A model generated the notes under the pieces. That model was given only the letters and a program-made list of their open reading frames with translations. It ran no database searches and was not told the DNA's origin. The position numbers were made by a program, and so were the translations under genes. A stretch of DNA of 64,000 bases from a virus: positions 1 through 64,000 of the IMG/VR virus record IMGVR_UViG_3300045051_000720; one strand, 5' to 3'. Of the stretch, positions 1 to 64,000 are shown one piece after another (within the stretch, counting starts at the first letter, position 1; the number at the start of each line of letters is the position of its first letter).

Positions 1-40
1 CGCGGTCGGACAACCGCGCTTTGACCTCGGCGCTGTTCAC
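1..40 (-). CDS. Partial phage protein, N-terminus only
   Basis: A GTG at 38-40 overlaps the TGA of the upstream gene (GTGA, four-base overlap) and opens a frame reading MNSAEVKARLSDR before leaving the left edge. The N-terminus resembles a common phage protein that starts with a motif like AEVKARL and sits next to replication genes; that is recollection, not a search result. Only 13 codons are visible, so function cannot be assigned. Confidence 0.5.
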   Translation of the reverse strand, partial: MNSAEVKARLSDR

Positions 41-840
41 GAGCGCGTTCGTTTGACAGATTCGGCGTCGCCTAATTGCGGCAGCCGCAAAGGACGATCA
101 CAGCGATTCAGCCAATTGATGAATCGCCTTCGATTTGGCTGGCGATTATTTGCCGTGCACCACGCCGTCATCTTCGCCAACTCCCGCCGCACGTCGATTC
201 CGTAGTAGGCCACGTCGGATTCGAGTGATTTGAGCCATCCATCATCGTCAACCGGATCGGCAGCAGCCGATCGTTTTGGCTTCTTCACTTCTTCTGTATT
301 TGCGTCTGCGTCTGCTTCTGTCTCTGCTTGTGCTGACATTGCTGACAATGATTGACTGTGATTGACTGTAATTGACTTTTGCTGACACGACGTTGACGGA
401 TTAGCGCGGCGTTGTCTTTCTCTAAATTCCTGCTGCTTCAGTCGGTTATATTGTCGGCGCTCGTCCGCGGACATCTTTTCCCGGTATTTCGCGTGATTCA
501 GTATCACCCAGCCGCCGTCGACGACCTCAATACGCCGGCCCTCAAAATCCTTCGTCCGTGAAAAGCTATCCGGTGAGGATAGGATTTGAAGAGCCGTTTC
601 GGTTTCGGGCAACGAGACCCGGGCCATGTCAGCCAAGCCAGGGACCGACGCCTCAACAATCCCGTGTTTATTGGCCATCGCCAACATCGTGATCCACACG
701 ATCTTTGTCTCTTTCGACTCACGCCAGATTGTTGAAGCAATGATGGAGCCAAACAGTTTCGTGTAACCATTCATGTCAACGCGATTGATGACGCCGAGTT
801 GACTGCGAAGAGTCAAGAAATCCTTAGGGACAATTCTCAT
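37..840 (-). CDS. Phage replisome organiser (DnaT/DnaD-like)
   Basis: Probable replication initiation or helicase-loading accessory protein. The N-terminal ~110 residues (MNGYTKLFGSII onward, with IWRESKETKIVWITMLAMA and SVPGLADMA) have the winged-helix layout typical of phage replisome organisers: a small winged helix that judges chromosome versus phage origin DNA. A basic, Q/R-rich linker and a low-complexity acidic stretch follow. The C-terminal ~60 residues (WLKSLESDVAYYGIDV...RRRFINWLNRC) match the DnaT-like helical domain. An alternative start is the ATG at 772-774 (MNGYTKLF), where similarity to the family begins. Neither start has a clear Shine-Dalgarno. It is coupled by GTGA to the next gene. 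Confidence 0.7.
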   Translation of the reverse strand: MRIVPKDFLTLRSQLGVINRVDMNGYTKLFGSIIASTIWRESKETKIVWITMLAMANKHGIVEASVPGLADMARVSLPETETALQILSSPDSFSRTKDFEGRRIEVVDGGWVILNHAKYREKMSADERRQYNRLKQQEFRERQRRANPSTSCQQKSITVNHSQSLSAMSAQAETEADADANTEEVKKPKRSAAADPVDDDGWLKSLESDVAYYGIDVRRELAKMTAWCTANNRQPNRRRFINWLNRCDRPLRLPQLGDAESVKRTRS

Positions 841-918
841 GCCAGCGGGCGGAAAGTTACCGCTTCGCGCGGTCGAACAGCGCGAACAGCGCGGACGTGG
901 CTTCGGCGCCGAAGGAGG

Positions 919-1917
919 TCATACGCCGCACATGCCTTCGCACTCCGCGTTGAACCCGGCGAGAATACCCTGGCCGCGGTCTTCGTCGGTCGAAAGGTCA
1001 ACTTGGTCGAGTGGCACACAGGAGCGGTGAAGGAACGGTGTGCTGTTGAAGTTCTGCGAATGCAGCTTCTCTCTCTGCACCCCCTTCTCGAACTGCACCG
1101 CCTTCTCGAACTCGGCGGGCTCGCTATCACGAAGCCGTCGCCATTCCGAGTTTGAATGATGCGGGCAATAGACGCACGCGGAGCGCGGCGGCTCGGGAAA
1201 GTTATGCGCCGTCATCCACCGTTTACAGTCGTGCCGCGACATTTCTTTTTCGATGAGCGGCCACCGCGACCGCAGCCACGGATCGCGCGACGGCTTCATG
1301 CGCGCCATCTCGTCGAGCGAGATTCCGATCCACTGAATAGCCAAGCAGTCTGCCTGCATGGCATTCCATTCGGCTTTCGGAAACGCGGGCACCGCTGGAA
1401 TTGGTTTGCCTGCCTTGCGCGCGGCCTCCGCTGCGGCGGACAATTTCTTCCAAGCGGACCAGACACGAAGTTCGGTGCGCCATTTCTTGCGCCACTCACG
1501 CAACACAAGAATGCCGACAAGTTCAGCGGCCTTTGTCTTGATCGGGATGAGTTTGAAATCTCGCGTGCAGCCGCGAAGCTTCACCTTTCCCTTATCGCCA
1601 TTGGCGGCTTTCGCGAAAAATGGGATGTTTGTCGTTGTGAATCGCCGACCGTCCTTCGTGAACTTCATTTTCAGCGCCGATGCACTGAGGCTGCCCGCGG
1701 TGACGCGGTAGAGTGGAAAGCTATGCGCGCCCAATCCGTTTGATAGACGCGGCTCCAGCCAATCCAGCCAACGGTAAACGCTCGCCGGTTCGTCCTGCGT
1801 ATCGGCGAAGATTGCCGCGTTCGGCATCGGCGTGATTTCGCCGAATGCCGCCATCAACGCCATGGTTGAAGATTGCACGCCAGCCCCGAGGGAAATGATG
1901 TGGAGTGGTTCGCTCAT
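919..1917 (-). CDS. PAPS-reductase-like adenine nucleotide alpha-hydrolase
   Basis: 332-residue member of the PP-loop ATPase/PAPS reductase superfamily. The N-terminus has the nucleotide-binding loop SLGAGVQSSTMALMA, a variant of the SGGxDS PP-loop. A conserved CVYCPHHSNSEWRRLRD segment near residue 250 and terminal Cys residues (CEGMCGV) suggest a bound metal or iron-sulfur cluster. Phage copies are common beside replication and recombination genes. They are usually annotated as phosphoadenosine phosphosulfate sulfotransferases, but the real role is unsettled: DndC-like DNA or tRNA sulfur modification, or a defence or counter-defence function. The ATG start at 1917 follows directly the preceding small-gene cassette. 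Confidence 0.75.
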   Translation of the reverse strand: MSEPLHIISLGAGVQSSTMALMAAFGEITPMPNAAIFADTQDEPASVYRWLDWLEPRLSNGLGAHSFPLYRVTAGSLSASALKMKFTKDGRRFTTTNIPFFAKAANGDKGKVKLRGCTRDFKLIPIKTKAAELVGILVLREWRKKWRTELRVWSAWKKLSAAAEAARKAGKPIPAVPAFPKAEWNAMQADCLAIQWIGISLDEMARMKPSRDPWLRSRWPLIEKEMSRHDCKRWMTAHNFPEPPRSACVYCPHHSNSEWRRLRDSEPAEFEKAVQFEKGVQREKLHSQNFNSTPFLHRSCVPLDQVDLSTDEDRGQGILAGFNAECEGMCGV

Positions 1918-1957
1918 AGTTTTCTCGTCTCAGTCGCCGCTTGGCCGAAGGGCGCGG

Positions 1958-2158
1958 TCATGGGGTGATGCGACGAATGACCCGTGCGTCCGGTGTGATG
2001 GGTTCGCCCTCGGCAATTTCCCAGTCGCCGCGATTGCCGATCCATGGAAACGGAGGACGCCACTTCAAATCCTCGCGGTCAAGGATGCGATCACCATTTC
2101 GGACTTGGCCGTAAATCACACGACGCCAGCCGGCGGGAATCTTGATTTGAGCGTTCAT
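1958..2158 (-). CDS. Small conserved phage protein
   Basis: 66 residues, starting MNAQIKIPAGWRRVIYGQV. The GWRR...GDRI...W...G pattern is typical of a family of short phage proteins of unknown function. Its ATG overlaps the TGA of the upstream gene (ATGA at 2155-2158), so it is translationally coupled. No membrane segment or Cys cluster. Confidence 0.6.
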   Translation of the reverse strand: MNAQIKIPAGWRRVIYGQVRNGDRILDREDLKWRPPFPWIGNRGDWEIAEGEPITPDARVIRRITP

Positions 2159-2355
2159 GGAAATCTGTCTCCGCGCATCGGCGACCAGTAGTAGACGGGT
2201 TCCTCTTTCGCGGCGATAAACGCGTCGCGCATCGGAATATATCGCGCGTCGGCAATCTCGGCGGCTTTGCGAAACTGCTCACGGCTGCGTTCGCGTCGAC
2301 GCTGATGCGCCTCGGTTAGCGGTCCGACGAAGTGTCGCGTTCCGGGGCCGGTCAT
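2155..2355 (-). CDS. Small basic/acidic hypothetical protein
   Basis: 66 residues with a charged helical middle (AHQRRRERSREQFRKAAEI). Function not recognised. It is framed by ATGA overlaps on both sides, which is the main evidence that it is a real cistron. Confidence 0.55.
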   Translation of the reverse strand: MTGPGTRHFVGPLTEAHQRRRERSREQFRKAAEIADARYIPMRDAFIAAKEEPVYYWSPMRGDRFP

Positions 2356-2546
2356 GTGCGTGGCTCCAATAGCTCCTTAGCGTCTTCGATGTTGTGTTCA
2401 CACTGGCCGCAAGAACACCAGTAATCGGGTTTCTCTGGTCGCTGCGTCGCGATTCGCCCAACGAACTCGCGTAACCGGGCGATCTCTGCGGCTTGTTCAG
2501 CAACAAGCTGCGCCTGTTGAGCAATGAAAGAAACCTCGCCTTTCAC
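2352..2546 (-). CDS. Small coiled-coil protein with Cys/His cluster
   Basis: 64 residues. I place the start at the GTG at 2544-2546 because it overlaps the upstream stop as GTGA, the coupling used throughout this block; an ATG 51 bases upstream is in frame but lies inside the preceding gene. The N-terminal half is a short coiled coil (QQAQLVAEQAAEIARL). The C-terminal half has CSCGQCEH, a likely zinc-binding knuckle. Function unknown. Confidence 0.55.
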   Translation of the reverse strand: MKGEVSFIAQQAQLVAEQAAEIARLREFVGRIATQRPEKPDYWCSCGQCEHNIEDAKELLEPRT

Positions 2547-2974
2547 GGCTCGCTCCTTTTGTCGGCGTCGCGCACCTCTTCCCATCGCGCCCGCCACGTC
2601 TTCCCGTCGGCGGTCTTGAGCGTGATCGTGACTTCCTCGGGCTTCTGCGGCGCGAGATACGGACGCTTCATTGGAAACAATGATTCATACACCTCTTGCC
2701 CTTGTGGGCAGCCGCTAATGGACAAAAATTCACCAAATCCATGCGCCCAAAGACGAACATCACCCCCGGATGCAAAGGTCATTATCGTCTCAATCTTTCC
2801 TTGTAAAATAACCAGCGGTGATGTGTTTAATACCGCCGTATCAGGCGGGTGGAATTGCGGTGTGCTCGATATGTTTCCGCCGTCGTAAAGGTCTGGTTTT
2901 TTGTCCTGCGCTGCGAGGAATATGGTAAACGCGAGCCCAATGGCGATGGCGATGATTGTGGTGATAGTTTTCAT
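2543..2974 (-). CDS. Exported or membrane-anchored hypothetical protein
   Basis: 143 residues. The first ~22 residues (MKTITTIIAIAIGLAFTIFL) form a signal peptide or N-terminal anchor with an LAAQ end. The rest is soluble with no recognised domain. Its stop overlaps the GTG of the next gene. It may act in the envelope, for example in superinfection exclusion, but nothing in the sequence proves this. Confidence 0.5.
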   Translation of the reverse strand: MKTITTIIAIAIGLAFTIFLAAQDKKPDLYDGGNISSTPQFHPPDTAVLNTSPLVILQGKIETIMTFASGGDVRLWAHGFGEFLSISGCPQGQEVYESLFPMKRPYLAPQKPEEVTITLKTADGKTWRARWEEVRDADKRSEP

Positions 2975-2978
2975 GGAT

Positions 2979-3074
2979 TCAGTGAGTCTTCTGCGCGTCG
3001 CGCACCAGCCACCCGACCAGCGCGCCGACCGCCGCTGCGATGCAGACCACGATGCAGATTGCCGTGGCGCTCAT
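2979..3074 (-). CDS. 31-residue single-pass membrane peptide
   Basis: Very short frame MSATAICIVVCIAAAVGALV plus GWLVRDAQKTH, i.e. one hydrophobic segment followed by a charged tail. The ATG at 3072-3074 overlaps the TGA of the upstream gene (ATGA) and its own stop lies 4 bases before the next ATG, filling what would otherwise be the only gap in this gene chain. Small membrane peptides of this kind occur in many phage early regions; function unknown. Confidence 0.5.
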   Translation of the reverse strand: MSATAICIVVCIAAAVGALVGWLVRDAQKTH

Positions 3075-3256
3075 GGTAGTTGTCTGGATTCCAAGTCTGC
3101 GATCATCTCGTTGAGTTCGGCGTCTGACGGCGCATATCCGTTTTCCTCACGGAAAGCATCAGCCACACGCTGCCGCCGGTCCGCAATGTCCTGCCCGAGC
3201 CAGTCGTCTTGCTGCGCGTTCGCCCAGGAGTGGAGGTCGCGGTCGTGGTCGCTCAT
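3071..3256 (-). CDS. Small acidic hypothetical protein
   Basis: 61 residues starting MSDHDRDLHSWANAQQ. The ATG at 3254-3256 overlaps the preceding stop as ATGA, so this start is preferred over the in-frame ATG 18 bases upstream. The sequence looks helical (FREENGYAPSDAELNEMI). No family recognised. Confidence 0.55.
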   Translation of the reverse strand: MSDHDRDLHSWANAQQDDWLGQDIADRRQRVADAFREENGYAPSDAELNEMIADLESRQLP

Positions 3257-3573
3257 TTGATTTCTAGCCGCCATTTTTCGCCGCCGTCCTTGCGCATCAC
3301 GTCAATTGCGGCGCGTAACGGCAATTCCGTCACGATTGAATAGGCTTTCGCCGATGCGGGTAGGCCGTTGATGCTCGCCGCGCACGGATGCTGCTCAAGC
3401 CAGTCGAGCCGCTCGGTATCGCTCAGCGCACTACCAAGGAGCGCCCGCATCTGTGCGCCGTCGCTCAGCACGGTTTGCACGGCGCCAACCAACCCACTCC
3501 AGTCGCGGAACGGTTCGTTCGGATGGCTGATGTGCCATTCGAGAAAGCGGGTCAGGTATTCGTCGGCGGTCAT
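3253..3573 (-). CDS. Hypothetical phage protein with TERLDWLE motif
   Basis: 106 residues from the ATG at 3571-3573, which overlaps the stop of the exonuclease gene (ATGA). It contains SALSDTERLDWLEQHP, a motif seen in many small phage proteins of unknown function near recombination genes. The C-terminus is a short basic segment (RKDGGEKWRLEIK). The longer upstream extension overlaps the exonuclease and is not supported. Confidence 0.55.
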   Translation of the reverse strand: MTADEYLTRFLEWHISHPNEPFRDWSGLVGAVQTVLSDGAQMRALLGSALSDTERLDWLEQHPCAASINGLPASAKAYSIVTELPLRAAIDVMRKDGGEKWRLEIK

Positions 3574-4439
3574 TGTGATTGCCTTAGTTTCCACTCCGAC
3601 AGCGACACAGGCCGCGGCTCGTTCGGTTCGCCCGGCCAAACTCCGCTCTCGTAGCAACGCGCCAGCAACTGCAAATCAGCCATCACCTCGCGCGTGCCGA
3701 CGTTCAACGACTCCGCATCCGGCAACCGAATGGAGCACTCGAAAGGCTCCTGCTTCTCCACCACGAGATTCACGCACTGCGGCACGAAAGTTTCCACGCC
3801 GAGCACGCGCGCAACGACAAGCCGGTAAAAAGCGTCGCTCTTGTAGTAGTTAAATTTCTCGTACTGGTGATCGAAATCGTCTAGGCATTCGATTGTCTTG
3901 ACGTTCATCAGCAGCGGGCCGGCGGTCGCCTTCGGATCGAACCAATCGACGCGCGCCTGTACGGCGAAACCAGGAAGCTGGTGGCGAAACGTAACCTCGG
4001 GTGTGCCGCAGTTCAGCAACTCGGCGGCAGCCGGTTTCTCCCGCACGGCGTCAACCATGCGCTCGGCGAGATCGACTGATTCGCGGGCGATGATTTCGCG
4101 GGAGCCGCGCTCCTTTTCAAAACCATCCCACCACGAAATTGAATCACAGGTTTTCTGTGACGGTTTGGCGGCACAACGGAATCGCCGCAAGTCCTCCGGC
4201 GCATCATCGGGAATCACGACGTACCGCTCCGCGAATACCTTCGGCCCCTCCAGCGCAAGGCAGTGGAAGGCGCGGCCAAATTGCAGCGCCTCCGTGTCTT
4301 TGGGTGGCGGCATAGTCCGCTGAATCCACCGCTTGAAGAAAATCAGCGGACGCGGGCGCAAGTCGTCGAGTTGGCCGGCGCGAACGGCATCGCTTGCGAG
4401 GTAGTCCGCGAAACTTTCGTTCAGGATTCCTGTGCTCAT
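3570..4439 (-). CDS. PD-(D/E)XK exonuclease, RecE/DUF3799 type
   Basis: 289 residues. Likely the 5'-3' double-strand exonuclease partner of the adjacent RecT protein. Visible family marks are FGRAFHCLALE (~residue 54), the basic/acidic middle segment, and the catalytic core: VTFRHQLPGFAVQARVDWFD followed by LLMNVKTI, corresponding to the E...D...xVKT signature of this nuclease fold. A helical YEKFNYYKSDAFYRLVV segment follows, where family members carry a conserved Q/Y helix. The gene overlaps recT by ATGA, so the pair should be made in step. Length is normal for the C-terminal nuclease domain alone. Confidence 0.8.
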   Translation of the reverse strand: MSTGILNESFADYLASDAVRAGQLDDLRPRPLIFFKRWIQRTMPPPKDTEALQFGRAFHCLALEGPKVFAERYVVIPDDAPEDLRRFRCAAKPSQKTCDSISWWDGFEKERGSREIIARESVDLAERMVDAVREKPAAAELLNCGTPEVTFRHQLPGFAVQARVDWFDPKATAGPLLMNVKTIECLDDFDHQYEKFNYYKSDAFYRLVVARVLGVETFVPQCVNLVVEKQEPFECSIRLPDAESLNVGTREVMADLQLLARCYESGVWPGEPNEPRPVSLSEWKLRQSQ

Positions 4440-5140
4440 GGTGCGGCGGTAGTCGCGGGTTTTTCCAAGTCGCTAAGACTCGGCGTGACGTTCTTCTCCG
4501 GCTCGGGATGGTCGCGCAGCTCTTCGATGGTCTTCAAGCCGCGCAGCAAATCTGGGAAAGCGTCCCGCAGGCAGAATGTGCGCGCCCGCATCAGCAACAT
4601 CCGGTCAGGATATTGGGACCACGGACCGGTTTTACCCCACAATCCAGCCCTCTTGGCCATCGCGACGGTGAACGATCGCACGATGGGTTCGGCGCGCTCC
4701 TTACGCTTGACGGTCACACGGAATCCCATCTCGTCGCCAGTCCCGATCATCTCGTCCTTGTATGAGTCGATGAGAGACTGACAAACCCCTGGAACAGCGT
4801 CACCCCAAAGCGCGGGGCGACCGTTGATAAGAGCGATGTTTTGGAGCGATGCCATCGGCCCAAGCCCCACCTCGGCGCCGAATTGAATAGCGACCAGCAC
4901 GGCCTCCGGCGTACCGAACCCCTTCGGCGCCATGCCAGAGGTAATGACCGCCTTCGCGAAAATAAAGGCGTCCGCCATGCTGCGCAGCGACACGCCGCGT
5001 TCGTCGTAGGGGATGAGTTCGCTGCGCTTTGGACCGCCGGCGATCGGCACGATCGGCGCGGGTGATGGCGTCGGTTGCTGGCCTGTGGACTCAGCCTGCG
5101 TAGCCAGCTCCAGCGTTTCGGATTCGGGATGTTTTGTCAT
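4436..5140 (-). CDS. recT: RecT-family single-strand annealing protein
   Basis: 234 residues. The core spans residues ~55-205: a helical N-terminal region (MADAFIFAKAVITSGMAPKGF), the conserved EAVLVAIQFGAEVGLGPMAS, then NIALINGRPALWGDAVPG, and the helical DRMLLMRARTFCLRDAFPDLL near the C-terminus. These are the typical RecT landmarks. A Pro/Gln-rich N-terminal tail and a short acidic C-terminus flank the core. It anneals complementary single strands made by the coupled exonuclease. A second possible annealing protein lies at 54.0 kb, so the genome may carry two systems. Confidence 0.8.
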   Translation of the reverse strand: MTKHPESETLELATQAESTGQQPTPSPAPIVPIAGGPKRSELIPYDERGVSLRSMADAFIFAKAVITSGMAPKGFGTPEAVLVAIQFGAEVGLGPMASLQNIALINGRPALWGDAVPGVCQSLIDSYKDEMIGTGDEMGFRVTVKRKERAEPIVRSFTVAMAKRAGLWGKTGPWSQYPDRMLLMRARTFCLRDAFPDLLRGLKTIEELRDHPEPEKNVTPSLSDLEKPATTAAP

Positions 5141-5150
5141 TGGAAAATGG

Positions 5151-5378
5151 TTACAGCACCACGACCGCCAGTTGCGACCCCTCCGGCATCTGCAGGTAGG
5201 CGACGCCGGGGTAGTACGGGTCTTTGTGGACGAACTCGACGCCGGGAACGGGAATGCCGTTCACGGCGAAACAGCGCGACGGTCTTGCGCTGACGACTTC
5301 GCGAATCGTCCCGTTGAGCACGAAGCACGCGCCGGCTCGCACCGTGCGCACGTCTTGGCGGATTATGGTCGGGTTCAT
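5151..5378 (-). CDS. Small hypothetical protein
   Basis: 75 residues starting MNPTIIRQDVRTVRAG, mostly beta-like with a PYYPGVAYLQMPEG segment near the end. The ATG overlaps the previous stop (ATGA). It sits just upstream of recT in the same leftward chain. No recognised domain. Confidence 0.5.
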   Translation of the reverse strand: MNPTIIRQDVRTVRAGACFVLNGTIREVVSARPSRCFAVNGIPVPGVEFVHKDPYYPGVAYLQMPEGSQLAVVVL

Positions 5379-5608
5379 GCGTGCTCCGTGGTGTAGTGCG
5401 GCGGGACCTCTTGCTCTTGGGCGGCGACGGCGCGATCTAGCGCCGCGCAGAGCCGTTCTCGCGACGGGCCTTCCTTGTCGTCTTGCTCACACATGACGCC
5501 GAGCGCGCCGAGAAGGCTGTGTAAAACTAACATCGCGCGATGGTCGTCGAGCGACGTAACCCGCCAGCGCAAGGCGGCGATTCGATGTGTGTAGTCTGGA
5601 CTGATCAT
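5375..5608 (-). CDS. Small hypothetical protein
   Basis: 77 residues from the ATG at 5606-5608 (MISPDYTHRIAALRWR), chosen because it overlaps the upstream stop as ATGA. Predicted helical, slightly acidic. The longer frame upstream lies inside the neighbouring gene and is not supported. Confidence 0.5.
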   Translation of the reverse strand: MISPDYTHRIAALRWRVTSLDDHRAMLVLHSLLGALGVMCEQDDKEGPSRERLCAALDRAVAAQEQEVPPHYTTEHA

Positions 5609-5850
5609 GGAATTGTCTTCGGCAAGTCCGCCGCCGCGATCGTCGTCTTCCCGTAGTTCGCGCCCGGTCGCATCTGCTTCGCCTCGCGGATGAGCTCCGT
5701 CGATTCGCGCATGATTTCCCGCGTCGCGTCGTCCGCGCGTTCCGAGTAGAGCGCGAGCTGTTGCACCGCGACGAAAAGCGCGTCGCACAGTCGGCTGTTC
5801 ATCAGCGCGAGGCGGTCGGCGTCAGTCTCCGGTGAATTCGCGTTTGGCAT
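5605..5850 (-). CDS. Small helical hypothetical protein
   Basis: 81 residues, largely alpha-helical (LMNSRLCDALFVAVQQLALY). Coupled to the downstream gene by ATGA and overlapping the upstream gene by 29 bases. No recognised domain. Confidence 0.5.
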   Translation of the reverse strand: MPNANSPETDADRLALMNSRLCDALFVAVQQLALYSERADDATREIMRESTELIREAKQMRPGANYGKTTIAAADLPKTIP

Positions 5851-6082
5851 AGCACTCCCGCAGGTATTCCGCGTCGCGAAACCGCACCGGGTACGACCGC
5901 CGCGCCTTCCCGCCCATCAGCGCCAGAATCGCCTCCGTCGCGCTCGGAAACGCCTCCGAGGATGAGCCGTCGGCCCACTCGATCCGGTAGCATCCTGGCG
6001 ACTCCATGCGCACGTCGGCGTCGGCGAGGGTCGCGATTTTGTCGGCGGGGAAAGTTGGTGCGGTGGTGATCATGCGCGTCAT
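5822..6082 (-). CDS. Hypothetical protein
   Basis: 86 residues from the ATG at 6080-6082 (MTRMITTAPTFPADK), which shares one base with the upstream TAA. The middle (GCYRIEWADGSSSEAFPSA) looks like a small beta domain. A second ATG nine bases later is possible. No family recognised. Confidence 0.5.
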   Translation of the reverse strand: MTRMITTAPTFPADKIATLADADVRMESPGCYRIEWADGSSSEAFPSATEAILALMGGKARRSYPVRFRDAEYLRECYAKREFTGD

Positions 6083-6267
6083 TATTCGTCTTGCTTTGGC
6101 CATTCACCGGGCAATTCTTCGTCCGGTTGACTTACAGGCGGCGTCTCGGGGTTGTTACCGGGCGCCGCCTTCGTTTTTACGGTGTTCGTCAGAAGAAACT
6201 CGGCTCGCACGGCCTCATGCTGTTCCTCGTTGAATCGGTACGGTTTCCCTGACGGGTCGGTGGTCAT
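6082..6267 (-). CDS. Small hydrophilic hypothetical protein
   Basis: 61 residues from the ATG at 6265-6267, overlapping the methyltransferase stop as ATGA. Starts MTTDPSGKPYRFNEEQHEAV and ends in a Pro/Glu-rich tail (PPVSQPDEELPGEWPKQDE). No recognised domain. Confidence 0.5.
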   Translation of the reverse strand: MTTDPSGKPYRFNEEQHEAVRAEFLLTNTVKTKAAPGNNPETPPVSQPDEELPGEWPKQDE

Positions 6268-7214
6268 GGCGTGACAGGCCGATAGGTGGCGCCGATCCAT
6301 CGCGCGAGGACCAGCGGAATCTTGGCAATCGTGGCACTTGCGGCCTTGCGCGCCTTGCTCTTGCTGGCGGTGTGTTGCGCCACACCCCATCCGCTACATG
6401 CGCCGCGATAGGCAGCCCCGGCTTTCACCCCTTCGTGCTCGCCCGGATTCGTCAGGTGCTTGGTGTGGCCTTCACCGTCTCGGATGTGCGGCGCGCCGTC
6501 CGTCTTCCTCCCTTTCAAATTTCGTTCTGCGTGGCCGTTGAATGCGAGTCCGGCAACATGCTTTGGGTGGCCGGGTGGATACCAGCCCGCGCCCATCGTC
6601 GTCACCTTCACGCCTTCCACGCCTTCTCTGAATTGGTCGGGACGAATCGCGCTGAGTTGATTACCCGTTCCCGGTTTCGGCGCCTTGGTGCGAGATGCCG
6701 TGATGGGCATCAGCGCCGGCACGTCCCCCCAAAGATAAAATGAGCCGAAGTTCCACTTGGCCCTACCGACCCACGGCTGAGCCCCGCGCACGTTTTCGAC
6801 CACCATCGGAATGTGATGCCCCGCCGCCTCGCACGCCTCGCGCTGAATCCGAAAGCAGGCGTTGAAGAGCTGGTTCAGCTTGTCCAGCTTTTCGCCCGTC
6901 ATGTCGGCGCGAATTGCTGCGGCCTTCGCTTTACCCTTTTTCCACGGCATCGCCATGTAGCTGTACGCTTGGCACGGAGGGCTACAAACTATCAGACCAG
7001 CATCCCTGAATTGGCTTCCGTGCAATGTGAGCACGTCTTGGATTATCAACTCAACATGCGCCGGCCGCGCGACGTTGAATTGTGCGCACATATCCTCGAT
7101 GTCGAAACCCTTAACGCGCCAACCTTCCGCGACCAGCCCTTCAGCCCAGCCATGAAGGCCCGTGAACAGGTCAATCGCGAGCGGCCTTTCCCCAGATGAG
7201 ATTGAAGGCGTCAA
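6264..7214 (-). CDS. DNA (cytosine-5) methyltransferase
   Basis: 316 residues. Motif I is LAIDLFTGLHGWAEG (residues ~12-26, AdoMet binding), motif IV is SPPCQAYSYM with the catalytic Cys at ~81, and motif VI is VVENV (~138-142). The following segment (GRAKWNFGSFYLWGD) is typical of short phage C5-type enzymes. A Gly/His-rich probable recognition region follows. No ATG is available near motif I; a TTG at 7212-7214 preceded by GGAG at seven bases is the best start. It overlaps the upstream HTH-nuclease gene by 44 bases, which could make the pair a compact restriction-modification unit, or simply protect phage DNA. Confidence 0.8.
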   Translation of the reverse strand: MTPSISSGERPLAIDLFTGLHGWAEGLVAEGWRVKGFDIEDMCAQFNVARPAHVELIIQDVLTLHGSQFRDAGLIVCSPPCQAYSYMAMPWKKGKAKAAAIRADMTGEKLDKLNQLFNACFRIQREACEAAGHHIPMVVENVRGAQPWVGRAKWNFGSFYLWGDVPALMPITASRTKAPKPGTGNQLSAIRPDQFREGVEGVKVTTMGAGWYPPGHPKHVAGLAFNGHAERNLKGRKTDGAPHIRDGEGHTKHLTNPGEHEGVKAGAAYRGACSGWGVAQHTASKSKARKAASATIAKIPLVLARWIGATYRPVTP

Positions 7215-7833
7215 GAAATCGCTCCATTTCCGTTTCTCGATAGACGAGAAGTTTTGAACGATGCGGGAAGAGGCGAGGTGAACGATTTGTCACCGCCGAT
7301 GCAGGAATGACGTACAACGGCCCAACGAGCCCGGCGCAATGCACGATAAAGAAATCCACATCGCCGGGGTCGTAACCGGAGCGCACGCCGTTTCGTCGAT
7401 GTCGGTCGAAATTCACTCGGAAGCATTTCGTGCTGAGATCGTAAGTGCCCGATTTTACCTGCAAACGCTTTACGCCGTTTCTGCCAAGCACGATCAAATC
7501 CGTCCTGTGGTTTTGGCATGCTGGTTCCCAGACATCGAAACCCAGCTCGGACAATCTGGTCTTGGCGTAGTTTTCCGAGATAGTTCCTTTCACGGTTGAA
7601 TCGAGTTCGTCCCATTGAGCTTTGAACCGAACGAGGTCGGTATCCTCGATTGACGCCGTTGGAGCGGGGCGTTGCGGCTTCTCTCGGCTGAGCCGCATAG
7701 CCGAAACGATTTTGCTGATCGTTGTGAAGGACCATCCCGTTTGCAATCGGATCGCCTTGAATGTTGCACCTTGGCGATAGAGTTCTGCGACGACCGTTGC
7801 TTGTTGGGCCGTTGGGGATTTCTTTTTTGCCAT
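7171..7833 (-). CDS. HTH plus PD-(D/E)XK endonuclease
   Basis: 220 residues. Residues ~5-50 form a helix-turn-helix (VVAELYRQGATFKAI ... SFTTISKIVSAM) like those of resolvases and intron-type nucleases. Residues ~85-170 form a PD-(D/E)XK fold: KGTISENYAKTRLSELGFDV (conserved E helix), RTDLIVL (catalytic D), KRLQVKSGTY (Q-V-K). This matches the PDDEXK_5/group-I-intron-like nuclease family. Its own promoter lies directly upstream with the -10 box 7 bases from the ATG and no Shine-Dalgarno, suggesting a leaderless mRNA. It interrupts what looks like the beginning of another methyltransferase. Confidence 0.7.
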   Translation of the reverse strand: MAKKKSPTAQQATVVAELYRQGATFKAIRLQTGWSFTTISKIVSAMRLSREKPQRPAPTASIEDTDLVRFKAQWDELDSTVKGTISENYAKTRLSELGFDVWEPACQNHRTDLIVLGRNGVKRLQVKSGTYDLSTKCFRVNFDRHRRNGVRSGYDPGDVDFFIVHCAGLVGPLYVIPASAVTNRSPRLFPHRSKLLVYRETEMERFLDAFNLIWGKAARD

Positions 7834-7840
7834 GAAGTGT

Positions 7841-7869
7841 GTTATATCTTAGCACCTGCGTTGTGCCAA
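7841..7869 (-). promoter_or_regulatory. sigma70-type promoter TTGGCA-N17-TATAAC
   Basis: On the minus strand, TTGGCA (7869-7864) and TATAAC (7846-7841) are separated by exactly 17 bases. The -10 box ends 7 bases before the ATG of the HTH-nuclease, so transcription should start at or near the start codon. Confidence 0.6.
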
Positions 7870-7879
7870 GATGATTTAC

Positions 7880-7921
7880 GCACGCCCCTCCGCAGAAAAG
7901 GTCTATCGCGATCGGTTTCAT
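7880..7921 (-). pseudogene. Remnant 5' end of a C5-methyltransferase
   Basis: Starting at the ATG at 7919-7921, the minus strand reads MKPIAIDLFCGGA, a near-perfect start plus motif I of a C5-methyltransferase, and then loses all similarity. The downstream intact methyltransferase has the related LAIDLFTGLHGW. This looks like a gene start left behind when the HTH-nuclease cassette (7,171-7,833) was inserted or the rest was deleted. The lost similarity coincides with the -35 box of that cassette. Confidence 0.45.
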
Positions 7922-8061
7922 GTCGGCGGCTTTCACTGCCGACACCATACCAAAGCCCAGCGCCGCCGCCTATGGAAAACCAAAACGGCGTTTGTAATCG
8001 GATTCGGACCGTCAGACCCGCTCGTGTTATCCGAAGTACGGATACACGGTGAAGCTCGTTG

Positions 8062-8280
8062 TCAGGTCATCGCCAGCAGCAGCCGCAGAAGCCAGATGAC
8101 CGCCGCGCACGCGAGGATTGCCAGGATGACCTTGCGGAACGGCTCCGGAATCCCGATGTAGCCGACGAGCCATGTCAGCAAAAAAAATACCAGGCCGATC
8201 ACGACGACCGTGATGACCAAGTGGATCATCGCGTCGGAGTTGATGGCGGGGACCGACGAGGCGAGGACGATGGGTTGCAC
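8062..8280 (-). CDS. Small two-span membrane protein (holin-like)
   Basis: 72 residues from a GTG at 8278-8280. Two hydrophobic segments (HLVITVVVIGLVFFLLTWLV and the C-terminal AILACAAVIWLLRLLLAM) are separated by a short GIPEPFRK turn. This layout and the short N-terminal leader ending INSDA are shared with many small phage membrane proteins near lysis genes. An internal ATG at 8227-8229 would make a 55-residue form, i.e. a possible dual start. Holin or small lysis accessory is inferred from size, topology and neighbours only. Confidence 0.55.
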   Translation of the reverse strand: MQPIVLASSVPAINSDAMIHLVITVVVIGLVFFLLTWLVGYIGIPEPFRKVILAILACAAVIWLLRLLLAMT

Positions 8281-8317
8281 GCCGACACTGACCGTCTGCG
8301 GGCGAATAGGTTGCCGC

Positions 8318-8647
8318 CTACCTTGCCAGCATCGTATTCATCTTCGCATTCGTGTCCCGCGTCTGCGCGTTCGTGTCGCGCACAAGCCCACGAATATCTT
8401 CCATTTGCCGGTCCAGGCCTTCCATTCGCACCATGAACTCGGTGCGCGGAATAAAGACGAGCATCCGCTTATCCATCGGCATGATTTCTTCATGCAGGGC
8501 AACCAACCCCTGCTTCAGGTGCTCGATGTCCGCGCGCGTCGATCCAGTGAACGCCCCGTAGATGATGGCTTGGCCGATGAACGGACCAACGATTGCGACC
8601 GCCAACGGCAGCCATTTGAACACGCTTGCTCGTTGGGATTCGCTCAT
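8318..8647 (-). CDS. Membrane-anchored coiled-coil protein (XhlA-like)
   Basis: 109 residues. One N-terminal membrane segment (WLPLAVAIVGPFIGQAIIYG) is followed by a long helical tail with heptads (DIEHLKQGLVALHEEI; MEGLDRQMEDIRGLVRDTNA). Similar proteins sit beside holins in phage lysis cassettes. The ATG overlaps the upstream stop as ATGA. Role in lysis is inferred. Confidence 0.5.
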   Translation of the reverse strand: MSESQRASVFKWLPLAVAIVGPFIGQAIIYGAFTGSTRADIEHLKQGLVALHEEIMPMDKRMLVFIPRTEFMVRMEGLDRQMEDIRGLVRDTNAQTRDTNAKMNTMLAR

Positions 8648-8844
8648 TGGATTTGATTCAGACGTTCGCGCGCAGCCTGCACTCTGGCAAGATGCCGCGT
8701 GAACTGCCAGCGGTGCAAGCGCGGAAGCCCTTCCTTGCGCAGCGCGTCCTGAATATGCCGCTCCAAGGCCTCCAACCGGATTCGCTCGCTTTCCAGCAAT
8801 GCGGCGTTCTTGGCGTCCGCGTCATTTGGCGGTTCCCATTTCAC
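8644..8844 (-). CDS. Small helical hypothetical protein
   Basis: 66 residues, highly charged and helical (ALLESERIRLEALERHIQDA). Starts at a GTG at 8842-8844 preceded by a GGAGG seven bases upstream, one of the clearest ribosome sites in this block. It overlaps the preceding gene's end by 23 bases. Function unknown. Confidence 0.5.
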   Translation of the reverse strand: MKWEPPNDADAKNAALLESERIRLEALERHIQDALRKEGLPRLHRWQFTRHLARVQAARERLNQIQ

Positions 8845-9238
8845 GCAATGCCCTCCGGTGCTGGGGCAGCGGGTCGGGATGGTGAAGTTTCCACGCGAAC
8901 TCGGACACGCCCATTAGGTCGCTCAGCACGTCCTGAAACTCCACGATTGCATTGCCGAGCACGACCGTCTGCCCGCCCTGCTGCACCAGGTCGAAGTTGA
9001 CCGGCACGATCGCGTAACGCGGCGTCTTCCCGTCGGGCCGCATTTCCTTCACGCGGAACTTCGCCGTGACATGGAACGACTCCAATTCGCCGGCGTCGCT
9101 GTAAAGTGGCGTCCCCGAGAACTCGATGAGCTGCGGCTTCTCCACCAGCGTCGGCCCCTGCGCTCCGAATAGCGCGCACGCGAGGACCACGAGGACGACC
9201 AGCACCACGCAAAGGATCGTGAGCCGGCGGGAGGTCAC
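8822..9238 (-). CDS. Membrane-anchored hypothetical protein
   Basis: 138 residues from a GTG overlapping the upstream TGA (GTGA). The first 24 residues contain a strong membrane anchor (LTILCVVLVVLVVLACALFG). The remainder looks like a beta-rich periplasmic domain. Sits inside the lysis-type cluster; function not recognised. Confidence 0.5.
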   Translation of the reverse strand: MTSRRLTILCVVLVVLVVLACALFGAQGPTLVEKPQLIEFSGTPLYSDAGELESFHVTAKFRVKEMRPDGKTPRYAIVPVNFDLVQQGGQTVVLGNAIVEFQDVLSDLMGVSEFAWKLHHPDPLPQHRRALREMGTAK

Positions 9239-9438
9239 AGCGGCACGACTTTCCCGTCTACGATCTTCAGCCCGGCTGCGGTAAGCGAATCGGTCGAGCG
9301 GTACTGCGCGAGCTTCATGAGTTCAGCGAAATCATCAGCCGTAACCTCGGTTTTACCCGAGTGAATCCAGGTGAAAATCTGCTGAGTGAGTGGCAGCCCG
9401 AATTGTACGAGTAGCTGGGCAATAATCGCGGGGCTCAT
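9235..9438 (-). CDS. Small hypothetical protein of the lysis cluster
   Basis: 67 residues starting MSPAIIAQLLVQFGLPLTQQ. The ATG at 9436-9438 overlaps the stop of the upstream lipoprotein gene (ATGA). One amphipathic N-terminal helix, then a soluble C-terminus (TADDFAELMKLAQYRSTD). Similar short proteins occur between phage holin and lipoprotein genes. Confidence 0.5.
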   Translation of the reverse strand: MSPAIIAQLLVQFGLPLTQQIFTWIHSGKTEVTADDFAELMKLAQYRSTDSLTAAGLKIVDGKVVPL

Positions 9439-9785
9439 TTTGTCGGTGGGGTTGTGAGTTGAGACACGAGGTTTGCGAAGTCGGTGGCGAGCGCGATCAA
9501 GTCGGGGCTGGCCAGCGTTGAAAGGTCGGCCCGTGCTGCGCCGACCGCGACGCTGAAGGCCGGCTGCCAGCGGGTATCGTAGAACAGCGCGACCCTCTGC
9601 CACTGCGTCACGGTGATTTGGCCGCGCTTCAGGAGGTCGGTCGCGGCGTCCATCCCGGCCTTTGCGGATGCGCCCAACACCTTCAGTGTCGTGACGACTT
9701 GGGTGCGTTGCGTCGGCGCAGTCTGGCAGCCGGTCTGAAATGCCGGCGCGAATGCCAGCGCGAGTACGAGCAGGATTGTTCTCAT
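9435..9785 (-). CDS. Lipoprotein of the lysis cluster
   Basis: 116 residues. A signal peptide (MRTILLVLALAFAPAFQTGC) ends in a lipobox-like FQTGC with the modified Cys at residue 20. The mature part is helical (LKVLGASAKAGMDAATDLLK). An outer-membrane lipoprotein beside holin-like proteins suggests a spanin-like or envelope role, but it is longer than a typical Rz1. Confidence 0.55.
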   Translation of the reverse strand: MRTILLVLALAFAPAFQTGCQTAPTQRTQVVTTLKVLGASAKAGMDAATDLLKRGQITVTQWQRVALFYDTRWQPAFSVAVGAARADLSTLASPDLIALATDFANLVSQLTTPPTK

Positions 9786-10162
9786 TGGATTGATGGTTGC
9801 GTCGGGAACGGCGGCTTGGTTTCAAGTGCCTTCGCGTCGTCGGCAGTCGTGGTAATCTTCCCGTCTTTGATTTCGGTCGTGCTCGCGAAAGGTGGCGTTG
9901 TCTCAGGCAGTTTGTCGGGAAGCGGATTGTCTTTGAAGTAGCCGAGCGCGGAAATACTGAAGACAACGCAGAACGTGTATGCGATGGTTCGCCAATCCGG
10001 AATGTTAAAATGGGCCGGGTCGAGTCCGGCGCCCACCGCTTGACCGACGAACGCATACACGGCGGCAATCGCGCCGTTGAACGACTTTGAGAATAGCCCG
10101 TAGGCGTAATGCTTGATCGCGATCCAAACGGAATGCCTGGTTTTTTTTAGTCCGTTGTTCAC
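9782..10162 (-). CDS. Holin-like membrane protein
   Basis: 126 residues. The start is the GTG at 10160-10162, which overlaps the TGA of the short lipoprotein gene upstream (GTGA). Two hydrophobic regions (SFNGAIAAVYAFVGQAVGAG and TIAYTFCVVFSISALGYF) are followed by a hydrophilic, Pro/Thr-rich tail, a layout typical of phage holins. ATGA links it to the next lipoprotein gene. Confidence 0.55.
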   Translation of the reverse strand: MNNGLKKTRHSVWIAIKHYAYGLFSKSFNGAIAAVYAFVGQAVGAGLDPAHFNIPDWRTIAYTFCVVFSISALGYFKDNPLPDKLPETTPPFASTTEIKDGKITTTADDAKALETKPPFPTQPSIQ

Positions 10163-10299
10163 GGTAGCCTCGGGTAAGTCGCCGGCTGCGGATGCTGGTT
10201 TGGCGCAAGTTCGACCGGCGGCAGTGTTGGCGCCGTCTGGCAGCCGCTCAAAACCGCAAGAAAAAACGCGACGCAAATTGCTCGTCGGACATTGGCCAT
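10159..10299 (-). CDS. Short lipoprotein (Rz1-like)
   Basis: 46 residues: a signal peptide MANVRRAICVAFFLAVLSGC with a textbook lipobox (VLSGC, modified Cys at residue 20), then a 26-residue Pro-rich mature peptide (TAPTLPPVELAPNQHPQP...). Size, lipobox and proline content are those of Rz1-type outer-membrane spanins. It overlaps the end of the upstream gene by 52 bases and ends in a GTGA overlap with the holin-like gene. No separate Rz partner is obvious beside it. Confidence 0.6.
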   Translation of the reverse strand: MANVRRAICVAFFLAVLSGCQTAPTLPPVELAPNQHPQPATYPRLP

Positions 10300-10679
10300 A
10301 GAGTGTTGTTTTGAGGTTCGATAAAAAGCAGCCCGCGATCCGTTATCGCCGGTACGATTCCGTGGTTGGGGTCAAAAGGATCGGCCGGGGTTGGATCGAA
10401 CCAGATTTCCCCGACGCTCAACCCATCGTCCTCGGAAACCACGCCATCGCTTGCACCCCAGCACTCGATTGCCGTTGCGCGATAGAGTGCCGCGAAGTCG
10501 CGACAGGCGAAACGCTTCTTCCATTTGTGCAGATTCTCGTCCCAAAGGCGCTTTCGGAAAACATCGTAGAATGGTCCCTGCAGCCATTTGAGCGTCGGAA
10601 CCGCGTAACTCCCCGCACCCAAATGCGTGACGCAGGCCAGGGTGGATGGACAAAAAGCGAGGAGTTCGGCGCGAGTCAT
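10248..10679 (-). CDS. Phage protein of possible papain-like fold
   Basis: 143 residues starting MTRAELLAFCPSTLACV. Conserved-looking segments are KRFACRDFAALYRATAIECW, then NHGIVPAITDRGLLFIEPQNN and a final LWPMSDEQFASRFFLRF. I recognise this C-R-x-F ... G-L-x-F-I-E-P-Q pattern from small phage proteins near lysis genes, and a Cys/His/Asn arrangement could fit a papain-like hydrolase. This is weak, memory-based evidence; a cell-wall role is only inferred. Confidence 0.5.
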   Translation of the reverse strand: MTRAELLAFCPSTLACVTHLGAGSYAVPTLKWLQGPFYDVFRKRLWDENLHKWKKRFACRDFAALYRATAIECWGASDGVVSEDDGLSVGEIWFDPTPADPFDPNHGIVPAITDRGLLFIEPQNNTLWPMSDEQFASRFFLRF

Positions 10680-10736
10680 GTTTCGTATTGAACCGCGCTC
10701 GAAACTGCCATGCGGTGAAGACTCATCGCGCGACTA

Positions 10737-11108
10737 TCACGGAGCGATGCCCTGTCGCGTGGCCTCGTCGAGCGCGACCTGTCGGAGGAGCGCGGCGAGT
10801 TGCACGCCCGTCACCGTCTTGCCGGCGGCGGTGTAATTCGTCGTCGCAACCGGTGCGCCGATCAGATCGAAGCTGACCTTGACGCGGTGGTCCTGTCCGA
10901 CCGCCTGCGTGATGTCGCTATCGTTCGTGACCAGCGCCTCCAAGAAAGCGTCCATTCGGACAGCGGTCGCCGTCGCGCTGGTGTTGCTCGCAAACGTGGT
11001 GTCGGCCTGCAAGCGCCAGACCCGCGTGGAATTCTTGGTCCATGCAGCCAACGCGAGGGAAGCGCCGAGACAGAGGGCGATGAGAAAGAGGAGAGACTTG
11101 GTTTTCAT
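10737..11108 (-). CDS. Exported hypothetical protein
   Basis: 123 residues with a clear type I signal peptide (MKTKSLLFLIALCLGASLAL, cleavage near ALA-AW). The mature part has repeated small-residue stretches. It lies directly downstream of the tail fibre gene; function not recognised. Confidence 0.55.
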   Translation of the reverse strand: MKTKSLLFLIALCLGASLALAAWTKNSTRVWRLQADTTFASNTSATATAVRMDAFLEALVTNDSDITQAVGQDHRVKVSFDLIGAPVATTNYTAAGKTVTGVQLAALLRQVALDEATRQGIAP

Positions 11109-11115
11109 TGGGAGA

Positions 11116-12882
11116 TTATTTGCGGATGCTTGAAATGTTCGCGCGGATGCCGAGGATTAGCGCCGCGAGGGCGATCAGTTCGAAGATTCGGATTTCAACA
11201 GCCGATGGCCGGTCGGCCAATTCCTTCATGCCGTTCACGACTGCGGCGAGGATCGTCCGGTCAGAAAGCCCGCGCATTCCCATCGCGTCGGCGCTCACTG
11301 CCTCGGGAATTGCAGCCTGCACGTCCTGCGCGACGAACCCGCTGTATTCCTTCGCCGAGATGACGCCGCTTTCCGGCCGCCATGTGTATTTCGCAGGGTG
11401 AATCTTCACCACGTCGGCCAACCCGCGCGTGAAAGAGCCGGTGATGTTTTTCAGCCGCGCGTCCGACGAGGAAACTACAATGCCGGTCGCAACCGAGAGC
11501 GTGCCGTCTGCATACGTCGAAAGCGCCAGCTTCTTTTTTGCGAGGATGCCTCCTTCGGTGGCAATCGCGGCAGCCGTCGTTGTGGCCTCGGTCGTGCTCG
11601 ATGCGGTGAGGTTGCCGGCGAGGGTGGCGTTACCTGTGGTGCCTAACGAGAAAATGGATGAGCCGCCGTCAACCGTCATATACAGCGTGGTCGCGCCGCC
11701 GAAAATGTCCCAATCATGCGCCCCCGAACGGGTCAATCGGAGTTGACCGTCTGCGCTGGTTCGGAAGCTCTGGATGACGCCTGCGTTAGCGGTGGCGAAA
11801 TTGGTCGCTGTTCCGATTTGGCAGACGCCCCCGATATATGCCGCCCCCGCGTTCCCGAACCCACCGGCATTGATGAGGGAGCCGCTCGTCGTGCTGATCG
11901 CCGCCGTGGTACCACCCACACTAACGTCTCCCTTGTGGTAGGCGGCACCGTCGTCGCGCACCCAAAAAGTATCCACGCCTCCGCTATCGGTCACGTCTAG
12001 CCCGTATGTGGCTGACGTGGCACCCGTGCCCTTTATCTGTGCCCGCCCGAACACCTGAAGCCGCTGCCCACCATCGGTTGTGCCGCCGATGAGGAGGTTG
12101 CCGTTTGTAACGGTTAGGCGCATCTGTGCCGCCGCGCCGGCCGTCGAGAAGTCAAGATGCGGGTCGGCGCCTGCCGCGGAAGTTGTCAGCAAAACTGCCG
12201 GCGTGCCGGGTGTGATGCGAACGTCGAACACTTTGACCTGCCCGGCGGCATTGTTCTTTCTCCCGCTGAAAACAGTGCCGATTGCGTCGGAGTCCGTGCC
12301 TCCAAAGACCGCAGTGAGATAGCCCGTCCCCTTCGGCGTAATCGTCACCGCCCCATTCGCCCCCTGCCCGAGCACCAGCGAGGCACCGCTGGACCCTCCG
12401 GCCAAAGTCAAGTCCGTGGCGGCGGGGGCGGTCGCCGAGGTTAGCGCCGTCACCACCCCATTGGTGAACGTGATTGGCCCCAGTGTGTGAGCGGACGTGG
12501 ATGCCGCCGCGATGGCCCCGGCAAAAGTCGCGGCAAGTGTGCTGCTGGTCAGGGTCAGTGCCGTGCCCCCGGTACCTAGCGCGAGCACCAGATTCTGGCC
12601 GGCCGCGCTGGTGACGGAGTTGATGGACACGAGGGTTGTGGCCAACGACAGGGTCACTGCTCCAGTGCTCGCACTGGCCACAATCTGATTAGTGGTACCC
12701 GCGATGGAGTTAACTCCCTCCGAGGCGAGAGAGAAGAATCCTTTCACCCCCCCGCTGTCCGTACCGTAGTAGTAGTTCGCGCCGGGATTGACCGCGTCGT
12801 TGACAAGGGTCAGGGTCGTCCCCGTTACGACCAATGAGCCGCCGACAGTTAGAGATCCGAGCCCGAGTGAGATAACCGACAT
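11116..12882 (-). CDS. Tail fibre with C-terminal S74 chaperone
   Basis: 588 residues. The N-terminal ~470 residues are a low-complexity, Gly/Ala/Thr-rich beta repeat region typical of trimeric fibre shafts. The last ~110 residues match the peptidase S74 intramolecular chaperone: SSDARLKNITGSF (catalytic Ser and Lys), then IHPAKYTWRP, EYSGFVAQDVQAAIPEAVS and a terminal helix. This domain assembles the trimer and then cuts itself off. A host-recognition fibre far from the main tail module (31-53 kb) suggests the late leftward unit continues into this region. Confidence 0.85.
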   Translation of the reverse strand: MSVISLGLGSLTVGGSLVVTGTTLTLVNDAVNPGANYYYGTDSGGVKGFFSLASEGVNSIAGTTNQIVASASTGAVTLSLATTLVSINSVTSAAGQNLVLALGTGGTALTLTSSTLAATFAGAIAAASTSAHTLGPITFTNGVVTALTSATAPAATDLTLAGGSSGASLVLGQGANGAVTITPKGTGYLTAVFGGTDSDAIGTVFSGRKNNAAGQVKVFDVRITPGTPAVLLTTSAAGADPHLDFSTAGAAAQMRLTVTNGNLLIGGTTDGGQRLQVFGRAQIKGTGATSATYGLDVTDSGGVDTFWVRDDGAAYHKGDVSVGGTTAAISTTSGSLINAGGFGNAGAAYIGGVCQIGTATNFATANAGVIQSFRTSADGQLRLTRSGAHDWDIFGGATTLYMTVDGGSSIFSLGTTGNATLAGNLTASSTTEATTTAAAIATEGGILAKKKLALSTYADGTLSVATGIVVSSSDARLKNITGSFTRGLADVVKIHPAKYTWRPESGVISAKEYSGFVAQDVQAAIPEAVSADAMGMRGLSDRTILAAVVNGMKELADRPSAVEIRIFELIALAALILGIRANISSIRK

Positions 12883-12905
12883 GTTAGTCCTTGGTCTACA
12901 AGGTC

Positions 12906-13142
12906 TTATGTCGAGTAAAACACCGTGACGCGATTGAGTGAGCCAGTGGTTCCAATCGCGATAGGTTGTCCGAGTATTACCTTGGAGTCAGGGGCCGCCC
13001 ACGACAATGCCTGTCCCGCGACGTATAAAGAGCCATTGACAAAGGCTGTGCCCGATACGACGTTAAACGAGAAGGCGCGTGTGCCTACGGGTACGATGAC
13101 TTGCGAGCCGGTGAAAGAGGCAAAGACGGGATTGGAGAACAT
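12906..13142 (-). CDS. Small beta-rich structural protein
   Basis: 78 residues starting MFSNPVFASFTGSQVIVPVG; beta-rich, with no charged clusters. Its start lies 21 bases downstream of a GTGTATA late motif, so it is probably a virion or fibre-associated protein expressed late with the fibre gene. Confidence 0.55.
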   Translation of the reverse strand: MFSNPVFASFTGSQVIVPVGTRAFSFNVVSGTAFVNGSLYVAGQALSWAAPDSKVILGQPIAIGTTGSLNRVTVFYST

Positions 13143-13163
13143 GGGACGAAAAGGCTGCTAGGC

Positions 13164-13170
13164 TATACAC
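13164..13170 (-). promoter_or_regulatory. Late promoter motif GTGTATA
   Basis: Minus-strand AGTGTATAGCCTAG, 21 bases before the ATG at 13,142. It is the leftmost gene-proximal copy I found and would drive the small protein plus tail fibre. Confidence 0.65.
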
Positions 13171-13234
13171 TTGGCAGGCCCCATCTGAGTACACTTCCCT
13201 TTCCCCCGTTGGTCAGAGGCGCGAGACGGTAGGT

Positions 13235-13241
13235 TATACAC
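13235..13241 (-). promoter_or_regulatory. Second late promoter motif GTGTATA
   Basis: Minus-strand CGTGTATAACC in the 177-base gap between 13,142 and 13,319, downstream of a terminator. With the copy at 13,164 it makes a tandem pair for the fibre unit. Confidence 0.5.
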
Positions 13242-13275
13242 GATCGTTGTGTGCTCCCCCACGCTCGCAAACACG

Positions 13276-13300
13276 AAAAAAGCGGCCCTTTTGAGGCCGC
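13276..13300 (-). terminator. Rho-independent terminator
   Basis: On the minus strand, GCGGCC, a 7-base loop, GGCCGC, then six T. It ends the leftward gene at 13,319-13,735 and insulates it from the fibre unit. Confidence 0.8.
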
Positions 13301-13318
13301 CCGTGGGGTGCGAGATGG

Positions 13319-13735
13319 TTACTTGGTTGCCTTATCCACCTGTTCGGGGTCGATGCCGAAGACATCAATGATCTCCCCGAACACCGGGTTCGGCCCCAGC
13401 CCCTTCGCCTTAATCAGCTCCCCGATGAAGTGGAGGAAGGCCTTCTTGACCACGGCAGCTTGCTTCTCGGTTAGGGTCAGTTCGACGGGTTTCTCGCCCC
13501 ACGCCTTGTCAAAGGCCTGATAGGTCTTCAATTCATCTGCGCTCATAGCCTTCGCCTCAGCATCGGTCTTGACCCACGCCAGATCCAACGCGGGCAGGTA
13601 TTTCTCAACCATCTTGCCGCCGACATAGGCCTCGCCGAGGGTCTCGGCCCAGCCTTTGGCGTTGATGAGCTGTTTGAGGACGTTCAGGCACTGCTGCGTG
13701 ACGGTATAGGTGGTGGTAGGAGTCTCGGTAGCCAT
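13319..13735 (-). CDS. Hypothetical early protein
   Basis: 138 residues from the ATG at 13,733-13,735 (MATETPTTTYTVTQQC), preceded by GAGG. An in-frame ATG further upstream overlaps the promoter and is not used. Mostly helical; a repeat-free soluble protein with a conserved-looking LTEKQAAVVKKAFLHFIGEL segment. It has a strong private promoter and its own terminator, so it is a monocistronic early gene. Function unknown. Confidence 0.6.
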   Translation of the reverse strand: MATETPTTTYTVTQQCLNVLKQLINAKGWAETLGEAYVGGKMVEKYLPALDLAWVKTDAEAKAMSADELKTYQAFDKAWGEKPVELTLTEKQAAVVKKAFLHFIGELIKAKGLGPNPVFGEIIDVFGIDPEQVDKATK

Positions 13736-13745
13736 ATGGTACCTC

Positions 13746-13774
13746 ATCATAGCCGCGCGCGAGGGTGTTGTCAA
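13746..13774 (-). promoter_or_regulatory. sigma70-type promoter TTGACA-N17-TATGAT
   Basis: Minus strand: TTGACA (13,774-13,769), 17-base spacer, TATGAT (13,751-13,746), only 10 bases before the ATG at 13,735. Near-perfect consensus, so a strong early promoter for the leftward gene. Confidence 0.8.
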
Positions 13775-13805
13775 CAATCGACCTCCATAATCCACCGCGC
13801 GCTGG

Positions 13806-13812
13806 GTGTATA
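13806..13812 (+). promoter_or_regulatory. Late promoter motif GTGTATA
   Basis: GGGTGTATAACC on the plus strand, 27 bases before the ATG of the lipoprotein at 13,840. Plus- and minus-strand units diverge here. Confidence 0.65.
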
Positions 13813-13839
13813 ACCAGCCCCGGGTGTGCCCCGGTCTCT

Positions 13840-14859
13840 ATGTGGCGACCCTTCTTGATTCTCACCCTCCTGCTTGCGACCGGATGCAGTCATTTTGACT
13901 ATACCGTGGCCCGGCGCTCGGCCATCGACAAGGAAATCGCGGAGGCGCGCGCCGAGACGACCAATCAGCTCAAGATCCTCAACGACCGCGAGTTGGGCCT
14001 GCTCAAAGACACCATCAAGCAGCTTCAGGCGCGCCAACAGGCGGCGTCGGACTACCTGTTCAAGGCGACCGTCACGTTCTCGACCCTCAAGACCCCCACC
14101 CGCCCCGAGATGGTGATGGGGCAGAGTGTCAATCAGACCGCCACCCAACTTCCCCCCGCCACGGCTGAGGCACAGGCCGCGACCTTGAAGGCCCTTCAGA
14201 CTGAACTGGACGAGACCAAGGTGTCCACCGAAGCCTTGCGCGCCCAATATGAAACCGAGCTGGGCAAAGCGCGCGCCGAGGGGGCGGCCAAAGCACAGGC
14301 CCTCAGCGATCTCGGGACGAAGCTGGCGGACGTGGACAAGGACCGCGTCAAGGCCCTCGAAGCGGCGCGCACCAAAGAGGCGGACCTCCAAGCCGCCAAG
14401 GACAAGGTACAGGACGCCGCGCTAGCGGCCAAGACCAAGGAGGCGGAGAACGCCAAGCACAACGAGCATGTCAAGATGTGGCTGATAGGCATTTTACTCA
14501 CTGCCGCTGCTGCCTGTGGCATAGGAGCAGCGTTCGTGCCTATTCCCACCCTCAAAACCAAGCTCATCATCGGCGCGGCGTTGTGTGGCGGGGCCGCGAT
14601 AGCGATTCCGTTCATAGAATGGTGGATGGTGATGGTCGCGATTGGGGGATGTCTTCTACTGGTCGCCGGGTGGGTAATCGTCGATTATCGACGCGAGCAT
14701 GGTGATGCTACAGACACTTATCGCGCCCTCAACGAGGTCAGGCAGAAGGCGACGGCTGAGTTCAAGGCGGTCGTGGCCCCCATCCTTGAGCAATGGCACA
14801 CCAACCCCGATACGAGCAAACGCATTGACGAGAGGCTCAAGCAGGTTGGGGACACCTAA
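13840..14859 (+). CDS. Lipoprotein with long coiled coil and three membrane spans
   Basis: 339 residues from the ATG at 13,840. The N-terminus MWRPFLILTLLLATGC is a lipoprotein signal (LATGC, Cys at residue 16). Residues ~25-205 are an Ala/Glu/Lys-rich coiled coil. Residues ~207-290 hold about three membrane segments (IGILLTAAAACGIGAAF; LIIGAALCGGAAIAIPFI; WWMVMVAIGGCLLLVAGWVI). A soluble ~50-residue tail follows. A lipid-anchored coiled coil that ends in membrane spans could bridge outer and inner membrane in one chain, as unimolecular spanins do. That function is inferred from topology and its late promoter. Confidence 0.6.
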   Translation: MWRPFLILTLLLATGCSHFDYTVARRSAIDKEIAEARAETTNQLKILNDRELGLLKDTIKQLQARQQAASDYLFKATVTFSTLKTPTRPEMVMGQSVNQTATQLPPATAEAQAATLKALQTELDETKVSTEALRAQYETELGKARAEGAAKAQALSDLGTKLADVDKDRVKALEAARTKEADLQAAKDKVQDAALAAKTKEAENAKHNEHVKMWLIGILLTAAAACGIGAAFVPIPTLKTKLIIGAALCGGAAIAIPFIEWWMVMVAIGGCLLLVAGWVIVDYRREHGDATDTYRALNEVRQKATAEFKAVVAPILEQWHTNPDTSKRIDERLKQVGDT

Positions 14860-14869
14860 GTGACATTCG

Positions 14870-14898
14870 TTGACAATGCCCCCGCCACTGGCTAAGAT
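14870..14898 (+). promoter_or_regulatory. sigma70-type promoter TTGACA-N17-TAAGAT
   Basis: Plus strand: TTGACA (14,870-14,875), 17-base spacer, TAAGAT (14,893-14,898), 22 bases before the ATG at 14,921. It drives the zinc-ribbon, sigma-like and terminase operon, placing the sigma-like gene under host-type (early/middle) control. Confidence 0.8.
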
Positions 14899-14920
14899 AG
14901 GGTAAAGCCCCTAGACACCC

Positions 14921-15442
14921 ATGCCCACCTACTACTGCCCGTTCGACCGCTGTGGGGCGGCGATTCAGTACACCATCACGAAACCCACCACCTGCCCGCG
15001 CTGCGAGCGGCGATTTGCGGATGCGTTCAAGGTGGCTGTGGCTCAAACACCCCCGCCGCCCGCGCCTGTTGTCGAGGAAGACGATGAACCGCGCCTTACT
15101 CGCTCGGCACTGGAAGCGCGGCGTAAGTCGCTCTCTACAACCTCCGTCAAGCCCCGCACTCGGCGCGAGCGTGATGATACCGCGGCCAATGTGATGACGC
15201 CAGTGGGGAGCAAAGCCCATCCTGCGCTGCCCGATCCCGAGCCCGAATCCGATATAGAGGACGATACCTACGACCCACGCGAGGCGCGGCGGCTGGCGCG
15301 TGAACTGGCGGCGTCCATCGACCCATCTACGATCGTCGTCGAGGACCAAGACGACGGCATCGTCCGATTCAGCCAGTTCGTCGAAGAAGCCAAGCGCAAT
15401 GGGGGCAAAGCCCCCAGCACCAAGACCAAGCGCCGCCGCTGA
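14921..15442 (+). CDS. Zinc-ribbon protein with disordered charged tail
   Basis: 173 residues. Residues ~5-35 hold a zinc ribbon (YYCPFDRCGAAI ... TTCPRCERRF). The rest is low-complexity: a Pro/acidic stretch, a basic patch (KPRTRRERDD), an acidic run and a basic C-terminus (STKTKRRR). The stop overlaps the start of the sigma-like gene by one base. A small zinc protein made with a sigma-like factor could be a transcription co-factor; nothing in the sequence proves it. Confidence 0.6.
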   Translation: MPTYYCPFDRCGAAIQYTITKPTTCPRCERRFADAFKVAVAQTPPPPAPVVEEDDEPRLTRSALEARRKSLSTTSVKPRTRRERDDTAANVMTPVGSKAHPALPDPEPESDIEDDTYDPREARRLARELAASIDPSTIVVEDQDDGIVRFSQFVEEAKRNGGKAPSTKTKRRR

Positions 15443-16179
15443 TGGATGCCACTACGGAGGGCACCGCAAAGCCCGCCTTCGAGCACGCCTATCCCGAGAT
15501 CAAGCGTATCGTAGAGACCCGTCGTGGCTCGTGGACCTATACGAGTCTGATGGAGTGGACTGACGTATCGGCCATTATCGTAGAGCGGGCATGGCGCAAG
15601 TGGGATACCTTCGAGCCCGCGAAGGGGCCGCTAGAGAATTGGCTCAATCGTTTGATTAGCCACGCGCTTATCAATCTACGCCGCGACCTACTCCTTAGGT
15701 GGAGTCGTCCGTGCATAGGTGGTTGGAACGCAAGGGGGAAGACGTGCTTTCACAACCTCGGCGGCGAGACGTGCGCTATCACCAAATCGCATAAACAATG
15801 TGCTGAATGCCCCATCTATGCTGATTGGCAAAAGGCGCGCGAACATCAGCTTCACATCAAATCCACCGTCGCCCTCGAACACCACGCGCAGGAGGCGCAC
15901 AACATCCAAGGAGACTTCACTGACGCCGCCGAGATCAAGGACAAACTCGACGCCGCGATGAAGGAGGAGCTAACCCCGGGCGAGTGGCGCGTCTGGTATT
16001 GTCTTTACGTCAAACACATGAAGCCGAGCGAGGCCAGCACACACCTCGAAGCCCTTGTCAAGACATGGAAGCGCCTGCCGCGACCTGATGAGATCTATGG
16101 CTATCAATCCATCCTTCAGACCTCGCGCCGCCTTAAGGAGATCGCGATGGAGTGGCTGCGCCGGGAGGACCATATATGA
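15442..16179 (+). CDS. Sigma-factor-like protein (candidate late sigma)
   Basis: 245 residues. Residues ~32-80 resemble sigma region 2 (VSAIIVERAWRKWDTFEPAK, then LENWLNRLISHALINLRRDL): helices with the FxxWLxRxxxNxxxDxxR logic of region 2. Residues ~85-130 carry a Cys cluster (CIGG..KTCFHN..ETCAIT..KQCAECPIY) not found in ordinary sigma factors. Residues ~172-240 (LTPGEWRVWYCLYVKHMKPSEAS onward) are placed where region 4 should be. It is made from an early promoter, one gene upstream of the packaging operon. It is the best candidate to direct RNA polymerase to the GTGTATA late motif, in the manner of T4 gp55. Assignment rests on pattern and context. Confidence 0.6.
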   Translation: MDATTEGTAKPAFEHAYPEIKRIVETRRGSWTYTSLMEWTDVSAIIVERAWRKWDTFEPAKGPLENWLNRLISHALINLRRDLLLRWSRPCIGGWNARGKTCFHNLGGETCAITKSHKQCAECPIYADWQKAREHQLHIKSTVALEHHAQEAHNIQGDFTDAAEIKDKLDAAMKEELTPGEWRVWYCLYVKHMKPSEASTHLEALVKTWKRLPRPDEIYGYQSILQTSRRLKEIAMEWLRREDHI

Positions 16180-17288
16180 TCACACTGACCGACGACCAGA
16201 AGAAGACCGCACTAGAGCTATGCGCCAAGATGACCATTGGCGAGTTGGTCACCCGTCTGTGGCCTGACGCCAAGCCCGACCCGCGCAGCCCGCAGGGTAA
16301 GGCCCTCAAGGAGTTTTTGGCCGGCGAGGATGTGAAGGTGAAAACCGTCACCGCACAGCCCGTCACCAAGGGCCTGATTGAACTGACCGAGGAGCAGAAA
16401 CGGGTCGTGGACCAGCTCGTCACCAGTGAGCGGTGCAAGACCAGCATGGAAATCGCGCGGCTGGTGTTTCCCGACCGCAAGGTTAAGAGCCTGTCCAGCG
16501 AGTGGCGCGCGGTATACGCCTACATGAAGGAGGTCTACCCCGACTCGTTCAGCACGACCGAGGAGCCCGTGGACGGACAATGGAGCCCGCCCGACAAGAT
16601 GCAGGGTCTGATTGCCCTTGTCAACACCTACGTGATGACGGGTGATTCGACGCGCAAGGCCTATAACTCCGCCACGCTCAAGGTCTCTGAAGACCGCCAG
16701 CTCAAGGCTCTCATGGGCTACCTGCGTGAGTACACGGTCAAGTACATCGCCGATACGTACGAGCTGCGCGTGGACCGCGATCTGTTTCTCTCCACCTTCA
16801 TCCGATGGACCCACGACAAGGCGGACCTCACCGAAATGGAGCGCGACCAGATGGCGCAGGCCGCCGCCGAGAAGGTCAACGTTGCCCAATTGGGCCGCGA
16901 AATCGAGGAGATCAAGGCCTATCACCGCTCCATCATGGCGGGTGATGAAGTCGACGCTAATGGCAAAGCCAAACGGTTTGGCATGGCCGAGGTCGAGCAG
17001 ATCAGTCAGACTCGCCTGCGCCAAGACGCTGCCAAGGCTCGTCTCAAGACCCTGATGGAGGGACTGGAGGAAGCACGCTCCAAGCGGCTAGGTGCGATGA
17101 AGGACCGCAACGCGTCCATCCTCAACCTATTCGAGGCGTGGCGCGGCGATCCTGTTTGGCGCGAGTCTTTACACGCCCTCGCCAAGCGCGAGAAAGCCGA
17201 CGACGCGGCCGAGGTGAAACGGCTGTATGACATGGATGACGTGACAGCCCTCATCTCGGGGATGACCATCGAGGAGGCCTCCGCATGA
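16176..17288 (+). CDS. Hypothetical protein, possible small terminase
   Basis: 370 residues from the ATG overlapping the sigma-like stop (ATGA). Starts MITLTDDQKKTALELCAKMT. The N-terminal ~130 residues contain two similar helical repeats (LTDDQKKTALELCAKMTIGE and LTEEQKRVVDQLVTSERCK), each followed by a short LVxxxxPDxK-like element, which look like paired DNA-binding modules. The C-terminal half is helical with a coiled segment (residues ~240-330). Its position ahead of the nuclease and large terminase suggests a small terminase or transcription partner; no family is recognised. Confidence 0.5.
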   Translation: MITLTDDQKKTALELCAKMTIGELVTRLWPDAKPDPRSPQGKALKEFLAGEDVKVKTVTAQPVTKGLIELTEEQKRVVDQLVTSERCKTSMEIARLVFPDRKVKSLSSEWRAVYAYMKEVYPDSFSTTEEPVDGQWSPPDKMQGLIALVNTYVMTGDSTRKAYNSATLKVSEDRQLKALMGYLREYTVKYIADTYELRVDRDLFLSTFIRWTHDKADLTEMERDQMAQAAAEKVNVAQLGREIEEIKAYHRSIMAGDEVDANGKAKRFGMAEVEQISQTRLRQDAAKARLKTLMEGLEEARSKRLGAMKDRNASILNLFEAWRGDPVWRESLHALAKREKADDAAEVKRLYDMDDVTALISGMTIEEASA

Positions 17289-17458
17289 CCGCTCATACCA
17301 TCAAGTGTACATGTTGTGGGGATGATACCGACGAGGCCAAGGCCTATACCGATCCTGACCTTCGGACACCCGTCTGCGAGGAATGCAAACTGGCGTTGAG
17401 ATGGGCTCAAGCACGCCTCAAGGAAGCCAACATCGTCGCGCCGCCGCGCGAGCCATGA
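17285..17458 (+). CDS. 57-residue zinc-finger protein
   Basis: Reads MTAHTIKCTCCGDDTDEAKA and ends RLKEANIVAPPREP. A C-x-C-C-G ... C-E-E-C arrangement gives one four-Cys zinc site. ATGA overlaps at both ends (17,285-17,288 and 17,455-17,458) tie it into the operon. Too short for most gene callers, but the overlaps make it convincing. Confidence 0.65.
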   Translation: MTAHTIKCTCCGDDTDEAKAYTDPDLRTPVCEECKLALRWAQARLKEANIVAPPREP

Positions 17459-18429
17459 TCAAGTGTCTGATCGATGATTCGGAGCACCCCTCCTATGCCG
17501 CTCTCCACACCTATGTGTGGAGGACGTATCACATGGGCAAGGAGTCGTATTATCGCACCTATCTCCCGCGCCACGATCTGCTTACGGGACAACCCATTCC
17601 CTTCAAGGATGCCGAGCAGTATCTGGGCGCTGACTTCGCCAACCGCGTCAACCTGAAGAAATGGCTTGCCACTCAGCCGCGCGAGGTGGGGTTGGCGTGG
17701 GCCAAGGAGTGGTTGGCCAAGCGCAAGGTCTCCAAGGGTCTGATCTATGCCCCGTCGCAGGCCGAGTTGCGCACCCTATGCACGCCCACGATGCCCTATT
17801 ACGAGGCAGTGGCCGCGGACGAGGGGGGCTACTATGGAATCACCACCGCAATGGGATTCAAGCTGCGCTATGTAAAGGGTCTGGTGGGTCAGACGCTACC
17901 CGCCGGAGTGTCGGTCATACAAGACACTCGCGAGCAGGCTCCTGTCAAGCTGGACCTTCCAACCCGTATCGATACCCTAGATGTAGGCGACTATGCTCTT
18001 GCATCGCCACATGACCAAGGCGTCCGCATCGAGCGCAAGTCTCTCGGTGATTTTTGTGGCACGCTCAGCGCGCGCAAACAGGTGCGCGAAGGTAAGACCA
18101 AGACGACCGAGTGGACAGCCTACGAACGCTTTGACCGTGAACTCACGCGCGCCAGTGAGGCAGGTCTCTACGTTGTCATGATGGTCGAGGCCAATATCAA
18201 TGACGCCCAACGATTCGACTACCTTCCTCAGACCAAATGGGTGAAGGCCACGCCCGCGCACATCCTGCACAACCTGCGCACGCTGTTGACCAAGTATCCC
18301 CTCTCGTTTCAGGTCGTGTTCTGCGATGGGCGAAAGGAGCTGGCAGACAAGATGACGCGCGTGCTGGCGTTGGGCGCGGCGGTGAGGTCGTACGACCTTC
18401 AGTACCACCATGAGGAGGGTCTCCTGTGA
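17455..18429 (+). CDS. ERCC4-type nuclease
   Basis: 324 residues from the ATG overlapping the zinc-finger stop. The XPF/ERCC4 nuclease signature is clear: VIQDTREQAP (~154-163), TLDVGDYAL (~174-182) and the catalytic IERKSLGDFCGTL (~192-204). The N-terminal ~140 residues are an unrecognised helical region. A stand-alone ERCC4 nuclease just before the large terminase could resolve branched replication intermediates before packaging, a role filled in other phages by endonuclease VII or RusA. It couples by GTGA to the terminase. Confidence 0.8.
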   Translation: MIKCLIDDSEHPSYAALHTYVWRTYHMGKESYYRTYLPRHDLLTGQPIPFKDAEQYLGADFANRVNLKKWLATQPREVGLAWAKEWLAKRKVSKGLIYAPSQAELRTLCTPTMPYYEAVAADEGGYYGITTAMGFKLRYVKGLVGQTLPAGVSVIQDTREQAPVKLDLPTRIDTLDVGDYALASPHDQGVRIERKSLGDFCGTLSARKQVREGKTKTTEWTAYERFDRELTRASEAGLYVVMMVEANINDAQRFDYLPQTKWVKATPAHILHNLRTLLTKYPLSFQVVFCDGRKELADKMTRVLALGAAVRSYDLQYHHEEGLL

Positions 18430-20405
18430 GCTGGAAGGGCAACGGAAACAACCCCCCGCCCGACCCGATCACGGACTGGAACGCCGAGTTCGAGTGCCTG
18501 CTTGACTACAACGAGCTGCCCGAGGACATGGCGCGCAAGACCCTTGGGCGCTTCCTGATGACCAATATCGGGATGCTAGTCGAGATCCTCACACGCAAGA
18601 TGCTGGAGCCTTACCAGCGCATCGTGCTGAAGGGTTGGCTGAACAAAAATTTCTCACTCACCATCGCGGGCCGTGCGTGGGGTAAGAGCACCGTTGCGTC
18701 GCATTTCTGCTATCTCTATTGCCTGCTCAACCCGGGCCACCATATCTTGATCTGCGCCGCGACCTTCAGGTCCAGCCGTCAGATTGTTGAACGCATCGAT
18801 GAATGGGCCAACGCCGCGGGTGGTGAGTTATTGCGTGAGACGCTCAAAGCAACCCCGACCGGTGGTACCATCATCAAGAAGCAGGACCTGTATCGCATCT
18901 GGTTCAAGAACGGTTCATCGGTCACAGCAGTACCTCTGGGCGATCCCGACAATCTGCGCGGCTTTCGGTGCAACGTACTGATGATCGACGAAGGCCTGCT
19001 CATCCCACAGCACACCATCAACATGGTGCTCAAGCCGTTCCTCGCAGGCGGCGCCGACGCGACCAAAAAGCAACGCATCCGCCGCCGCGAGGCGCGCCTC
19101 ATCGAGATGGGCAAGATGCAGGCCAAGGACAAGGTCAAGTTCAAGGCCGACAGCAAGATGATCATCATCTCGTCCGCCTCCTACCAGTGGGAGGAGCTAT
19201 ACAAAGACATCTACAAACCCTACCGCGCCATCATCGAGGCAACGGATGTCGAGCGTCCGCGCGCCGAGGAGAACGAGAAGGGGGCATCCAGTTACCTCGT
19301 CCATCAGCTCTCCTACAAGATGGTCAACCCCGACCTGATGGACACCAGCATCCTTGAGGAAATCCGCGAGAAGCGCATCCCCGAGAGCGTCATCAAGCGC
19401 GAATACGAGGCACAGTTTGTCAACGAGTCGGGAGGCTTCTTCAGCGCGCGCCAGATGGCAGATTGCACTATCCCACTTGGCCAGCGGCCTTGTATCGAAA
19501 TCGTGGGCGAGCGTAACGCCGAATACATCCTCGCCGTCGACCCGGCGGGTGGCAGCATCGGTAACGATGCGGCGGGTGACCATTTCGCGATGTGTGTCAT
19601 CAAGATCATCCAGCGCGCCAAGGATGGCAAGAAGATCGGGTTAGTGGTACACCAATACGCGTGCGCGGGCAAGGACATGAAGCACCACCTAGCTTACATG
19701 TACTACCTGCTCAAGCGGTTCAACGTGGTCTATGTCGTGATGGACTCAACCGGTGGCGAGAACATGAGCTTTTTGACGATGTGCAACGAAAGCGAGTACT
19801 TCAAATCGCGCAAGATGGAGTTGAAGGCTATCGAGGCGGACTTCGCCAAGGAAGGGTTTGACGACACCGTCGCCGCGGTGCGCCGCTCGTACAACGCCGA
19901 CAGCAGTTTGCGGCGCATCGTGCATAACCAGTATTTCTCCTCCAGCATCATCAAGGCCGGTAACGACCACCTACGCGCCTGTTTTGAGCAGAAGACCATC
20001 ATGTTCGCGTCCAAGGCAGCGTCAGTGGACGGCGCAGTGGCTCAGATGTGCCAATGTGATATACTCGACATTCACAAGACCCATCCCGAATACTATGATC
20101 CTGAGTTGGAGGGCAGCGCCTCCATGCACGAGTTCGTCATCTATCAGGATGCCATGATGGACCTCGTCAAGACCGAGTGTGCGCTGATCGAGGTGAAGGC
20201 GAGCCCGCTGGGGCATCTGACCTATGATTTGCCCCAGCACATGACGCGTAACCGGAAGGATGAGAGGCGCTCCAGAAAGGACTCATATTCAGCACTTTGG
20301 CTAGGTGTCTGGGGCCTTAAGATATATCTTGCTATGTTGGAGATGCCCCCGCCCGAGGATGACACCTTCGTCCCTGTAGCTATCCCGATGCCGGGGGTGG
20401 GATAA
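18426..20405 (+). CDS. Terminase large subunit
   Basis: 659 residues from a GTG overlapping the nuclease stop (GTGA). The ATPase shows an adenine-binding region (EPYQRIVLKGWLNKNF), a Walker A variant AGRAWGKST (~81-89) and Walker B VLMIDEG (~184-190). The C-terminal RNase-H-like nuclease begins at YILAVDPAGGS with the first catalytic Asp, followed by YVVMDSTGG. It packages DNA into the prohead through the portal encoded next. Length and motif order are normal for a phage terminase. Confidence 0.9.
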   Translation: MSWKGNGNNPPPDPITDWNAEFECLLDYNELPEDMARKTLGRFLMTNIGMLVEILTRKMLEPYQRIVLKGWLNKNFSLTIAGRAWGKSTVASHFCYLYCLLNPGHHILICAATFRSSRQIVERIDEWANAAGGELLRETLKATPTGGTIIKKQDLYRIWFKNGSSVTAVPLGDPDNLRGFRCNVLMIDEGLLIPQHTINMVLKPFLAGGADATKKQRIRRREARLIEMGKMQAKDKVKFKADSKMIIISSASYQWEELYKDIYKPYRAIIEATDVERPRAEENEKGASSYLVHQLSYKMVNPDLMDTSILEEIREKRIPESVIKREYEAQFVNESGGFFSARQMADCTIPLGQRPCIEIVGERNAEYILAVDPAGGSIGNDAAGDHFAMCVIKIIQRAKDGKKIGLVVHQYACAGKDMKHHLAYMYYLLKRFNVVYVVMDSTGGENMSFLTMCNESEYFKSRKMELKAIEADFAKEGFDDTVAAVRRSYNADSSLRRIVHNQYFSSSIIKAGNDHLRACFEQKTIMFASKAASVDGAVAQMCQCDILDIHKTHPEYYDPELEGSASMHEFVIYQDAMMDLVKTECALIEVKASPLGHLTYDLPQHMTRNRKDERRSRKDSYSALWLGVWGLKIYLAMLEMPPPEDDTFVPVAIPMPGVG

Positions 20406-20420
20406 TTGGAGCGAGATTGG

Positions 20421-20427
20421 GTGTATA
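20421..20427 (+). promoter_or_regulatory. Late promoter motif GTGTATA
   Basis: TTGGGTGTATAAG in the short gap between terminase and HNH gene. It may be the original portal promoter, now separated from the portal by the endonuclease insertion. Confidence 0.6.
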
Positions 20428-20428
20428 A

Positions 20429-21217
20429 GTGAGAATCAAAGTCATTTCTGTGCCAAATCAAACCACTTCTAAGCAATGCCCTAGATGTCAAATTGTAAAA
20501 GAGTTGACAGATTTTCGCGTTGACCGCTCGAAAATATCTGGATACGGATCACATTGTAAAGCATGTGAGGCGGCTCGACGACGCGAGTGGTATGCGTCTC
20601 ATCGTGAAGAAAGCGCGGCCAATCACGCCGATTGGGTAGACGAAAATCGAGAGTATCTAAATGCATATCGGCGCGCTAGACAGTCTAAGGACACAGAATT
20701 TGTTGGTAAAAATAAATCTCGCACTAGACAAACACACGAAGAATGTGTTGAGAAAAGAAAAAATCAAGCAAGGGCATATTATCGCCGTACAGCCGATCAA
20801 CAGAAGGCCTATCGAAAAGAATATAACGCCACGCATAAGAAAGAAAATGCGCAACGCAAGGCAAGACAAGAAAGAGAGCATATCAATTACAAAATAGCTA
20901 ACCGTCTTCGAGCGAGAACAAGACTAGCTTTACGCGCCCAATCTAGCCAGAAACAATATACTCTAAACGAATTTTTGGGTTGTACACCTGAATTTCTGCG
21001 ACACTGGATTGAACAGCAATTTCGTGATGGAATGACTTGGGATAATTGGGGGTTGGGGGATGGCAAGTGGCATATCGATCACATCCGTCCCTGCGCATCG
21101 TTTGACCTCACCGATCCCGAACAACAGAAGCAGTGTTTCCATTATACTAATCTCCGCCCACTCTGGGCGATAGAAAATCTATCCAAAGGTGGTAAACTAT
21201 GTCACGAAAATACGTAA
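20429..21217 (+). CDS. HNH homing endonuclease
   Basis: Up to 262 residues. The N-terminus has a zinc-binding pair (CPRCQIVKELTDF ... CKACEAARR), then a long Arg/Lys/Gln-rich helical region. The HNH nuclease is at the C-terminus: WHIDHIRPCASFDLTDPEQQ and FHYTNLRPLWAIENLSKG (H-H ... N). It is a free-standing homing enzyme. It is AT-rich compared with the terminase before it, which marks recent acquisition. The GTG at 20,450 is an alternative start that lies 22 bases after the late motif and is more plausible if that motif is the promoter. Its end overlaps the portal start by 19 bases. Confidence 0.85.
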   Translation: MRIKVISVPNQTTSKQCPRCQIVKELTDFRVDRSKISGYGSHCKACEAARRREWYASHREESAANHADWVDENREYLNAYRRARQSKDTEFVGKNKSRTRQTHEECVEKRKNQARAYYRRTADQQKAYRKEYNATHKKENAQRKARQEREHINYKIANRLRARTRLALRAQSSQKQYTLNEFLGCTPEFLRHWIEQQFRDGMTWDNWGLGDGKWHIDHIRPCASFDLTDPEQQKQCFHYTNLRPLWAIENLSKGGKLCHENT

Positions 21218-23238
21218 AAAAATCCGAATACTGGTCCCAACCTCGGAAGCCTATTATGGTTCCGGCTATAGCGGCCCCCAGCACACCATCTAATACGCAA
21301 GTACCATTTGGAGATGTAGAGGCGGCATTTGATGGCCACGCGCATTATTCCGCTACAGCCGCATGTGGAGGGGGTGATGTCATAAATACTTCCTATCGAG
21401 ATAGTGCGGCTCCGTCCGTATTAGATGTCAATCGTTACCGAAACATTAGACAAGGGATTGTGCCGATTTCAGAAATCGAAGGTAATTATTCAGTATTCGG
21501 GGCCATCGATCTTGTTTATAGAGCTTATTACAATTTCGCGCTTTTGCGAAACGCCATTTCGATGCTTACTGATTTCAGTTCAGGAAAGATCAATGTCAAG
21601 ACCTCTAATAAACGAGTAAAAACCTTCATTGAAACGTGGCTTGATGCTATTGGCATCAATGATCTTCAGCAGAAAGCTTTTCTTGAATACTATCGTTCGG
21701 GTAATGTCTGGTTTTACAAATTTAGCGGTAAAATTAGCGACGATGGGTTGAACATGCTTAGGCGTGCCTATGCTAAAGAAACGGTCAGAGGTCAACAAGC
21801 ATTTTCGAGTCGGCAGAGCAAGATTGTTCCCATTCGGTATATCATACTGAATCCAATGCAAGTCTATTTAATGCGTGGGGCGTCCTATACCTATGGCTAC
21901 GTGCGCATGCTATCGACCTACGAGATCGAGCGGCTCAAGAACCCCCAGACCGACGAAGACAAGCAGATCTTCGACTCGTTCCCAAAGGACATCCAGCGCC
22001 AGATCAAGCAAGGCGGCGCATGGAGGTACCTGTTCGTGCCACTCGACCAAAACCGGCTCTACTACGTGTTCTATCGCAAGACCGACTACGAGCCCCTTGC
22101 GGTACCGATGGCCTTTCCTCTGCTGAACGACATCGAGTTCAAGCTGGAGCTGCGACGCATCGACATGACGCTCGCGCGCACGATGGAGCAAGTCGTGTTG
22201 CTCGTCACGGCGGGACAGAAGGCCGATCAGTTCAATCAGGCCCCCGGCAACAAGCAGCTGGTTGCTCTCCAGAATATCTTCCAGAATCAAACCATCGGGC
22301 GGGTGCTGGTCGCCGACTACACGACCAAGCTGGAGTGGTGCATCCCCGATCTCAAGGAGCTGCTCGGTCCCGCCAAGTACGAGCGCGTCGACAAGGACAT
22401 CAAGGAGGGCCTCCAGTACATGTTTTTTGGCGAGGAGAAATTCGCCAACGCCGCCATCAAGATCCGCATCTTCATCGAGTCGCTCAAGGAGGGCCGTCGC
22501 GCCTTCTTAGAGGGATTCCTCATCCCCGAGGTCAAGAAAGTCTGCGAGCAGATGGGCTTCCGCGATGTTCCCACGCTGGAGTACGAGGACATCGTTCTCC
22601 AAGACGAGGCTCTGATGAACCGGCTGTATGTCCAGATGGGCCAGCTGGGTTTCCTCACCCCCGACGAGGTGTTTACGGCGGTCAAGACAGGGGATTTGCC
22701 GACGACGGAGGAGTCCCTAGACCATCAAGAAGCGCACAAGGCCGCGCGCAAGAAGGGGTTGTACGAACCCGTTGCGCCCGCACTAGCCGGCGGCAAGGGT
22801 CGTCCTGACGGCACTCCCGGTACACCTGCGACGCGCCATGTGTCCACCCCGATCGGCCAGACCAAGGCCAGCGAAGACATCGTGCGCGGCGATCATCACT
22901 TCGGCATGGTACGAATCGCCGAGAACCTCGTCGCGATGGACAAGGTACGCGCGGCAGTGGAGGCAACCCTCCTCAAGCAGCACAAGCTAGATGAGCTGAA
23001 CGATGCCCAGCAGATCGTCGCCGCGCAGGTGGCGCAGTCGATTTGCTTCAACGAGCCCGAGGGTCAGTGGCTGAAGGCGGTCAAGCGGTACGTCAAGGAG
23101 CCGCGAGACCCGCCCAAGACCGTGACCGACGAGATCGCCGAGATTCGTGCGGCGTATCACGAGGATGAACACCCGATCAGTCAGTGGCTTGGGGGGGTGT
23201 TGGTGCGCAGCAAGGTGGATTTCACGCCACGGGCGTGA
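21199..23238 (+). CDS. Portal protein
   Basis: 679 residues. Large helical protein in the portal position between terminase and protease. A typical portal core is seen from residue ~95 (GAIDLVYRAYYNFALLRNAI) through a stem/wing region (MLRRAYAKET, IRYIILNPMQVYLM, WRYLFVPLDQNRLYYVFYRK) to a long helical crown. It forms the dodecameric DNA entry channel. The first ~680 bases are AT-rich and differ in codon use from the remainder; see findings. The C-terminal ~160 residues (ALAGGKGRPDGTPGT onward) are flexible. Confidence 0.8.
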   Translation: MSRKYVKKSEYWSQPRKPIMVPAIAAPSTPSNTQVPFGDVEAAFDGHAHYSATAACGGGDVINTSYRDSAAPSVLDVNRYRNIRQGIVPISEIEGNYSVFGAIDLVYRAYYNFALLRNAISMLTDFSSGKINVKTSNKRVKTFIETWLDAIGINDLQQKAFLEYYRSGNVWFYKFSGKISDDGLNMLRRAYAKETVRGQQAFSSRQSKIVPIRYIILNPMQVYLMRGASYTYGYVRMLSTYEIERLKNPQTDEDKQIFDSFPKDIQRQIKQGGAWRYLFVPLDQNRLYYVFYRKTDYEPLAVPMAFPLLNDIEFKLELRRIDMTLARTMEQVVLLVTAGQKADQFNQAPGNKQLVALQNIFQNQTIGRVLVADYTTKLEWCIPDLKELLGPAKYERVDKDIKEGLQYMFFGEEKFANAAIKIRIFIESLKEGRRAFLEGFLIPEVKKVCEQMGFRDVPTLEYEDIVLQDEALMNRLYVQMGQLGFLTPDEVFTAVKTGDLPTTEESLDHQEAHKAARKKGLYEPVAPALAGGKGRPDGTPGTPATRHVSTPIGQTKASEDIVRGDHHFGMVRIAENLVAMDKVRAAVEATLLKQHKLDELNDAQQIVAAQVAQSICFNEPEGQWLKAVKRYVKEPRDPPKTVTDEIAEIRAAYHEDEHPISQWLGGVLVRSKVDFTPRA

Positions 23239-23245
23239 GTGTATA
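23239..23245 (+). promoter_or_regulatory. Late promoter motif GTGTATA
   Basis: GAGTGTATAGCC straddling the portal stop region, 10 bases before the ATG of the protease at 23,256, so any transcript from here would be almost leaderless. Confidence 0.65.
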
Positions 23246-23255
23246 GCCAAGGGCA

Positions 23256-25775
23256 ATGGCCCCAACGCCCCGCCACAAGGCCCGCTTCGTAGCGACGGCC
23301 CATCTATACACGCCGCCTGCGAGTGAGCAGATGGAGGCCTGTGCGTCGCTGGACAAGCTGCGCGCGCTGTTGCCTTCGGACATCGATCCTTCTACGCGTC
23401 CCACCCTGCTGTTCGCTGCGGGCAATCTGGCAGTGGCAAATTTGGCCAACCTTAACGACGACGCCGTCACGCTCGAAGACACCTTGCGCACCTATCGCCA
23501 GTTCGAGTGGCAGCTAGTGGATGTGGAGCACAACCGTGGCACAGTCGTCGGGTTCATCGTCAAGGCCGGGCTGAGCGAGTTCGGCACCGATCGTCTGATC
23601 ACCGAGGACGAGGCCCGCGCCGCGGGCAAGCCAGTGAATGTCGCCATTGTTATTGCGCTATGGCGCGTAGTGGACCCCGAGCTGGCGAGCTGGCTGGAGC
23701 GCGCCGACGCTCCCGGCAGCCCCGACAAGGGTAAGCTCAGCCTTTCGTTCGAGGTCGGGTTTGACGACTACGACGTAGTCTTGCTGCCCAAAGACGCATC
23801 CAACTTAGCCCTCGCCACCGCGCGCATCACACCCGACTCGCCCGAGTTCGAGCACTACAGCAAGATGCTGCGCTGCTACGGTGGCAAAGGTGTGTACAAG
23901 GACCAGCGGGTCGCGCGCATCATCATGGGTAATATAGTACCGCTCGGCGCGGGCATCGTGACGGTTCCAGCGGCGGACGTGAAGGGTTTGACGACCATCA
24001 CGGAGAGCCCCCATGCAGCGGACCCAGCCGCGGCGGCGGTAGTGAATGTGAACGCCGAAACTGATGCGGGCCTGTATAAATACAGCTCCACCCAATGCAC
24101 CCTCGCCGAGGCTGACGCCGCGCCGTTCAAGGCGTTTGCAGCATCTATTCCTGACGAGCACGTGCATACAGACGAGAAGGACTCGACGTTGGGACGGGAG
24201 ATGTCCACGCACTGCACCGTCCTCTACGGTATCAAAACCGCCGATGCCGAGGCCATCAAAACCATCCTCGCGGGATTCGGCCCCATCAAGATGACGCTGG
24301 GCAAGGTGTCCATGTTCGAGCGGGACGCCTACGATGTGCTCAAAGTGGACGTGGACAGCCCCGACCTGCACCGCGCGCACGCGCTCATCAAGACGGCCAC
24401 GGAGACCGAGACCAAGTGGCCGACCTATTCGCCGCACGCAACGATTGCCTATATGCGCAAGGGTCACGCGCGCGGCTACGTAGGCGACAGCCGCTTTGAG
24501 GGGATGTCGTTCACGTTCAACAGCGTCACGTTTTCTCCTCACACTGGCGACCGTGTCGAGATCCCTCTTGTACAAACCACCACCGCGGCGGTGTATATAG
24601 ACAACGACATGGCCACCCCCTCCCGTTTGATCAAGCTCCCCCAAGGCTGGCAGGAGCGTCTCAATTCCATTGCCAACTGGTCCGCCTCACCAGAGGGCGT
24701 GGTCACCGCTGCGAGTCTTCCGCATGGCGTGACGATTACCCTCTCCGATGGCCGCAAGATCGTTGCTAAAGTCGTTGATGGTCAGACACTTGAGGCAGCG
24801 ACGGAGGTCTCGATGGCCGGAGTGGTCATCACCGACATGACGCCGGGTGTGGGTCCGCAAGCCGACGATCCTGCTAACGAGCATCCCGCCAAGGCCAATG
24901 TCTATCCCACCAAGACGCCCGAGAAGGTTGCCGCAGAACAGGCCGAGCTGGAGAAGCAGCGCGCGGGTCAACAGGCGGGGTATAGCGGAGCCTCGGTTGC
25001 CCAAGTCACTAGCCTTCTTCAGTCGGTCGCTGTTAGCACCGCAGATCTCGCTGATGCTGTCTCTCGCATAAACACTGCCTCCGCAAGTGTATCATCCATC
25101 ACGACCCCATCTTCCCCCATGAACCTCTCTGATCTCAAGCAATCCCTCGCCAGCGTCAAGACTATCGAAGAGCTGCCCACCGTCGTTGCCAACGTTGGCC
25201 TGTTCGCCGACGAGATTGCCAAGGCCAGCGAGAAAATCGCCGCCGAGCGCAAGGCTGCCGTTGAAGCACAAGCCGCCGCCGAGAAGACCCTCGCCGAGGT
25301 CAAGGCCCAGCTCGACCAGATCTCCAAGGCTCACAATGACATGGTCGCCGCACAACAGGCCGCCGCCGCTGAGGCTGCGTTCCAAGCGCGCATGACCGCC
25401 GTGGCCGATACGTTCGACCTTGACGACGAAGTGCGCGCCGATGTGACCGAAGAGGTCAAGGCGTGTGCTGACGATGCTGCGTTCGCCAAGTGGATGACCA
25501 AGGCGAAGAAGACGATGAAGGGCTGGCTCAAGGCCGCGAAGCCGGCGAAAAAGGACGATGACGGCGACGATGATGACGCGCAGGCCAAGGCCGCCGCGAA
25601 AACGGCCCTTGCTTCCGCCAAAGCCAACATCGTCGATCCCAACATTCCGAATACGCTTGAGGTCAACGCCAAGACGCTGCGTGAGCAGTACGCGGAGACC
25701 TTCGCCAAGGGTATCCGCATCGGCGGCGAGAGTGTCGCTGACATCACCGCGCGTGCCAAGCCCGCGAAGAAATAA
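23256..25775 (+). CDS. Capsid protease-2H phosphoesterase-scaffold fusion
   Basis: 839 residues with three parts. (1) Residues ~1-245: a prohead serine protease, with QLVDVEHNRGTVVGFIV (catalytic His 92) and KLSLSFEVGF (catalytic Ser 162 or 164). (2) Residues ~272-440: a 2H phosphoesterase (2'-5' RNA ligase/cyclic phosphodiesterase-like) domain with both H-x-T motifs, HCT at 319-321 and HAT at 394-396. (3) Residues ~452-839: linker plus Ala/Glu/Lys coiled coil (KIAAERKAAVEAQAAAEKTL) and a basic/acidic tail, typical of a capsid scaffold. The protease should cut the scaffold and itself during maturation. The phosphoesterase insert is unusual. A late motif lies 10 bases upstream. Confidence 0.8.
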   Translation: MAPTPRHKARFVATAHLYTPPASEQMEACASLDKLRALLPSDIDPSTRPTLLFAAGNLAVANLANLNDDAVTLEDTLRTYRQFEWQLVDVEHNRGTVVGFIVKAGLSEFGTDRLITEDEARAAGKPVNVAIVIALWRVVDPELASWLERADAPGSPDKGKLSLSFEVGFDDYDVVLLPKDASNLALATARITPDSPEFEHYSKMLRCYGGKGVYKDQRVARIIMGNIVPLGAGIVTVPAADVKGLTTITESPHAADPAAAAVVNVNAETDAGLYKYSSTQCTLAEADAAPFKAFAASIPDEHVHTDEKDSTLGREMSTHCTVLYGIKTADAEAIKTILAGFGPIKMTLGKVSMFERDAYDVLKVDVDSPDLHRAHALIKTATETETKWPTYSPHATIAYMRKGHARGYVGDSRFEGMSFTFNSVTFSPHTGDRVEIPLVQTTTAAVYIDNDMATPSRLIKLPQGWQERLNSIANWSASPEGVVTAASLPHGVTITLSDGRKIVAKVVDGQTLEAATEVSMAGVVITDMTPGVGPQADDPANEHPAKANVYPTKTPEKVAAEQAELEKQRAGQQAGYSGASVAQVTSLLQSVAVSTADLADAVSRINTASASVSSITTPSSPMNLSDLKQSLASVKTIEELPTVVANVGLFADEIAKASEKIAAERKAAVEAQAAAEKTLAEVKAQLDQISKAHNDMVAAQQAAAAEAAFQARMTAVADTFDLDDEVRADVTEEVKACADDAAFAKWMTKAKKTMKGWLKAAKPAKKDDDGDDDDAQAKAAAKTALASAKANIVDPNIPNTLEVNAKTLREQYAETFAKGIRIGGESVADITARAKPAKK
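24591..24597 (+). promoter_or_regulatory. Internal late promoter motif GTGTATA
   Basis: GGTGTATATAG inside the protease gene, 11 bases before an in-frame ATG (24,609). Placement matches the other late sites so closely that an internal transcript for the scaffold is likely. Confidence 0.6.
24609..25775 (+). CDS. Nested scaffold protein (internal start)
   Basis: In-frame internal start at codon 452 of the protease fusion, giving a 388-residue protein MATPSRLIKLPQGWQERL to the shared stop. It contains the complete coiled-coil scaffold but neither enzymatic domain. The internal GTGTATA motif just upstream supports separate expression, giving many scaffold copies per protease copy as in lambda C/Nu3. 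A further in-frame ATG at 25,119 (MNLSDLKQSLAS), preceded by a GTGTATC near-match, may give a still shorter form. Confidence 0.55.
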   Translation: MATPSRLIKLPQGWQERLNSIANWSASPEGVVTAASLPHGVTITLSDGRKIVAKVVDGQTLEAATEVSMAGVVITDMTPGVGPQADDPANEHPAKANVYPTKTPEKVAAEQAELEKQRAGQQAGYSGASVAQVTSLLQSVAVSTADLADAVSRINTASASVSSITTPSSPMNLSDLKQSLASVKTIEELPTVVANVGLFADEIAKASEKIAAERKAAVEAQAAAEKTLAEVKAQLDQISKAHNDMVAAQQAAAAEAAFQARMTAVADTFDLDDEVRADVTEEVKACADDAAFAKWMTKAKKTMKGWLKAAKPAKKDDDGDDDDAQAKAAAKTALASAKANIVDPNIPNTLEVNAKTLREQYAETFAKGIRIGGESVADITARAKPAKK

Positions 25776-25803
25776 CTCACGCATATAAATCGCGCTACAC
25801 TGA

Positions 25804-25810
25804 GTGTATA
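25804..25810 (+). promoter_or_regulatory. Late promoter motif GTGTATA
   Basis: CTGAGTGTATAGACC between the scaffold stop and the decoration protein, 35 bases before its ATG. Confidence 0.65.
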
Positions 25811-25845
25811 GACCTTCAACCCCCCTCTTACCATAGGACCACCCC

Positions 25846-26445
25846 ATGAGCGTTCTCACCAATAGTGCCCTCCTTCCCTTCCGCCAGTACGCCGATGCCG
25901 AAGTGATTCAGCTGTATTCGGCTGACTTCACTGGTCAGGCCGGTACGCTGGTTACCCTCCAGACGGCCAACCAAGAACCCTCACAGGGTGCAGGTGCCTA
26001 CACGACTTCCGCCCCGCTGACGGCCTTCACGAACGTCGGCAACTACGCCTACAACAACCCCCGCAAGGTTCGTCCGGCGACGACCGACGACAACAAGTTC
26101 CAGATGCTGGGCTTGACCCTGTACACGGTCGCCACTCACGACGAAAACGGTATCCCGCTGCGCGGCCTGCCCTACGACAAGACCCTTGAGCGTGGTTTCG
26201 TACAGACCGGCTTCACGGTTCCCGTCCTCGCACGCGGTATCGTGACCATCAAGCAGTCGCAGGTTGCCGGTACGGTCGCCGCTGGCTCCATCGCCATCGC
26301 GGGCACCAACGGCACCATCACGGCCCTCGCCAACAGCGCGGCCAACACCATCGTAGTCGGCACGGGCGCGTACGCCATCGGCAAGTTCCTGAGCACCTCG
26401 GGTCTGGCCTTCGGCGGCTACTACCAGCTCAAGCTGGAGCTGTAA
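25846..26445 (+). CDS. Head decoration / cement protein
   Basis: 199 residues starting MSVLTNSALLPFRQYADAEV. Beta-rich, Ala/Gly/Thr-rich, with a GFTVPVLARGIVTIKQS segment resembling capsid-stabilising (lambda gpD-like) proteins that cap the expanded shell. Position between scaffold and major capsid protein supports this. Codon use is strongly biased, like the capsid gene, as expected for an abundant virion protein. Confidence 0.7.
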   Translation: MSVLTNSALLPFRQYADAEVIQLYSADFTGQAGTLVTLQTANQEPSQGAGAYTTSAPLTAFTNVGNYAYNNPRKVRPATTDDNKFQMLGLTLYTVATHDENGIPLRGLPYDKTLERGFVQTGFTVPVLARGIVTIKQSQVAGTVAAGSIAIAGTNGTITALANSAANTIVVGTGAYAIGKFLSTSGLAFGGYYQLKLEL

Positions 26446-26492
26446 TCCCTTCCTCTCCCATCAACCCCTATTAGGCACCCCCTATCCTCTCC

Positions 26493-27668
26493 ATGAATCC
26501 CCGCAAGAGAAACCTCAAGGTTACATTCGAGCGCACGCCCGAGCAGATCGAACTCGTCCAGCGCATGGGCTCGAAGAACAAGACCGAGTCGATGGCCGCC
26601 GCCGAGGCTCTCGCGGCAGTAATGACGCGCCCCATCCTGCAAGTCATCGAGCAGGCTCCCGTCATCAGCAACCTCTACCAGACGCTGACCTTCAGCGCCG
26701 GTACGCCGTCCACCATCCCGCTCGACCCGTACTTCGATGTGCGCGCGCGCAACTTCCTCAACGTCTGGACCCAGAGCCAGCCGGGTGGCAATGCGCAGAA
26801 CTTCAACGTCGGCGCGACCGAGTTGTACGTCCAGACCTACCCGCTGTTCAGCGAGGTCTCGATGAACAAGAACCAGCTGCGCGCTGGCAACCTTGACTAT
26901 CTCGCTGCGTACCTCACCCGCCTCGTGCAGGAGGTCCTGCTGGTTCAGGAAACCAACGGCGCGTTCGTGCTGTTCAATTCGGCGGCTGGTGCTCGCATCG
27001 ACGGTGACGGCACCAACAATGCGACCAACAACCTCACGGTTGCGCGTTCGGCAACGGCTGGCGTCTTCCAGCTGGACGACTGGAACACGATCGAAATCGG
27101 TTACGACCGCACCACGGCGTCGTGGGTCGGTGGTACGCCGGTCAATGATCGCCGCTCCATCACCGATCTGCTCGGTTCGCCCGAGTGGATGGGCCAGATC
27201 CGCGCTATCGCCTATCAGCCGCAGAACACCCGTCAGGGTGCAGTCACGGTTCAGGGTGGCAGCTCCATCGCGGCTCCCGAGTCCCTGCGCGAAGAAATCT
27301 TCCGCGGCGGTGGCATCCCCACCCTGTTCGGCGTCGACCTGCACAAGGTCTACGAAATGGGCGTCGGGCGCAATTACAACACGGTGTATGACACCGCGGT
27401 TGGTGCGACGGCTCTCCCCGTCAACGGTGGCGGCTTCGGCGGCACGGCTGGTGCGGCCTTCAACGGCGCGACCGAGCAGGTGGTTGTTGGTCTTAACAGC
27501 GAGATGTTCGACCTTGCCCGCCTCCGCATGACGGAGATGGGCAGTGAGTTCAGCCTCGTGGCGGACGATCAGTTCACCCTGCGGCAGGACAGATTAGGGA
27601 TGTTCGGCGGTTTGGTCGAGGGCTACGTTTCCGTAGAGTCCCGCAGCAAGTTCCTGCTGGTGTACTAA
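26493..27668 (+). CDS. Major capsid protein
   Basis: 391 residues. Assigned by order (protease-scaffold, decoration, capsid), size, very biased codon use, and a strong terminator directly after it. The N-terminal ~50 residues (RTPEQIELVQRMGSKNKTES onward) are helical and could be the arm removed by the protease. The rest has the mixed alpha/beta composition of an HK97-type fold (LEVYVQ/LFSEVSMNKNQL region, then EEIFRGGGIPTLFGVDLHKV). The C-terminus (EGYVSVESRSKFLLVY) is a hydrophobic strand. Confidence 0.75.
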   Translation: MNPRKRNLKVTFERTPEQIELVQRMGSKNKTESMAAAEALAAVMTRPILQVIEQAPVISNLYQTLTFSAGTPSTIPLDPYFDVRARNFLNVWTQSQPGGNAQNFNVGATELYVQTYPLFSEVSMNKNQLRAGNLDYLAAYLTRLVQEVLLVQETNGAFVLFNSAAGARIDGDGTNNATNNLTVARSATAGVFQLDDWNTIEIGYDRTTASWVGGTPVNDRRSITDLLGSPEWMGQIRAIAYQPQNTRQGAVTVQGGSSIAAPESLREEIFRGGGIPTLFGVDLHKVYEMGVGRNYNTVYDTAVGATALPVNGGGFGGTAGAAFNGATEQVVVGLNSEMFDLARLRMTEMGSEFSLVADDQFTLRQDRLGMFGGLVEGYVSVESRSKFLLVY

Positions 27669-27690
27669 TCATACAGATACACTTCTTCAA

Positions 27691-27712
27691 GCCCGCCTCG
27701 TGCGGGCTTTTT
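27691..27712 (+). terminator. Rho-independent terminator
   Basis: GCCCGC, loop CTCGT, GCGGGC, then five T, 22 bases after the capsid stop. It closes the head operon before the endonuclease gene. Confidence 0.85.
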
Positions 27713-27748
27713 CTTCATCTCCTACCCTCAAGAGCCTATTTGTTTCTC

Positions 27749-28726
27749 ATGATAACCACCCCATGGACCTCTCAAGAAGACGCTATCCTGCGTGAACGCT
27801 TTGCTTCGTGTTCTAGCATCGAAGAAGTGGTGCCTTATTTACCCGGACGCACCTATAACGCGATACGCACACGCGCTAACGCATATCTTGGTGTCAAAAT
27901 AAAAAAACTTCCCGTCCACGATACCCACTGTTTTGACGTGCCCGATGAGATCAACTGTTCGTGGGCGGGTTATCTGGCAGCAGACGGATGTGTATCTGAC
28001 AAAGGCCGCTTAACGTTAGGTATTGCGAGTAAAGACCGTGCTCATATTGAAGCGTTAGTACTGTATATGGGATTCACAGGGCGGATTTGGGACTATACCA
28101 AATCCTATACCGACCTCAAGGTGAAAAAATACGGCAAGGTCAGTACCTACTCGGGTACTTGCCATATCTCCACCCTTCAAATCCAATGTCCAGCCGTCTG
28201 TGTACAACTAGCTAGACACTGGAACATCACGCCTCGCAAAACGCGCACTCTGCAACCTCCTAATCTGACTGATGACCGCCTTATCATGGCTTACCTCTCG
28301 GGTTTTATTGACGGCGATGGATGGATTATCGAGGACAAAAGCACAAAGCACCCCCAGTACAGCATTGCCGTCATGGGTACTAAGGAGATGATGGAATGGA
28401 CCAAGGCTGTATTTGATCGTCTGACGCCTTACCTTATCACTGCTAAGCTACAGCCCACTGAATCGGACAACATATACGATTACAAGGTCAGCGGGGTCAA
28501 GGCTTTCTGGTTGGCTAAATTATTTTTGACGCTGGATATTCCTCGTCTTGACCGGAAATGGGACAAAATGCGACGATTGATTGCGGAGGTAGAGGCAGGC
28601 ACTCCGTCCCAACGTTTTTTAACCACTATGGTAAATGGTCGCCCTAGCGATACCATCCTTACGCAGTTCGGACTCCTTGATTACGCAAATGCCTTATGCA
28701 CAACGGTTAGACCAAGTGTAGCATAA
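27749..28726 (+). CDS. LAGLIDADG homing endonuclease
   Basis: 325 residues from the ATG at 27,749 (MITTPWTSQEDAIL). The N-terminus looks like a SANT/Myb-type or DNA-binding helical domain (WTSQEDAILRERFAS ... GRTYNAIRTRANAYLG). Two LAGLIDADG helices follow: SWAGYLAADGCV and AYLSGFIDGDGWI, each ending in the catalytic acid. It is free-standing between the capsid terminator and the next structural gene, with lower GC than its neighbours. No intron borders are needed because both flanking genes are intact. Confidence 0.9.
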   Translation: MITTPWTSQEDAILRERFASCSSIEEVVPYLPGRTYNAIRTRANAYLGVKIKKLPVHDTHCFDVPDEINCSWAGYLAADGCVSDKGRLTLGIASKDRAHIEALVLYMGFTGRIWDYTKSYTDLKVKKYGKVSTYSGTCHISTLQIQCPAVCVQLARHWNITPRKTRTLQPPNLTDDRLIMAYLSGFIDGDGWIIEDKSTKHPQYSIAVMGTKEMMEWTKAVFDRLTPYLITAKLQPTESDNIYDYKVSGVKAFWLAKLFLTLDIPRLDRKWDKMRRLIAEVEAGTPSQRFLTTMVNGRPSDTILTQFGLLDYANALCTTVRPSVA

Positions 28727-28741
28727 TCTCCCCCCCCTCGG

Positions 28742-28748
28742 GTGTATG
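28742..28748 (+). promoter_or_regulatory. Degenerate late motif GTGTATG
   Basis: GGGTGTATGGTATCC lies 52 bases before the ATG at 28,801. It is one base off the late consensus. A promoter is needed here because a terminator closes the capsid operon. Confidence 0.4.
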
Positions 28749-28800
28749 GTATCCTGCTTACCTTACCCCATTGGGTAAGGAACGGTCCAAGGCCCCTTTT

Positions 28801-29313
28801 ATGTCTACCCGCAAGAAAGCCCTCATTCCAGCCCAGTCCACGACTGGGGCTACCTCCACCCCCACCACGGTCAAATCCACCGTTAAAACGCAACAGGCGG
28901 CGGCTGTATGCCCCGCCGCGCCGCGTCGTAGTCCGGCGATGGGTCATCAAACCCATGGGGCTTTCACCCCTCTCACCGGCCCTATCACCAATGTGTCCCA
29001 GCTGATGAATGGCGGACGCAATATCGCCAAGGGTTCAGCCGGGTCCTTCGAGACACTGGGCGAATACTCAACCTATCTGAAAGGCCTCTCCCTTCACGAC
29101 CTCCACCGCCACGCCGTCGAAGACGCGCGCATTGTGCCAATCGACGATCGCGACCGTTTGATCCGCCGTCTGGAGACCGAATGGACCAGCACCGCATCGC
29201 GCTATCCGGGTCGCAACCCCGCCAATAACAAGATCCCCCAGCGCGCGCCTTTTACTGCCGCGCAGATGGAGGCGCAGGCCGAATTGCGCCGCAAGGCTCT
29301 GCGTCAGACCTAA
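28801..29313 (+). CDS. Hypothetical head protein
   Basis: 170 residues from the ATG at 28,801 (MSTRKKALIPAQSTTG). The first ~60 residues are Thr/Pro/Ala-rich and probably disordered. The remainder is helical and charged (DLHRHAVEDARIVPIDDRDR; FTAAQMEAQAELRRKALRQ). Lies between capsid and connector genes; a head-completion or minor capsid role is inferred. Confidence 0.55.
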   Translation: MSTRKKALIPAQSTTGATSTPTTVKSTVKTQQAAAVCPAAPRRSPAMGHQTHGAFTPLTGPITNVSQLMNGGRNIAKGSAGSFETLGEYSTYLKGLSLHDLHRHAVEDARIVPIDDRDRLIRRLETEWTSTASRYPGRNPANNKIPQRAPFTAAQMEAQAELRRKALRQT

Positions 29314-29326
29314 CGAGCGGCGCGGG

Positions 29327-29333
29327 GTGTATA
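29327..29333 (+). promoter_or_regulatory. Late promoter motif GTGTATA
   Basis: GGGGTGTATAACC, 10 bases before the ATG at 29,344. Confidence 0.65.
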
Positions 29334-29343
29334 ACCCTACGCC

Positions 29344-29862
29344 ATGGATGATCCTACTCTCATAGGTGGTTGGGCTTCGGGCGTCTGGCTAGAACTAGGC
29401 GCTCCTTCTACCGTTGCTGCTTCCACTATCTCCGGCTACGCCGTACAGGAGAGTACGCTCGGCCGCCTCAACAGCCTAATCGGCACCTGCTTCAGCGGGT
29501 CTGGTTACCTCGGCACAGGTACCTCCAACTATCAGATCGGCCCCTTCGTGACCAATACTGAGCTGGCGCTCATCGGAGCGATGTACACGGTTAGCTACTA
29601 CCGCAACCTTGCGCAGGCCATGATGGGGGCAACAACAGCCGGTATCCCGTGGACTACAATCAAGGAGGAGGGCAGCACTATCCAGCGCGCGAACGGCGCG
29701 AATATCGGTGAGATCTACCTCAAGGAGGCCAAGACCGCGAACGATCAGCTCAATTATCTGGTCAACGCCTATAGGCAAGGATCACAGGGCGGTAACATGG
29801 CCCGCAGCATTGACTATTACGATCTCAGTGGTCCCACCTACGGCGCGACGGTGTGGCCGTAG
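29344..29862 (+). CDS. Putative head-tail connector protein
   Basis: 172 residues starting MDDPTLIGGWASGVWLELGA. A small-residue-rich N-terminal half is followed by helices (LALIGAMYTVSYYRNLAQAM; IYLKEAKTANDQLNYLVNAY). No family recognised. Position after the capsid genes and before the tube-like protein suggests an adaptor or neck component. Confidence 0.5.
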   Translation: MDDPTLIGGWASGVWLELGAPSTVAASTISGYAVQESTLGRLNSLIGTCFSGSGYLGTGTSNYQIGPFVTNTELALIGAMYTVSYYRNLAQAMMGATTAGIPWTTIKEEGSTIQRANGANIGEIYLKEAKTANDQLNYLVNAYRQGSQGGNMARSIDYYDLSGPTYGATVWP

Positions 29863-29871
29863 AGGGCATCC

Positions 29872-31008
29872 ATGGGCGAGTACACAGTCAACCGTACCCA
29901 GACATATGAGGCAAAGGCGGTCTTTGTCTCCAGCGGCGCGTACGATAGCGATCAAACGGTCAGTGGAAGCCTGCGCCAACTCTCACGCGTTCAGGGCGTA
30001 GATTGGTCAATCAACTATCCGGTCGAGCAGGTCACCTACCTTGACGTGGGCGACGAGGCCTATTTGAGCAGCCACAATCCCGTCGATGTGACCATCCAAT
30101 GGATGCACTCGAACGGACGCAATGAGCAGGCCTTGGGACTCGTTGACACAGTCGGGCTGAGTGGCACTGCCGCGCTCAATCTCGACCAAGAGAAGAACCT
30201 CTACATCACCATCGAGAACACCCCCGGTCGCGATGCCATCGGTGCGGCGCCGGGTTCGCCCAAGTCTATTATTGGGATGGGACAAGCACTGATGACTTCC
30301 TACGACCTCAGCGCGCAGGTCGGCGGCTATGTGCATTCACGCGCCACGATGAACTGCTTGACGGCATTCGTATACACGGGTACGTCGGGTAACGCGGTAC
30401 CAGCAGTGCAATATCAAAACGGCGCACAACTCACTGGCCAGTTTGTCCTCCAACAGGCCTTCATCCAGTACGATCCCAACATCACGGGTTTTGACAATCC
30501 CATCGCTGCGCCCGCAGTCGGCGCACGAGATATGTTTCTGACCTTCCCCGAGGGTACACCCTTCGGCGCGATTTTCTCTGGCGCGCAATCGTGGTACCTG
30601 CAAGGTTTCAGCCTTGGCCTCGACATCGCGCGGCGTGAGCTAAAACCCTTGGGGAGCGTCTACCCTCCCGTCCGTGCCACCCACTATCCAATCGTGGTGA
30701 GTTTGAGTACCGACGCCATTGTCAATCGCTATCAGCGCGATCAACTCGATCGCATCGATTGTCTTGCCACCGGTCAGAGTGTGTACCTCATCGTCAAGCA
30801 GCCCTGTTCGTCGGACGTGCTATTCGGCATCTATCTGGACCACCTTCAGATCCAATCGCAGTCCTTCACGACCGACATTGGAAACGCCGATCGGGCAACC
30901 GTTCAATGGCGCGGGCTGATTACAAACCCCAACGCCTTCTTCATCAATCCGTGGGTTGCCTCTCTGGTCAATCTGGACACCCAAAGCGGAATTGGCGACA
31001 CGTGGTAA
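29872..31008 (+). CDS. Tail-tube-like structural protein, plus strand
   Basis: 378 residues. Beta-rich throughout. The N-terminal region (LSRVQGVDWSINYPVEQVTY ... DVTIQWMHSNGRNEQALGLV) shows the same order of elements as the two proteins at 48.6-49.7 and 49.8-50.8 kb: RV-x-x-V-x-x-S strand, a bend, a strand starting P-V, then a loop with N-E/L-G. I therefore place it in the same paralogous tail-tube or capping family. It ends exactly where the convergent tail operon ends. Confidence 0.55.
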   Translation: MGEYTVNRTQTYEAKAVFVSSGAYDSDQTVSGSLRQLSRVQGVDWSINYPVEQVTYLDVGDEAYLSSHNPVDVTIQWMHSNGRNEQALGLVDTVGLSGTAALNLDQEKNLYITIENTPGRDAIGAAPGSPKSIIGMGQALMTSYDLSAQVGGYVHSRATMNCLTAFVYTGTSGNAVPAVQYQNGAQLTGQFVLQQAFIQYDPNITGFDNPIAAPAVGARDMFLTFPEGTPFGAIFSGAQSWYLQGFSLGLDIARRELKPLGSVYPPVRATHYPIVVSLSTDAIVNRYQRDQLDRIDCLATGQSVYLIVKQPCSSDVLFGIYLDHLQIQSQSFTTDIGNADRATVQWRGLITNPNAFFINPWVASLVNLDTQSGIGDTW

Positions 31009-31224
31009 TCAGGGTGGCGCGACTTCGGCGGCCTTGATGGCGATGATTTGCTTTTGGATGGCATCAGTCAGGCTGGCGATATACGACAGCGCGCCGCGAT
31101 GTTGTTCAATCTGATTATTCAGGTCGTGAACTTGCGCGAGCTTGGCATTGGCAGCTTCTTGTAGACGTGTCGCGTCTTGTTGTAGAGCGACAAGCTGGGC
31201 TTGGAGGGTAAGGGGGTCTAACAT
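31009..31224 (-). CDS. Small coiled-coil protein at the end of the tail operon
   Basis: 71 residues, almost entirely a coiled coil (LQAQLVALQQDATRLQEAAN ... QVHDLNNQIEQHRGALSY). It is the last gene of the leftward tail operon and its stop abuts the stop of the convergent gene with no spacer. Similar short coiled coils follow J-type genes in other phages. Function unknown. Confidence 0.6.
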   Translation of the reverse strand: MLDPLTLQAQLVALQQDATRLQEAANAKLAQVHDLNNQIEQHRGALSYIASLTDAIQKQIIAIKAAEVAPP

Positions 31225-31227
31225 AGA

Positions 31228-34200
31228 TTAGGGGTTCGGGATAGTACCCTGACGAGAGCCATCAACATAGACCTCAACGTTAGCACCATTCCAGTTAAGC
31301 GAAATGTTATTAGAGCCTGTATACTGAATCCCATTACCTTTTACCTGAAAGGGGACCTGAAAAGTTGCTTTACCGTCAAAATTAGATGTAGTGTCTACAT
31401 CAAGGATATCGCAGTTGATGGAGCCATTCTGGCCGTTTAACGTAATAGTGCCGGCCGCCGATTCGTTAGATAATAATAGAACCCCGGGAAATTGTCCACC
31501 AATGTTCTGTGCTCCTAGGGCGACTACTAAATTATTAGACGTATTAAATGAGCGAAATAGTTTATTTCCGGCTGCCCCTAGGAACATTTCCAATCGCTCT
31601 CCAGCAGGATCTCCTACTAACGCCCCTTGAGTATTTAATACTGCGAGTGAAGATCCGGCTCCTCCAGTAAAAGCCCCACGCGCCGAGACGTTGTTAAACT
31701 CTGCATCGCCGTTTGCTCTAATTCTCCATCCCGCGCTGCCCGCGCTGAATGTACTACTTTCAAGATCGAGATTGCCAAACACAGCAGTTCCGTACGACTG
31801 GAATGAATTGACCGTCGCTTTCATGGACGCGATCTTGCCATCTGCTCCAATCTCAAATCCCCATCGCGCCTGAGCCGCACCACCAATTCCATTCACGCTA
31901 CCGGTCACTGCCGCGTCCATGTAAAGACGGGCAGTGGCATTATTACCTGTAGTGACGGTGCTGAGCTGGGTCAGATAGGCCGCATAAGCACCTCCTGACG
32001 CTGCCAATGCATCCATGATGGTACCCGCCAGCGCGTAGTTAATCGCGCCAGTTGTCACTAGCCGCGCGCTGACCGCATTGATCTGCGTAGACTGTGCGCC
32101 GCTTGCGTTGACAACAGCTGTCTGGATGGATGCATTAAGTGCAGTGCTGATCGCACCCACTCCAGTGATCGATCCACTCAGACCAATCACTGTAGTGAGA
32201 AGCGTAGATCCAGTCTGATAGAGCGCGGTTTGAAACAGGTTGAGGTCACCCGTTAGGAGGTTAAACGCGCCCGACAGCCGATCACTGATGTCATAGAAGA
32301 ACGTCCCGAACAATTGTTCGGCATTACCCGAGATGGGACCATAGATCGGAGCATTGTAATCACCGTTAGCCGCGAGCGATCCGCTATAGCCAAACGTATC
32401 GACCAGCGAGAACCACGTGTAGAAAGACCCTACCTGTGGCGCAATGTTGGCGTTTCCCGCTAGATTAGTCGAGGTGAAGTTGACATTATCGTAGGTTGGC
32501 GTGAACGATGGACTGGCATTGCACCACAGATAGATCCCACTGATATCACTCTGGGGGCGTGGTGTGATGTTGTACACAACACCGCCGTTATACCCCACGA
32601 ATCCGCTGTTCAAAGGCGGTGGAGGCTGGGGGTTGTTGACCGCAAGTCGCGCGCCTGATACCACGTTGTTAAACTCATCTACCGAATCTACCGCGAAGGT
32701 AAACCCGCGCAGGGGTTTCACGGTCGTGCCGGTGAACAGATACTGAGGATCGATATTCCACGTCGTGTTGCTCCCGCCGCTGATCGAGATGTCGGTGGAC
32801 GACAGAATCGTGCTTTCGGCGCCCAGCTTGAGCAGTCGCGCCCGGTATCCCGTTACGAACTGTGCGGTCGGCGTTTCGTTATCATTCGAATCAAGGTTAA
32901 CATGCCAGCCAAACGATGGCGAGCGGCCCATATAACCCGTGTAGCGCGCATCGCTCGGGCGAATGTAGTACATGTCTTCATTGGCCGCGATGAACACACC
33001 AGACAGTGCTGCGGTCGTACCCAACGGATTTGTGGACGCGTTGGTATAGAGGATACGGCAGAACGGAGACTGATATCCATTGGCGTTGTTAGCCGCTACT
33101 GAGAAGGTATAAACGCCGTATCGATCGGGGGTGTAGTTGATTCCTGTCGTCTGTGGTTGACCAATCAGGAAGGGTGTACCCCCAAACGACCCTGACTGGG
33201 TATAGTAGGCCACATTGGACGATGTGGACCCCGACCACGACAGGTAGAGATACGAGTAAAAGCTGTTATCCACTTCCAACCCCGTCACGCGCGTCGCGAC
33301 CAATCCGGTTGGCGGAGCGGGTGGGGTAGTATCGCCCGCGACTGGGGGATTAGTCACCACCGAGTAGTTGTTGTTGACGAGGTAGTTGACACCAGTGTTA
33401 TATTTGACCCCGAGGATCTCGATTGTCCCCTGCCGCGGCTCGGAGGTCGCCAAACATTTGTATTGCGTGGCTTGGTCAAACACCGTGACCGATGTACCAC
33501 TGGCGGTCAGAGTCCACGTCGATCCTTTGAACAGCGCGCTAGAGAAGCCGCTATTCAGCGTCAGCAATGTCGTACTGTTGGTCGGGGCGGTAGTGACCGT
33601 GCGCGTCTCGATCTGAGAGTTGCGAATCAGTCCCACCTGATTGGACCCCGTGATTCCGGTCGCATCCACCGTCGCGGGCACGATGGCGGCCATGAAATAG
33701 GTGAAACCGTTGGTGAGCTTGACGGATTTGTCCAGCGTGATCGCCTCTCGGCCCGTGCTGAAGTCCATGATCTTACCGCCCTGCTGCTGGTTGTTGCGGT
33801 AGTTGTCGTAGACGTTGAACACGTCACCCGGACGCAGGTATAATCCCTCCACATCGGTCGCGAAAGCAATGGTCTCCGTCAACAGCTGTTCAACCGTCAA
33901 TATCCAGTTGGCCGCACGGATGGCTTGCCCGCGTGAGGTGGTCGCGAAGGCAGTGATCTGCTTCTCGACATAACCGAATCGGGCGATGCCTTGGGTGTCT
34001 TCGACGCGCTCAGGGGTCGTACGAAACAGATTGTCTGGGTCCGTCCATTTGACTACGCACACTGTCGAACGCGTGTTGCGCGGCGTGTCCGAGTACGTAA
34101 ACGCACCGTTGACGACGTTGGCGTTGGAGAAATTGAACACCGGGTCGCGCAACTCGCTACCTACCGGGAAGATTCGCCCATTGGCGTAGTACAACATGCC

Positions 34201-35397
34201 GCGAAACACCGAGACGAGGTTGTTGAGCAGGGTGTAGGCATCCTGCGGCTGTTGGATAGCCACGTTGCACGTGAAGCGGGGTTCGAGGCCGCCATTGCCG
34301 TCATCCACCATCTCGTCGCAGAACTGGGCAATCTGGTACAACGTCCACTTGTCCAGCCACTCGGGACGGATGTAGCGCCCCAAACCGTACCGCTTGTTCG
34401 TGACGATGTCGTAGAAGATCCATGCGGGGTTGTCGGTCCACTTGCGCGTACTCAGCCCGCCCGTCCAGATGCCCGGATACACCGCCGCCGTGATTGTCCC
34501 ATCAACGTTATACGCAGTGGGCGTATAGCCATCCGGTACAAGCACCTCGATGCCCTTGCAATCAATCGCGCGCGTTGGGATACCGGCGAACTGGTCTGCG
34601 CTCAGTTCAATCCCCACCATAGCCGACATTGGGTATCGGTACTGGTTAGAGGACACCACCGCCATGGTATCGACATAGAGATCGTTGGCGGTGTTGACCG
34701 AGAGGATGTTGTTGTCCAATCGGCTGACGCGCACCTTCCATGAGTAAAAATCGGCTCCGGCAGGGGTCTTGGGCAGCGGGATGACGTGGGTCTTGTAGTA
34801 GGCCGACGTACACTTACCCTTGATCTCGTAAACCGTGCTGGGATTGCCATCACCATCCGGCCCGAGAATCTGGGGCGTAAACGGGCCGTTGTTGGTCGAG
34901 ATGGCAATCTCGTAGAACAAGCTGAACTGGTTGGTATTGCCGTTGGACGTGTCGACTGTGTAAAGCGCCGGGACGCGAGTAGTGACCTTCAGGCCCTCGC
35001 CATCAGGGTACTGAGTGGTATTAAACGATGCAATGACGCTCTTGGGGTAGCCAGCATTGACGTTCGGGAAGGCGGCGTTGAGCGGGGGATTTGTGACGCG
35101 GGTGTTGTACGGAAGCGGGATGAGTGCCTCGACCTTGTCAAAGCCCGTGATGGCGTACTCACCCGACGCACCGCTTTTCCAGCCAAAGCTGAAACCCTGT
35201 CCTGACAGATTGAAGTTGGGCGACCCATCGCCGTTCAGCAACGGCACCCCATCAAAATAGATGGAACACATCGGGTTCGATCCCGACACACCCGACTGCG
35301 GCCAGAATATGGGCGATGGCCCCTCCGTCACCAGATCAAGAATCTTGATCCGGGTGTTGGAGATGAGGGTATTGGGGGATTCGACGGAGCCGGCCAT
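31228..35397 (-). CDS. Tail tip attachment protein (J-like)
   Basis: 1389 residues. Position after K- and I-type genes, length and domain order match lambda gpJ-like central tip proteins. The N-terminal ~470 residues include a WxDNPAWIFYDIVTNKRYGL (residue ~320) segment highly typical of J proteins. Fibronectin-type-III-like repeats follow (residues ~650-760, e.g. PPAPPTGLVAT), then an Ala/Gly/Thr-rich trimeric stalk and a C-terminal region ending DGSRQGTIPNP. The last ~450 bases are more AT-rich than the rest, as expected for an exchanged receptor-binding tip. Confidence 0.85.
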   Translation of the reverse strand: MAGSVESPNTLISNTRIKILDLVTEGPSPIFWPQSGVSGSNPMCSIYFDGVPLLNGDGSPNFNLSGQGFSFGWKSGASGEYAITGFDKVEALIPLPYNTRVTNPPLNAAFPNVNAGYPKSVIASFNTTQYPDGEGLKVTTRVPALYTVDTSNGNTNQFSLFYEIAISTNNGPFTPQILGPDGDGNPSTVYEIKGKCTSAYYKTHVIPLPKTPAGADFYSWKVRVSRLDNNILSVNTANDLYVDTMAVVSSNQYRYPMSAMVGIELSADQFAGIPTRAIDCKGIEVLVPDGYTPTAYNVDGTITAAVYPGIWTGGLSTRKWTDNPAWIFYDIVTNKRYGLGRYIRPEWLDKWTLYQIAQFCDEMVDDGNGGLEPRFTCNVAIQQPQDAYTLLNNLVSVFRGMLYYANGRIFPVGSELRDPVFNFSNANVVNGAFTYSDTPRNTRSTVCVVKWTDPDNLFRTTPERVEDTQGIARFGYVEKQITAFATTSRGQAIRAANWILTVEQLLTETIAFATDVEGLYLRPGDVFNVYDNYRNNQQQGGKIMDFSTGREAITLDKSVKLTNGFTYFMAAIVPATVDATGITGSNQVGLIRNSQIETRTVTTAPTNSTTLLTLNSGFSSALFKGSTWTLTASGTSVTVFDQATQYKCLATSEPRQGTIEILGVKYNTGVNYLVNNNYSVVTNPPVAGDTTPPAPPTGLVATRVTGLEVDNSFYSYLYLSWSGSTSSNVAYYTQSGSFGGTPFLIGQPQTTGINYTPDRYGVYTFSVAANNANGYQSPFCRILYTNASTNPLGTTAALSGVFIAANEDMYYIRPSDARYTGYMGRSPSFGWHVNLDSNDNETPTAQFVTGYRARLLKLGAESTILSSTDISISGGSNTTWNIDPQYLFTGTTVKPLRGFTFAVDSVDEFNNVVSGARLAVNNPQPPPPLNSGFVGYNGGVVYNITPRPQSDISGIYLWCNASPSFTPTYDNVNFTSTNLAGNANIAPQVGSFYTWFSLVDTFGYSGSLAANGDYNAPIYGPISGNAEQLFGTFFYDISDRLSGAFNLLTGDLNLFQTALYQTGSTLLTTVIGLSGSITGVGAISTALNASIQTAVVNASGAQSTQINAVSARLVTTGAINYALAGTIMDALAASGGAYAAYLTQLSTVTTGNNATARLYMDAAVTGSVNGIGGAAQARWGFEIGADGKIASMKATVNSFQSYGTAVFGNLDLESSTFSAGSAGWRIRANGDAEFNNVSARGAFTGGAGSSLAVLNTQGALVGDPAGERLEMFLGAAGNKLFRSFNTSNNLVVALGAQNIGGQFPGVLLLSNESAAGTITLNGQNGSINCDILDVDTTSNFDGKATFQVPFQVKGNGIQYTGSNNISLNWNGANVEVYVDGSRQGTIPNP

Positions 35398-35400
35398 GGT

Positions 35401-36111
35401 CTAGGCGGGATTGAGGTTGGGATCAGGTTGGTATTGACTACCACCACCCGGCAATGGAGTCGTCGTTACGCCACCAGTGGTACCGGCCTCGCTGGTGCTC
35501 ACATCATTGTTCGTGGTCGTCATGCAGACGGGAATGGGCGACACCAACGCGCGGCCATAGACGAGGGGCACGCAGCCGCCCTGAGTAACCGCCCCGGCGG
35601 TACCGGGAAAGGCGGTGGACTGAGCCTGATCGGGGTTCGCGCTGGCTCCTTGCGGGGTAGGAGTCAGCATTTGGGTGATGCCACCAAGGACCAGCGAAAT
35701 ACCAAACCCCGCGATGACCGTAGTCGCGGCAGTGAATCCAGCCGTGCCGACGAAGCTCCATGTGTACGGCAACAGACCGGGGTTGATGAATGACAACGCG
35801 ATCAACGCAACGCCCGCGATGACCTTGGCCGCACCACTATTACGCCCGCGAATCGTGGGCATGAAGAAGATGGTCGAGAGGCCCGACCGGTGCGTCCCCT
35901 CGCTGGGGTCAATCACATTGGACCGTTTTTGGAGAGCGATACGATACAGCTTGTCGCGCGCGGGGCCTGTCAAGTAGCGCGTCAACGCGCCACGGGTATT
36001 GATGTCAATCGCGCGCAACGCTTCGGCAGGCGACCGCACATCAAGCTGCCATTCGGATTGGCCAATGGCCTTGCCAAGAGACCCGACGAGATGAATGGTG
36101 GTCAGTTGCAT
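35401..36111 (-). CDS. Tail assembly protein (I-like)
   Basis: 236 residues from the ATG at 36,109-36,111 (MQLTTIHLVGSLGKAIGQSE), overlapping the upstream gene by 10 bases. The N-terminus has the ubiquitin-like opening of tail assembly protein I (HLVGSLGKAIG ... VRSPAEALRAIDINTRGAL). Two hydrophobic Gly/Ala segments (VIAGVALIALSFINPGLLPY; AATTVIAGFGISLVLGGITQ) follow, then a disordered tail. It is located between the K-type peptidase and J, as in lambda. Confidence 0.75.
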   Translation of the reverse strand: MQLTTIHLVGSLGKAIGQSEWQLDVRSPAEALRAIDINTRGALTRYLTGPARDKLYRIALQKRSNVIDPSEGTHRSGLSTIFFMPTIRGRNSGAAKVIAGVALIALSFINPGLLPYTWSFVGTAGFTAATTVIAGFGISLVLGGITQMLTPTPQGASANPDQAQSTAFPGTAGAVTQGGCVPLVYGRALVSPIPVCMTTTNNDVSTSEAGTTGGVTTTPLPGGGSQYQPDPNLNPA

Positions 36112-36815
36112 TGGTAACGGAGAACCCCAACGAGCCGACGCAGCCACGCGCCGTCGATTGGATCGATGGACGAGAGGTGATGACGGCGGTGATGGAGCAT
36201 TTGGTTAGGCCCGGTCACGACCGCGAGGTGGTGGGGGTAAGCGGACCCATAGGTGCGGAACAACAGCACGTCATCCGTGACAATAGGCTGGTCTTTGGGG
36301 ACGTAGACAAAGCCCTCGTCGGCGATGTGGCGCGTGATGGCTGACTCCTCGGCGTGCTCGAAGGACTCGTCACGATCGTAGTCGGTGAGGTAGATCCCAT
36401 GGGTTTGGCGGTAGTGAAGACGAATCGTTTCGTAGCAATCCCACTGTCCCCAGATCCAGACGAGTCCCGTGGGCTCTACGCGGTATGTCTCGGGCACATA
36501 GGTAGCCCATTTGCCCGACGCCGCGCACAGATGGAGTGGCAAACACATCTCGCGCGCGGTCTCAAGGTCTGCCTCACTGAACCCCTCGTTGGTATGGCTC
36601 GATCCGCCATGGTAGATGGCGCAAACTCGCCCGAGGCCCGCGGCAGTGGCGTAATCCGATGGGTCAATCTCGAAGGAGTCGTGGGGTTCTGGACTGACAT
36701 TGCGGCATGGGAAGGCGTGAACCGAAGACTCGGTGTGATAAACCAGCCCACACACTTCCTCGCCCGGCATGGCGTGGGTGTGAGCGACAATATCGGCTTT
36801 GACGCGCGTGTTCAT
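36102..36815 (-). CDS. Tail tip peptidase (K-like: JAB + NlpC/P60)
   Basis: 237 residues from the ATG overlapping the upstream stop (ATGA). Residues ~1-95 match a JAB/JAMM domain (HTHAMPGEEVCGLVYH ... AIYHGGSSHTNEGFSEADLE), but the usual HSHP zinc ligands are replaced by YHGGSSH, so metal binding may be lost. Residues ~120-230 are an NlpC/P60 cysteine peptidase: WDCYETIRLHYRQ (catalytic Cys) and AYPHHLAVVTG plus MLHHRRHH (His). It probably opens the cell wall during DNA entry. Confidence 0.75.
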   Translation of the reverse strand: MNTRVKADIVAHTHAMPGEEVCGLVYHTESSVHAFPCRNVSPEPHDSFEIDPSDYATAAGLGRVCAIYHGGSSHTNEGFSEADLETAREMCLPLHLCAASGKWATYVPETYRVEPTGLVWIWGQWDCYETIRLHYRQTHGIYLTDYDRDESFEHAEESAITRHIADEGFVYVPKDQPIVTDDVLLFRTYGSAYPHHLAVVTGPNQMLHHRRHHLSSIDPIDGAWLRRLVGVLRYQCN

Positions 36816-37729
36816 ACGTAGCTGGCCCGACTCAAACCGGGGTAGGCCAGTAGCGGAAGCTGGGCGGGCAATGGGAAGTGGGCAGTGCATCCCAAGAGGT
36901 TGTGCGGACAGGCGTCCGCCACCCAGTTGGTTTCGTTGAACTGGGGGTTGTTGATCGCCCCTGTAGTGCCTGCCTGCCCACATACGTAGACCAATAGCTC
37001 GCCAAAAGTGAAGTCGCTCGCGCTGACGATGGTCACCCAATCGCCTACCGCATAGGTGTTACCAGCCGCCCACGTGCCGCGCGCGTTGAGGGTATATCCA
37101 TACCCAGCTGGCGCGGCGGCGGCGAAAAGCTTGCCAAAACGGTCAGACACAGGGACGCCAACATACCCGCAGGTCTCGCCATCCCGATAGACAGCCGAAC
37201 ACACCGTAGCCAAGGCGGGCCGGCGCGGGAGCTGGACGTTATCGATTTCCCAAGGCGAAGTAAGCTCCATCTCCACGACCTCGGGGGTCTCGACCACCTT
37301 GCGATTGACGAAGAAAATGTCAGGCTCATAAGCCGCGCTGGGGTCAGGCGTACCGTAGGGATTGACGTTGTTGGTAAAGTTGGCGGCATCAATGAAGCGA
37401 GCGAACACCCGCGTGCGCGTGAGTTTTGCCCCGACGAGATCACCTTGGGTCAGCAAGAACTGGCTGACGTAGCCATTGATATTGCTCGCACGCAGCTTTG
37501 GGCGAACGGGGTTACCTTTGCCATCCGTGCCCCAATCGGTTAGCTCAATCGGGAAGGCGGTATACGTAACACCGTTGAAGATGAGCGGTTGGTAAAGACC
37601 ATTCACGCCCGGATGCCAGAAATATTGGTTTCCGTTCACGCTGATATACCGTGAATCGAGCGTGAACAAATCTAAAAGACAGCCCGGGTCGGGTATGTAG
37701 CTCTGAGCGTTGGTACTAATTAAGGCCAT
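36812..37729 (-). CDS. Minor tail protein (L-like)
   Basis: 305 residues from the ATG at 37,727-37,729 (MALISTNAQSYIPDPG). The central beta domain (LRASNINGYVSQFLLTQGDL; RTRVFARFIDAANF; EVVEMELTSPWEID) and the C-terminal four-Cys region (LATVCSAVYRDGETCGYVG ... CPHNLLGCTAHF) are hallmarks of lambda gpL, whose Cys residues bind an iron-sulfur cluster. A ~60-residue insert (WAAGNTYAVGDWV ... VYVCGQAGTT) resembling a small carbohydrate-binding module splits the Cys region. The end of the neighbouring endonuclease gene overlaps the start. Confidence 0.75.
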   Translation of the reverse strand: MALISTNAQSYIPDPGCLLDLFTLDSRYISVNGNQYFWHPGVNGLYQPLIFNGVTYTAFPIELTDWGTDGKGNPVRPKLRASNINGYVSQFLLTQGDLVGAKLTRTRVFARFIDAANFTNNVNPYGTPDPSAAYEPDIFFVNRKVVETPEVVEMELTSPWEIDNVQLPRRPALATVCSAVYRDGETCGYVGVPVSDRFGKLFAAAAPAGYGYTLNARGTWAAGNTYAVGDWVTIVSASDFTFGELLVYVCGQAGTTGAINNPQFNETNWVADACPHNLLGCTAHFPLPAQLPLLAYPGLSRASYV

Positions 37730-38549
37730 GTTTTTGTTTCCACGCGTCCTGTTGACGACGATGTGACGCGTCGATAGCAACAGGATCGGTTACAAAGCTC
37801 CAACGATACCCTCCAGCGGTTTGAATTTTACCGTAGCATACGTGCCGCACGCTATCGGGGTGCAGACCGACTGATTCAGCAGCCAACCGAGGACTATCCC
37901 ACATGCGAAGGACTTGTCCATCTAAGTCATGTTGCCATACCGGGCGGGCAGCAGCGTTACCGCCGCGAGGCTTTCGTTGACGCAACTGATACGTCGCGGG
38001 ATCGTAGTTTTCTTTGAAACACCAGTGATAGCCACCTGCGGTGACGCCAACTCCACAACACACTTTGTGAATGGGTCTACCCGCAATACCAGTGGCCTGT
38101 GTTGCCAATCCAGTAGACCGATATTCGGCTATGAATACTCCTGATACGGGGTCGAGTTGAACAACTGCTCGTCCATTCTGCCCCATACATGCTTTAGATA
38201 GCTTGAGGCGCGTTTCGGAAGTATGTACAATCCCCAGACATGAGTAAGCAAGCGGGGCCACATTATACCCTATGGGGTCCCACGGTTGTAAAGTGTCTAG
38301 ATAGTGCTGCTCACGCGTGATGAGCATAGTAACGTCATCTACCCATTCGAGCACGGAAAACGTGAAATTCTCAAAGCCGTGCTTACGAATGGCTCGTGCC
38401 ATAGGTCGGTCTTCTCGACCCCCTAGCTTACGGTACTGACCGTATCGGTGGTAAAAGTTTTGCGCGCTGCCGACATAGATCTTGCCGTTCACCATGTTTG
38501 TGGCGAGGTAGACAGCGGGCTTGGAATGCTCTTGTTTCGTGGGGACCAT
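37716..38549 (-). CDS. GIY-YIG homing endonuclease with NUMOD repeats
   Basis: 277 residues. The N-terminal GIY-YIG domain is clear: AVYLATN ... KIYVGSAQNFYHRYGQY, then the conserved Arg/Glu region (RAIRKHGFENFTFSVLEWV; TREQHYLDTL). The C-terminal part has a nuclease-associated modular region (SETRLKLSKA) and two NUMOD1-like repeats (VVQLDPVSGVFIAEYRS and VWQHDLDGQVLRMWDS). It is free-standing between two minor tail genes and is the only homing gene here with a perfect late motif as its own promoter. Confidence 0.9.
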   Translation of the reverse strand: MVPTKQEHSKPAVYLATNMVNGKIYVGSAQNFYHRYGQYRKLGGREDRPMARAIRKHGFENFTFSVLEWVDDVTMLITREQHYLDTLQPWDPIGYNVAPLAYSCLGIVHTSETRLKLSKACMGQNGRAVVQLDPVSGVFIAEYRSTGLATQATGIAGRPIHKVCCGVGVTAGGYHWCFKENYDPATYQLRQRKPRGGNAAARPVWQHDLDGQVLRMWDSPRLAAESVGLHPDSVRHVCYGKIQTAGGYRWSFVTDPVAIDASHRRQQDAWKQKHGLN

Positions 38550-38587
38550 GACCTTGGACCTAGACTGAACCGGAACCTACCCTATCC

Positions 38588-38594
38588 TATACAC
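38588..38594 (-). promoter_or_regulatory. Late promoter motif GTGTATA
   Basis: Minus-strand GGGTGTATAGGATAGG, 38 bases before the GIY-YIG start. It probably also supplies L, K, I and J downstream. Confidence 0.65.
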
Positions 38595-38600
38595 CCACCG

Positions 38601-39350
38601 CTATGGAATATCCCATACTTGGCTCACTGGGACCGTCACCGCATTCAGTCCATAAGCTGTCAACCCGTGCCGTGGTGGCCCAGACACGTATTGTAAATCT
38701 GCGCGATTGTAAAGGTTACCTACTGGAAACGCCAGTTTGAACGGCGTGGCTCCTCCATAGTTTTGGAGGAAGTTGAGCATCGAGGCAATCTCCTTGTCCG
38801 ATCGCTCGGCAAACACAAGGTTCCACGCGAGGGAGTTGGAGTTGATGGTGGTCGTTTGGCGCTGTGAATAACCCTCCCCGAGCTGAGTTTTGATGACCGC
38901 CATTTCATGCGTCACGTCGGTGGTCCAGCTGGGTATCCAGTAAAATCCCGTCGTCCAGTACGGGTGTATAGGTGCTCTCACGCCGCCGGCCGTGACGACA
39001 TTCGACACGTTGAGTCCGGGGTTGAGATAATCCACATATCCCGATCCTGCCGCGAGGACCACCCCGGTATAGTTGCAACTTGGATCGGGTTGGATGCCCG
39101 AGACGACCACCACACTGCCCGGCTGGAAAAAAATCGCGCCGGTTTGGTTGAAGGTGACGCGGTTGACGTTATCGGTTCGTGACAACGTCAATGGGCTGAA
39201 CACATATTGACCCAACGGGTCCGCGCCGTAGCTGGCAATCGTCGCGTAGAAATATCGAGTGTCCGACACAGACGACCCATAGATGACATCCCACTTGGAG
39301 TAGTTGTAGTTCGCGTTCCACGAGGGAAAATTATAGGTGGTGACAGTCAT
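38601..39350 (-). CDS. Minor tail protein (M-like)
   Basis: 249 residues. Follows the tape measure with a TAATG overlap and precedes L, the lambda M position. The C-terminal half (TQLGEGYSQRQTTTINSNSL, LVFAERSDKEIASMLNFLQN, GGATPFKLAFPVG) has the pattern of gpM/DUF2460-like distal tail proteins. An additional ~100-residue beta domain precedes it (YGADPLGQYVFSPLTLSRT; PDPSCNYTGVVLAAGSGYVD). Confidence 0.7.
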   Translation of the reverse strand: MTVTTYNFPSWNANYNYSKWDVIYGSSVSDTRYFYATIASYGADPLGQYVFSPLTLSRTDNVNRVTFNQTGAIFFQPGSVVVVSGIQPDPSCNYTGVVLAAGSGYVDYLNPGLNVSNVVTAGGVRAPIHPYWTTGFYWIPSWTTDVTHEMAVIKTQLGEGYSQRQTTTINSNSLAWNLVFAERSDKEIASMLNFLQNYGGATPFKLAFPVGNLYNRADLQYVSGPPRHGLTAYGLNAVTVPVSQVWDIP

Positions 39351-42300
39351 TAAGATGACCTCAGGTTAGACTGCGGGCGGAGCATGCCGCCCAGACGTTT
39401 CTGTTCCTCAATGGTCTGAAGCACGACCTGCTTGACCCGTGCGCCCATCGACTCGGCGAAGTGGCGATCCATGCCACCTCCACCCTGCGTGTTGGACGAG
39501 GTCGAGGTAGTGGAGTTGTCGTTGATCGTGACCCCAATACTGACGGCGGTGCCGCCACCACCAGAGATCGTGCCCATTGGGGTGGGCGTAGCCATCATGC
39601 TGGACACCGCGCCGCCCGTGTCGAGGCGGACTGATGTGAGTGGAGCATCCGGTTCTCCACCGAGAGACAGAGAAGCCAATGTCCCCGCCCCATATCGCTC
39701 GACCATCGGCTTGCGGATGACATACGAACCGGGCGAGAGACCCGCAAAGACATCATCGCGCACACCAGATCCGCCGCGCACCAGCCCGCCCGGCGCGAAC
39801 CGCGCCACGCCCGAGTTGATGGCACTGAGGTTGCGCTGGCCGATGCGTGACGCCTGCCGCGGGGGGAACACATACTCACCACCAGTCAGGAGGGTGGGAA
39901 TGGAACCTCCACCTGCGCGACCGATAGGGCCACCGTTGGCGTGGCCGGGAGATGGTGCAACACCCGGGGTCAATGGAGAGACAGAGGTCGTTCCGATGTT
40001 ACCGAGAAACATCCCCAACAAACTGACCACTGCCTTAGTAGCGAACGCGCGCGCTGATTCGCTGAGCACGCTCAGGATGAAGTCGCGGAACGCATCCTTG
40101 GCTTTCTTTGCGCCCGTGACGAAGTTGCCAAAGGCGTCCGAGAAACTGGTCGCCAAGCTATTCGCTACGTTGCGTCCCACGTCGGCGAAGTTACTGATCT
40201 CTTGACGTGCGCCCGCAAACACCGACTTGAATCCGCCTTGGAAGCTGTTAACGCTCTCTCCATACATGCCTTGGCGATCAGCTTGGCCAAAAACCGCTCC
40301 ACTCAGCATATCGCCTCGTACAAGGCGACCATTTGGTCCTCTTGCCACATCAATCGTCGCTTGGTCTGCGATGCGTGATTCATCAAACCCTTGACGTAAT
40401 GCTCCGGTCAAATAGGCCGCGGCCCCCGTAGGAGTCTTACGATAGTTCAGCTGGTCGACAAGCAGTTTATTCGTCGTATCGTTGACCTCAATCGCCTTCT
40501 GCTCAGTCTCGTCAAGGATCATCATCTGACGAATCAGCCCCTCCAATGCCTCGATGGTTTGCTTGCGCGTGTTATCGGCATCCTTGGCACCGCCGAACAT
40601 GTCGCCGCCCTTGCGGGCCTCTTCTAGCACCGACTGGAGGTCACCGATACTCTGCACTCCTACCAGCTTATCCTCGAAGAACGAGCGGTTCTTGACCCCA
40701 GCGCGACCGAGCATATCAATGATCGAACCCGTTCCCTCTTCCAGCGCGGAGGTGCGCTGCGCTCCATATTGGGCGCGGATGTTTTGTCGCCCAAACACGC
40801 CTTCGCGCATCAACCGCCCTACGTCCGTTACACCCGGCGCTTCCAGTGCAATCTGCTGGCGCGTCTGCATGATGCGCATCGCGGCCTCGGCATCGACCGA
40901 TTTGAGTTGGCCGCTCAGCTTGAATGATGCGCCCAGTGCAATGGACTCGGGGGCCAGCATCGGGCGCGGACCAGCCTTCTTCAGCCGCATGTCCTCGAAC
41001 GCCTTCATCGCTTGACGATCAGCAATCTCGCGGCTGATGGCGCCCCGCACCATGTCAGGGGTGCCAAACCCCTCGGTACCCGCGCGCTTGGAGAGGTCCA
41101 ACAGCTCAGTGTTTGACAGCCCCGCTATCTGCGCGCGATAGGCGTCGCGCCCCTTGCCGATGTTCTCAGAATCGCCGAACACCGTGCGCTGGCTGAACTC
41201 CGACGTGCTGGCGAAGGGGTTGAACAGCGAGAGGTACGTACCAAACCCTGTGCGCTTCTCCTGCGCGCCAGTCATGGCGATGCGCATGGCGCCTTGCGCA
41301 GACTCTTCTTCGGCGCGGTCGGACAGGATGCGAGTGGCTTCGGCACGGTTACCGTTCAAGATGAGACTACGGATCTGCGGGTCCGTGACTTTGCCAAGGC
41401 TAGCTTGTGATCGCTGTTGGAGGCGCAGAAGCTGTTTAGCGTTCAACCCACTCGCTTTGCCCTCGTTGAAGGTATCGATGTCCTCGAAGGCCTGAACCGT
41501 CGCGTCCATCTGTTCCTTGATCTTGGCGGTCTGTTTATTGACCTCCTCCGCGACTTCAGCGAGGCTCTTTTCGGCACGACTCAAAAACCCACTAATCGCA
41601 CCAGTCAGCCCACCGACCCCAGCTCCAACAAAAGTACCTATCGGACCAAACACACTACCAATCGACGCACCAATAGCTGCACCTTGTAGACCTCCACCAA
41701 TTGCGCCTGAAACTTGACCGGAGGCAGTACCCCCCTCACCTTGAGGAATAAACCCACTAGCGAGAGAACCAATTAATAGACCATTTTGGAGAGAGGAGGC
41801 GCGCCCAGCGCGACGCGAAGCGCGTGCGGCAATAGCATTATCAGCTAATACTTGTGCCTGTTCGGCTGCGCGGGTAGCCAAGGCCGCGTCCATCGCGGCT
41901 CGTTGGCGAGCACGGACTTCACCTTGGTGTAGGCCCGGAGTATTCTCATCAGGCGTGGAAGTCATTGGACGACCTCTTAGGTCCGTCATAACATAAGGCT
42001 GACCGCTCCACGGGCGTGATTCAATAATCGAACCCGGGCCACCCGCACGACGGGTAGAATCGGTAATGATCTTGAGAGCGTTGGCGCCCCTCGCTGTGTC
42101 AGCTTTAGCAAGGGCACTAGTCAGCGCCACGATGCTCTCAACGGTTTTGGCAATCTGCGCAGAGTTCCCGGTATATGCCCCAAGAAATTGACCAAACCCT
42201 TGACCCGTCGCGCTAGCGGTTGGCGTACTTGGTACTGCCGGGCTCATTGGCGCCCCCCACGGCTGACCCATTATCAATGGCGGATTGGGTCTGATGCGAT

Positions 42301-44293
42301 ATGATGGAGGGACGTTGTAATTGTTCGCCGCGTTGGGCAGGTATCCTTCTGCCGCCACAGGCGTACTGCCCGGCGGCAACCCGTGCCGCGTGATCATGTC
42401 GCGGTTGAGGATAGCTGGTCCCTTGGGTGTCGGAGCTACCCACTCGCTGCTGTTAGCCACGATGCCGCGCCCATCGCCACGCGCGAAGTTGGGCAGGTAT
42501 ACTGGTCGTGCGCCCGCAGGAGCACCACCGATTCCTCGCGCAATGGCTGATGCTTCCTCTCCAATCGGGATATACCCTCCTGCCGCCGAACCGGGGCGAT
42601 AAGCTGTACGTGTAGCCGCAGCGCCTAATTTAGCTTCTTGGGCAAGAATTGAAGCCTGTGCACCGCGTTTAATTCCAGCGATTTCAGCAACAAGGACCGC
42701 TTGTCGTTGTAATATCTCAAGGATGATCTTTTCCTGATCGGCTACCGTGCGCGCGGCCATATACCGCTTCTGTTCTTCCTCGGTTCCTTTCGTGAGCAAC
42801 TGATTGGTTCGCGAGATCGCTTCCGCCTCACCCACTGGTTGGAGCAGGCGCGATCCGACGTTGGACCGCGTCCCAATAGGCATCATCATGGTACCGGGCA
42901 TGAACATGTTGGCCCCAGCCTTGATGTCACCAGCGACTTCGGGTATGGTCTTGCGCAACAAACCCATTGCAGTGCGCAGAATAAATATCAAACCGGGACC
43001 CGCGAGAACGTTTCCTATACCCTTGAGGATGCTTTCACCGACATAAGCACCAAAATCCTTGGCGGGGTCGGTATCGCCCGTCGCTTTAGCATTCTTGAAC
43101 AGGTTAGCGACAATGTTACCCGTGCTAATACCCTCCATCAGAAGGGGCTTGAGCGAGAGACTCCCCACCACCGCCGCCATCTGTGTCGCGCTGGTCTTGA
43201 GGTTCTGTACCGACGTGGCGAGGGTGTCATTCAGCGCGGCGTTGCGGATGATGGCCTCGTTGGTCTGGTTGGCGGCAACCGCCGTGGCCTGATCCTTGAT
43301 GCCACTATTGCGACCCAGATCCTGCATCAGGGCCTTGAACTGGTTGATCTGGAACACACCCGCGCCGAGCTGCGCGACCTGCTGCTGGTTCTCGCGCGTC
43401 ATGTTCTTGTACGCGTCGGCGAGTGCGTTGAACACCTGCCCGGCGGACTTGGCGTTGCCCTCGGCGTCACGGATGCCCACGCCCAGTGCCTCTAGCTGAT
43501 CGAGGGTTGACGACCGCTCCAGCCGCGTGAAGATGGTCTTGAACGCGTTCGAGATGACCGCACCACCGCGCTGGGTGATTTGCTGCGCCGCCGTGATGTA
43601 GCCGATGAACTCGTCGATCGACAGCCCTGCGTCCGCCGCCACCGAGCCTGCACGCTGGAAAGCCTCGGCGAGATCTCGCGCCGACACGGCGAACCGCTGG
43701 TCCACCGCGACGAGCTTGTTGATGATGGTGGTCGTGTCCTCGCCCGCGCGCCCGTAGGTATTGACGGCGGCGGTGAGTGTTTCAACGGACTTGGCGGTGT
43801 CGAGTCCTGTCAAACGGGTCAGAATCATCGCGTCGCGCGTGCGTTTGAGGGTCTCCTGCACACCCAAACCCTGCCGCGACAGCTCCTCGGCAGCCTTGGC
43901 GACCTCATCGAAGGACTGACCCGTCTCGCGCGCGACGTTGAAGAGGGATTTGGAGAAGCTGTCTAGATTGCGGGCCGAGAGGGTGAAGATCGAGTTGATG
44001 CTGGCCATCCGTTTCTCGACGTTCACTGTCGCCTTGACCAGCTCGTTGAAGGCCCGTACGGTACCGTACACGATGCTGGCCGACGTGCCGAACGCGATGA
44101 CCCGGCGGTTGGAAAAGTCGAGGGACTGCTCGAACCGGCGCAGGTTGCCCGTCATCCCGCCCAGCGCGGCGTTGAAGGCTTTGTCGTTGATCGGGATCTT
44201 GAGCCCGCCCGTCCCCGTCGCGGCACGAATCTGCTTCTCCAGCGAGCTGGACAAGCCGACGAACTCCGCACTGATCTTGACGGTGGATGGCAT
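39350..44293 (-). CDS. Tail tape-measure protein
   Basis: 1647 residues, the longest gene. Residues ~60-340 match the TP901-type tape-measure core (INSIFTLSARNLDSFSKSLF, SFDEVAKAAEELSRQGL, FQINQFKALMQDLG). A Gly-rich hydrophobic membrane-like segment lies near residues ~855-910 (GAIGGGLQGAAIGASIGSVF). A helical region follows, then a C-terminal Gly/Pro-rich domain (LTGGEYVFPPRQASRIGQ) typical of tape-measure tails. It sets tail length and helps form the DNA channel. The coding DNA of the hydrophobic segment is more AT-rich than its surroundings. Confidence 0.9.
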   Translation of the reverse strand: MPSTVKISAEFVGLSSSLEKQIRAATGTGGLKIPINDKAFNAALGGMTGNLRRFEQSLDFSNRRVIAFGTSASIVYGTVRAFNELVKATVNVEKRMASINSIFTLSARNLDSFSKSLFNVARETGQSFDEVAKAAEELSRQGLGVQETLKRTRDAMILTRLTGLDTAKSVETLTAAVNTYGRAGEDTTTIINKLVAVDQRFAVSARDLAEAFQRAGSVAADAGLSIDEFIGYITAAQQITQRGGAVISNAFKTIFTRLERSSTLDQLEALGVGIRDAEGNAKSAGQVFNALADAYKNMTRENQQQVAQLGAGVFQINQFKALMQDLGRNSGIKDQATAVAANQTNEAIIRNAALNDTLATSVQNLKTSATQMAAVVGSLSLKPLLMEGISTGNIVANLFKNAKATGDTDPAKDFGAYVGESILKGIGNVLAGPGLIFILRTAMGLLRKTIPEVAGDIKAGANMFMPGTMMMPIGTRSNVGSRLLQPVGEAEAISRTNQLLTKGTEEEQKRYMAARTVADQEKIILEILQRQAVLVAEIAGIKRGAQASILAQEAKLGAAATRTAYRPGSAAGGYIPIGEEASAIARGIGGAPAGARPVYLPNFARGDGRGIVANSSEWVAPTPKGPAILNRDMITRHGLPPGSTPVAAEGYLPNAANNYNVPPSYRIRPNPPLIMGQPWGAPMSPAVPSTPTASATGQGFGQFLGAYTGNSAQIAKTVESIVALTSALAKADTARGANALKIITDSTRRAGGPGSIIESRPWSGQPYVMTDLRGRPMTSTPDENTPGLHQGEVRARQRAAMDAALATRAAEQAQVLADNAIAARASRRAGRASSLQNGLLIGSLASGFIPQGEGGTASGQVSGAIGGGLQGAAIGASIGSVFGPIGTFVGAGVGGLTGAISGFLSRAEKSLAEVAEEVNKQTAKIKEQMDATVQAFEDIDTFNEGKASGLNAKQLLRLQQRSQASLGKVTDPQIRSLILNGNRAEATRILSDRAEEESAQGAMRIAMTGAQEKRTGFGTYLSLFNPFASTSEFSQRTVFGDSENIGKGRDAYRAQIAGLSNTELLDLSKRAGTEGFGTPDMVRGAISREIADRQAMKAFEDMRLKKAGPRPMLAPESIALGASFKLSGQLKSVDAEAAMRIMQTRQQIALEAPGVTDVGRLMREGVFGRQNIRAQYGAQRTSALEEGTGSIIDMLGRAGVKNRSFFEDKLVGVQSIGDLQSVLEEARKGGDMFGGAKDADNTRKQTIEALEGLIRQMMILDETEQKAIEVNDTTNKLLVDQLNYRKTPTGAAAYLTGALRQGFDESRIADQATIDVARGPNGRLVRGDMLSGAVFGQADRQGMYGESVNSFQGGFKSVFAGARQEISNFADVGRNVANSLATSFSDAFGNFVTGAKKAKDAFRDFILSVLSESARAFATKAVVSLLGMFLGNIGTTSVSPLTPGVAPSPGHANGGPIGRAGGGSIPTLLTGGEYVFPPRQASRIGQRNLSAINSGVARFAPGGLVRGGSGVRDDVFAGLSPGSYVIRKPMVERYGAGTLASLSLGGEPDAPLTSVRLDTGGAVSSMMATPTPMGTISGGGGTAVSIGVTINDNSTTSTSSNTQGGGGMDRHFAESMGARVKQVVLQTIEEQKRLGGMLRPQSNLRSS

Positions 44294-44331
44294 GACCTTG
44301 GACGGCGACTGACGCCTTAAACCTGCCTAGC

Positions 44332-44338
44332 TATACAC
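44332..44338 (-). promoter_or_regulatory. Late promoter motif GTGTATA
   Basis: Minus-strand GGGTGTATAGCTAGG, 38 bases before the tape-measure start. Confidence 0.7.
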
Positions 44339-44346
44339 CCCGCCGA

Positions 44347-45306
44347 CTAGCCCGAACGGTTGTTCTTGACCAGCCAGCGGGCCAGTTCCACGCCACTGAG
44401 GTCGGATGGCGGGAGGGCAGTCATCTTCTGCTTCATCCCCATCTCCTTGATGTCGGTCGAGGTGAGCCCCACAGGTGACCTTCCCTCCATCGAGGCCTGA
44501 TTCTTCTGCATGATATACGCCTGCTCCAGCGCATCGGGGTCCACGCGTTTGTTGGGTGCGAGCTTGTTCAGGTCAGTGTGGTCAATCACCCCCTTCATGT
44601 AGCGCGCGATGTTCGCCAGCTTGACCTGATAGTAGGTCAGCTCACAGATGGGGCGCCCATAGAAGGCGTGGGCGTTGTCGGCGCAGAGGGTGTAGTACGA
44701 CACGAAGAAATCCTGCACCGCGAGGCGCCGCAGATTGGCGTCGGCACAGGGTTCGATGGCCGCGCGGTAGGCGTCGTGTAGCTTGTCCACTTGCGCGTCC
44801 TCAAGGTCCTCAAAGGCTTCCATCGACACCAACGGCTCGCGGAACGTGCTATCCGCGAATAGGTTATGGACAATGGAGTAGTCCTCGGCGCGCCGCCGAG
44901 CGTACAGCTCGACGGTCATACCGATCGCTGTGGCGCGCTCCATCAGCATCTGGGTCAGCTTCTTGCGCTCCTCGGCAGTCTGCTGGTCGTGGGACCGCAG
45001 CACCGAGGGGATACCAATGGTCTGCCGCCCCGCCTCAAGGCGCGCGATGTAGTCGCGCTGGGTGTCTATCGCCTTCTCACGGGCCTGATCCCACTGGCCC
45101 TTGGCGAACAGATAGGCTAGTCTCTGGGCCTCGGTCTGGGCACCCATCGCCGCCGCCTCGGCCTCGAAGCGATGCTGGATTAGGTCGAAATCGACGTGTT
45201 CGGCGTGGCCGAGGTGACGCACATAGAAGGGACGATCCGCATGGCCCAGCGAGTACCCGCGACACACATCGACGAACGCGCGGCGGAGTGTGTTGACATC
45301 AGTCAC
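44347..45306 (-). CDS. Tail assembly protein upstream of tape measure
   Basis: 319 residues from a GTG at 45,304-45,306, one base after the stop of the previous gene. Helical and charged (TFREPLVSMEAFEDLEDAQV; ANIARYMKGVIDHTDLNKLA). It sits in the second tail-assembly chaperone position. In many phages that product is made by frameshifting; here the gene has its own start and I see no slippery sequence at the junction. Confidence 0.55.
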   Translation of the reverse strand: MTDVNTLRRAFVDVCRGYSLGHADRPFYVRHLGHAEHVDFDLIQHRFEAEAAAMGAQTEAQRLAYLFAKGQWDQAREKAIDTQRDYIARLEAGRQTIGIPSVLRSHDQQTAEERKKLTQMLMERATAIGMTVELYARRRAEDYSIVHNLFADSTFREPLVSMEAFEDLEDAQVDKLHDAYRAAIEPCADANLRRLAVQDFFVSYYTLCADNAHAFYGRPICELTYYQVKLANIARYMKGVIDHTDLNKLAPNKRVDPDALEQAYIMQKNQASMEGRSPVGLTSTDIKEMGMKQKMTALPPSDLSGVELARWLVKNNRSG

Positions 45307-45307
45307 G

Positions 45308-46129
45308 TCAAGCGATCGGGGCGGCCGGAGGCGCCTCGGCCTTCGCCTCTTCCTTCATCTTCTCGGCGGCCTCGACTTGCTTGCGCCACTGGTCCTCGAT
45401 CTCGACGAAGTCTTCGGCCTTGTTCGCGCGGCCAAACAGGTACAGTTGCCAATAGAGACTCAGCTTCCCTCCATCCATGACCGCCTTGTACAGGTCATCA
45501 CCCGCGTCCTCCATATCTGCCGCGCGCTGCTCCTTCGCCGCGAAATCAGCACCTGTGAACAGAGGCTCGGGCTTGGCGTCGGGCGCGGCCTTGATGTAGG
45601 TCAGGAACAGCATCAGCCACGACAGGGCCTTCACCTGCATGTGGTTCTCGGCGGTGTACGCATACACCGACTGGTAAGCGGTGTTCAGGTCCTCCACCCG
45701 CTTCGCAAGGATGCTATACTCCAGCGCGAGCTTCGCCTTGCGCGCTTTCAATTCGTCGGTTTCTGGCTCATGATTGGCCGACAGACGCATATAGTCGTTG
45801 CTCAGCTCTTGGAGGCGCTGGTTCATCGCCGCGATGTTCTTGTCTTCGTCGCCCGAGAGAGGACTGTTCGCGTCCTTGGCCAGCTTCTGCTGCATGATCA
45901 CCTTGGGCAGGAGACCCAGCGTAATGGCCTCGTTGTAGGTGACCTGCTGGAACAGCGCGAGCGCCTGCTTTTCGGGGCGCGTGGGCTCCTTCAGCACGAC
46001 GGTGTGAGGAACGGGCTTGGTGACCTTCTTGGAGGTCGTGACGGTCTGGCCGTCCTCTTCGCGGGTGGATGTCTCGGTGACCTCGCGGTCGAGGTTGACG
46101 GTAAAGGAATGAAGGGTCTTGAAGGACAT
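45308..46129 (-). CDS. Tail assembly protein (first chaperone position)
   Basis: 273 residues starting MSFKTLHSFTVNLDREVTET. A short beta N-terminus is followed by helical segments (RPEKQALALFQQVTYNEAIT; ELKARKAKLALEYSILAKRV) and an acidic, Ala/Pro-rich C-terminus. Position two genes before the tape measure suggests a tail assembly chaperone, although it is longer than lambda G. Confidence 0.55.
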   Translation of the reverse strand: MSFKTLHSFTVNLDREVTETSTREEDGQTVTTSKKVTKPVPHTVVLKEPTRPEKQALALFQQVTYNEAITLGLLPKVIMQQKLAKDANSPLSGDEDKNIAAMNQRLQELSNDYMRLSANHEPETDELKARKAKLALEYSILAKRVEDLNTAYQSVYAYTAENHMQVKALSWLMLFLTYIKAAPDAKPEPLFTGADFAAKEQRAADMEDAGDDLYKAVMDGGKLSLYWQLYLFGRANKAEDFVEIEDQWRKQVEAAEKMKEEAKAEAPPAAPIA

Positions 46130-46131
46130 GG

Positions 46132-46605
46132 TTAGGAGGTGTGCCGCATCGCGGCATAGGCTTGGCAGTAGATACCGTGGGGGTTGGTTAAGTCGCGCAG
46201 CAGAGCCGTGACAAGGAAGATCATAAATACTCCCCCTACTGCCTCAGCGATACGTTGACGTTTGGTTGGGGATGCGCGCCCATAAACCTTGGCGACATCT
46301 TTGAGTACCGCCAAAGTTGCGCGAGGACGCCCCTTGCGTGTATACCCACTGACCCCCGCTACCGCTAAGACATTGGCGCGCCGGATGCGTGAGAACACGG
46401 TCTTGAGGACATTGCCAATCACCACGCCATTTCGCGAAGTGGCTTGTTTTGTAGCAGCAATGCAGGCGATTAGTTGGTCGACTGACACCCTTGCGTCATC
46501 GGCCGTAGATCCGATACGTCGTATGGCCTGAGCGAGGTCACGAGAAGACATGGCGAACCGCGCGTCTATAGCCGCCAATTTGTTGGTAATGTGTGAGGGA
46601 GGCAT
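46132..46605 (-). CDS. Stand-alone paralogue of the tape-measure core
   Basis: 157 residues that line up with tape-measure residues ~190-330: here ITNKLAAIDARFAMSSRDLA against IINKLVAVDQRFAVSARDLA there, then STADDARVSVDQLIACIAAT against SVAADAGLSIDEFIGYITAA, and finally GGVFMIFLVTALLRDL against GAGVFQINQFKALMQDL. The middle is shorter and more basic. It could be a degenerate duplication or a small inhibitor or nucleator of tape-measure assembly. It is an intact frame set between tail genes. Confidence 0.65.
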   Translation of the reverse strand: MPPSHITNKLAAIDARFAMSSRDLAQAIRRIGSTADDARVSVDQLIACIAATKQATSRNGVVIGNVLKTVFSRIRRANVLAVAGVSGYTRKGRPRATLAVLKDVAKVYGRASPTKRQRIAEAVGGVFMIFLVTALLRDLTNPHGIYCQAYAAMRHTS

Positions 46606-46607
46606 GG

Positions 46608-46964
46608 TCAGGAGAGACGTTTGAAGAGGTTACGGGCGACGCGGCGTAGCTTGGCCCAATAGTAGGTCGCGACCCAGACCACAGGATGACCCCACGGACG
46701 CACCTTGACCGTGGTGTGTTCCATCAGAGCGACCAGATCCGCGGGCGTGGCGATGGTCTCGACGACACAGCGCGAGCCAACGTCGCCGATCGATAATGAC
46801 CATGTTACGCTCTGCACCGCGCCGAGGCTGGTGCCATCCGACAGATGGACTTGGGTACTATAGGGACGACCATCCGCCGTGGACTGGATGAAGATATAGG
46901 ATTGGCCATTCGCCTTAACGGCGCTGGTGACATCGTTAGTGGGGGTGGGTGGGCGGGTGATCAT
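46608..46964 (-). CDS. Hypothetical tail-region protein
   Basis: 118 residues, with a beta-rich N-terminal part (SYIFIQSTADGRPYSTQVHL) and a hydrophobic/basic C-terminus (WVATYYWAKLRRVARNLFKR). The ATG overlaps the upstream stop (ATGA). No family recognised. Confidence 0.5.
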   Translation of the reverse strand: MITRPPTPTNDVTSAVKANGQSYIFIQSTADGRPYSTQVHLSDGTSLGAVQSVTWSLSIGDVGSRCVVETIATPADLVALMEHTTVKVRPWGHPVVWVATYYWAKLRRVARNLFKRLS

Positions 46965-47290
46965 TTGAAGGAAAGAGTGTATTGGTCAAGCTCTTGACAC
47001 ACGGCCCGCGTGCAGTCATTCCCGCGCCGAAGAATCGCGCGCCGGATGCGCTCGCCCTTCTCGTCCGTGAAGTGGTCAGCCAGTCCAACATGGACGTGGT
47101 ACTCGGGCGGCAGTGCCGCGTAGAGCTTCTCCAATGCTTCGTCATGTTCCTCGGCAAGCTGCTCGACGATCATCAGACACTCCTTGAACAGGGTCGTGAT
47201 GTGACGGCTGATCGTGAATTGCGCAGAGGCGCGCAGATCGAGCGTAGTGGGAACACCAACGGCGGCGTGAACGATTGTGGACTGAGACAT
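46961..47290 (-). CDS. Hypothetical tail-region protein
   Basis: 109 residues starting MSQSTIVHAAVGVPTTLDLR. The middle is helical and acidic (MIVEQLAEEHDEALEKLYAA). First gene of a unit that starts at a late motif 51 bases upstream. No recognised domain. Confidence 0.5.
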   Translation of the reverse strand: MSQSTIVHAAVGVPTTLDLRASAQFTISRHITTLFKECLMIVEQLAEEHDEALEKLYAALPPEYHVHVGLADHFTDEKGERIRRAILRRGNDCTRAVCQELDQYTLSFK

Positions 47291-47341
47291 ACCGGAACCT
47301 TGGACTGACCTGAGACCCGAGGGGTGGCCCTCGTGTAGGGC

Positions 47342-47348
47342 TATACAC
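47342..47348 (-). promoter_or_regulatory. Late promoter motif GTGTATA
   Basis: Minus-strand AGTGTATAGCCCTA in the gap after the LAGLIDADG gene, 51 bases before the start at 47,290. Confidence 0.6.
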
Positions 47349-47363
47349 TTACGGCGGGTGGGA

Positions 47364-48488
47364 TTATGCGGCGTAGGTTTTGCCTACGGTCCCAGCTGCG
47401 TGTGCAGAGGCGACTTCCTCGGGAGAGACAGCGACCCAATCAGGGTGATCCATTGTGGATGAAAGGATACGCGCAAGGCTATCACTACCCAACCCTACCA
47501 TCTCCTCAAAACGTCGCTTACCTTCGACCTCACATATCATCCCATCGGAGCGGCGTTTGATGTAGAAGACCGTTCCGGTACCTTTACGAGGACGCGCCAT
47601 AGCTTGTCTTCGGCGATCTTCGCGTTCGCGCTGAACGCGCGTTTCGTACTGCTCTATCAATCGGATGAGGTCCTGCCATTTAACCCACTTGCGTTCCATG
47701 CGAAAGGTACACCCCGAGTAGAGGTAGGCCATAACCTTCAAGATCTGTTGGTTGCCTAGTATCTTGAGGGTGTAATTGTTGTTCGCCCGCGTCTTGTGGC
47801 GTTTGACCAAGCGGTAGGTAATCCCACACACTCGTTTGAGGACTTCTCCATATCCCTCGCACAATTCGTGCGTACTAGTGATGGAGAACTCAGCGTTTCC
47901 AACAATACGGTCGTGGTCGGTACTGGGTTGAGCAATGTATAGACAACCATCACCCTCAAAATAGCCGAGGAGAAAGGAAGAAAGGTATTCGGGCGGGACC
48001 TGAGTAGAGGTAGGAAACTGGAGCGTGAACGTTTTGCGAGGAGTACAACCCAATGCGATGAGATCGGTGGCGAGTTGCTGACTAGTCATACGCAAAGTAC
48101 ATACGTCTTGCGCCGCCGCGGTGTTCCTATCTCGATAGGTGAAAGGATTAGTGCAACCCATTCGTTGGCGCAATATCTCCAAATAGTCCTTGTCTTGTTT
48201 TGCGAGAGATATCGTAGTGGTATGTTGACCGGCGTGACTGATATGCACGCAACCGTCTGCATATAAAAAGCCAAGAAGCTGCGCCTTATCATGAGAGTCA
48301 ATCCGCGCGAAATATGTTTCATCAAGCATGTACTGGCGTCGCGCCTCGGACGTAGATCTAGTCACTCCTGCCGACTTCAGTAGAGCAAACATACGATTGC
48401 GTGGTATTCCCGTCAGGCGAGCTAATACCTCCCCGTTCATATGGCGATGGACATAGAGGTCAATGATATCGGAGGTGCTGTATGACAT
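47364..48488 (-). CDS. LAGLIDADG homing endonuclease
   Basis: 374 residues from the ATG at 48,486-48,488 (MSYSTSDIIDLYVHRHMNGE). The N-terminus is a helix-turn-helix. Two LAGLIDADG helices carry the catalytic acids: LLGFLYADGCV and FLLGYFEGDGCL. Related in layout and wording to the enzyme at 62.9 kb (ETYF.RID...; LGC.P.KS/FTLQFPS). Inserted between the tube gene and the next tail unit. It has its own sigma70-type promoter with the -10 box 7 bases from the ATG, so the mRNA should be leaderless and expressed early, unlike the late genes around it. Confidence 0.9.
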   Translation of the reverse strand: MSYSTSDIIDLYVHRHMNGEVLARLTGIPRNRMFALLKSAGVTRSTSEARRQYMLDETYFARIDSHDKAQLLGFLYADGCVHISHAGQHTTTISLAKQDKDYLEILRQRMGCTNPFTYRDRNTAAAQDVCTLRMTSQQLATDLIALGCTPRKTFTLQFPTSTQVPPEYLSSFLLGYFEGDGCLYIAQPSTDHDRIVGNAEFSITSTHELCEGYGEVLKRVCGITYRLVKRHKTRANNNYTLKILGNQQILKVMAYLYSGCTFRMERKWVKWQDLIRLIEQYETRVQREREDRRRQAMARPRKGTGTVFYIKRRSDGMICEVEGKRRFEEMVGLGSDSLARILSSTMDHPDWVAVSPEEVASAHAAGTVGKTYAA

Positions 48489-48495
48489 AGGGAGT

Positions 48496-48524
48496 AGTAT
48501 AATGACGTTGACCGAACTAGACAA
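48496..48524 (-). promoter_or_regulatory. sigma70-type promoter TTGTCT-N17-TATACT
   Basis: Minus strand: TTGTCT (48,524-48,519), 17-base spacer, TATACT (48,501-48,496), then ACTCCCT and the ATG. The -35 box lies in the T-tract of the upstream terminator. Confidence 0.55.
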
Positions 48525-48552
48525 GAAAAGACGGCTCCGTGAAGAGCCGTCT
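48523..48552 (-). terminator. Rho-independent terminator
   Basis: Minus strand: AGACGGCTC, loop TTCACG, GAGCCGTCT, then TTTTCTT. A nine-pair stem directly after the tube gene at 48,561. Confidence 0.8.
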
Positions 48553-48560
48553 AGTGAAAA

Positions 48561-49712
48561 TCAGAGAGTGGGTACTCTGCCGTATGTGCCGTTGAACACG
48601 ATTCCTCGTCCAGCATAGCCGGCGGTGATCCCCGCGAGTTGATTTGTGAATGTATACCGTACCGTCGAACTCTGACCGATAGATGAGGTATAATCGCGGC
48701 TGACAAACTTGGCCTGATTGAAATTAACCGTAATAGCCGAGGGACCAGTACGAGTGCAGCTGGGGTTATCAAGCGTTACGATGATGTTAATCGGATCGTC
48801 ACTGCAAAAGACCGACGCAAGATTATCTTCTGCAATATCCCCCTGCATCGCATCAACCGATAACGTACAATTGACTGGGAAACGAATCCTCTTTGCAATC
48901 GGGTACGGCGATCCCAGTTGATTGATATAGTCAAGTGCGATGGGTACCGACATCGTGACGCCCTGCACAATGAACTGGCCAATGCCCGACGTATAGTCAG
49001 TGAATCCACCCGTGCGTGGCATCCCAATTCGCACGTCTCCCGGCCTAAGGGCGGGTTGCACCGACGCGCCCGTATACCCCGACATCGTCGGTAGTGTCCA
49101 CAATGGGCCGACAACCTGAAGCGACGTGTTGGGATCGATGGCGGGCGACGCTTTGCCGGTCGAGCCATTATAGGCCTGCTGGTTGGTCCCCTCGATGGTC
49201 ACCGATGCACGCGGAATCTGCCCGACCTGAAGTGTCATCGTGTAGTTGGACACTACCCCGTTACCAATGCCGATGACATTGAGGTTGTTGGCACTGGAGG
49301 GACTCGAACCGATCAAGTCCACGCCCTCGGGCGCGACACCGAGGAAGTAGTTCTTTTCCGACTGCGTGCCATCAATCAGGCCCGAAACGAATGACTGCTG
49401 GCCAGATGCCGCGAAGCCGAGGAGGCTTTCGGCGTAGCCGTCGAGCAGGTAGTAGTCGAAGTTGAGCGTGGTGGTTGGCGGCGTGGTGATCAGTGTATCG
49501 ATGCGATCCAGCTGACCGTATTGATTCACATCTTCACGCGCGATGTTGGTTGCGATGCTGACCGACTGGACGCGCGGGATGAAGTTGAGCAGGTTCTGAC
49601 CTGACGTAGGCGCCGAAGCGCCCCCGGCGAACATGTAACCCGTTGCGGGAGAGGGAGAGACGGCGAGGCCGAGGACATTACTGATCTGGCGCACCACTTG
49701 TACGTTAGCCAT
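48561..49712 (-). CDS. Major tail tube protein (candidate)
   Basis: 383 residues starting MANVQVVRQISNVLGLAVSP. Beta-rich with strands IPRVQSVSIATNIAREDVNQ and TLNFDYYLLDGYAESLLGF, and a C-terminal domain after residue ~220. It has a dedicated late promoter and a strong terminator, as expected for a highly expressed tube subunit. It shares the RV-x-x-V strand/P-strand/LG pattern with the proteins at 29.9 and 49.8 kb, so which of the three forms the main tube is not certain. Confidence 0.6.
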   Translation of the reverse strand: MANVQVVRQISNVLGLAVSPSPATGYMFAGGASAPTSGQNLLNFIPRVQSVSIATNIAREDVNQYGQLDRIDTLITTPPTTTLNFDYYLLDGYAESLLGFAASGQQSFVSGLIDGTQSEKNYFLGVAPEGVDLIGSSPSSANNLNVIGIGNGVVSNYTMTLQVGQIPRASVTIEGTNQQAYNGSTGKASPAIDPNTSLQVVGPLWTLPTMSGYTGASVQPALRPGDVRIGMPRTGGFTDYTSGIGQFIVQGVTMSVPIALDYINQLGSPYPIAKRIRFPVNCTLSVDAMQGDIAEDNLASVFCSDDPINIIVTLDNPSCTRTGPSAITVNFNQAKFVSRDYTSSIGQSSTVRYTFTNQLAGITAGYAGRGIVFNGTYGRVPTL

Positions 49713-49771
49713 GGAGAGAGGGGGTTAGGAGGAAAGGGGGTGCTGTAAAGCGAGGGGGGTTGGTGCGTTGC

Positions 49772-49778
49772 TATACAC
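49772..49778 (-). promoter_or_regulatory. Late promoter motif GTGTATA
   Basis: Minus-strand GCGGGTGTATAGCAACG, 59 bases before the tube gene start at 49,712. Confidence 0.65.
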
Positions 49779-49847
49779 CCGCCGCGACCGTCAGTTGTGA
49801 TTCAAACGCCGGTCGCTGGTAGTCATAGCGGTAGTGATAGGGCACGT

Positions 49848-50804
49848 CTACGTAATGATCACGTTGGACCCTATCGCCGCTTCAGCTGCAACCGTGGTCA
49901 GAGGAATCGAGAAACCCAACTCTACGCTCGTGTACGAGCCCACCTGAGTCCCGACCGTCTGCCGCTCCACATACGGCTGTACCAACGTGATCGTGGTCGG
50001 CTGTTCGTTGCCGCACGACGGCTGTAGGCTCAAAACGTAGGTACCTGACACCGGCAAGCCGCCATCATAGATGCTTAGCCCCGTCACGGTATTTGTCACC
50101 CCTTCCATGAATCCCACCAGCTGGAGGGTAGCAGTCCCCTCGGTAATGCGCCGTTCGGGGTACTTGGTACCAATGCGAAACGTCGCCGCGTGGTTGATGT
50201 TGAGACCAAAGTTGAACGACTGCACCGTCAATCCCGAGAAGCCGAGGCCGGTGAAGTTGATCCCTGTGAGGGTGATGTTCTCGCTCTTAATAACCTGACC
50301 CGAGTACTGCGGCGTTGTCTTGATGCCATTGTTCGCAGCTTGTTGTAGATCAAGGGCTTCCACACTAAACGACCCATCGACCACACCCCCAACTGAACCC
50401 CCCAGCGAGAATGACTTGAGCACGCCGGTCACGATGTTCCACTGGCCAGCGTAGTTGGTAGCGTTGATGGGGGCATTATAGATACGGAACGAACGCGCAC
50501 CCCAGTTGGTGACATCGGTGTTTTGACCGATCTGACAAAGCACGCCAGTTGTGTTGAGGAGGCCAAGGTTGCGTTCTACGTCCCGATTACCTTCGGTATA
50601 ATTGACGCTCAGGCTGACGGGGGTGTAATTGACGACATACCGCTCGTTGAGAGGCTTGAAACGCCCAATCACGCGCGTTTCCGTGCGCGGGATCTGGTAA
50701 GACACATCGACGTTGCTGACACGCTGGACGAGGGCATAGGCCTCGTTCGCCACGCCAGTTGACATCGCCAGTTCCGCGCCTTGGAAAAATAGTGTAGTAG
50801 CCAT
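49848..50804 (-). CDS. Tail-tube-like protein
   Basis: 318 residues starting MATTLFFQGAELAMSTGVAN. Beta-rich with the paralogue signature ALVQRVSNVDVSYQIPRTET ... PVSLSVNYTEGNRDVERNLG near the N-terminus. The C-terminal half has alternating strands (VETQTVGTQVGSYTSVELGF type). Own late promoter 19 bases upstream. Probably a tail tube or tail terminator-proximal ring protein. Confidence 0.55.
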   Translation of the reverse strand: MATTLFFQGAELAMSTGVANEAYALVQRVSNVDVSYQIPRTETRVIGRFKPLNERYVVNYTPVSLSVNYTEGNRDVERNLGLLNTTGVLCQIGQNTDVTNWGARSFRIYNAPINATNYAGQWNIVTGVLKSFSLGGSVGGVVDGSFSVEALDLQQAANNGIKTTPQYSGQVIKSENITLTGINFTGLGFSGLTVQSFNFGLNINHAATFRIGTKYPERRITEGTATLQLVGFMEGVTNTVTGLSIYDGGLPVSGTYVLSLQPSCGNEQPTTITLVQPYVERQTVGTQVGSYTSVELGFSIPLTTVAAEAAIGSNVIIT

Positions 50805-50823
50805 ACCTGAGACCGCGCCTAGC

Positions 50824-50830
50824 TATACAC
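50824..50830 (-). promoter_or_regulatory. Late promoter motif GTGTATA
   Basis: Minus-strand GCGGTGTATAGCTAGG, 19 bases before the start at 50,804. Confidence 0.65.
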
Positions 50831-50839
50831 CGCGCCGCG

Positions 50840-51709
50840 CTACGCGAACAGGTTGGGAGCCTGTCGGATGTAGCTCAGGTCCAAATCGATCATGCCCGCG
50901 AACTGGGTGGGGCTCAGTTTGAGCCGATCCGACACCTTGGCCGTGCGTACGTCCTCGATGTAAATCAGATTGCCAACCGTGCCGAATTGCGAGATATAGG
51001 TCTGGTAGTTGTAACCCGTCCCGCCTTTCACGTCACCCCACTCATCAACGGGGTCATTCGTGACGTTGAGCATTGGGATGTACTCGTAGCGCATATCACG
51101 GAACGTCGACAACAGTGTGTTGAGCTGGTAGCTGGACTCCGCCAGCACGGTCAGGGTGATGGTGTCGCGGGAGTTGACCAGCCCACCCAACTGGTAGGCC
51201 TCATTGCGCGACGAAAGGGTGTTTACGAACACGGCGGGCGTCGCCATGACATAGGGAGGAACCCCCGAGGTTGGCGTGCCGTTGTAGCGGGGGTTGATGA
51301 AGTACTTGCCTTGGGTCAGCAGCGCGTCTTGAGACTCGTTCGCAATGTAGGTGTTGACCTCCTTGAGAGAGTAGGTGCCTGTGAGAGTCAGGGTCGAGCC
51401 AAACGAGGCGGGTACCACGATGCGCCCATTGTCGTAGTCGAAGTGAACGCCACTCGCGCGCGTCAGAGGGTAGTTCGTGAAGGCGTCTCCGCTGGCGGCA
51501 TTGATGATATAAGCCCCGCTAATGCCACTGTCGTACACCCATTGTTTGAATGGCGCACTGTAACTCACCCACCCGGTGCCCAGCTGGGGGTCAGCAGTAG
51601 GGTATAGTCGCGTCGTGACTGTCTGGTAGGCCTGAAGCCCCTGACAGATGGAGTATTCGGCCCAGAGGAAGGTCGACGCGAGGAGGTTGTTGGAGTGAGA
51701 GGCTAACAC
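50840..51709 (-). CDS. Putative tail completion protein
   Basis: 289 residues from a GTG at 51,707-51,709 (MLASHSNNLLASTFLWAEYS). Beta-rich middle (VHFDYDNGRIVVPASFGSTL) and a conserved-looking C-terminus (VRTAKVSDRLKLSPTQFAGM). Position between neck-type proteins and tube proteins suggests a tail terminator or completion factor. No family recognised with confidence. Confidence 0.5.
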   Translation of the reverse strand: MLASHSNNLLASTFLWAEYSICQGLQAYQTVTTRLYPTADPQLGTGWVSYSAPFKQWVYDSGISGAYIINAASGDAFTNYPLTRASGVHFDYDNGRIVVPASFGSTLTLTGTYSLKEVNTYIANESQDALLTQGKYFINPRYNGTPTSGVPPYVMATPAVFVNTLSSRNEAYQLGGLVNSRDTITLTVLAESSYQLNTLLSTFRDMRYEYIPMLNVTNDPVDEWGDVKGGTGYNYQTYISQFGTVGNLIYIEDVRTAKVSDRLKLSPTQFAGMIDLDLSYIRQAPNLFA

Positions 51710-51719
51710 CGCCCTAGGC

Positions 51720-51726
51720 TATACAC
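51720..51726 (-). promoter_or_regulatory. Late promoter motif GTGTATA
   Basis: Minus-strand GGGGTGTATAGCCTAGG, only 10 bases before the GTG start at 51,709. Confidence 0.65.
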
Positions 51727-51729
51727 CCC

Positions 51730-52398
51730 TCAGATGGTCCGACCATTGTCGGATCTGCCTACCACCCGCCGTAGGAAGTTGTTCAGGATGCGAGTGAGGT
51801 ACGAGGTTGGTCGGTACCTACCTGTTCTGAGTGTTCCCTCGATTTGAATGCCACCGCCGCTACGCGAAGACGGGCGACCATATACGTTGAGAAAGTGGGC
51901 GATGCCCGGTATCCCGGCTTCTATCCGCTTTACCCAGCTGATATCGCCTTCCAACCAGCTGTCTGGGAAGGGAGTCTCGTTGTAGATGGCTCCTTCGTCC
52001 GGAGCCACGACCTCGAAGACGTACTCCAGCCTGTCCTTGGACCGGCTCTTGTAGACCAGCTTCGGCCCCTCCTCATGGCGCGGGTCAAGGCGCTGAAGGA
52101 TCGGTGCTATCACCTGTTCGGGTGGCGCATCAAAGCCGATGAAAGAAGTTAGGTTGGCAGGGCTATCCCCCTCTGCATCACGAAACTTACCCTCTAGGGT
52201 CGCGCTGGTGTTGGAGGCGTTCACGCCACCGAGAATCTCTTTCGTCACCTCGTGCTCCATGAACTCGCGTTTCATCTCCGCCACTGCTGGCTCGAAATAC
52301 TGCTGACGCATGATCACCTCAGCCTCGCGCTTGAGCAGAGGGTCAGACGCCTCCAGTTCGACCATCAGCTGGCGGGGGTCTATGCTATACCCAGCCAT
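51730..52398 (-). CDS. Neck/tail completion protein (gp10-like)
   Basis: 222 residues starting MAGYSIDPRQLMVELEASDP. The helix LLKREAEVIMRQQYFEPAVA followed by FMEHEVTKEILGGVNASNTS and a beta segment resembles the HK97 gp10-type neck proteins that join head and tail. One-base overlap with the upstream gene. A basic Arg-rich C-terminus (LRTGRYRPTSYLTRILNNFL) ends the protein. Confidence 0.55.
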   Translation of the reverse strand: MAGYSIDPRQLMVELEASDPLLKREAEVIMRQQYFEPAVAEMKREFMEHEVTKEILGGVNASNTSATLEGKFRDAEGDSPANLTSFIGFDAPPEQVIAPILQRLDPRHEEGPKLVYKSRSKDRLEYVFEVVAPDEGAIYNETPFPDSWLEGDISWVKRIEAGIPGIAHFLNVYGRPSSRSGGGIQIEGTLRTGRYRPTSYLTRILNNFLRRVVGRSDNGRTI

Positions 52399-52865
52399 TA
52401 GTCCACCTTCTGCAATATATGCGTCCAGCGAGTCGGCGTCACCAACCCATGCGGTCGCGGCGTGGAGACCTGCTCGAAGTTGAAGCCGTCAAGGGTGACT
52501 TGCTTGGCCGTGGCCAACAGCGCGTTGCCTGTCGCGTCGACTTGTATCTTTACTACCCCAAACGACTCCCTGAGCTTGTTCTGCTGGTAATCCCGCCGCG
52601 TGCCGGGCTCGACATAATCCCACGGCTGCTTGTTCCCGTAGGTGATACAACCGCTGATGACGTAGGACTGGGGGGTCACTGCGGGGTTATCAGCTCCAAT
52701 CGCTGCCATCTGATCGTGCTGACCGAAGCGTGAGTAGGTCGGGGACGTGCTGATGGTCGTGCGCGCGGCCTCGATGTACACCGTCATCGGGCGTCGGAAC
52801 GCTTCGAACAGGCTGTACAGAGCATCGTCATACTCGCTCTTCTGTGCGGTGGTGAGAAGGGACAT
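52398..52865 (-). CDS. Head-tail joining protein
   Basis: 155 residues starting MSLLTTAQKSEYDDALYSLF. A helical start (FEAFRRPMTVYIEA) and a later small beta domain (FGVVKIQVDATGNALLATAK; VTLDGFNFEQVSTPRPHG) fit phage head-tail joining proteins. First gene of the leftward tail operon, just after a late motif. Confidence 0.55.
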   Translation of the reverse strand: MSLLTTAQKSEYDDALYSLFEAFRRPMTVYIEAARTTISTSPTYSRFGQHDQMAAIGADNPAVTPQSYVISGCITYGNKQPWDYVEPGTRRDYQQNKLRESFGVVKIQVDATGNALLATAKQVTLDGFNFEQVSTPRPHGLVTPTRWTHILQKVD

Positions 52866-52878
52866 GGGGTCCCTATGC

Positions 52879-52885
52879 TATACAC
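52879..52885 (-). promoter_or_regulatory. Late promoter motif GTGTATA
   Basis: Minus-strand GGGGTGTATAGCATAGG, 13 bases before the ATG at 52,865. It marks the right-hand border of the late tail region. Confidence 0.7.
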
Positions 52886-52887
52886 CC

Positions 52888-53181
52888 CTAGGTGGCCTCG
52901 GCGAGGGCGATGAGGGTCATGCCGTGGCACCTCTGGCTACCACACCAACACCCTAACACCTGACCCCTCAGCTCGGGTAAGCGTCTCAGGATCTCCTCCC
53001 GCCGCGCCGCTGTGGCCTCGGGATGACCAAAATCGCGCCCGGTGCGCAGCCACTGATCATATCGGTCACAGACCTCGTCGCGCGTGCCATCAGGGCCGAT
53101 GACCCATGGGTTGCCCCATAGGGAAGGCCGACCGATGTAGGTGTCAAACGGTGCCCGTTTGCAGTGGACTATCCGGCTCAA
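52888..53181 (-). CDS. DUF4326-family protein
   Basis: 97 residues from a TTG at 53,179-53,181. The signature RAPFDTYIGRPSLWGNPW ... LPELRGQVLGCWCGSQRCHG is that of DUF4326, a small family common in phages and plasmids with a conserved C-W-C-x-x-x-x-C-H-G motif. Biochemical role unknown; links to nucleotide or ADP-ribose chemistry are speculative. It overlaps the upstream gene by 38 bases. Confidence 0.8.
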   Translation of the reverse strand: MSRIVHCKRAPFDTYIGRPSLWGNPWVIGPDGTRDEVCDRYDQWLRTGRDFGHPEATAARREEILRRLPELRGQVLGCWCGSQRCHGMTLIALAEAT

Positions 53182-53500
53182 TGGTCGTCTCCTTCAGCTC
53201 ACGCATGATGCGGTTCAGGTCCTCCATCCACATCGCGCGGCAACAGCCAAATGAGACGGGATGGAACGCCCTCCCCTCATCTGACTCCTCCTCGCGGTCC
53301 AGATAGCCAAACAGCTCTGCCGCCAACCGGCGGGCCTTGTCCCATTCCTCCAGCTTGGCCCCCACCAGCGCGGCGCTGTCATCTATGGACACACCTGCGC
53401 CCAAGGCCAATCCCATGATCTCCTTGGCGCGTTCGAGGTAGAGCGGATGCACCGCACCGCGCGCGGCTGTGGCGGCAATCTTGGCGTCGGCGGCGGTCAT
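53144..53500 (-). CDS. Hypothetical helical protein
   Basis: 118 residues from the ATG at 53,498-53,500 (MTAADAKIAATAARGA), overlapping the upstream stop (ATGA). Helical (EEWDKARRLAAELFGYLDRE) with a CCRAMWMEDLNRIMREL segment. No recognised domain. Confidence 0.5.
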   Translation of the reverse strand: MTAADAKIAATAARGAVHPLYLERAKEIMGLALGAGVSIDDSAALVGAKLEEWDKARRLAAELFGYLDREEESDEGRAFHPVSFGCCRAMWMEDLNRIMRELKETTIEPDSPLQTGTV

Positions 53501-53823
53501 CGTAAGACTAACCCCGTAGCCCCGAGAGGGGCATACTGTGTAAACGTGTGTTCGATCCAAAACCCCCACAAGGACGGCTGTTTTCCACTTCCGCATTCAA
53601 TCCACTGTCCCGGTCGTTCGACGGCGGGACGATAGACAGTGTAGGCGATGTAGGGATAGGTCACGTCTGTTATCCGCTCGCGCGTTTCTGGAGCCCACGA
53701 TGGAGAGTAGACATTACCAGCTTTAAACCCAAGCGCGATAGCTTCAAGCCCAAATATAAAACGGGCTTCCGCATCCCAGAAGCCACTGTTAAGCCGCCCG
53801 ATAAAACGTAGCAACCGTTTCAT
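53497..53823 (-). CDS. Hypothetical protein
   Basis: 108 residues starting MKRLLRFIGRLNSGFWDAEA. Aromatic-rich beta segments (YPYIAYTVYRPAVERPGQWI). ATGA overlaps on both sides. No recognised domain. Confidence 0.5.
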   Translation of the reverse strand: MKRLLRFIGRLNSGFWDAEARFIFGLEAIALGFKAGNVYSPSWAPETRERITDVTYPYIAYTVYRPAVERPGQWIECGSGKQPSLWGFWIEHTFTQYAPLGATGLVLR

Positions 53824-54011
53824 GCTTTTCCCAACAGGTCATCAAACACCGGGTCCAATCCGCGCGCCTCGGGCTGAGTGTCCCAATCGCACTCCTCCAA
53901 CGCGCGAATCAAAGCGCGGTATATCGGTCTCCGCTTCTGCACGGGCAGGTCGGCCTCGACAATGGCCTTGACCACCTCGCGCGCTACGTCACTGCCCGCG
54001 GCCCACCCCAT
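53820..54011 (-). CDS. Small helical protein
   Basis: 63 residues (MGWAAGSDVAREVVKAIVEA), acidic at the end, with the ATG inside a TAATG overlap with the upstream gene. The pattern (VREVVKAI...RRPIYRALIRALEECDWDT) resembles small phage proteins seen next to recombination genes. Function unknown. Confidence 0.5.
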   Translation of the reverse strand: MGWAAGSDVAREVVKAIVEADLPVQKRRPIYRALIRALEECDWDTQPEARGLDPVFDDLLGKA

Positions 54012-54832
54012 TACTTCGCCCCCTTCTTGGCTACCTCATCGGCCTTCTTGATGAGCCCGACAAGCAGCCACGCGTCGATGGGTTGAACGCTATCAAACCC
54101 CGTCCACGTTGATGGGTCCCCTTGAATCCTCTCGTTCTGCCGGTCGGGAGTCAATTCCGCATTATGCTTCACCGCCCGCGCTTTGAGCGCCTCAAAGGCA
54201 ATCGGATGCTTACGTTTGGTACAGACCTCCTCAAGCCGTCGCCACGCATCGGCGCTGGCTGGTTGTGCAGACGGAGTATCCTCCTCCTCTTGCTTCAGGG
54301 CCTCGGCGTCAACCTCATCCTCGGAGAGAATGTTGATCTGAAGCGCGCGCTTGACGCACCGCGCGAACGAGCGATTCTCGGCGAAGGCCTCAAGGTATGG
54401 TAGCATCTGCTTGTCCATACTCCGGGTAGAGGCAGAGGCTACGCCAGACGCGATGACCGGGAGCCCATCGGTTTCGTAATTGCCTATCAGCTCAATCTCA
54501 CACACCACCGCGGCGCGCGAGTCGGATGTCTGGAGAGAGTGATACTGGATGGAGCGGTAACCCCTCACATTGAGGAGATAGTTGAACCCCGCCTGCCGGA
54601 TGCGCAGCCATTTCTCAGGAACCAGACTGAGATCGCACTCTCCAATCGGCTTGCCTTGCGTCTTGGCGACCTCCGGTTCCTTGGTGCGGATGACGAAGAG
54701 ATAGGGGGTGGTCAACGCGATGGCGAGCCAGTCAACCCGTCCTTCGGGGGTGAATTTGTAAGGGAAGCCGGGGATGAGACCGTCTTCGTCGCGCTTGAAG
54801 GAGGGGCGGGTGGACTTGGGAGAATCGCTCAT
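54011..54832 (-). CDS. Possible Rad52-like single-strand annealing protein
   Basis: 273 residues. The core (GRVDWLAIALTTPYLFVIRT; AVVCEIELIGNYETDGLPVI; SARSTDK-like SASTRSMDKQMLPYLEAFAE; SFARCVKRALQINILSEDEV) has beta-beta-beta-alpha character and an NRSFARCVKRAL helix, a layout like phage Rad52/ERF-type annealing proteins. The C-terminal ~80 residues look like a linker plus helical end. Its ATG overlaps the methyltransferase stop (ATGA). Assignment is tentative. It may duplicate the function of RecT at 4.4 kb. Confidence 0.45.
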   Translation of the reverse strand: MSDSPKSTRPSFKRDEDGLIPGFPYKFTPEGRVDWLAIALTTPYLFVIRTKEPEVAKTQGKPIGECDLSLVPEKWLRIRQAGFNYLLNVRGYRSIQYHSLQTSDSRAAVVCEIELIGNYETDGLPVIASGVASASTRSMDKQMLPYLEAFAENRSFARCVKRALQINILSEDEVDAEALKQEEEDTPSAQPASADAWRRLEEVCTKRKHPIAFEALKARAVKHNAELTPDRQNERIQGDPSTWTGFDSVQPIDAWLLVGLIKKADEVAKKGAK

Positions 54833-56484
54833 GGGTTCAGTCGGTTATAGAGAGTGACGAAAGCCTTGGCAACGACATCGGGGTCAACCCCGTTTCCGAG
54901 GAGTCGGAGTTCATCAACACGACTATCCACGGTCTCGCACAGCTTGGTGTAGTCCAGCCAATCGGGAGCCCCATCAGGGTCTCCACCCAGCGTGGGTTGA
55001 GCTGACCCGTTTTCAGGTTGCGTGGTCCCTCTATCTGGGCAGGCAGGTCGTTGGCTGTCTCCTTGTATGCTCGCCCCTGCTGCCCCTTCCAGTCGCGAGC
55101 TTGGGGTGTGTTCCACTGGTCGCTCACCTGCTTGCTCAGAGCCACATAGCCGTCTTGACTGTTGGTCTGCTGGCGTTCCTCCGCACGGGGCGTGGACCAT
55201 TTCAACTTGGCTGATGGTAGTTGACGTACCTCCGCATCCAGCTGGTTGATCCCCGGACGGTTTGAGTCTTGGTGACTGTATCCCCGAGGAGTCGGCCACT
55301 GTTGGTTGACTGCACTCGGTAGCATCAGATCCCCCTTGCTGCCCGATTGGTTCGGACCGCCCTTCTCGCCGTCTGTTGCTCGTGCTGTCGGCCACATCAC
55401 TTGACCCACTTGGGTCTCCAGATTGGGGAAGCGGTCCTTGTCCCAGACTGACTCGGGCGTTATCGTCGCTGCCATGACCGAGCACACTCGCGGCGTTGCC
55501 CACTGTTTGGCTTCCGCCTCTAGTATCTTGCCCCCGTTCAGATTGGGGCGACTCCCCGGATTCCCCGCCCTTGGCGTCGGCCACAAACCGTTTGTGCCGA
55601 TTGGCGATGCGGGTGTGGTTGTGGATGACTCGGGCTGGCTCCCACCACCATTGGTCGGGTCCGGGCGGGAGGGGGCGGCATAAACGAACGTCCCGAGGTG
55701 ATGGACCCATTCCCTCAGGTTGGAGCAACCCCCTTTGGTTCTCGCTTGGTCTAGCGCCGCTTGGTCTTTCGGCTCCATCACATCCATCACCTGAGGCGTT
55801 GGCCACTGCTTGTTCTCCACCATCCAAACCACCCGAGGTAGCACATCCTTCCTGACCTTGCCGTCCCTCCGTATCATGGAGGTCCCCAAGTCGCCCGTAT
55901 CCCGATAGTCTCTGGTGGTGGTGGGCCATTGCGAGGATGAAGACCCGCTTGCGCTGGTGGCTCGCGCCGATTTCAGCCGAACTGAATACTCCCGCCGTTG
56001 CTCGGTAACCCACTCGTTCCAGCTCTCGGAGGACATGGAGCAGAACGGGCGTTCCTGCGGGGTCTCGCCAACTTGCTCCAGCGAGCTTGGCACTGATGAT
56101 ACCCTCGACGTTTTCGAGGAACACGAGGTCTGGCTGGCACTCGGTGATGCCGCGCAGGATGTGGGGGAAGAGGTGTCGTGGGTCGTCGTCCCCCCCCCGC
56201 TTGCCCGCTGAGCTGAAGGGTTGACAAGGAAAGCCCCCAGAGAGGAGACCCACTCGGTCACGAAACGCTCCCCATGGGAAGGTCTTAACATCCGTCCAGA
56301 TAGGTGCTGTGTCCAAGAGTCCCGACTCCATTTTCGCGACCAGATTCGCACAGGCGAAGGCTTCGATCTCACTAACAGCGACCGCGCGCAAGCCTCGGAT
56401 GACTCGGCTGAGTCCAAGGTCAATGCCTCCGTAACCTGCGCAGAGGGAGATATGGTTGATAGGATGGGTTGGGGTAGAATCCAC
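54829..56484 (-). CDS. DNA (cytosine-5) methyltransferase
   Basis: 551 residues from the GTG at 56,482-56,484; an in-frame GTG 54 bases upstream is possible but lies in the previous gene. Motif I HISLCAGYGGIDLGL (~11-25), motif IV SGGFPCQPFSSAG (~82-94, catalytic Cys 87), motif VI FLENVEG (~122-128), motif VIII ASHQRKRVFILA (~174-185), and motif X DELRLLGNGVDPDVVAKAF at the C-terminus. Between VIII and X lies an unusual ~310-residue, Gly/Ser-rich region with recurring V-A-D/N-S/A elements where the target-recognition domain should be. The entire gene is overlapped by a second open frame on the same strand. A methyltransferase next to glycosyltransferases could be part of DNA modification. Confidence 0.85.
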   Translation of the reverse strand: MDSTPTHPINHISLCAGYGGIDLGLSRVIRGLRAVAVSEIEAFACANLVAKMESGLLDTAPIWTDVKTFPWGAFRDRVGLLSGGFPCQPFSSAGKRGGDDDPRHLFPHILRGITECQPDLVFLENVEGIISAKLAGASWRDPAGTPVLLHVLRELERVGYRATAGVFSSAEIGASHQRKRVFILAMAHHHQRLSGYGRLGDLHDTEGRQGQEGCATSGGLDGGEQAVANASGDGCDGAERPSGARPSENQRGLLQPEGMGPSPRDVRLCRPLPPGPDQWWWEPARVIHNHTRIANRHKRFVADAKGGESGESPQSERGQDTRGGSQTVGNAASVLGHGSDDNARVSLGQGPLPQSGDPSGSSDVADSTSNRRREGRSEPIGQQGGSDATECSQPTVADSSGIQSPRLKPSGDQPAGCGGTSTTISQVEMVHAPCGGTPADQQSRRLCGSEQAGERPVEHTPSSRLEGAAGASIQGDSQRPACPDRGTTQPENGSAQPTLGGDPDGAPDWLDYTKLCETVDSRVDELRLLGNGVDPDVVAKAFVTLYNRLNP

Positions 56485-56486
56485 AT
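54837..56486 (-). CDS. Overprinted +1-frame ORF with W-P-T-P repeats
   Basis: 549 codons without a stop, in the +1 frame relative to the methyltransferase. Its ATG (56,484-56,486) shares its G with the methyltransferase GTG (ATGTG). From about codon 170 it carries a distinct sequence: WNEWVTEQRREYSVRLKSAR, then eight imperfect W-(P/A/S/N)-T-(P/T/A)-(R/Q) repeats, and near the end LNPRWVETLMGLPIGWT, a phrase I know from C-terminal parts of other phage methyltransferase-type proteins. It may be an independent protein, or be joined to the methyltransferase by a +1 shift. The N-terminal third has no recognisable features. Confidence 0.45.
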   Translation of the reverse strand: MWILPQPILSTISPSAQVTEALTLDSAESSEACARSLLVRSKPSPVRIWSRKWSRDSWTQHLSGRMLRPSHGERFVTEWVSSLGAFLVNPSAQRASGGGTTTHDTSSPTSCAASPSASQTSCSSKTSRVSSVPSSLEQVGETPQERPFCSMSSESWNEWVTEQRREYSVRLKSARATSASGSSSSQWPTTTRDYRDTGDLGTSMIRRDGKVRKDVLPRVVWMVENKQWPTPQVMDVMEPKDQAALDQARTKGGCSNLREWVHHLGTFVYAAPSRPDPTNGGGSQPESSTTTPASPIGTNGLWPTPRAGNPGSRPNLNGGKILEAEAKQWATPRVCSVMAATITPESVWDKDRFPNLETQVGQVMWPTARATDGEKGGPNQSGSKGDLMLPSAVNQQWPTPRGYSHQDSNRPGINQLDAEVRQLPSAKLKWSTPRAEERQQTNSQDGYVALSKQVSDQWNTPQARDWKGQQGRAYKETANDLPAQIEGPRNLKTGQLNPRWVETLMGLPIGWTTPSCARPWIVVLMNSDSSETGLTPMSLPRLSSLSITD

Positions 56487-56489
56487 TCG

Positions 56490-57740
56490 TCAAGGGGTCG
56501 GGTGTAGGGTACAAAGCATGTGTTGCTGGTCCCGCCACAGCGCGGGGTCGTCAATCAGATCGGCAGTGTTCGCGGCGAGGGAGTCGATGAACTGCCCAGC
56601 GGCGAGGTGGGCATATGAGATCGCAACCTTCCCACCCGACAAGATGTATTTGTTCGTCTTGAACCTCACTCTCCCATTCTGGGCGAGTTGACCAACGATG
56701 TCAAGCCTGTTCTCGGGGGTGTCGGGGCGGTTGGTATAGGTCAGGACAGACCCTATCCAGTCATCGCGCGTGGGGTCGCGCTGGACCCCCACAGTGACAT
56801 GATCGAAGTACCGGAACCGGATGTCCGCGATTTTCTTCTCGTCAGTCTCCCGCGTGTAAAACGCATGATTCGCCGCGAACAGCGCGCGGATGGAGTCTGC
56901 GTATCCTACCTCTACCTCACCCAGTTCGTGGCTATAGGTCAGGATGGACGGGCGCGCTTGCTGGAGCAGGCCGAGGTCAATCGGAGCCTTGGTGACGATG
57001 TGGATCTTGCGGCCCGTCTGGAGAACCTGTACCAGCACGTCCATGTTGTGCTCGTGGTCCATGCGGACCGTGATGGGCAGGTCGGGGAGAAATGAAGGCG
57101 CGGGTACCGTATTGGGCACCAGCTCAAGCAGCGTGTGGGAGTAGAGTGGGCCGATGGAGAGAGTCGAGAAGGGGAACTGCTCACCGATGCCAAGGAGGCG
57201 CAACACCGCGTTGGCGACTTGTTCGGGGGGGATCAAATCGATGGTCTTCGGCACCTCCTGCTGGACAAAGGTGGGTCGCCCTCCGTTGCGGTGCGAGACC
57301 AGCAACACGGTCTTGCTCACGTCACACCAGTAGGGGCCGTGGGCCGAGGGGTCCGTGGACCCATACAGGGCGACCAAAGGACGATGAAACGCGCCTGCCA
57401 AGTGTGCGAGCCAGCTGTCGGTTCCCATATGGCACAGCGCGCGCTTGAGGATGAAGGCAGACTGGAGGTACGTCGTCTTGCCGCGCAGGTCGTGGGTGCC
57501 GTTCACCATGGGGTCATCATTCCCGCCCAACAACACGATCCCAATCCGGTTAGCATCCAGCATGGGTTTGAGCAGGCTAACGACCTCCAGCCAGTACGTG
57601 TACATCTTCGCCCCTTGCTTCGAGCCCGTCTGGAGCGTGATGTAGCGGTCGTGCGGCTGGGGGTAGAAGGCCTCCATGATAGAGGGTTGGTCGAGGAGGA
57701 GGCCCGTGCTGCGGGCATAGGTGGAGGCGAGCTTCGTCAT
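56490..57740 (-). CDS. GT9-type glycosyltransferase, C-terminal half
   Basis: 416 residues. Residues ~30-180 match the C-terminal nucleotide-sugar-binding domain of heptosyltransferase-like GT9 enzymes: RYITLQTGSKQGAKMYTYWL, IGIVLLGGNDDP, ILKRALCHMGTDSWLAHLAG, RPLVALYGSTDPSAHGPYW. The matching N-terminal domain is at the end of the preceding gene, with an ATGA overlap at 57,737-57,740. The remaining ~200 residues (IHIVTKAPIDLGLLQQARPS, FRYFDHVTVGVQRDPTRDDW) are an additional domain I cannot name. It may glycosylate phage DNA bases or a virion or host surface sugar. Confidence 0.65.
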   Translation of the reverse strand: MTKLASTYARSTGLLLDQPSIMEAFYPQPHDRYITLQTGSKQGAKMYTYWLEVVSLLKPMLDANRIGIVLLGGNDDPMVNGTHDLRGKTTYLQSAFILKRALCHMGTDSWLAHLAGAFHRPLVALYGSTDPSAHGPYWCDVSKTVLLVSHRNGGRPTFVQQEVPKTIDLIPPEQVANAVLRLLGIGEQFPFSTLSIGPLYSHTLLELVPNTVPAPSFLPDLPITVRMDHEHNMDVLVQVLQTGRKIHIVTKAPIDLGLLQQARPSILTYSHELGEVEVGYADSIRALFAANHAFYTRETDEKKIADIRFRYFDHVTVGVQRDPTRDDWIGSVLTYTNRPDTPENRLDIVGQLAQNGRVRFKTNKYILSGGKVAISYAHLAAGQFIDSLAANTADLIDDPALWRDQQHMLCTLHPTP

Positions 57741-59701
57741 AAGACCTCCTTTATCGTCACATCAAACGCTGGCTCAGGCTGGCTGAGGTAGGTGAGGGGC
57801 ATGCGTTGAGTCTGTGAGGCCGTGTGGTAGAACACATCGAACAGCCGCTGGCCTTGACCCTGTCCGATCATCAGCAGCTCGTTCTCCATCGGCGGGATGT
57901 AGGGAAGGACCTTATAGACGTGCTCGTTGCCAGCAAGCAGCTCGTGATACTGAGGGTCAGTGGCGACATACAGGTCGGTGTCGGGGTGTTGCTGATGGAA
58001 CGATTTGAACAGCGCCGTGCAGATGAGCACGTCGCCCGCGCTTTCCTTGATGACCATCAGCCCGCGTTTGCGGCCGGTATTGTCAAGGAGCGAGGCGAAA
58101 TCCGTGTTTCCCGCGCCAGTCCATCCGTTCTTCTGATTCTCCTGCTGGGCGACCTGTCGGAAGTAGGCGTAGATCTGGTCGCGGGGCATACCGGCTTTCA
58201 GTTTATCTTCCCAATGGCGCTGGCCCTCCCCGTCCAGCCGCTCGTCCATCAGCAGGATGCCCTTGTAGAGGGCCTGTACGAAATCGGCATCGTTGCCACC
58301 CACAGGCATCGGTAACGCGTCGTTCTTGCGCGCCGGGCGGGTGATGTCAATCGATGACCAGTCCGGCATGGGGAGACTATCAAACAGCTTCTCCCACTGC
58401 GCACCGATTGCTTCGATCCCAAAGGTCTTGATGGCCCAGTCGCGCCCGCGCTCGCCCGCCATTTCCAACGCGCGTTTGGGTTGACGTACGTGTGACCGCA
58501 TGAAGGCGGTGATGTCACTCACCTTGTTCGCGGCCTTGATGAAGTTGGTGCCCGGCTCGTCGTAGGGAGCCCAGCCGATGGGTGTGACGAACCCCTGCGT
58601 TTCGTCGGTACAGAAATCCTCGCCGCAGGAGTAGTTGGTACAGGCCAGTGGTTTGCCGCACAGGAGGGACTGAACCGAATGGTACTCCTGCCCGCCGCTG
58701 GTGAACACGCTCAAGCAGGCGTCGCTCAGTCCATATATCAACCGCATCTGGTCACTCGGCACGCCGTTCGTGATGGTGGCCGTAGACACGGCCTTGTCTG
58801 TGCCGCACGCCGGGCACTTGAGATCCTCACCGCCGAACGGGGCCACATACCACGATCCGCACGCACGGCACACGTAGGTACAGAGCATCTCGCTGGGGGG
58901 TACCCCATAAAACGCTGCCATCTTGGGCAGGTCCCACCCGACCTGTTTCTCGCTGAACGAGGTGTGAAAATGCAGCGCCGCGCGGATGTTGGGATGGTCG
59001 GCACGGAATCGCGCGTAGGCTTCGAGCACGCGGCTGGCGGACTTCCGCAACTGGTTGCGGAAGACGAAGAGGAAGATGACGGTCTCGGGTGGGATGCCAA
59101 ACCGCTTGCGCAGATCGATACGCTCCGCCTCAGTGATGGGTGAGAACAGCTGCGTGTCCATCGCGCCGTAGATGGAATCGACATGATTCATCGCCGCGCC
59201 GCCAGCTCGCCGCATCTCGCGCGCTGCGAACTTGGCCCACGTCAGATAGGTTTTCGACCGCTTAGCCTGCTCATAGGCCTGCTCAAGCACCGGCACCGAA
59301 TCGACGGTGGTGTGGTGAATGGAATTGATGCGGCTGTACCACGGCTTGTCGGCATAGTGCGCGAGGGAATGACTCCATACGTCGTCCGACCCAATCCAGA
59401 TCGTCGGCTTCCACTCCTTGACTACCGCGTCGATGTTAACCGATCCATACGATGCATCCCGCGCGAGCGCGGGGTCGGCATTGATCTGGGCTACCAGATT
59501 GGGGTCGGGCGGGATGCATCCGAACGATCGCCACGGGGTGAGTCCCAGCTGTGGGTGGTTCGTCGGCGTACCTTGGGTGCAGTAGTGGGCTATGGTATGG
59601 CCGCGCTTGTGGAGGTAGCTGAGCAACGTACGGGCATTCTCAGCCAATCCGGTTTTGAGCCAGCACGGATTGGTCTGAAGCAGGATGCGGTGCGAGGCCA
59701 T
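57737..59701 (-). CDS. Multidomain glycosyltransferase (GT4-like + GT9 N-terminal half)
   Basis: 654 residues from the ATG at 59,699-59,701. Residues ~1-400 are a GT-B/GT4-type transferase (ILLQTNPCWLKTGLAENART; FLFVFRNQLRKSASRVLEAY; SGGQEYHSVQSLLCGKPLAC) with a four-Cys zinc ribbon inserted near residue ~280 (CRACGSWYVA ... KCPACGTDKA). Residues ~455-500 resemble DUF4214 (DADFVQALYKGILLMDERLD onward). Residues ~535-650 resemble the N-terminal domain of GT9 enzymes (GLMVIKESAGDVLICTALFK; DTDLYVATDPQYHELLAGN). It has its own sigma70 promoter. Confidence 0.7.
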   Translation of the reverse strand: MASHRILLQTNPCWLKTGLAENARTLLSYLHKRGHTIAHYCTQGTPTNHPQLGLTPWRSFGCIPPDPNLVAQINADPALARDASYGSVNIDAVVKEWKPTIWIGSDDVWSHSLAHYADKPWYSRINSIHHTTVDSVPVLEQAYEQAKRSKTYLTWAKFAAREMRRAGGAAMNHVDSIYGAMDTQLFSPITEAERIDLRKRFGIPPETVIFLFVFRNQLRKSASRVLEAYARFRADHPNIRAALHFHTSFSEKQVGWDLPKMAAFYGVPPSEMLCTYVCRACGSWYVAPFGGEDLKCPACGTDKAVSTATITNGVPSDQMRLIYGLSDACLSVFTSGGQEYHSVQSLLCGKPLACTNYSCGEDFCTDETQGFVTPIGWAPYDEPGTNFIKAANKVSDITAFMRSHVRQPKRALEMAGERGRDWAIKTFGIEAIGAQWEKLFDSLPMPDWSSIDITRPARKNDALPMPVGGNDADFVQALYKGILLMDERLDGEGQRHWEDKLKAGMPRDQIYAYFRQVAQQENQKNGWTGAGNTDFASLLDNTGRKRGLMVIKESAGDVLICTALFKSFHQQHPDTDLYVATDPQYHELLAGNEHVYKVLPYIPPMENELLMIGQGQGQRLFDVFYHTASQTQRMPLTYLSQPEPAFDVTIKEVL

Positions 59702-59712
59702 AGGGTAGCCCC

Positions 59713-59741
59713 ATCCTAGCCTCCCCACAGCGTCGCGTCAA
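59713..59741 (-). promoter_or_regulatory. sigma70-type promoter TTGACG-N17-TAGGAT
   Basis: Minus strand: TTGACG (59,741-59,736), 17-base spacer, TAGGAT (59,718-59,713), 11 bases before the ATG at 59,701. Directly follows a terminator. Confidence 0.65.
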
Positions 59742-59752
59742 CGACTAGACAC

Positions 59753-59777
59753 AAAAAAGCCCACCGCGCGGGTGGGC
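59753..59777 (-). terminator. Rho-independent terminator
   Basis: Minus strand: GCCCACC, five-base loop, GGTGGGC, then six T. Ends the SSB-like gene and insulates the glycosyltransferase operon. Confidence 0.85.
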
Positions 59778-59803
59778 TAGTGTGGGTTAGGTGGGTTAGT
59801 CGA

Positions 59804-60493
59804 TTAGAACGGCGGGGTGTTATCGGGTACCTCTTCGCCGCCTTCGGCACCCTCGGAAGAGGGTTCACTAGCAGTTTCCTGCGCTGCGGGAGCAGAGGCC
59901 GTAACCCGTTTCGGTGCGGCGGCGTTGACCACCTTGCAGAAGCCCTTCAACTTCTCCTCAAAGAACTCATCGATCGCGCCTGTGTCGCTCACGTCCTTCC
60001 CCTTCAGCTTGACCTTGGGGATGGGCGGGAGGTCTTTCTTGGGGTCGAACAATCCGCGCACCAGCTCGTTGTGTTGTCGCAGGGCAACCGAGGCAAAGCC
60101 ACGCTTGTCCACCGCATCGGGTTTCGGCTTGCTCTGATACAGCCCGATCTCGATGTCATCAAACGACTTGAGCGCGAGGAGGGCGTTGAACAGATTACGC
60201 CCGAGGAACGTGTAACCCACCGAGACGAAGTACACATCGTCGCCGTCTTGGATGGTCAGGTTGAGCGACTTGATCAGCTCGCCGTTGTGCGTGTGCTCCT
60301 TGAGCCGGGCGTCAATCAGATTGCCTGAGACGCGCTGGGCGGTGGCATCCTTGCCCTTGAGCACGGCGTACTTGCCGTCTTCGCCCTTCTTGGAGACCTC
60401 GAAAATCGGGGCGGGGAGGTCTTTGGTTTTGATCTTGAAGCTGTAAAGGACCGAGTTAGGTCCGAAGGAACGTGAGCCGGAGCCGAACGCCAT
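59804..60493 (-). CDS. SSB-like single-stranded DNA-binding protein
   Basis: 229 residues. An N-terminal beta-rich domain (VLYSFKIKTKDLPAPIFEVS; LIKSLNLTIQDGDDVYFVSV; GYTFLGRNLFNALLALKSFD) of OB-fold-like character is followed by a helical segment, a disordered Ala/Pro/Ser/Glu-rich linker and a terminal DNTPPF. The acidic linker plus aromatic-ended tip is the hallmark of bacterial SSB tails (DDDIPF) that recruit replication partners. It has a strong private early promoter and terminator. The body does not resemble bacterial SSB closely, so this is inferred. Confidence 0.6.
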   Translation of the reverse strand: MAFGSGSRSFGPNSVLYSFKIKTKDLPAPIFEVSKKGEDGKYAVLKGKDATAQRVSGNLIDARLKEHTHNGELIKSLNLTIQDGDDVYFVSVGYTFLGRNLFNALLALKSFDDIEIGLYQSKPKPDAVDKRGFASVALRQHNELVRGLFDPKKDLPPIPKVKLKGKDVSDTGAIDEFFEEKLKGFCKVVNAAAPKRVTASAPAAQETASEPSSEGAEGGEEVPDNTPPF

Positions 60494-60572
60494 GGTAGTA
60501 GGGGATTAGGTGTGGTTGATGGTGACGATGAGGCGGGATGCCTCCCAAGGTGTATTCCAAGGTGTCAACCAC

Positions 60573-60601
60573 ATCATAGTCGGGTTGACTAGGCTTGTCA
60601 A
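60573..60601 (-). promoter_or_regulatory. sigma70-type promoter TTGACA-N17-TATGAT
   Basis: Minus strand: TTGACA (60,601-60,596), 17 bases, TATGAT (60,578-60,573). Gives an ~75-base leader before the ATG of the SSB-like gene, unlike the other early promoters. The leader contains AAGG/TTGGAATACACCTTGG repeats that could pair. Confidence 0.8.
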
Positions 60602-60804
60602 CTCCTTTTCCTATAGAGCAGTCAGACTACTTGAGGCAGCACCAAGCAGAACACGCTGCCGTTGAGGTACACAAATGGTACCTCAGCGAGCGCGCTGGTC
60701 GGGACGTAGGGTGGGAATACGCCAACTGGAGCTGGGTTATGCACGGCCACCGTTCGCGTTGGCGTCGTGTTTACCAACAGAGTGGCAGCCAAACCCACGC
60801 CTGA
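60595..60804 (+). CDS. Small protein with HKWYLSE/GRDVG motif
   Basis: Up to 69 residues on the plus strand within the 370-base gap between 60,493 and 60,862, otherwise containing only the promoter. It reads QAEHAAVEVHKWYLSERAG then RDVGWEYANWSWVMHGHRS. H-(K/R)-W-(Y/F)-(L/M)-S-E-x-x-G-R-D-V-G is a motif I associate with DUF4032-like proteins and small phage proteins. The TTG used as start has no Shine-Dalgarno and overlaps the -35 box of the opposite-strand promoter, so the start is uncertain. It is the only rightward gene in this region. Confidence 0.45.
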   Translation: MSTPFPIEQSDYLRQHQAEHAAVEVHKWYLSERAGRDVGWEYANWSWVMHGHRSRWRRVYQQSGSQTHA

Positions 60805-60861
60805 GTATCGCTGACCAGATAAGCAACCCGCACGTAGCTCGCACGGAGGATGGCGCGTAGC

Positions 60862-61272
60862 TTAGTCATCATTGCCCCAATCCACTTTTATTCCCTTTGC
60901 GGCGAGTGTCTTCACGCTTTCCTCGCGCTGCTGCTCGGGGTGCTTTTTACCATGGCGGCGTTTGGAATAGCGGTCGAAATAGGCTTGTCGCACGGGGTCG
61001 GTGCCATCCTTATCCTGCCGCTTGAGCGATAGCTCCTTGGCGCGATCCCAAAGGTCCCCAACGCACCCGCCCTTGCCCGTCGCCTTGACGAAATCCTTGG
61101 CCGAATAAGGGTCGACCTTCGTATCGACCATCGCGCGCGGCTTGGTCCATTCGCGCTTCCACTGACCTTTCTGGTCACCCTTAGGCCCGGCGTAGACCTT
61201 GTCGTCGTTCATATGAAACACGACTTCGTGTACCTCGCCGGTCTTGACGTGGGAGAATAGATAGATGGGCAT
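60862..61272 (-). CDS. Conserved small phage protein (FmdB-like N-terminus)
   Basis: 136 residues. The N-terminus MPIYLFSHVKTGEVHEVVFH resembles the start of FmdB-type zinc-ribbon proteins in phages, but the Cys pairs are missing. A charged, Lys/Arg-rich C-terminal half follows (YFDRYSKRRHGKKHPEQQRE). The start overlaps the upstream stop (TGATG). Function unknown. Confidence 0.55.
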   Translation of the reverse strand: MPIYLFSHVKTGEVHEVVFHMNDDKVYAGPKGDQKGQWKREWTKPRAMVDTKVDPYSAKDFVKATGKGGCVGDLWDRAKELSLKRQDKDGTDPVRQAYFDRYSKRRHGKKHPEQQREESVKTLAAKGIKVDWGNDD

Positions 61273-61469
61273 CAGAAAAGCAGAACCTCACCCTTGCTCG
61301 TGGCGATGGACACGAGGCTTTGACCCTTCGCCTTGGACCACATGCGCTCCGCCAACACCCGCCGTTTGGTCGGCGTGGGGTAGTTTGACCTCACTGCCGG
61401 GTCGCGATCCAACCGCACGAGATACGCAGCCTTGTGTTCACTATCGCGCGGCGTGGGGTAAGACGACAT
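61272..61469 (-). CDS. Small basic protein
   Basis: 65 residues (MSSYPTPRDSEHKAAYLVRL). The opening PTPRDSEHK resembles the start of the neighbouring protein at 61.5-62.0 kb (PSPRKDESK), suggesting a shared N-terminal module. The promoter -10 box ends 7 bases before the ATG, so the mRNA is probably leaderless. Confidence 0.55.
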   Translation of the reverse strand: MSSYPTPRDSEHKAAYLVRLDRDPAVRSNYPTPTKRRVLAERMWSKAKGQSLVSIATSKGEVLLF

Positions 61470-61476
61470 CTAATCT

Positions 61477-61505
61477 ATGGTAGCCTCAGCGCGGGCTGGT
61501 GTCAA
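61477..61505 (-). promoter_or_regulatory. sigma70-type promoter TTGACA-N17-TACCAT
   Basis: Minus strand: TTGACA (61,505-61,500), 17 bases, TACCAT (61,482-61,477), then AGATTAG and the ATG. The -35 box includes the end of the upstream gene. Confidence 0.65.
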
Positions 61506-61999
61506 CAAGCCATAGGGGGTTGGTCGTTGACCTTGGGAGCCGGAGCGGCGTCGCCGCCCTTGTTGGGCCGCTTGGTGTCCTTCTCGACCTTTCTGAACGA
61601 CAGAGGCCATTTGGCGAGGCCAGTCTGAGGGTCCGTCACCACCTCTATCTCGCCCATCATCCATGGCATCTCGTCGAGCGGGGGTTTCTTCCCATTGTCC
61701 ATCGAATCGGGGTTGGGCGACGAGGCGGGGCCTCCCTTGTCAGGATTCGGGAGAGGCGGGTCACCCGCCTGCTTCTCGCGCTTCTTGATGTCGCTATCGA
61801 TGGGTTCTTTGACGATAGCATACTCGTCATCACCCGCGCGCACGATATAGGCGGCCTTGGCTTTGTGATCACGCCAAGTGGACATGCAGATAGCAACGGC
61901 CTGACCCTCGTGGTCCTTATACTCGTCGTAGATGGTCGAAACACATCTCGATACAAAGGCCTTCTTCGACTCGTCCTTACGCGGTGATGGAATAGGCAT
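61502..61999 (-). CDS. Small phage protein of the PSPRK type
   Basis: 165 residues. The N-terminus (PIPSPRKDESKKAFVSRCVS ... AVAICMSTWRDHK) matches a family of phage proteins opening P-x-P-x-P-R-K-x-E and containing a CxSxWRD element. In some phages it precedes head-maturation protease or portal fusions. The C-terminal ~90 residues are Pro/Asp/Lys-rich and probably disordered. Function unknown. Confidence 0.6.
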   Translation of the reverse strand: MPIPSPRKDESKKAFVSRCVSTIYDEYKDHEGQAVAICMSTWRDHKAKAAYIVRAGDDEYAIVKEPIDSDIKKREKQAGDPPLPNPDKGGPASSPNPDSMDNGKKPPLDEMPWMMGEIEVVTDPQTGLAKWPLSFRKVEKDTKRPNKGGDAAPAPKVNDQPPMAC

Positions 62000-62001
62000 A
62001 T

Positions 62002-62036
62002 AAAAAGCCCCCGCTCGGCGCGGGCCAAGAGGGGGC
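62002..62036 (-). terminator. Rho-independent terminator
   Basis: Minus strand: a G/C-rich hairpin (GCCCCC paired with GGGGGC, with an inner GGCCCGCGCC element) followed by five T. It ends the gene at 62,060. Confidence 0.75.
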
Positions 62037-62059
62037 GAAGGAGTTAGGTTGGGTCAACC

Positions 62060-62626
62060 TTAGATCGCACCAAACGCATGGTCGGTCGAGTACCAACGCG
62101 CGCCATAGGCGAGGAAGTTGAATGTCATGCCGCCCGTGAGGGTCGACGCGACAGACACACCTACCGAAGACGCCGCCGTCGCGCCTGCGTTAACAATCAG
62201 GTCAGCCGCGTTGGCACAGCGGATGGTCGCCGTACCAGTCGTGGCCGTCTTGATCGTAACCGTCTTGCCCTGCATGTTGGCGGTCGGAGGAAGCGTGTAG
62301 ATGACCGGCGCGAACCCGGACAGCAGCACGAAGTTTTCCGCGATGCCAGTGAAGTTGCTCGTCAGCGGGCCGACGCCGCTGAAGGAGGGCAGCGCGGCAA
62401 TCCAGCGGCCCGTTGTGGGCGTAGAGAGGACGTTGATGTTATCTACCGTCGCAGTCGACGATGCCGAGAAGTAGTAAAGGTTGGCGCCACCGTCGTTGGG
62501 GGTGTTCGTTCCAAGGGTGCGAACCACAGCGTTCTCACCAAGGGTTGCAACACTGATGGCGGCTAGGGCGGCATTGGTGGCAACCGCGCCATTGGGGAGA
62601 GCAGAGATGGGGACGATAGTAGCCAT
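62060..62626 (-). CDS. Beta-rich structural protein (late)
   Basis: 188 residues, Ala/Thr/Gly-rich with many short strands (ANLYYFSASSTATVDNINVL; GKTVTIKTATTGTATIRCAN) like fibre, whisker or head-decoration proteins. It has its own late motif 25 bases upstream and its own terminator, a monocistronic late gene isolated among early genes. A virion component is likely. Confidence 0.6.
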   Translation of the reverse strand: MATIVPISALPNGAVATNAALAAISVATLGENAVVRTLGTNTPNDGGANLYYFSASSTATVDNINVLSTPTTGRWIAALPSFSGVGPLTSNFTGIAENFVLLSGFAPVIYTLPPTANMQGKTVTIKTATTGTATIRCANAADLIVNAGATAASSVGVSVASTLTGGMTFNFLAYGARWYSTDHAFGAI

Positions 62627-62651
62627 GGAAGTAAGAGGGGTTGTCCATCGC

Positions 62652-62658
62652 TATACAC
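62652..62658 (-). promoter_or_regulatory. Late promoter motif GTGTATA
   Basis: Minus-strand GCGGGTGTATAGCGATGG, 25 bases before the ATG at 62,626; the rightmost copy in the window. Confidence 0.65.
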
Positions 62659-62681
62659 CCGCGCTCGCGCGGTTTATGCCG

Positions 62682-62987
62682 CTAGGGATAGAGTTCTATC
62701 CCGTAGGGTAGCTCGACTACGTAGGATGCATGGAACCGCTCCTTGCCATCCGCCGCGAAATAGATGCACTCCTGATTGTTGTGGAAGGTCTCAAACCCCT
62801 TCTGGCTACCCCGACTCCACCACGTGTTGCTATTAGCCTTTAGCCACGCCTCGAAGGCGTTTGCTGCCGCCTTGTAGTCGGGAGTTAAAAGCAAGGTATC
62901 GCCGTCCCCACCCTCGGCTAGGCAGGCCTGTTCGAGGGCGAGGAAGATGGTGGGGAGGGTGGTTGACATGGGGTTGAATTGAGCCAT
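62682..62987 (-). CDS. Hypothetical protein next to homing endonuclease
   Basis: 101 residues (MAQFNPMSTTLPTIFLALEQ), with an alternative ATG at 62,967-62,969 that is more likely original. Contains ANAFEAWLKANSNTWWSRGS and ends HASYVVELPYGIELYP. The end of the upstream endonuclease gene runs 70 bases into it in another frame, so the first residues were probably altered by the insertion. Function unknown. Confidence 0.5.
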   Translation of the reverse strand: MAQFNPMSTTLPTIFLALEQACLAEGGDGDTLLLTPDYKAAANAFEAWLKANSNTWWSRGSQKGFETFHNNQECIYFAADGKERFHASYVVELPYGIELYP

Positions 62988-63847
62988 TTGTCTCTGATGG
63001 CGAGAACGGTTTCTGTTGTAAAAGCCACCCCACCTACATTGGTTGGGTTGTATTGCCTAAGATAGGCTATAAATTTATCGTATTTCCTTGACATTCTGAT
63101 AGTTGCATCAGAGTAAAGATAGTCTAAAAACACTATGGACCCTCGGGTTGACAGTTTTATATCTTTAGCTCGGCTATGGGAGTAACCATGCAAACGGGGT
63201 TTGACCCCTAATCGTTGTTCAATAAATGTTTGAACTCCTTCACAAAAATATGGAGAACCCGTAATTGAAACCCCTATTTTTCTATCTTTGGTATTAAAAT
63301 ATACGCTTCCATCTCCGTCGAATACTCCTCTTAAAAAATGAGACATCAAATCTCTAGGTACCTGCTGTTCGCTTGGAAACTGGAGAATGAGTGACTTGGC
63401 CGGTACGCATCCTAATTTACTAAGAGCATCGCTAATTTTTCGGCTGTAAATAGCCAGTACATACTTTTGCTTATGGAAAGGTTTACGTTTTGCCGGTTGA
63501 TGTAAATTTTGTGGAGAACCCATGGCACGCGCCATTTCAATAAGTAGGTATTGGTCGGGTTCGCACAACTGAAGTGTCAATCCCTCACGATTATTACATC
63601 CGTCCGAATACATCAGCCCTAAAAAATAAGCCTTTTCCGGATCGTCAATACGATCAAAATACGTTTCATTACACGATCTAAACCTAGAAGTGCGACTAAC
63701 ATATGAATCATATTTCTTGAGGATATTTCTTATCTGATCTTCGGTCACGCCATAGTCTTTCGCTATGTCAGACGGCTTCCTATGTCCGTTGACATGAGCA
63801 TCTATGATTCTTGGATGCTGCGATGGAAGTATTTTGACGTTTGGCAA
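62918..63847 (-). CDS. LAGLIDADG homing endonuclease
   Basis: 309 residues from a TTG at 63,845-63,847. N-terminal helix-turn-helix (RKPSDIAKDYGVTEDQIRNI), then two LAGLIDADG helices: AYFLGLMYSDGC and SHFLRGVFDGDGSV. AT-rich, clearly different from its neighbours. The last ~15 residues (CQPPSPPSSSPSNRPA) are encoded inside the next gene and look like accidental read-through rather than part of the enzyme. Similar to the enzyme at 47.4 kb. Confidence 0.9.
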   Translation of the reverse strand: MPNVKILPSQHPRIIDAHVNGHRKPSDIAKDYGVTEDQIRNILKKYDSYVSRTSRFRSCNETYFDRIDDPEKAYFLGLMYSDGCNNREGLTLQLCEPDQYLLIEMARAMGSPQNLHQPAKRKPFHKQKYVLAIYSRKISDALSKLGCVPAKSLILQFPSEQQVPRDLMSHFLRGVFDGDGSVYFNTKDRKIGVSITGSPYFCEGVQTFIEQRLGVKPRLHGYSHSRAKDIKLSTRGSIVFLDYLYSDATIRMSRKYDKFIAYLRQYNPTNVGGVAFTTETVLAIRDKWLNSTPCQPPSPPSSSPSNRPA

Positions 63848-63848
63848 G

Positions 63849-64000
63849 TTACAAATCTTTTAGCAAAATGTCTACGGCTTGTGCATAGGTGTGGTTTTGC
63901 AGTTCCAAACCTGCCTTGTTTAATCCCGTTTTCGCCCGTCGTTCAGCCTCCTCAAAACCCGCTATGATGTCGTCATCACCCGCTACGAATAAGTTGCCTA
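63849..64000 (-). CDS. Partial gene, C-terminal end
   Basis: Open frame entering from the right edge and ending at the TAA at 63,849-63,851. Visible C-terminal residues read GNLFVAGDDDIIAGFEEAER, then RAKTGLNKAGLELQNHTYAQ and AVDILLKDL. Helical and acidic; no family can be assigned from 49 residues. The TTG start of the endonuclease follows two bases after the stop, so this is probably the gene whose end was targeted. Confidence 0.5.
   Translation of the reverse strand, partial: GNLFVAGDDDIIAGFEEAERRAKTGLNKAGLELQNHTYAQAVDILLKDL

Follow-up and report, generated by a model that had tools for sequence, protein, structure and literature searches.

Does the long open frame that lies over a phage C5-cytosine methyltransferase gene encode a protein of its own and, if so, what has that protein to do with the methyltransferase? 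The question is raised by a locus in the window analysed here, a stretch of 64,000 nucleotides that is part of a 219-kb virus record (IMGVR_UViG_3300045051_000720). On the minus strand, two frames, designated A and B, are both open over the same ~1,650 bases (54829-56486), an arrangement of a kind that annotation pipelines usually dismiss when they meet long same-strand overlaps in bacteria and phages. We consider it probable, at about 85%, that the locus encodes a two-subunit C5-cytosine methyltransferase, alpha (from A) and beta (from B), read in two frames of the same DNA. The features of the locus are as follows.

54829..56484, minus strand: frame A (alpha), C5-cytosine methyltransferase, 551 aa; GTG start at 56484, stop at 54829
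54837..56486, minus strand: frame B (beta), W-P-T-P modules and motif IX-like C terminus, 549 aa; ATG start, +1 frame of A
56482..56486, minus strand: ATGTG dual start, ATG of B and GTG of A, with the G common to both
55939..56484, minus strand: catalytic region, motifs I-VIII of A (A residues 1-182); codon-position differences, 20 pairs
55965..56030, minus strand: B helix, B residues 153-174, WNEWVTEQRREYSVRLKSAR, over the motif VII-VIII region of A; AlphaFold pLDDT ~90
55002..55928, minus strand: eight W-x-T-P modules, B residues 187-495, probable target-recognition region; A is an open linker
54951..55001, minus strand: motif IX-like C terminus of B, residues 496-512; codon differences, likeness to M.HhaI, pLDDT ~87
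54859..54915, minus strand: motif X of A, residues 524-542; codon differences after motif IX
56490..57740, minus strand: upstream glycosyltransferase family 9 gene (PF01075, E=9e-11); stop 3 nt before ATGTG
54011..54832, minus strand: downstream gene, 273 aa; its ATG overlaps the A stop (ATGA)

Two reading frames over one gene

Frame A matches PF00145 in Pfam (E=4.6e-32, residues 28-207 of a 569-aa ORF) and phrog_363 (E=1.2e-49). The 569-aa ORF, the longest in this frame, reaches 56538; the start conserved among homologues is the GTG at 56484. A holds motifs I-VIII, with GGFPCQPFS, ENVEG and QRKRVFIL all found and the catalytic PCQ loop among them, and a clear motif X, and it lacks a motif IX of its own. 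Frame B matches phrog_1008, 'DNA methyltransferase' (E=1.1e-17); searches with B found no domain in Pfam and no match in the PDB, and no relative of its N-terminal 180 residues is known.

The initial annotation, made from the sequence alone, had described two long overlapping frames with matching repeats, and its description holds in detail. A and B are open for 551 and 549 codons, all eight of the W-x-T-P elements that it listed are present in B (at residues 187, 228, 302, 329, 365, 397, 430, and 458), and the V-A-D/N-like elements that it placed opposite them in A were found over most of the eight. The sequence GTGGCCGACTCC does read V-A-D-S in A and W-P-T-P in B, and each frame has its own C terminus, LNPRWVETLMGLPIGWT in B and motif X (DELRLLGNGVDPDVVAKAF) in A. 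The two starts share one base, as had been noted, and the upstream glycosyltransferase gene is probably translationally coupled to them, judging from the position of its stop. The downstream 273-aa protein gave no match in Pfam.

Both frames are kept open in homologous loci

Homologues were retrieved with the catalytic part of A only, 80 loci by a scan of viral contigs and 3 more by a scan of bacterial genomes; B was not used for retrieval, and the test of its openness is therefore unbiased. Three other searches yielded little: BLASTN of the gene against phages gave no match, a scan of viral contigs with B patterns alone found no relatives (the patterns were too specific), and a search of plasmids for a related beta returned only four weak matches. 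The set comprises 74 distinct homologous loci, the window among them. In 71 of these, B has no stop in the catalytic region, which supports the proposal that A and B are genuine overlapping coding frames, and in 65 it extends as far as the motif IX-like site (contig ends cut two of the others). In 69 loci, shuffling of A-synonymous codons within each gene predicted 176 B stops in the catalytic region and none was observed, while the third frame of the same loci contains 544. Left out of this count were L033, L047, and L054, each with a single B stop (TAA, codon 106); the ATG two codons downstream of it may allow a restart, with beta made as two pieces. Reciprocally, B-synonymous shuffling predicted 323 A stops in the module region of 50 loci, and again none was observed. 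Loci entered this set only if A reached motif X; among those outside it, most have motif X in A in a spelling that the search missed, and L049 and L053 have it in B. In the window itself, B contains no stop up to motif IX (5.9 expected; none of 300 A-synonymous shuffles was stop-free) and A none in the module region (8.6 expected). As a negative control, 30 fused single-frame relatives had alternative-frame stops at chance (96 versus 104 expected and 128 versus 131 expected).

The start signal is likewise conserved. Among 82 loci it is ATGTG in 67, GTGTG in 2, and TTGTG in 2, and most of the remainder have two separate starts a few bases apart; in practically all homologous loci the A and B starts lie no more than 11 nt from each other. 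The N-terminal WI(L/I)PK of B is nearly fixed, while the A residues at the same place vary. In Escherichia coli, AUGUG sites can start two overlapping frames, with pqiA, tamA, and narQ as examples of such ambiguous starts (PMC9841429). The likeness is that one sequence gives AUG and GUG to two frames; the second frames in E. coli are not known as whole-gene partner subunits of one enzyme.

These observations bear on an alternative in which programmed frameshifting takes ribosomes from A to B after motif VIII and back to A before motif X, giving one full-length enzyme and no separate beta. In its favour, a double shift of this kind would join the domains in the observed A-B-A order, and some relatives are fused into a single chain. 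A frameshifted enzyme could nevertheless tolerate stops in B across the catalytic region and in A across the modules, yet none is observed there (0 versus 176 and 0 versus 323), and it would have no need of a B start codon beside the A start. We reject it as very improbable.

Selection changes frame along the gene

Codon-position differences were counted over 20 independent pairs of loci. The differences at A positions 1/2/3 were as follows.

Catalytic region: 347/209/627
Module region: 297/114/133
Motif IX: 92/14/8
After motif IX: 57/33/168

Because position 1 of A is position 3 of B, the wobble variation belongs to A, B, B, and A in turn (pooled Fisher p ~1e-31 for the flip). The same change is seen between the window and its nearest relative, L014 (catalytic region, 19/8/54; modules, 31/14/14; Fisher p=7e-6). 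Selection thus acts on A over motifs I-VIII and X and on B over the W-P-T-P modules and motif IX, where A is scarcely more than kept open. Both frames are constrained, rather than one of them alone, and the earlier reading is refined in that the constraint is not uniform along the gene.

B is also constrained over the catalytic region, where variation at A third positions is proportionally lower than in the region of motif X. Synonymous diversity in A, observed over expected, falls to 0.50-0.54 at the B helix, compared with up to 0.94 elsewhere; relatedness of the sequences lowers all of these values, and it is the contrast between columns that counts. A silent positions in this region are depressed where the B residue would change, and several conserved A residues are confined to one codon, with V almost only GTG where B has W and P limited to one codon where B has L. 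The catalytic DNA is 94-99% identical in several pairs of loci whose flanking genes are 79-88% identical, and recent gene exchange could contribute to this high identity.

It might be argued that only A is translated and that B is a shadow of the repeats, codon usage, and high G+C of A. A conserved protein does drag conservation into its +1 frame, and AlphaFold predicts B poorly. A shadow would not make the B wobble position, rather than that of A, the variable one over the modules (297 versus 133) and motif IX (92 versus 8), and synonymous shuffling predicts many B stops. Moreover, the betas of L030, L041, L050, and L055 add W-P-T-P modules beyond the A stop, and fused relatives carry such modules in the methyltransferase's own frame. 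Of the explanations considered, this one is the least probable, and we reject it.

Motif IX and structure models

The motif IX-like segment LNPRWVETLMGLPIGWT, compared with RKLHPRECARVMGYPDSYK of M.HhaI, is identical at 6 of 16 positions (B LNPRWVETLMGLPIGW aligned with M.HhaI LHPRECARVMGYPDSY). The PDB and Pfam yielded no C5-methyltransferase, at E values up to 10, when searched with a 58-column profile of the IX-X region, and for this reason we regard the C-terminal segment of B as likely, and only likely, to be motif IX. The assignment is based on its position, the short sequence likeness to M.HhaI, and the fold of a fused relative, L104, whose AlphaFold model (pTM 0.65) matches M.HaeIII and M.HhaI along the whole of each protein (E ~1e-13). 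The AlphaFold model of the window beta has a mean pLDDT of 48.5, and only a helix (residues 146-175) and the motif IX-like segment (~87) are confident; no confident fold was obtained for the W-x-T-P modules.

Fused, split, and nested relatives

Among the relatives of the locus, the two halves occur fused, split, and nested. In mycobacteriophage DotProduct, gp64 (L001) is one chain with motifs I-VIII, L-P-T-P modules, a motif IX-like WMMGWPAGW, and motif X. Like other single-chain methyltransferases of actinobacteriophages (phrog_363/116/1008), it has the same catalytic motifs, W/L-P-T-P modules, IX, and X as the window; unlike the window, these proteins carry all of them in one frame, the methyltransferase's own, and alternative-frame stops occur at chance. 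Backyardigan gp74/gp73, Arthrobacter phage ArV1 067a/067b, and Streptomyces phage Vash gp32/gp33 are split pairs, in which the first protein has motifs I-VIII and the second, overlapping it in the +1 frame, has the modules, IX, and X. Paenibacillus phage Tadhana gp54/gp55 is nested, as in the window, and in L049 and L053 motif X has moved into B. A single family, phrog_1008, unites the window beta (1e-17), a split beta (6e-78), and the C-terminal half of a fused protein (4e-72), linking beta by homology to that half. Immediately beyond motif VIII, the +1 frame of fused loci such as L001 (3001-3342) still contains one or two W/L-P-T-P remnants, which gives the impression of an overlapping pair merged by a frameshift.

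The same comparison bears on whether B might instead be an unrelated overprinted protein acting outside the methyltransferase, for example an anti-restriction factor or an inhibitor. That B has no Pfam domain and that its N-terminal 180 residues have no known relative would fit such a protein. Its modules and C terminus, however, have homologues in fused single-chain methyltransferases, where they make up the C-terminal half, and motif X switches frames in L049 and L053, neither of which fits. We give this alternative very little credence; the best reading of the sequences is that the A and B products are two halves of one enzyme.

The modules are shuffled between loci

C5-methyltransferases carry target recognition at the position where the modules lie, and the W-x-T-P modules probably set target specificity. 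The 275 modules fall into 116 similarity groups, and a given group can turn up at several positions and on both sides of motif IX. L085 and L087 have identical catalytic DNA and differ in their modules (groups [14,1,36] versus [14,0,0,22]). Such patterns in the sequences indicate that the modules are exchanged as cassettes. In L030, L041, L050, L055, and L058, beta is extended beyond the alpha terminus by additional W-x-T-P modules, which are encoded by single-frame DNA and follow the motif IX-like segment.

A probable two-subunit methyltransferase from one message

Under the two-subunit reading, a single mRNA with a single ribosome-binding site would present the AUGUG double start, with GUG used for alpha and AUG for beta, and both frames would be translated. 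Alpha would give motifs I-VIII (AdoMet binding, the PCQ catalytic loop, and motif VIII) and motif X, and its middle, ~325 residues, would be a linker that is merely stop-free. Beta would bring the motif IX-like segment and, in the form of its W-x-T-P modules, the target-recognition region. The two would assemble into one enzyme methylating phage DNA, presumably to the benefit of its protection, and the exchange of modules by recombination would probably change or add target sites.

The closest known system is M.EcoHK31I (YGGCCR), with its relative M.EaeI. The coding sequence for the small subunit of M.EcoHK31I reportedly lies within that for the large subunit, in a different frame (Lee et al., 1995). 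M.EcoHK31I and M.AquI are two-polypeptide C5-methyltransferases; the larger subunit of M.EcoHK31I has motifs I-VIII and X and the smaller has motif IX, and the second polypeptide of M.AquI has part of the recognition region and motif IX (PMC3404938). The window resembles M.EcoHK31I in having I-VIII and X in one polypeptide and IX in the second, a likeness that hinges on the motif IX assignment. Unlike in M.EcoHK31I, beta has its start in the same AUGUG as alpha and covers almost the whole of alpha; selection on the module region acts in B and not in A, whereas the recognition region of M.EcoHK31I is placed in the larger subunit; and, as compared by motif layout, beta has repeated exchangeable modules. 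M.AquI has a divided variable region and carries motif X on its second subunit. Its placement of X is shared by the split mycobacteriophage pairs and by L049/L053, but not by the window, where X belongs to alpha. The multispecific C5-methyltransferases of Bacillus phages (SPbeta, phi3T) have several target-recognizing units in series between motifs VIII and IX, in a single chain and one frame. The window beta would resemble them, by description, in its serial modules, which are repeated, shuffled, and swapped. A literature search found no open paper on such an arrangement in phages. A motif IX in a separate small subunit (M.EcoHK31I) and a split enzyme (M.AquI) are already known; what is new is an AUGUG start common to both subunits, the location of the recognition region in beta, modules exchanged as cassettes, and a family this broad.

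The locus thus provides an overlap of ~1,650 bases in which comparison of dozens of phages supports both frames, together with a matched negative control, and it widens the M.EcoHK31I precedent to a broad family. It would also account for two kinds of entry in many phage genomes, 'hypothetical proteins' with W-P-T-P elements and 'DNA methylase' genes annotated in pairs, and it suggests that phages vary methylation specificity through cassettes that must work in two frames. We lean, with some reserve, towards the broader view that this is a widespread class of phage methyltransferase, in which beta would be a multicassette specificity subunit written wholly over its catalytic partner, with one AUGUG feeding both and cassettes swapped while two frames stay open. 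If so, a phage could change its methylation targets without separating the halves of the enzyme.

Elsewhere in the window, an HNH-endonuclease-like gene (20429-21217) lies in a stretch of lower G+C content (0.47) between probable terminase (18426-20405) and portal (21199-23238) genes, all three named by reading the sequence, and it looks like a homing endonuclease insertion.
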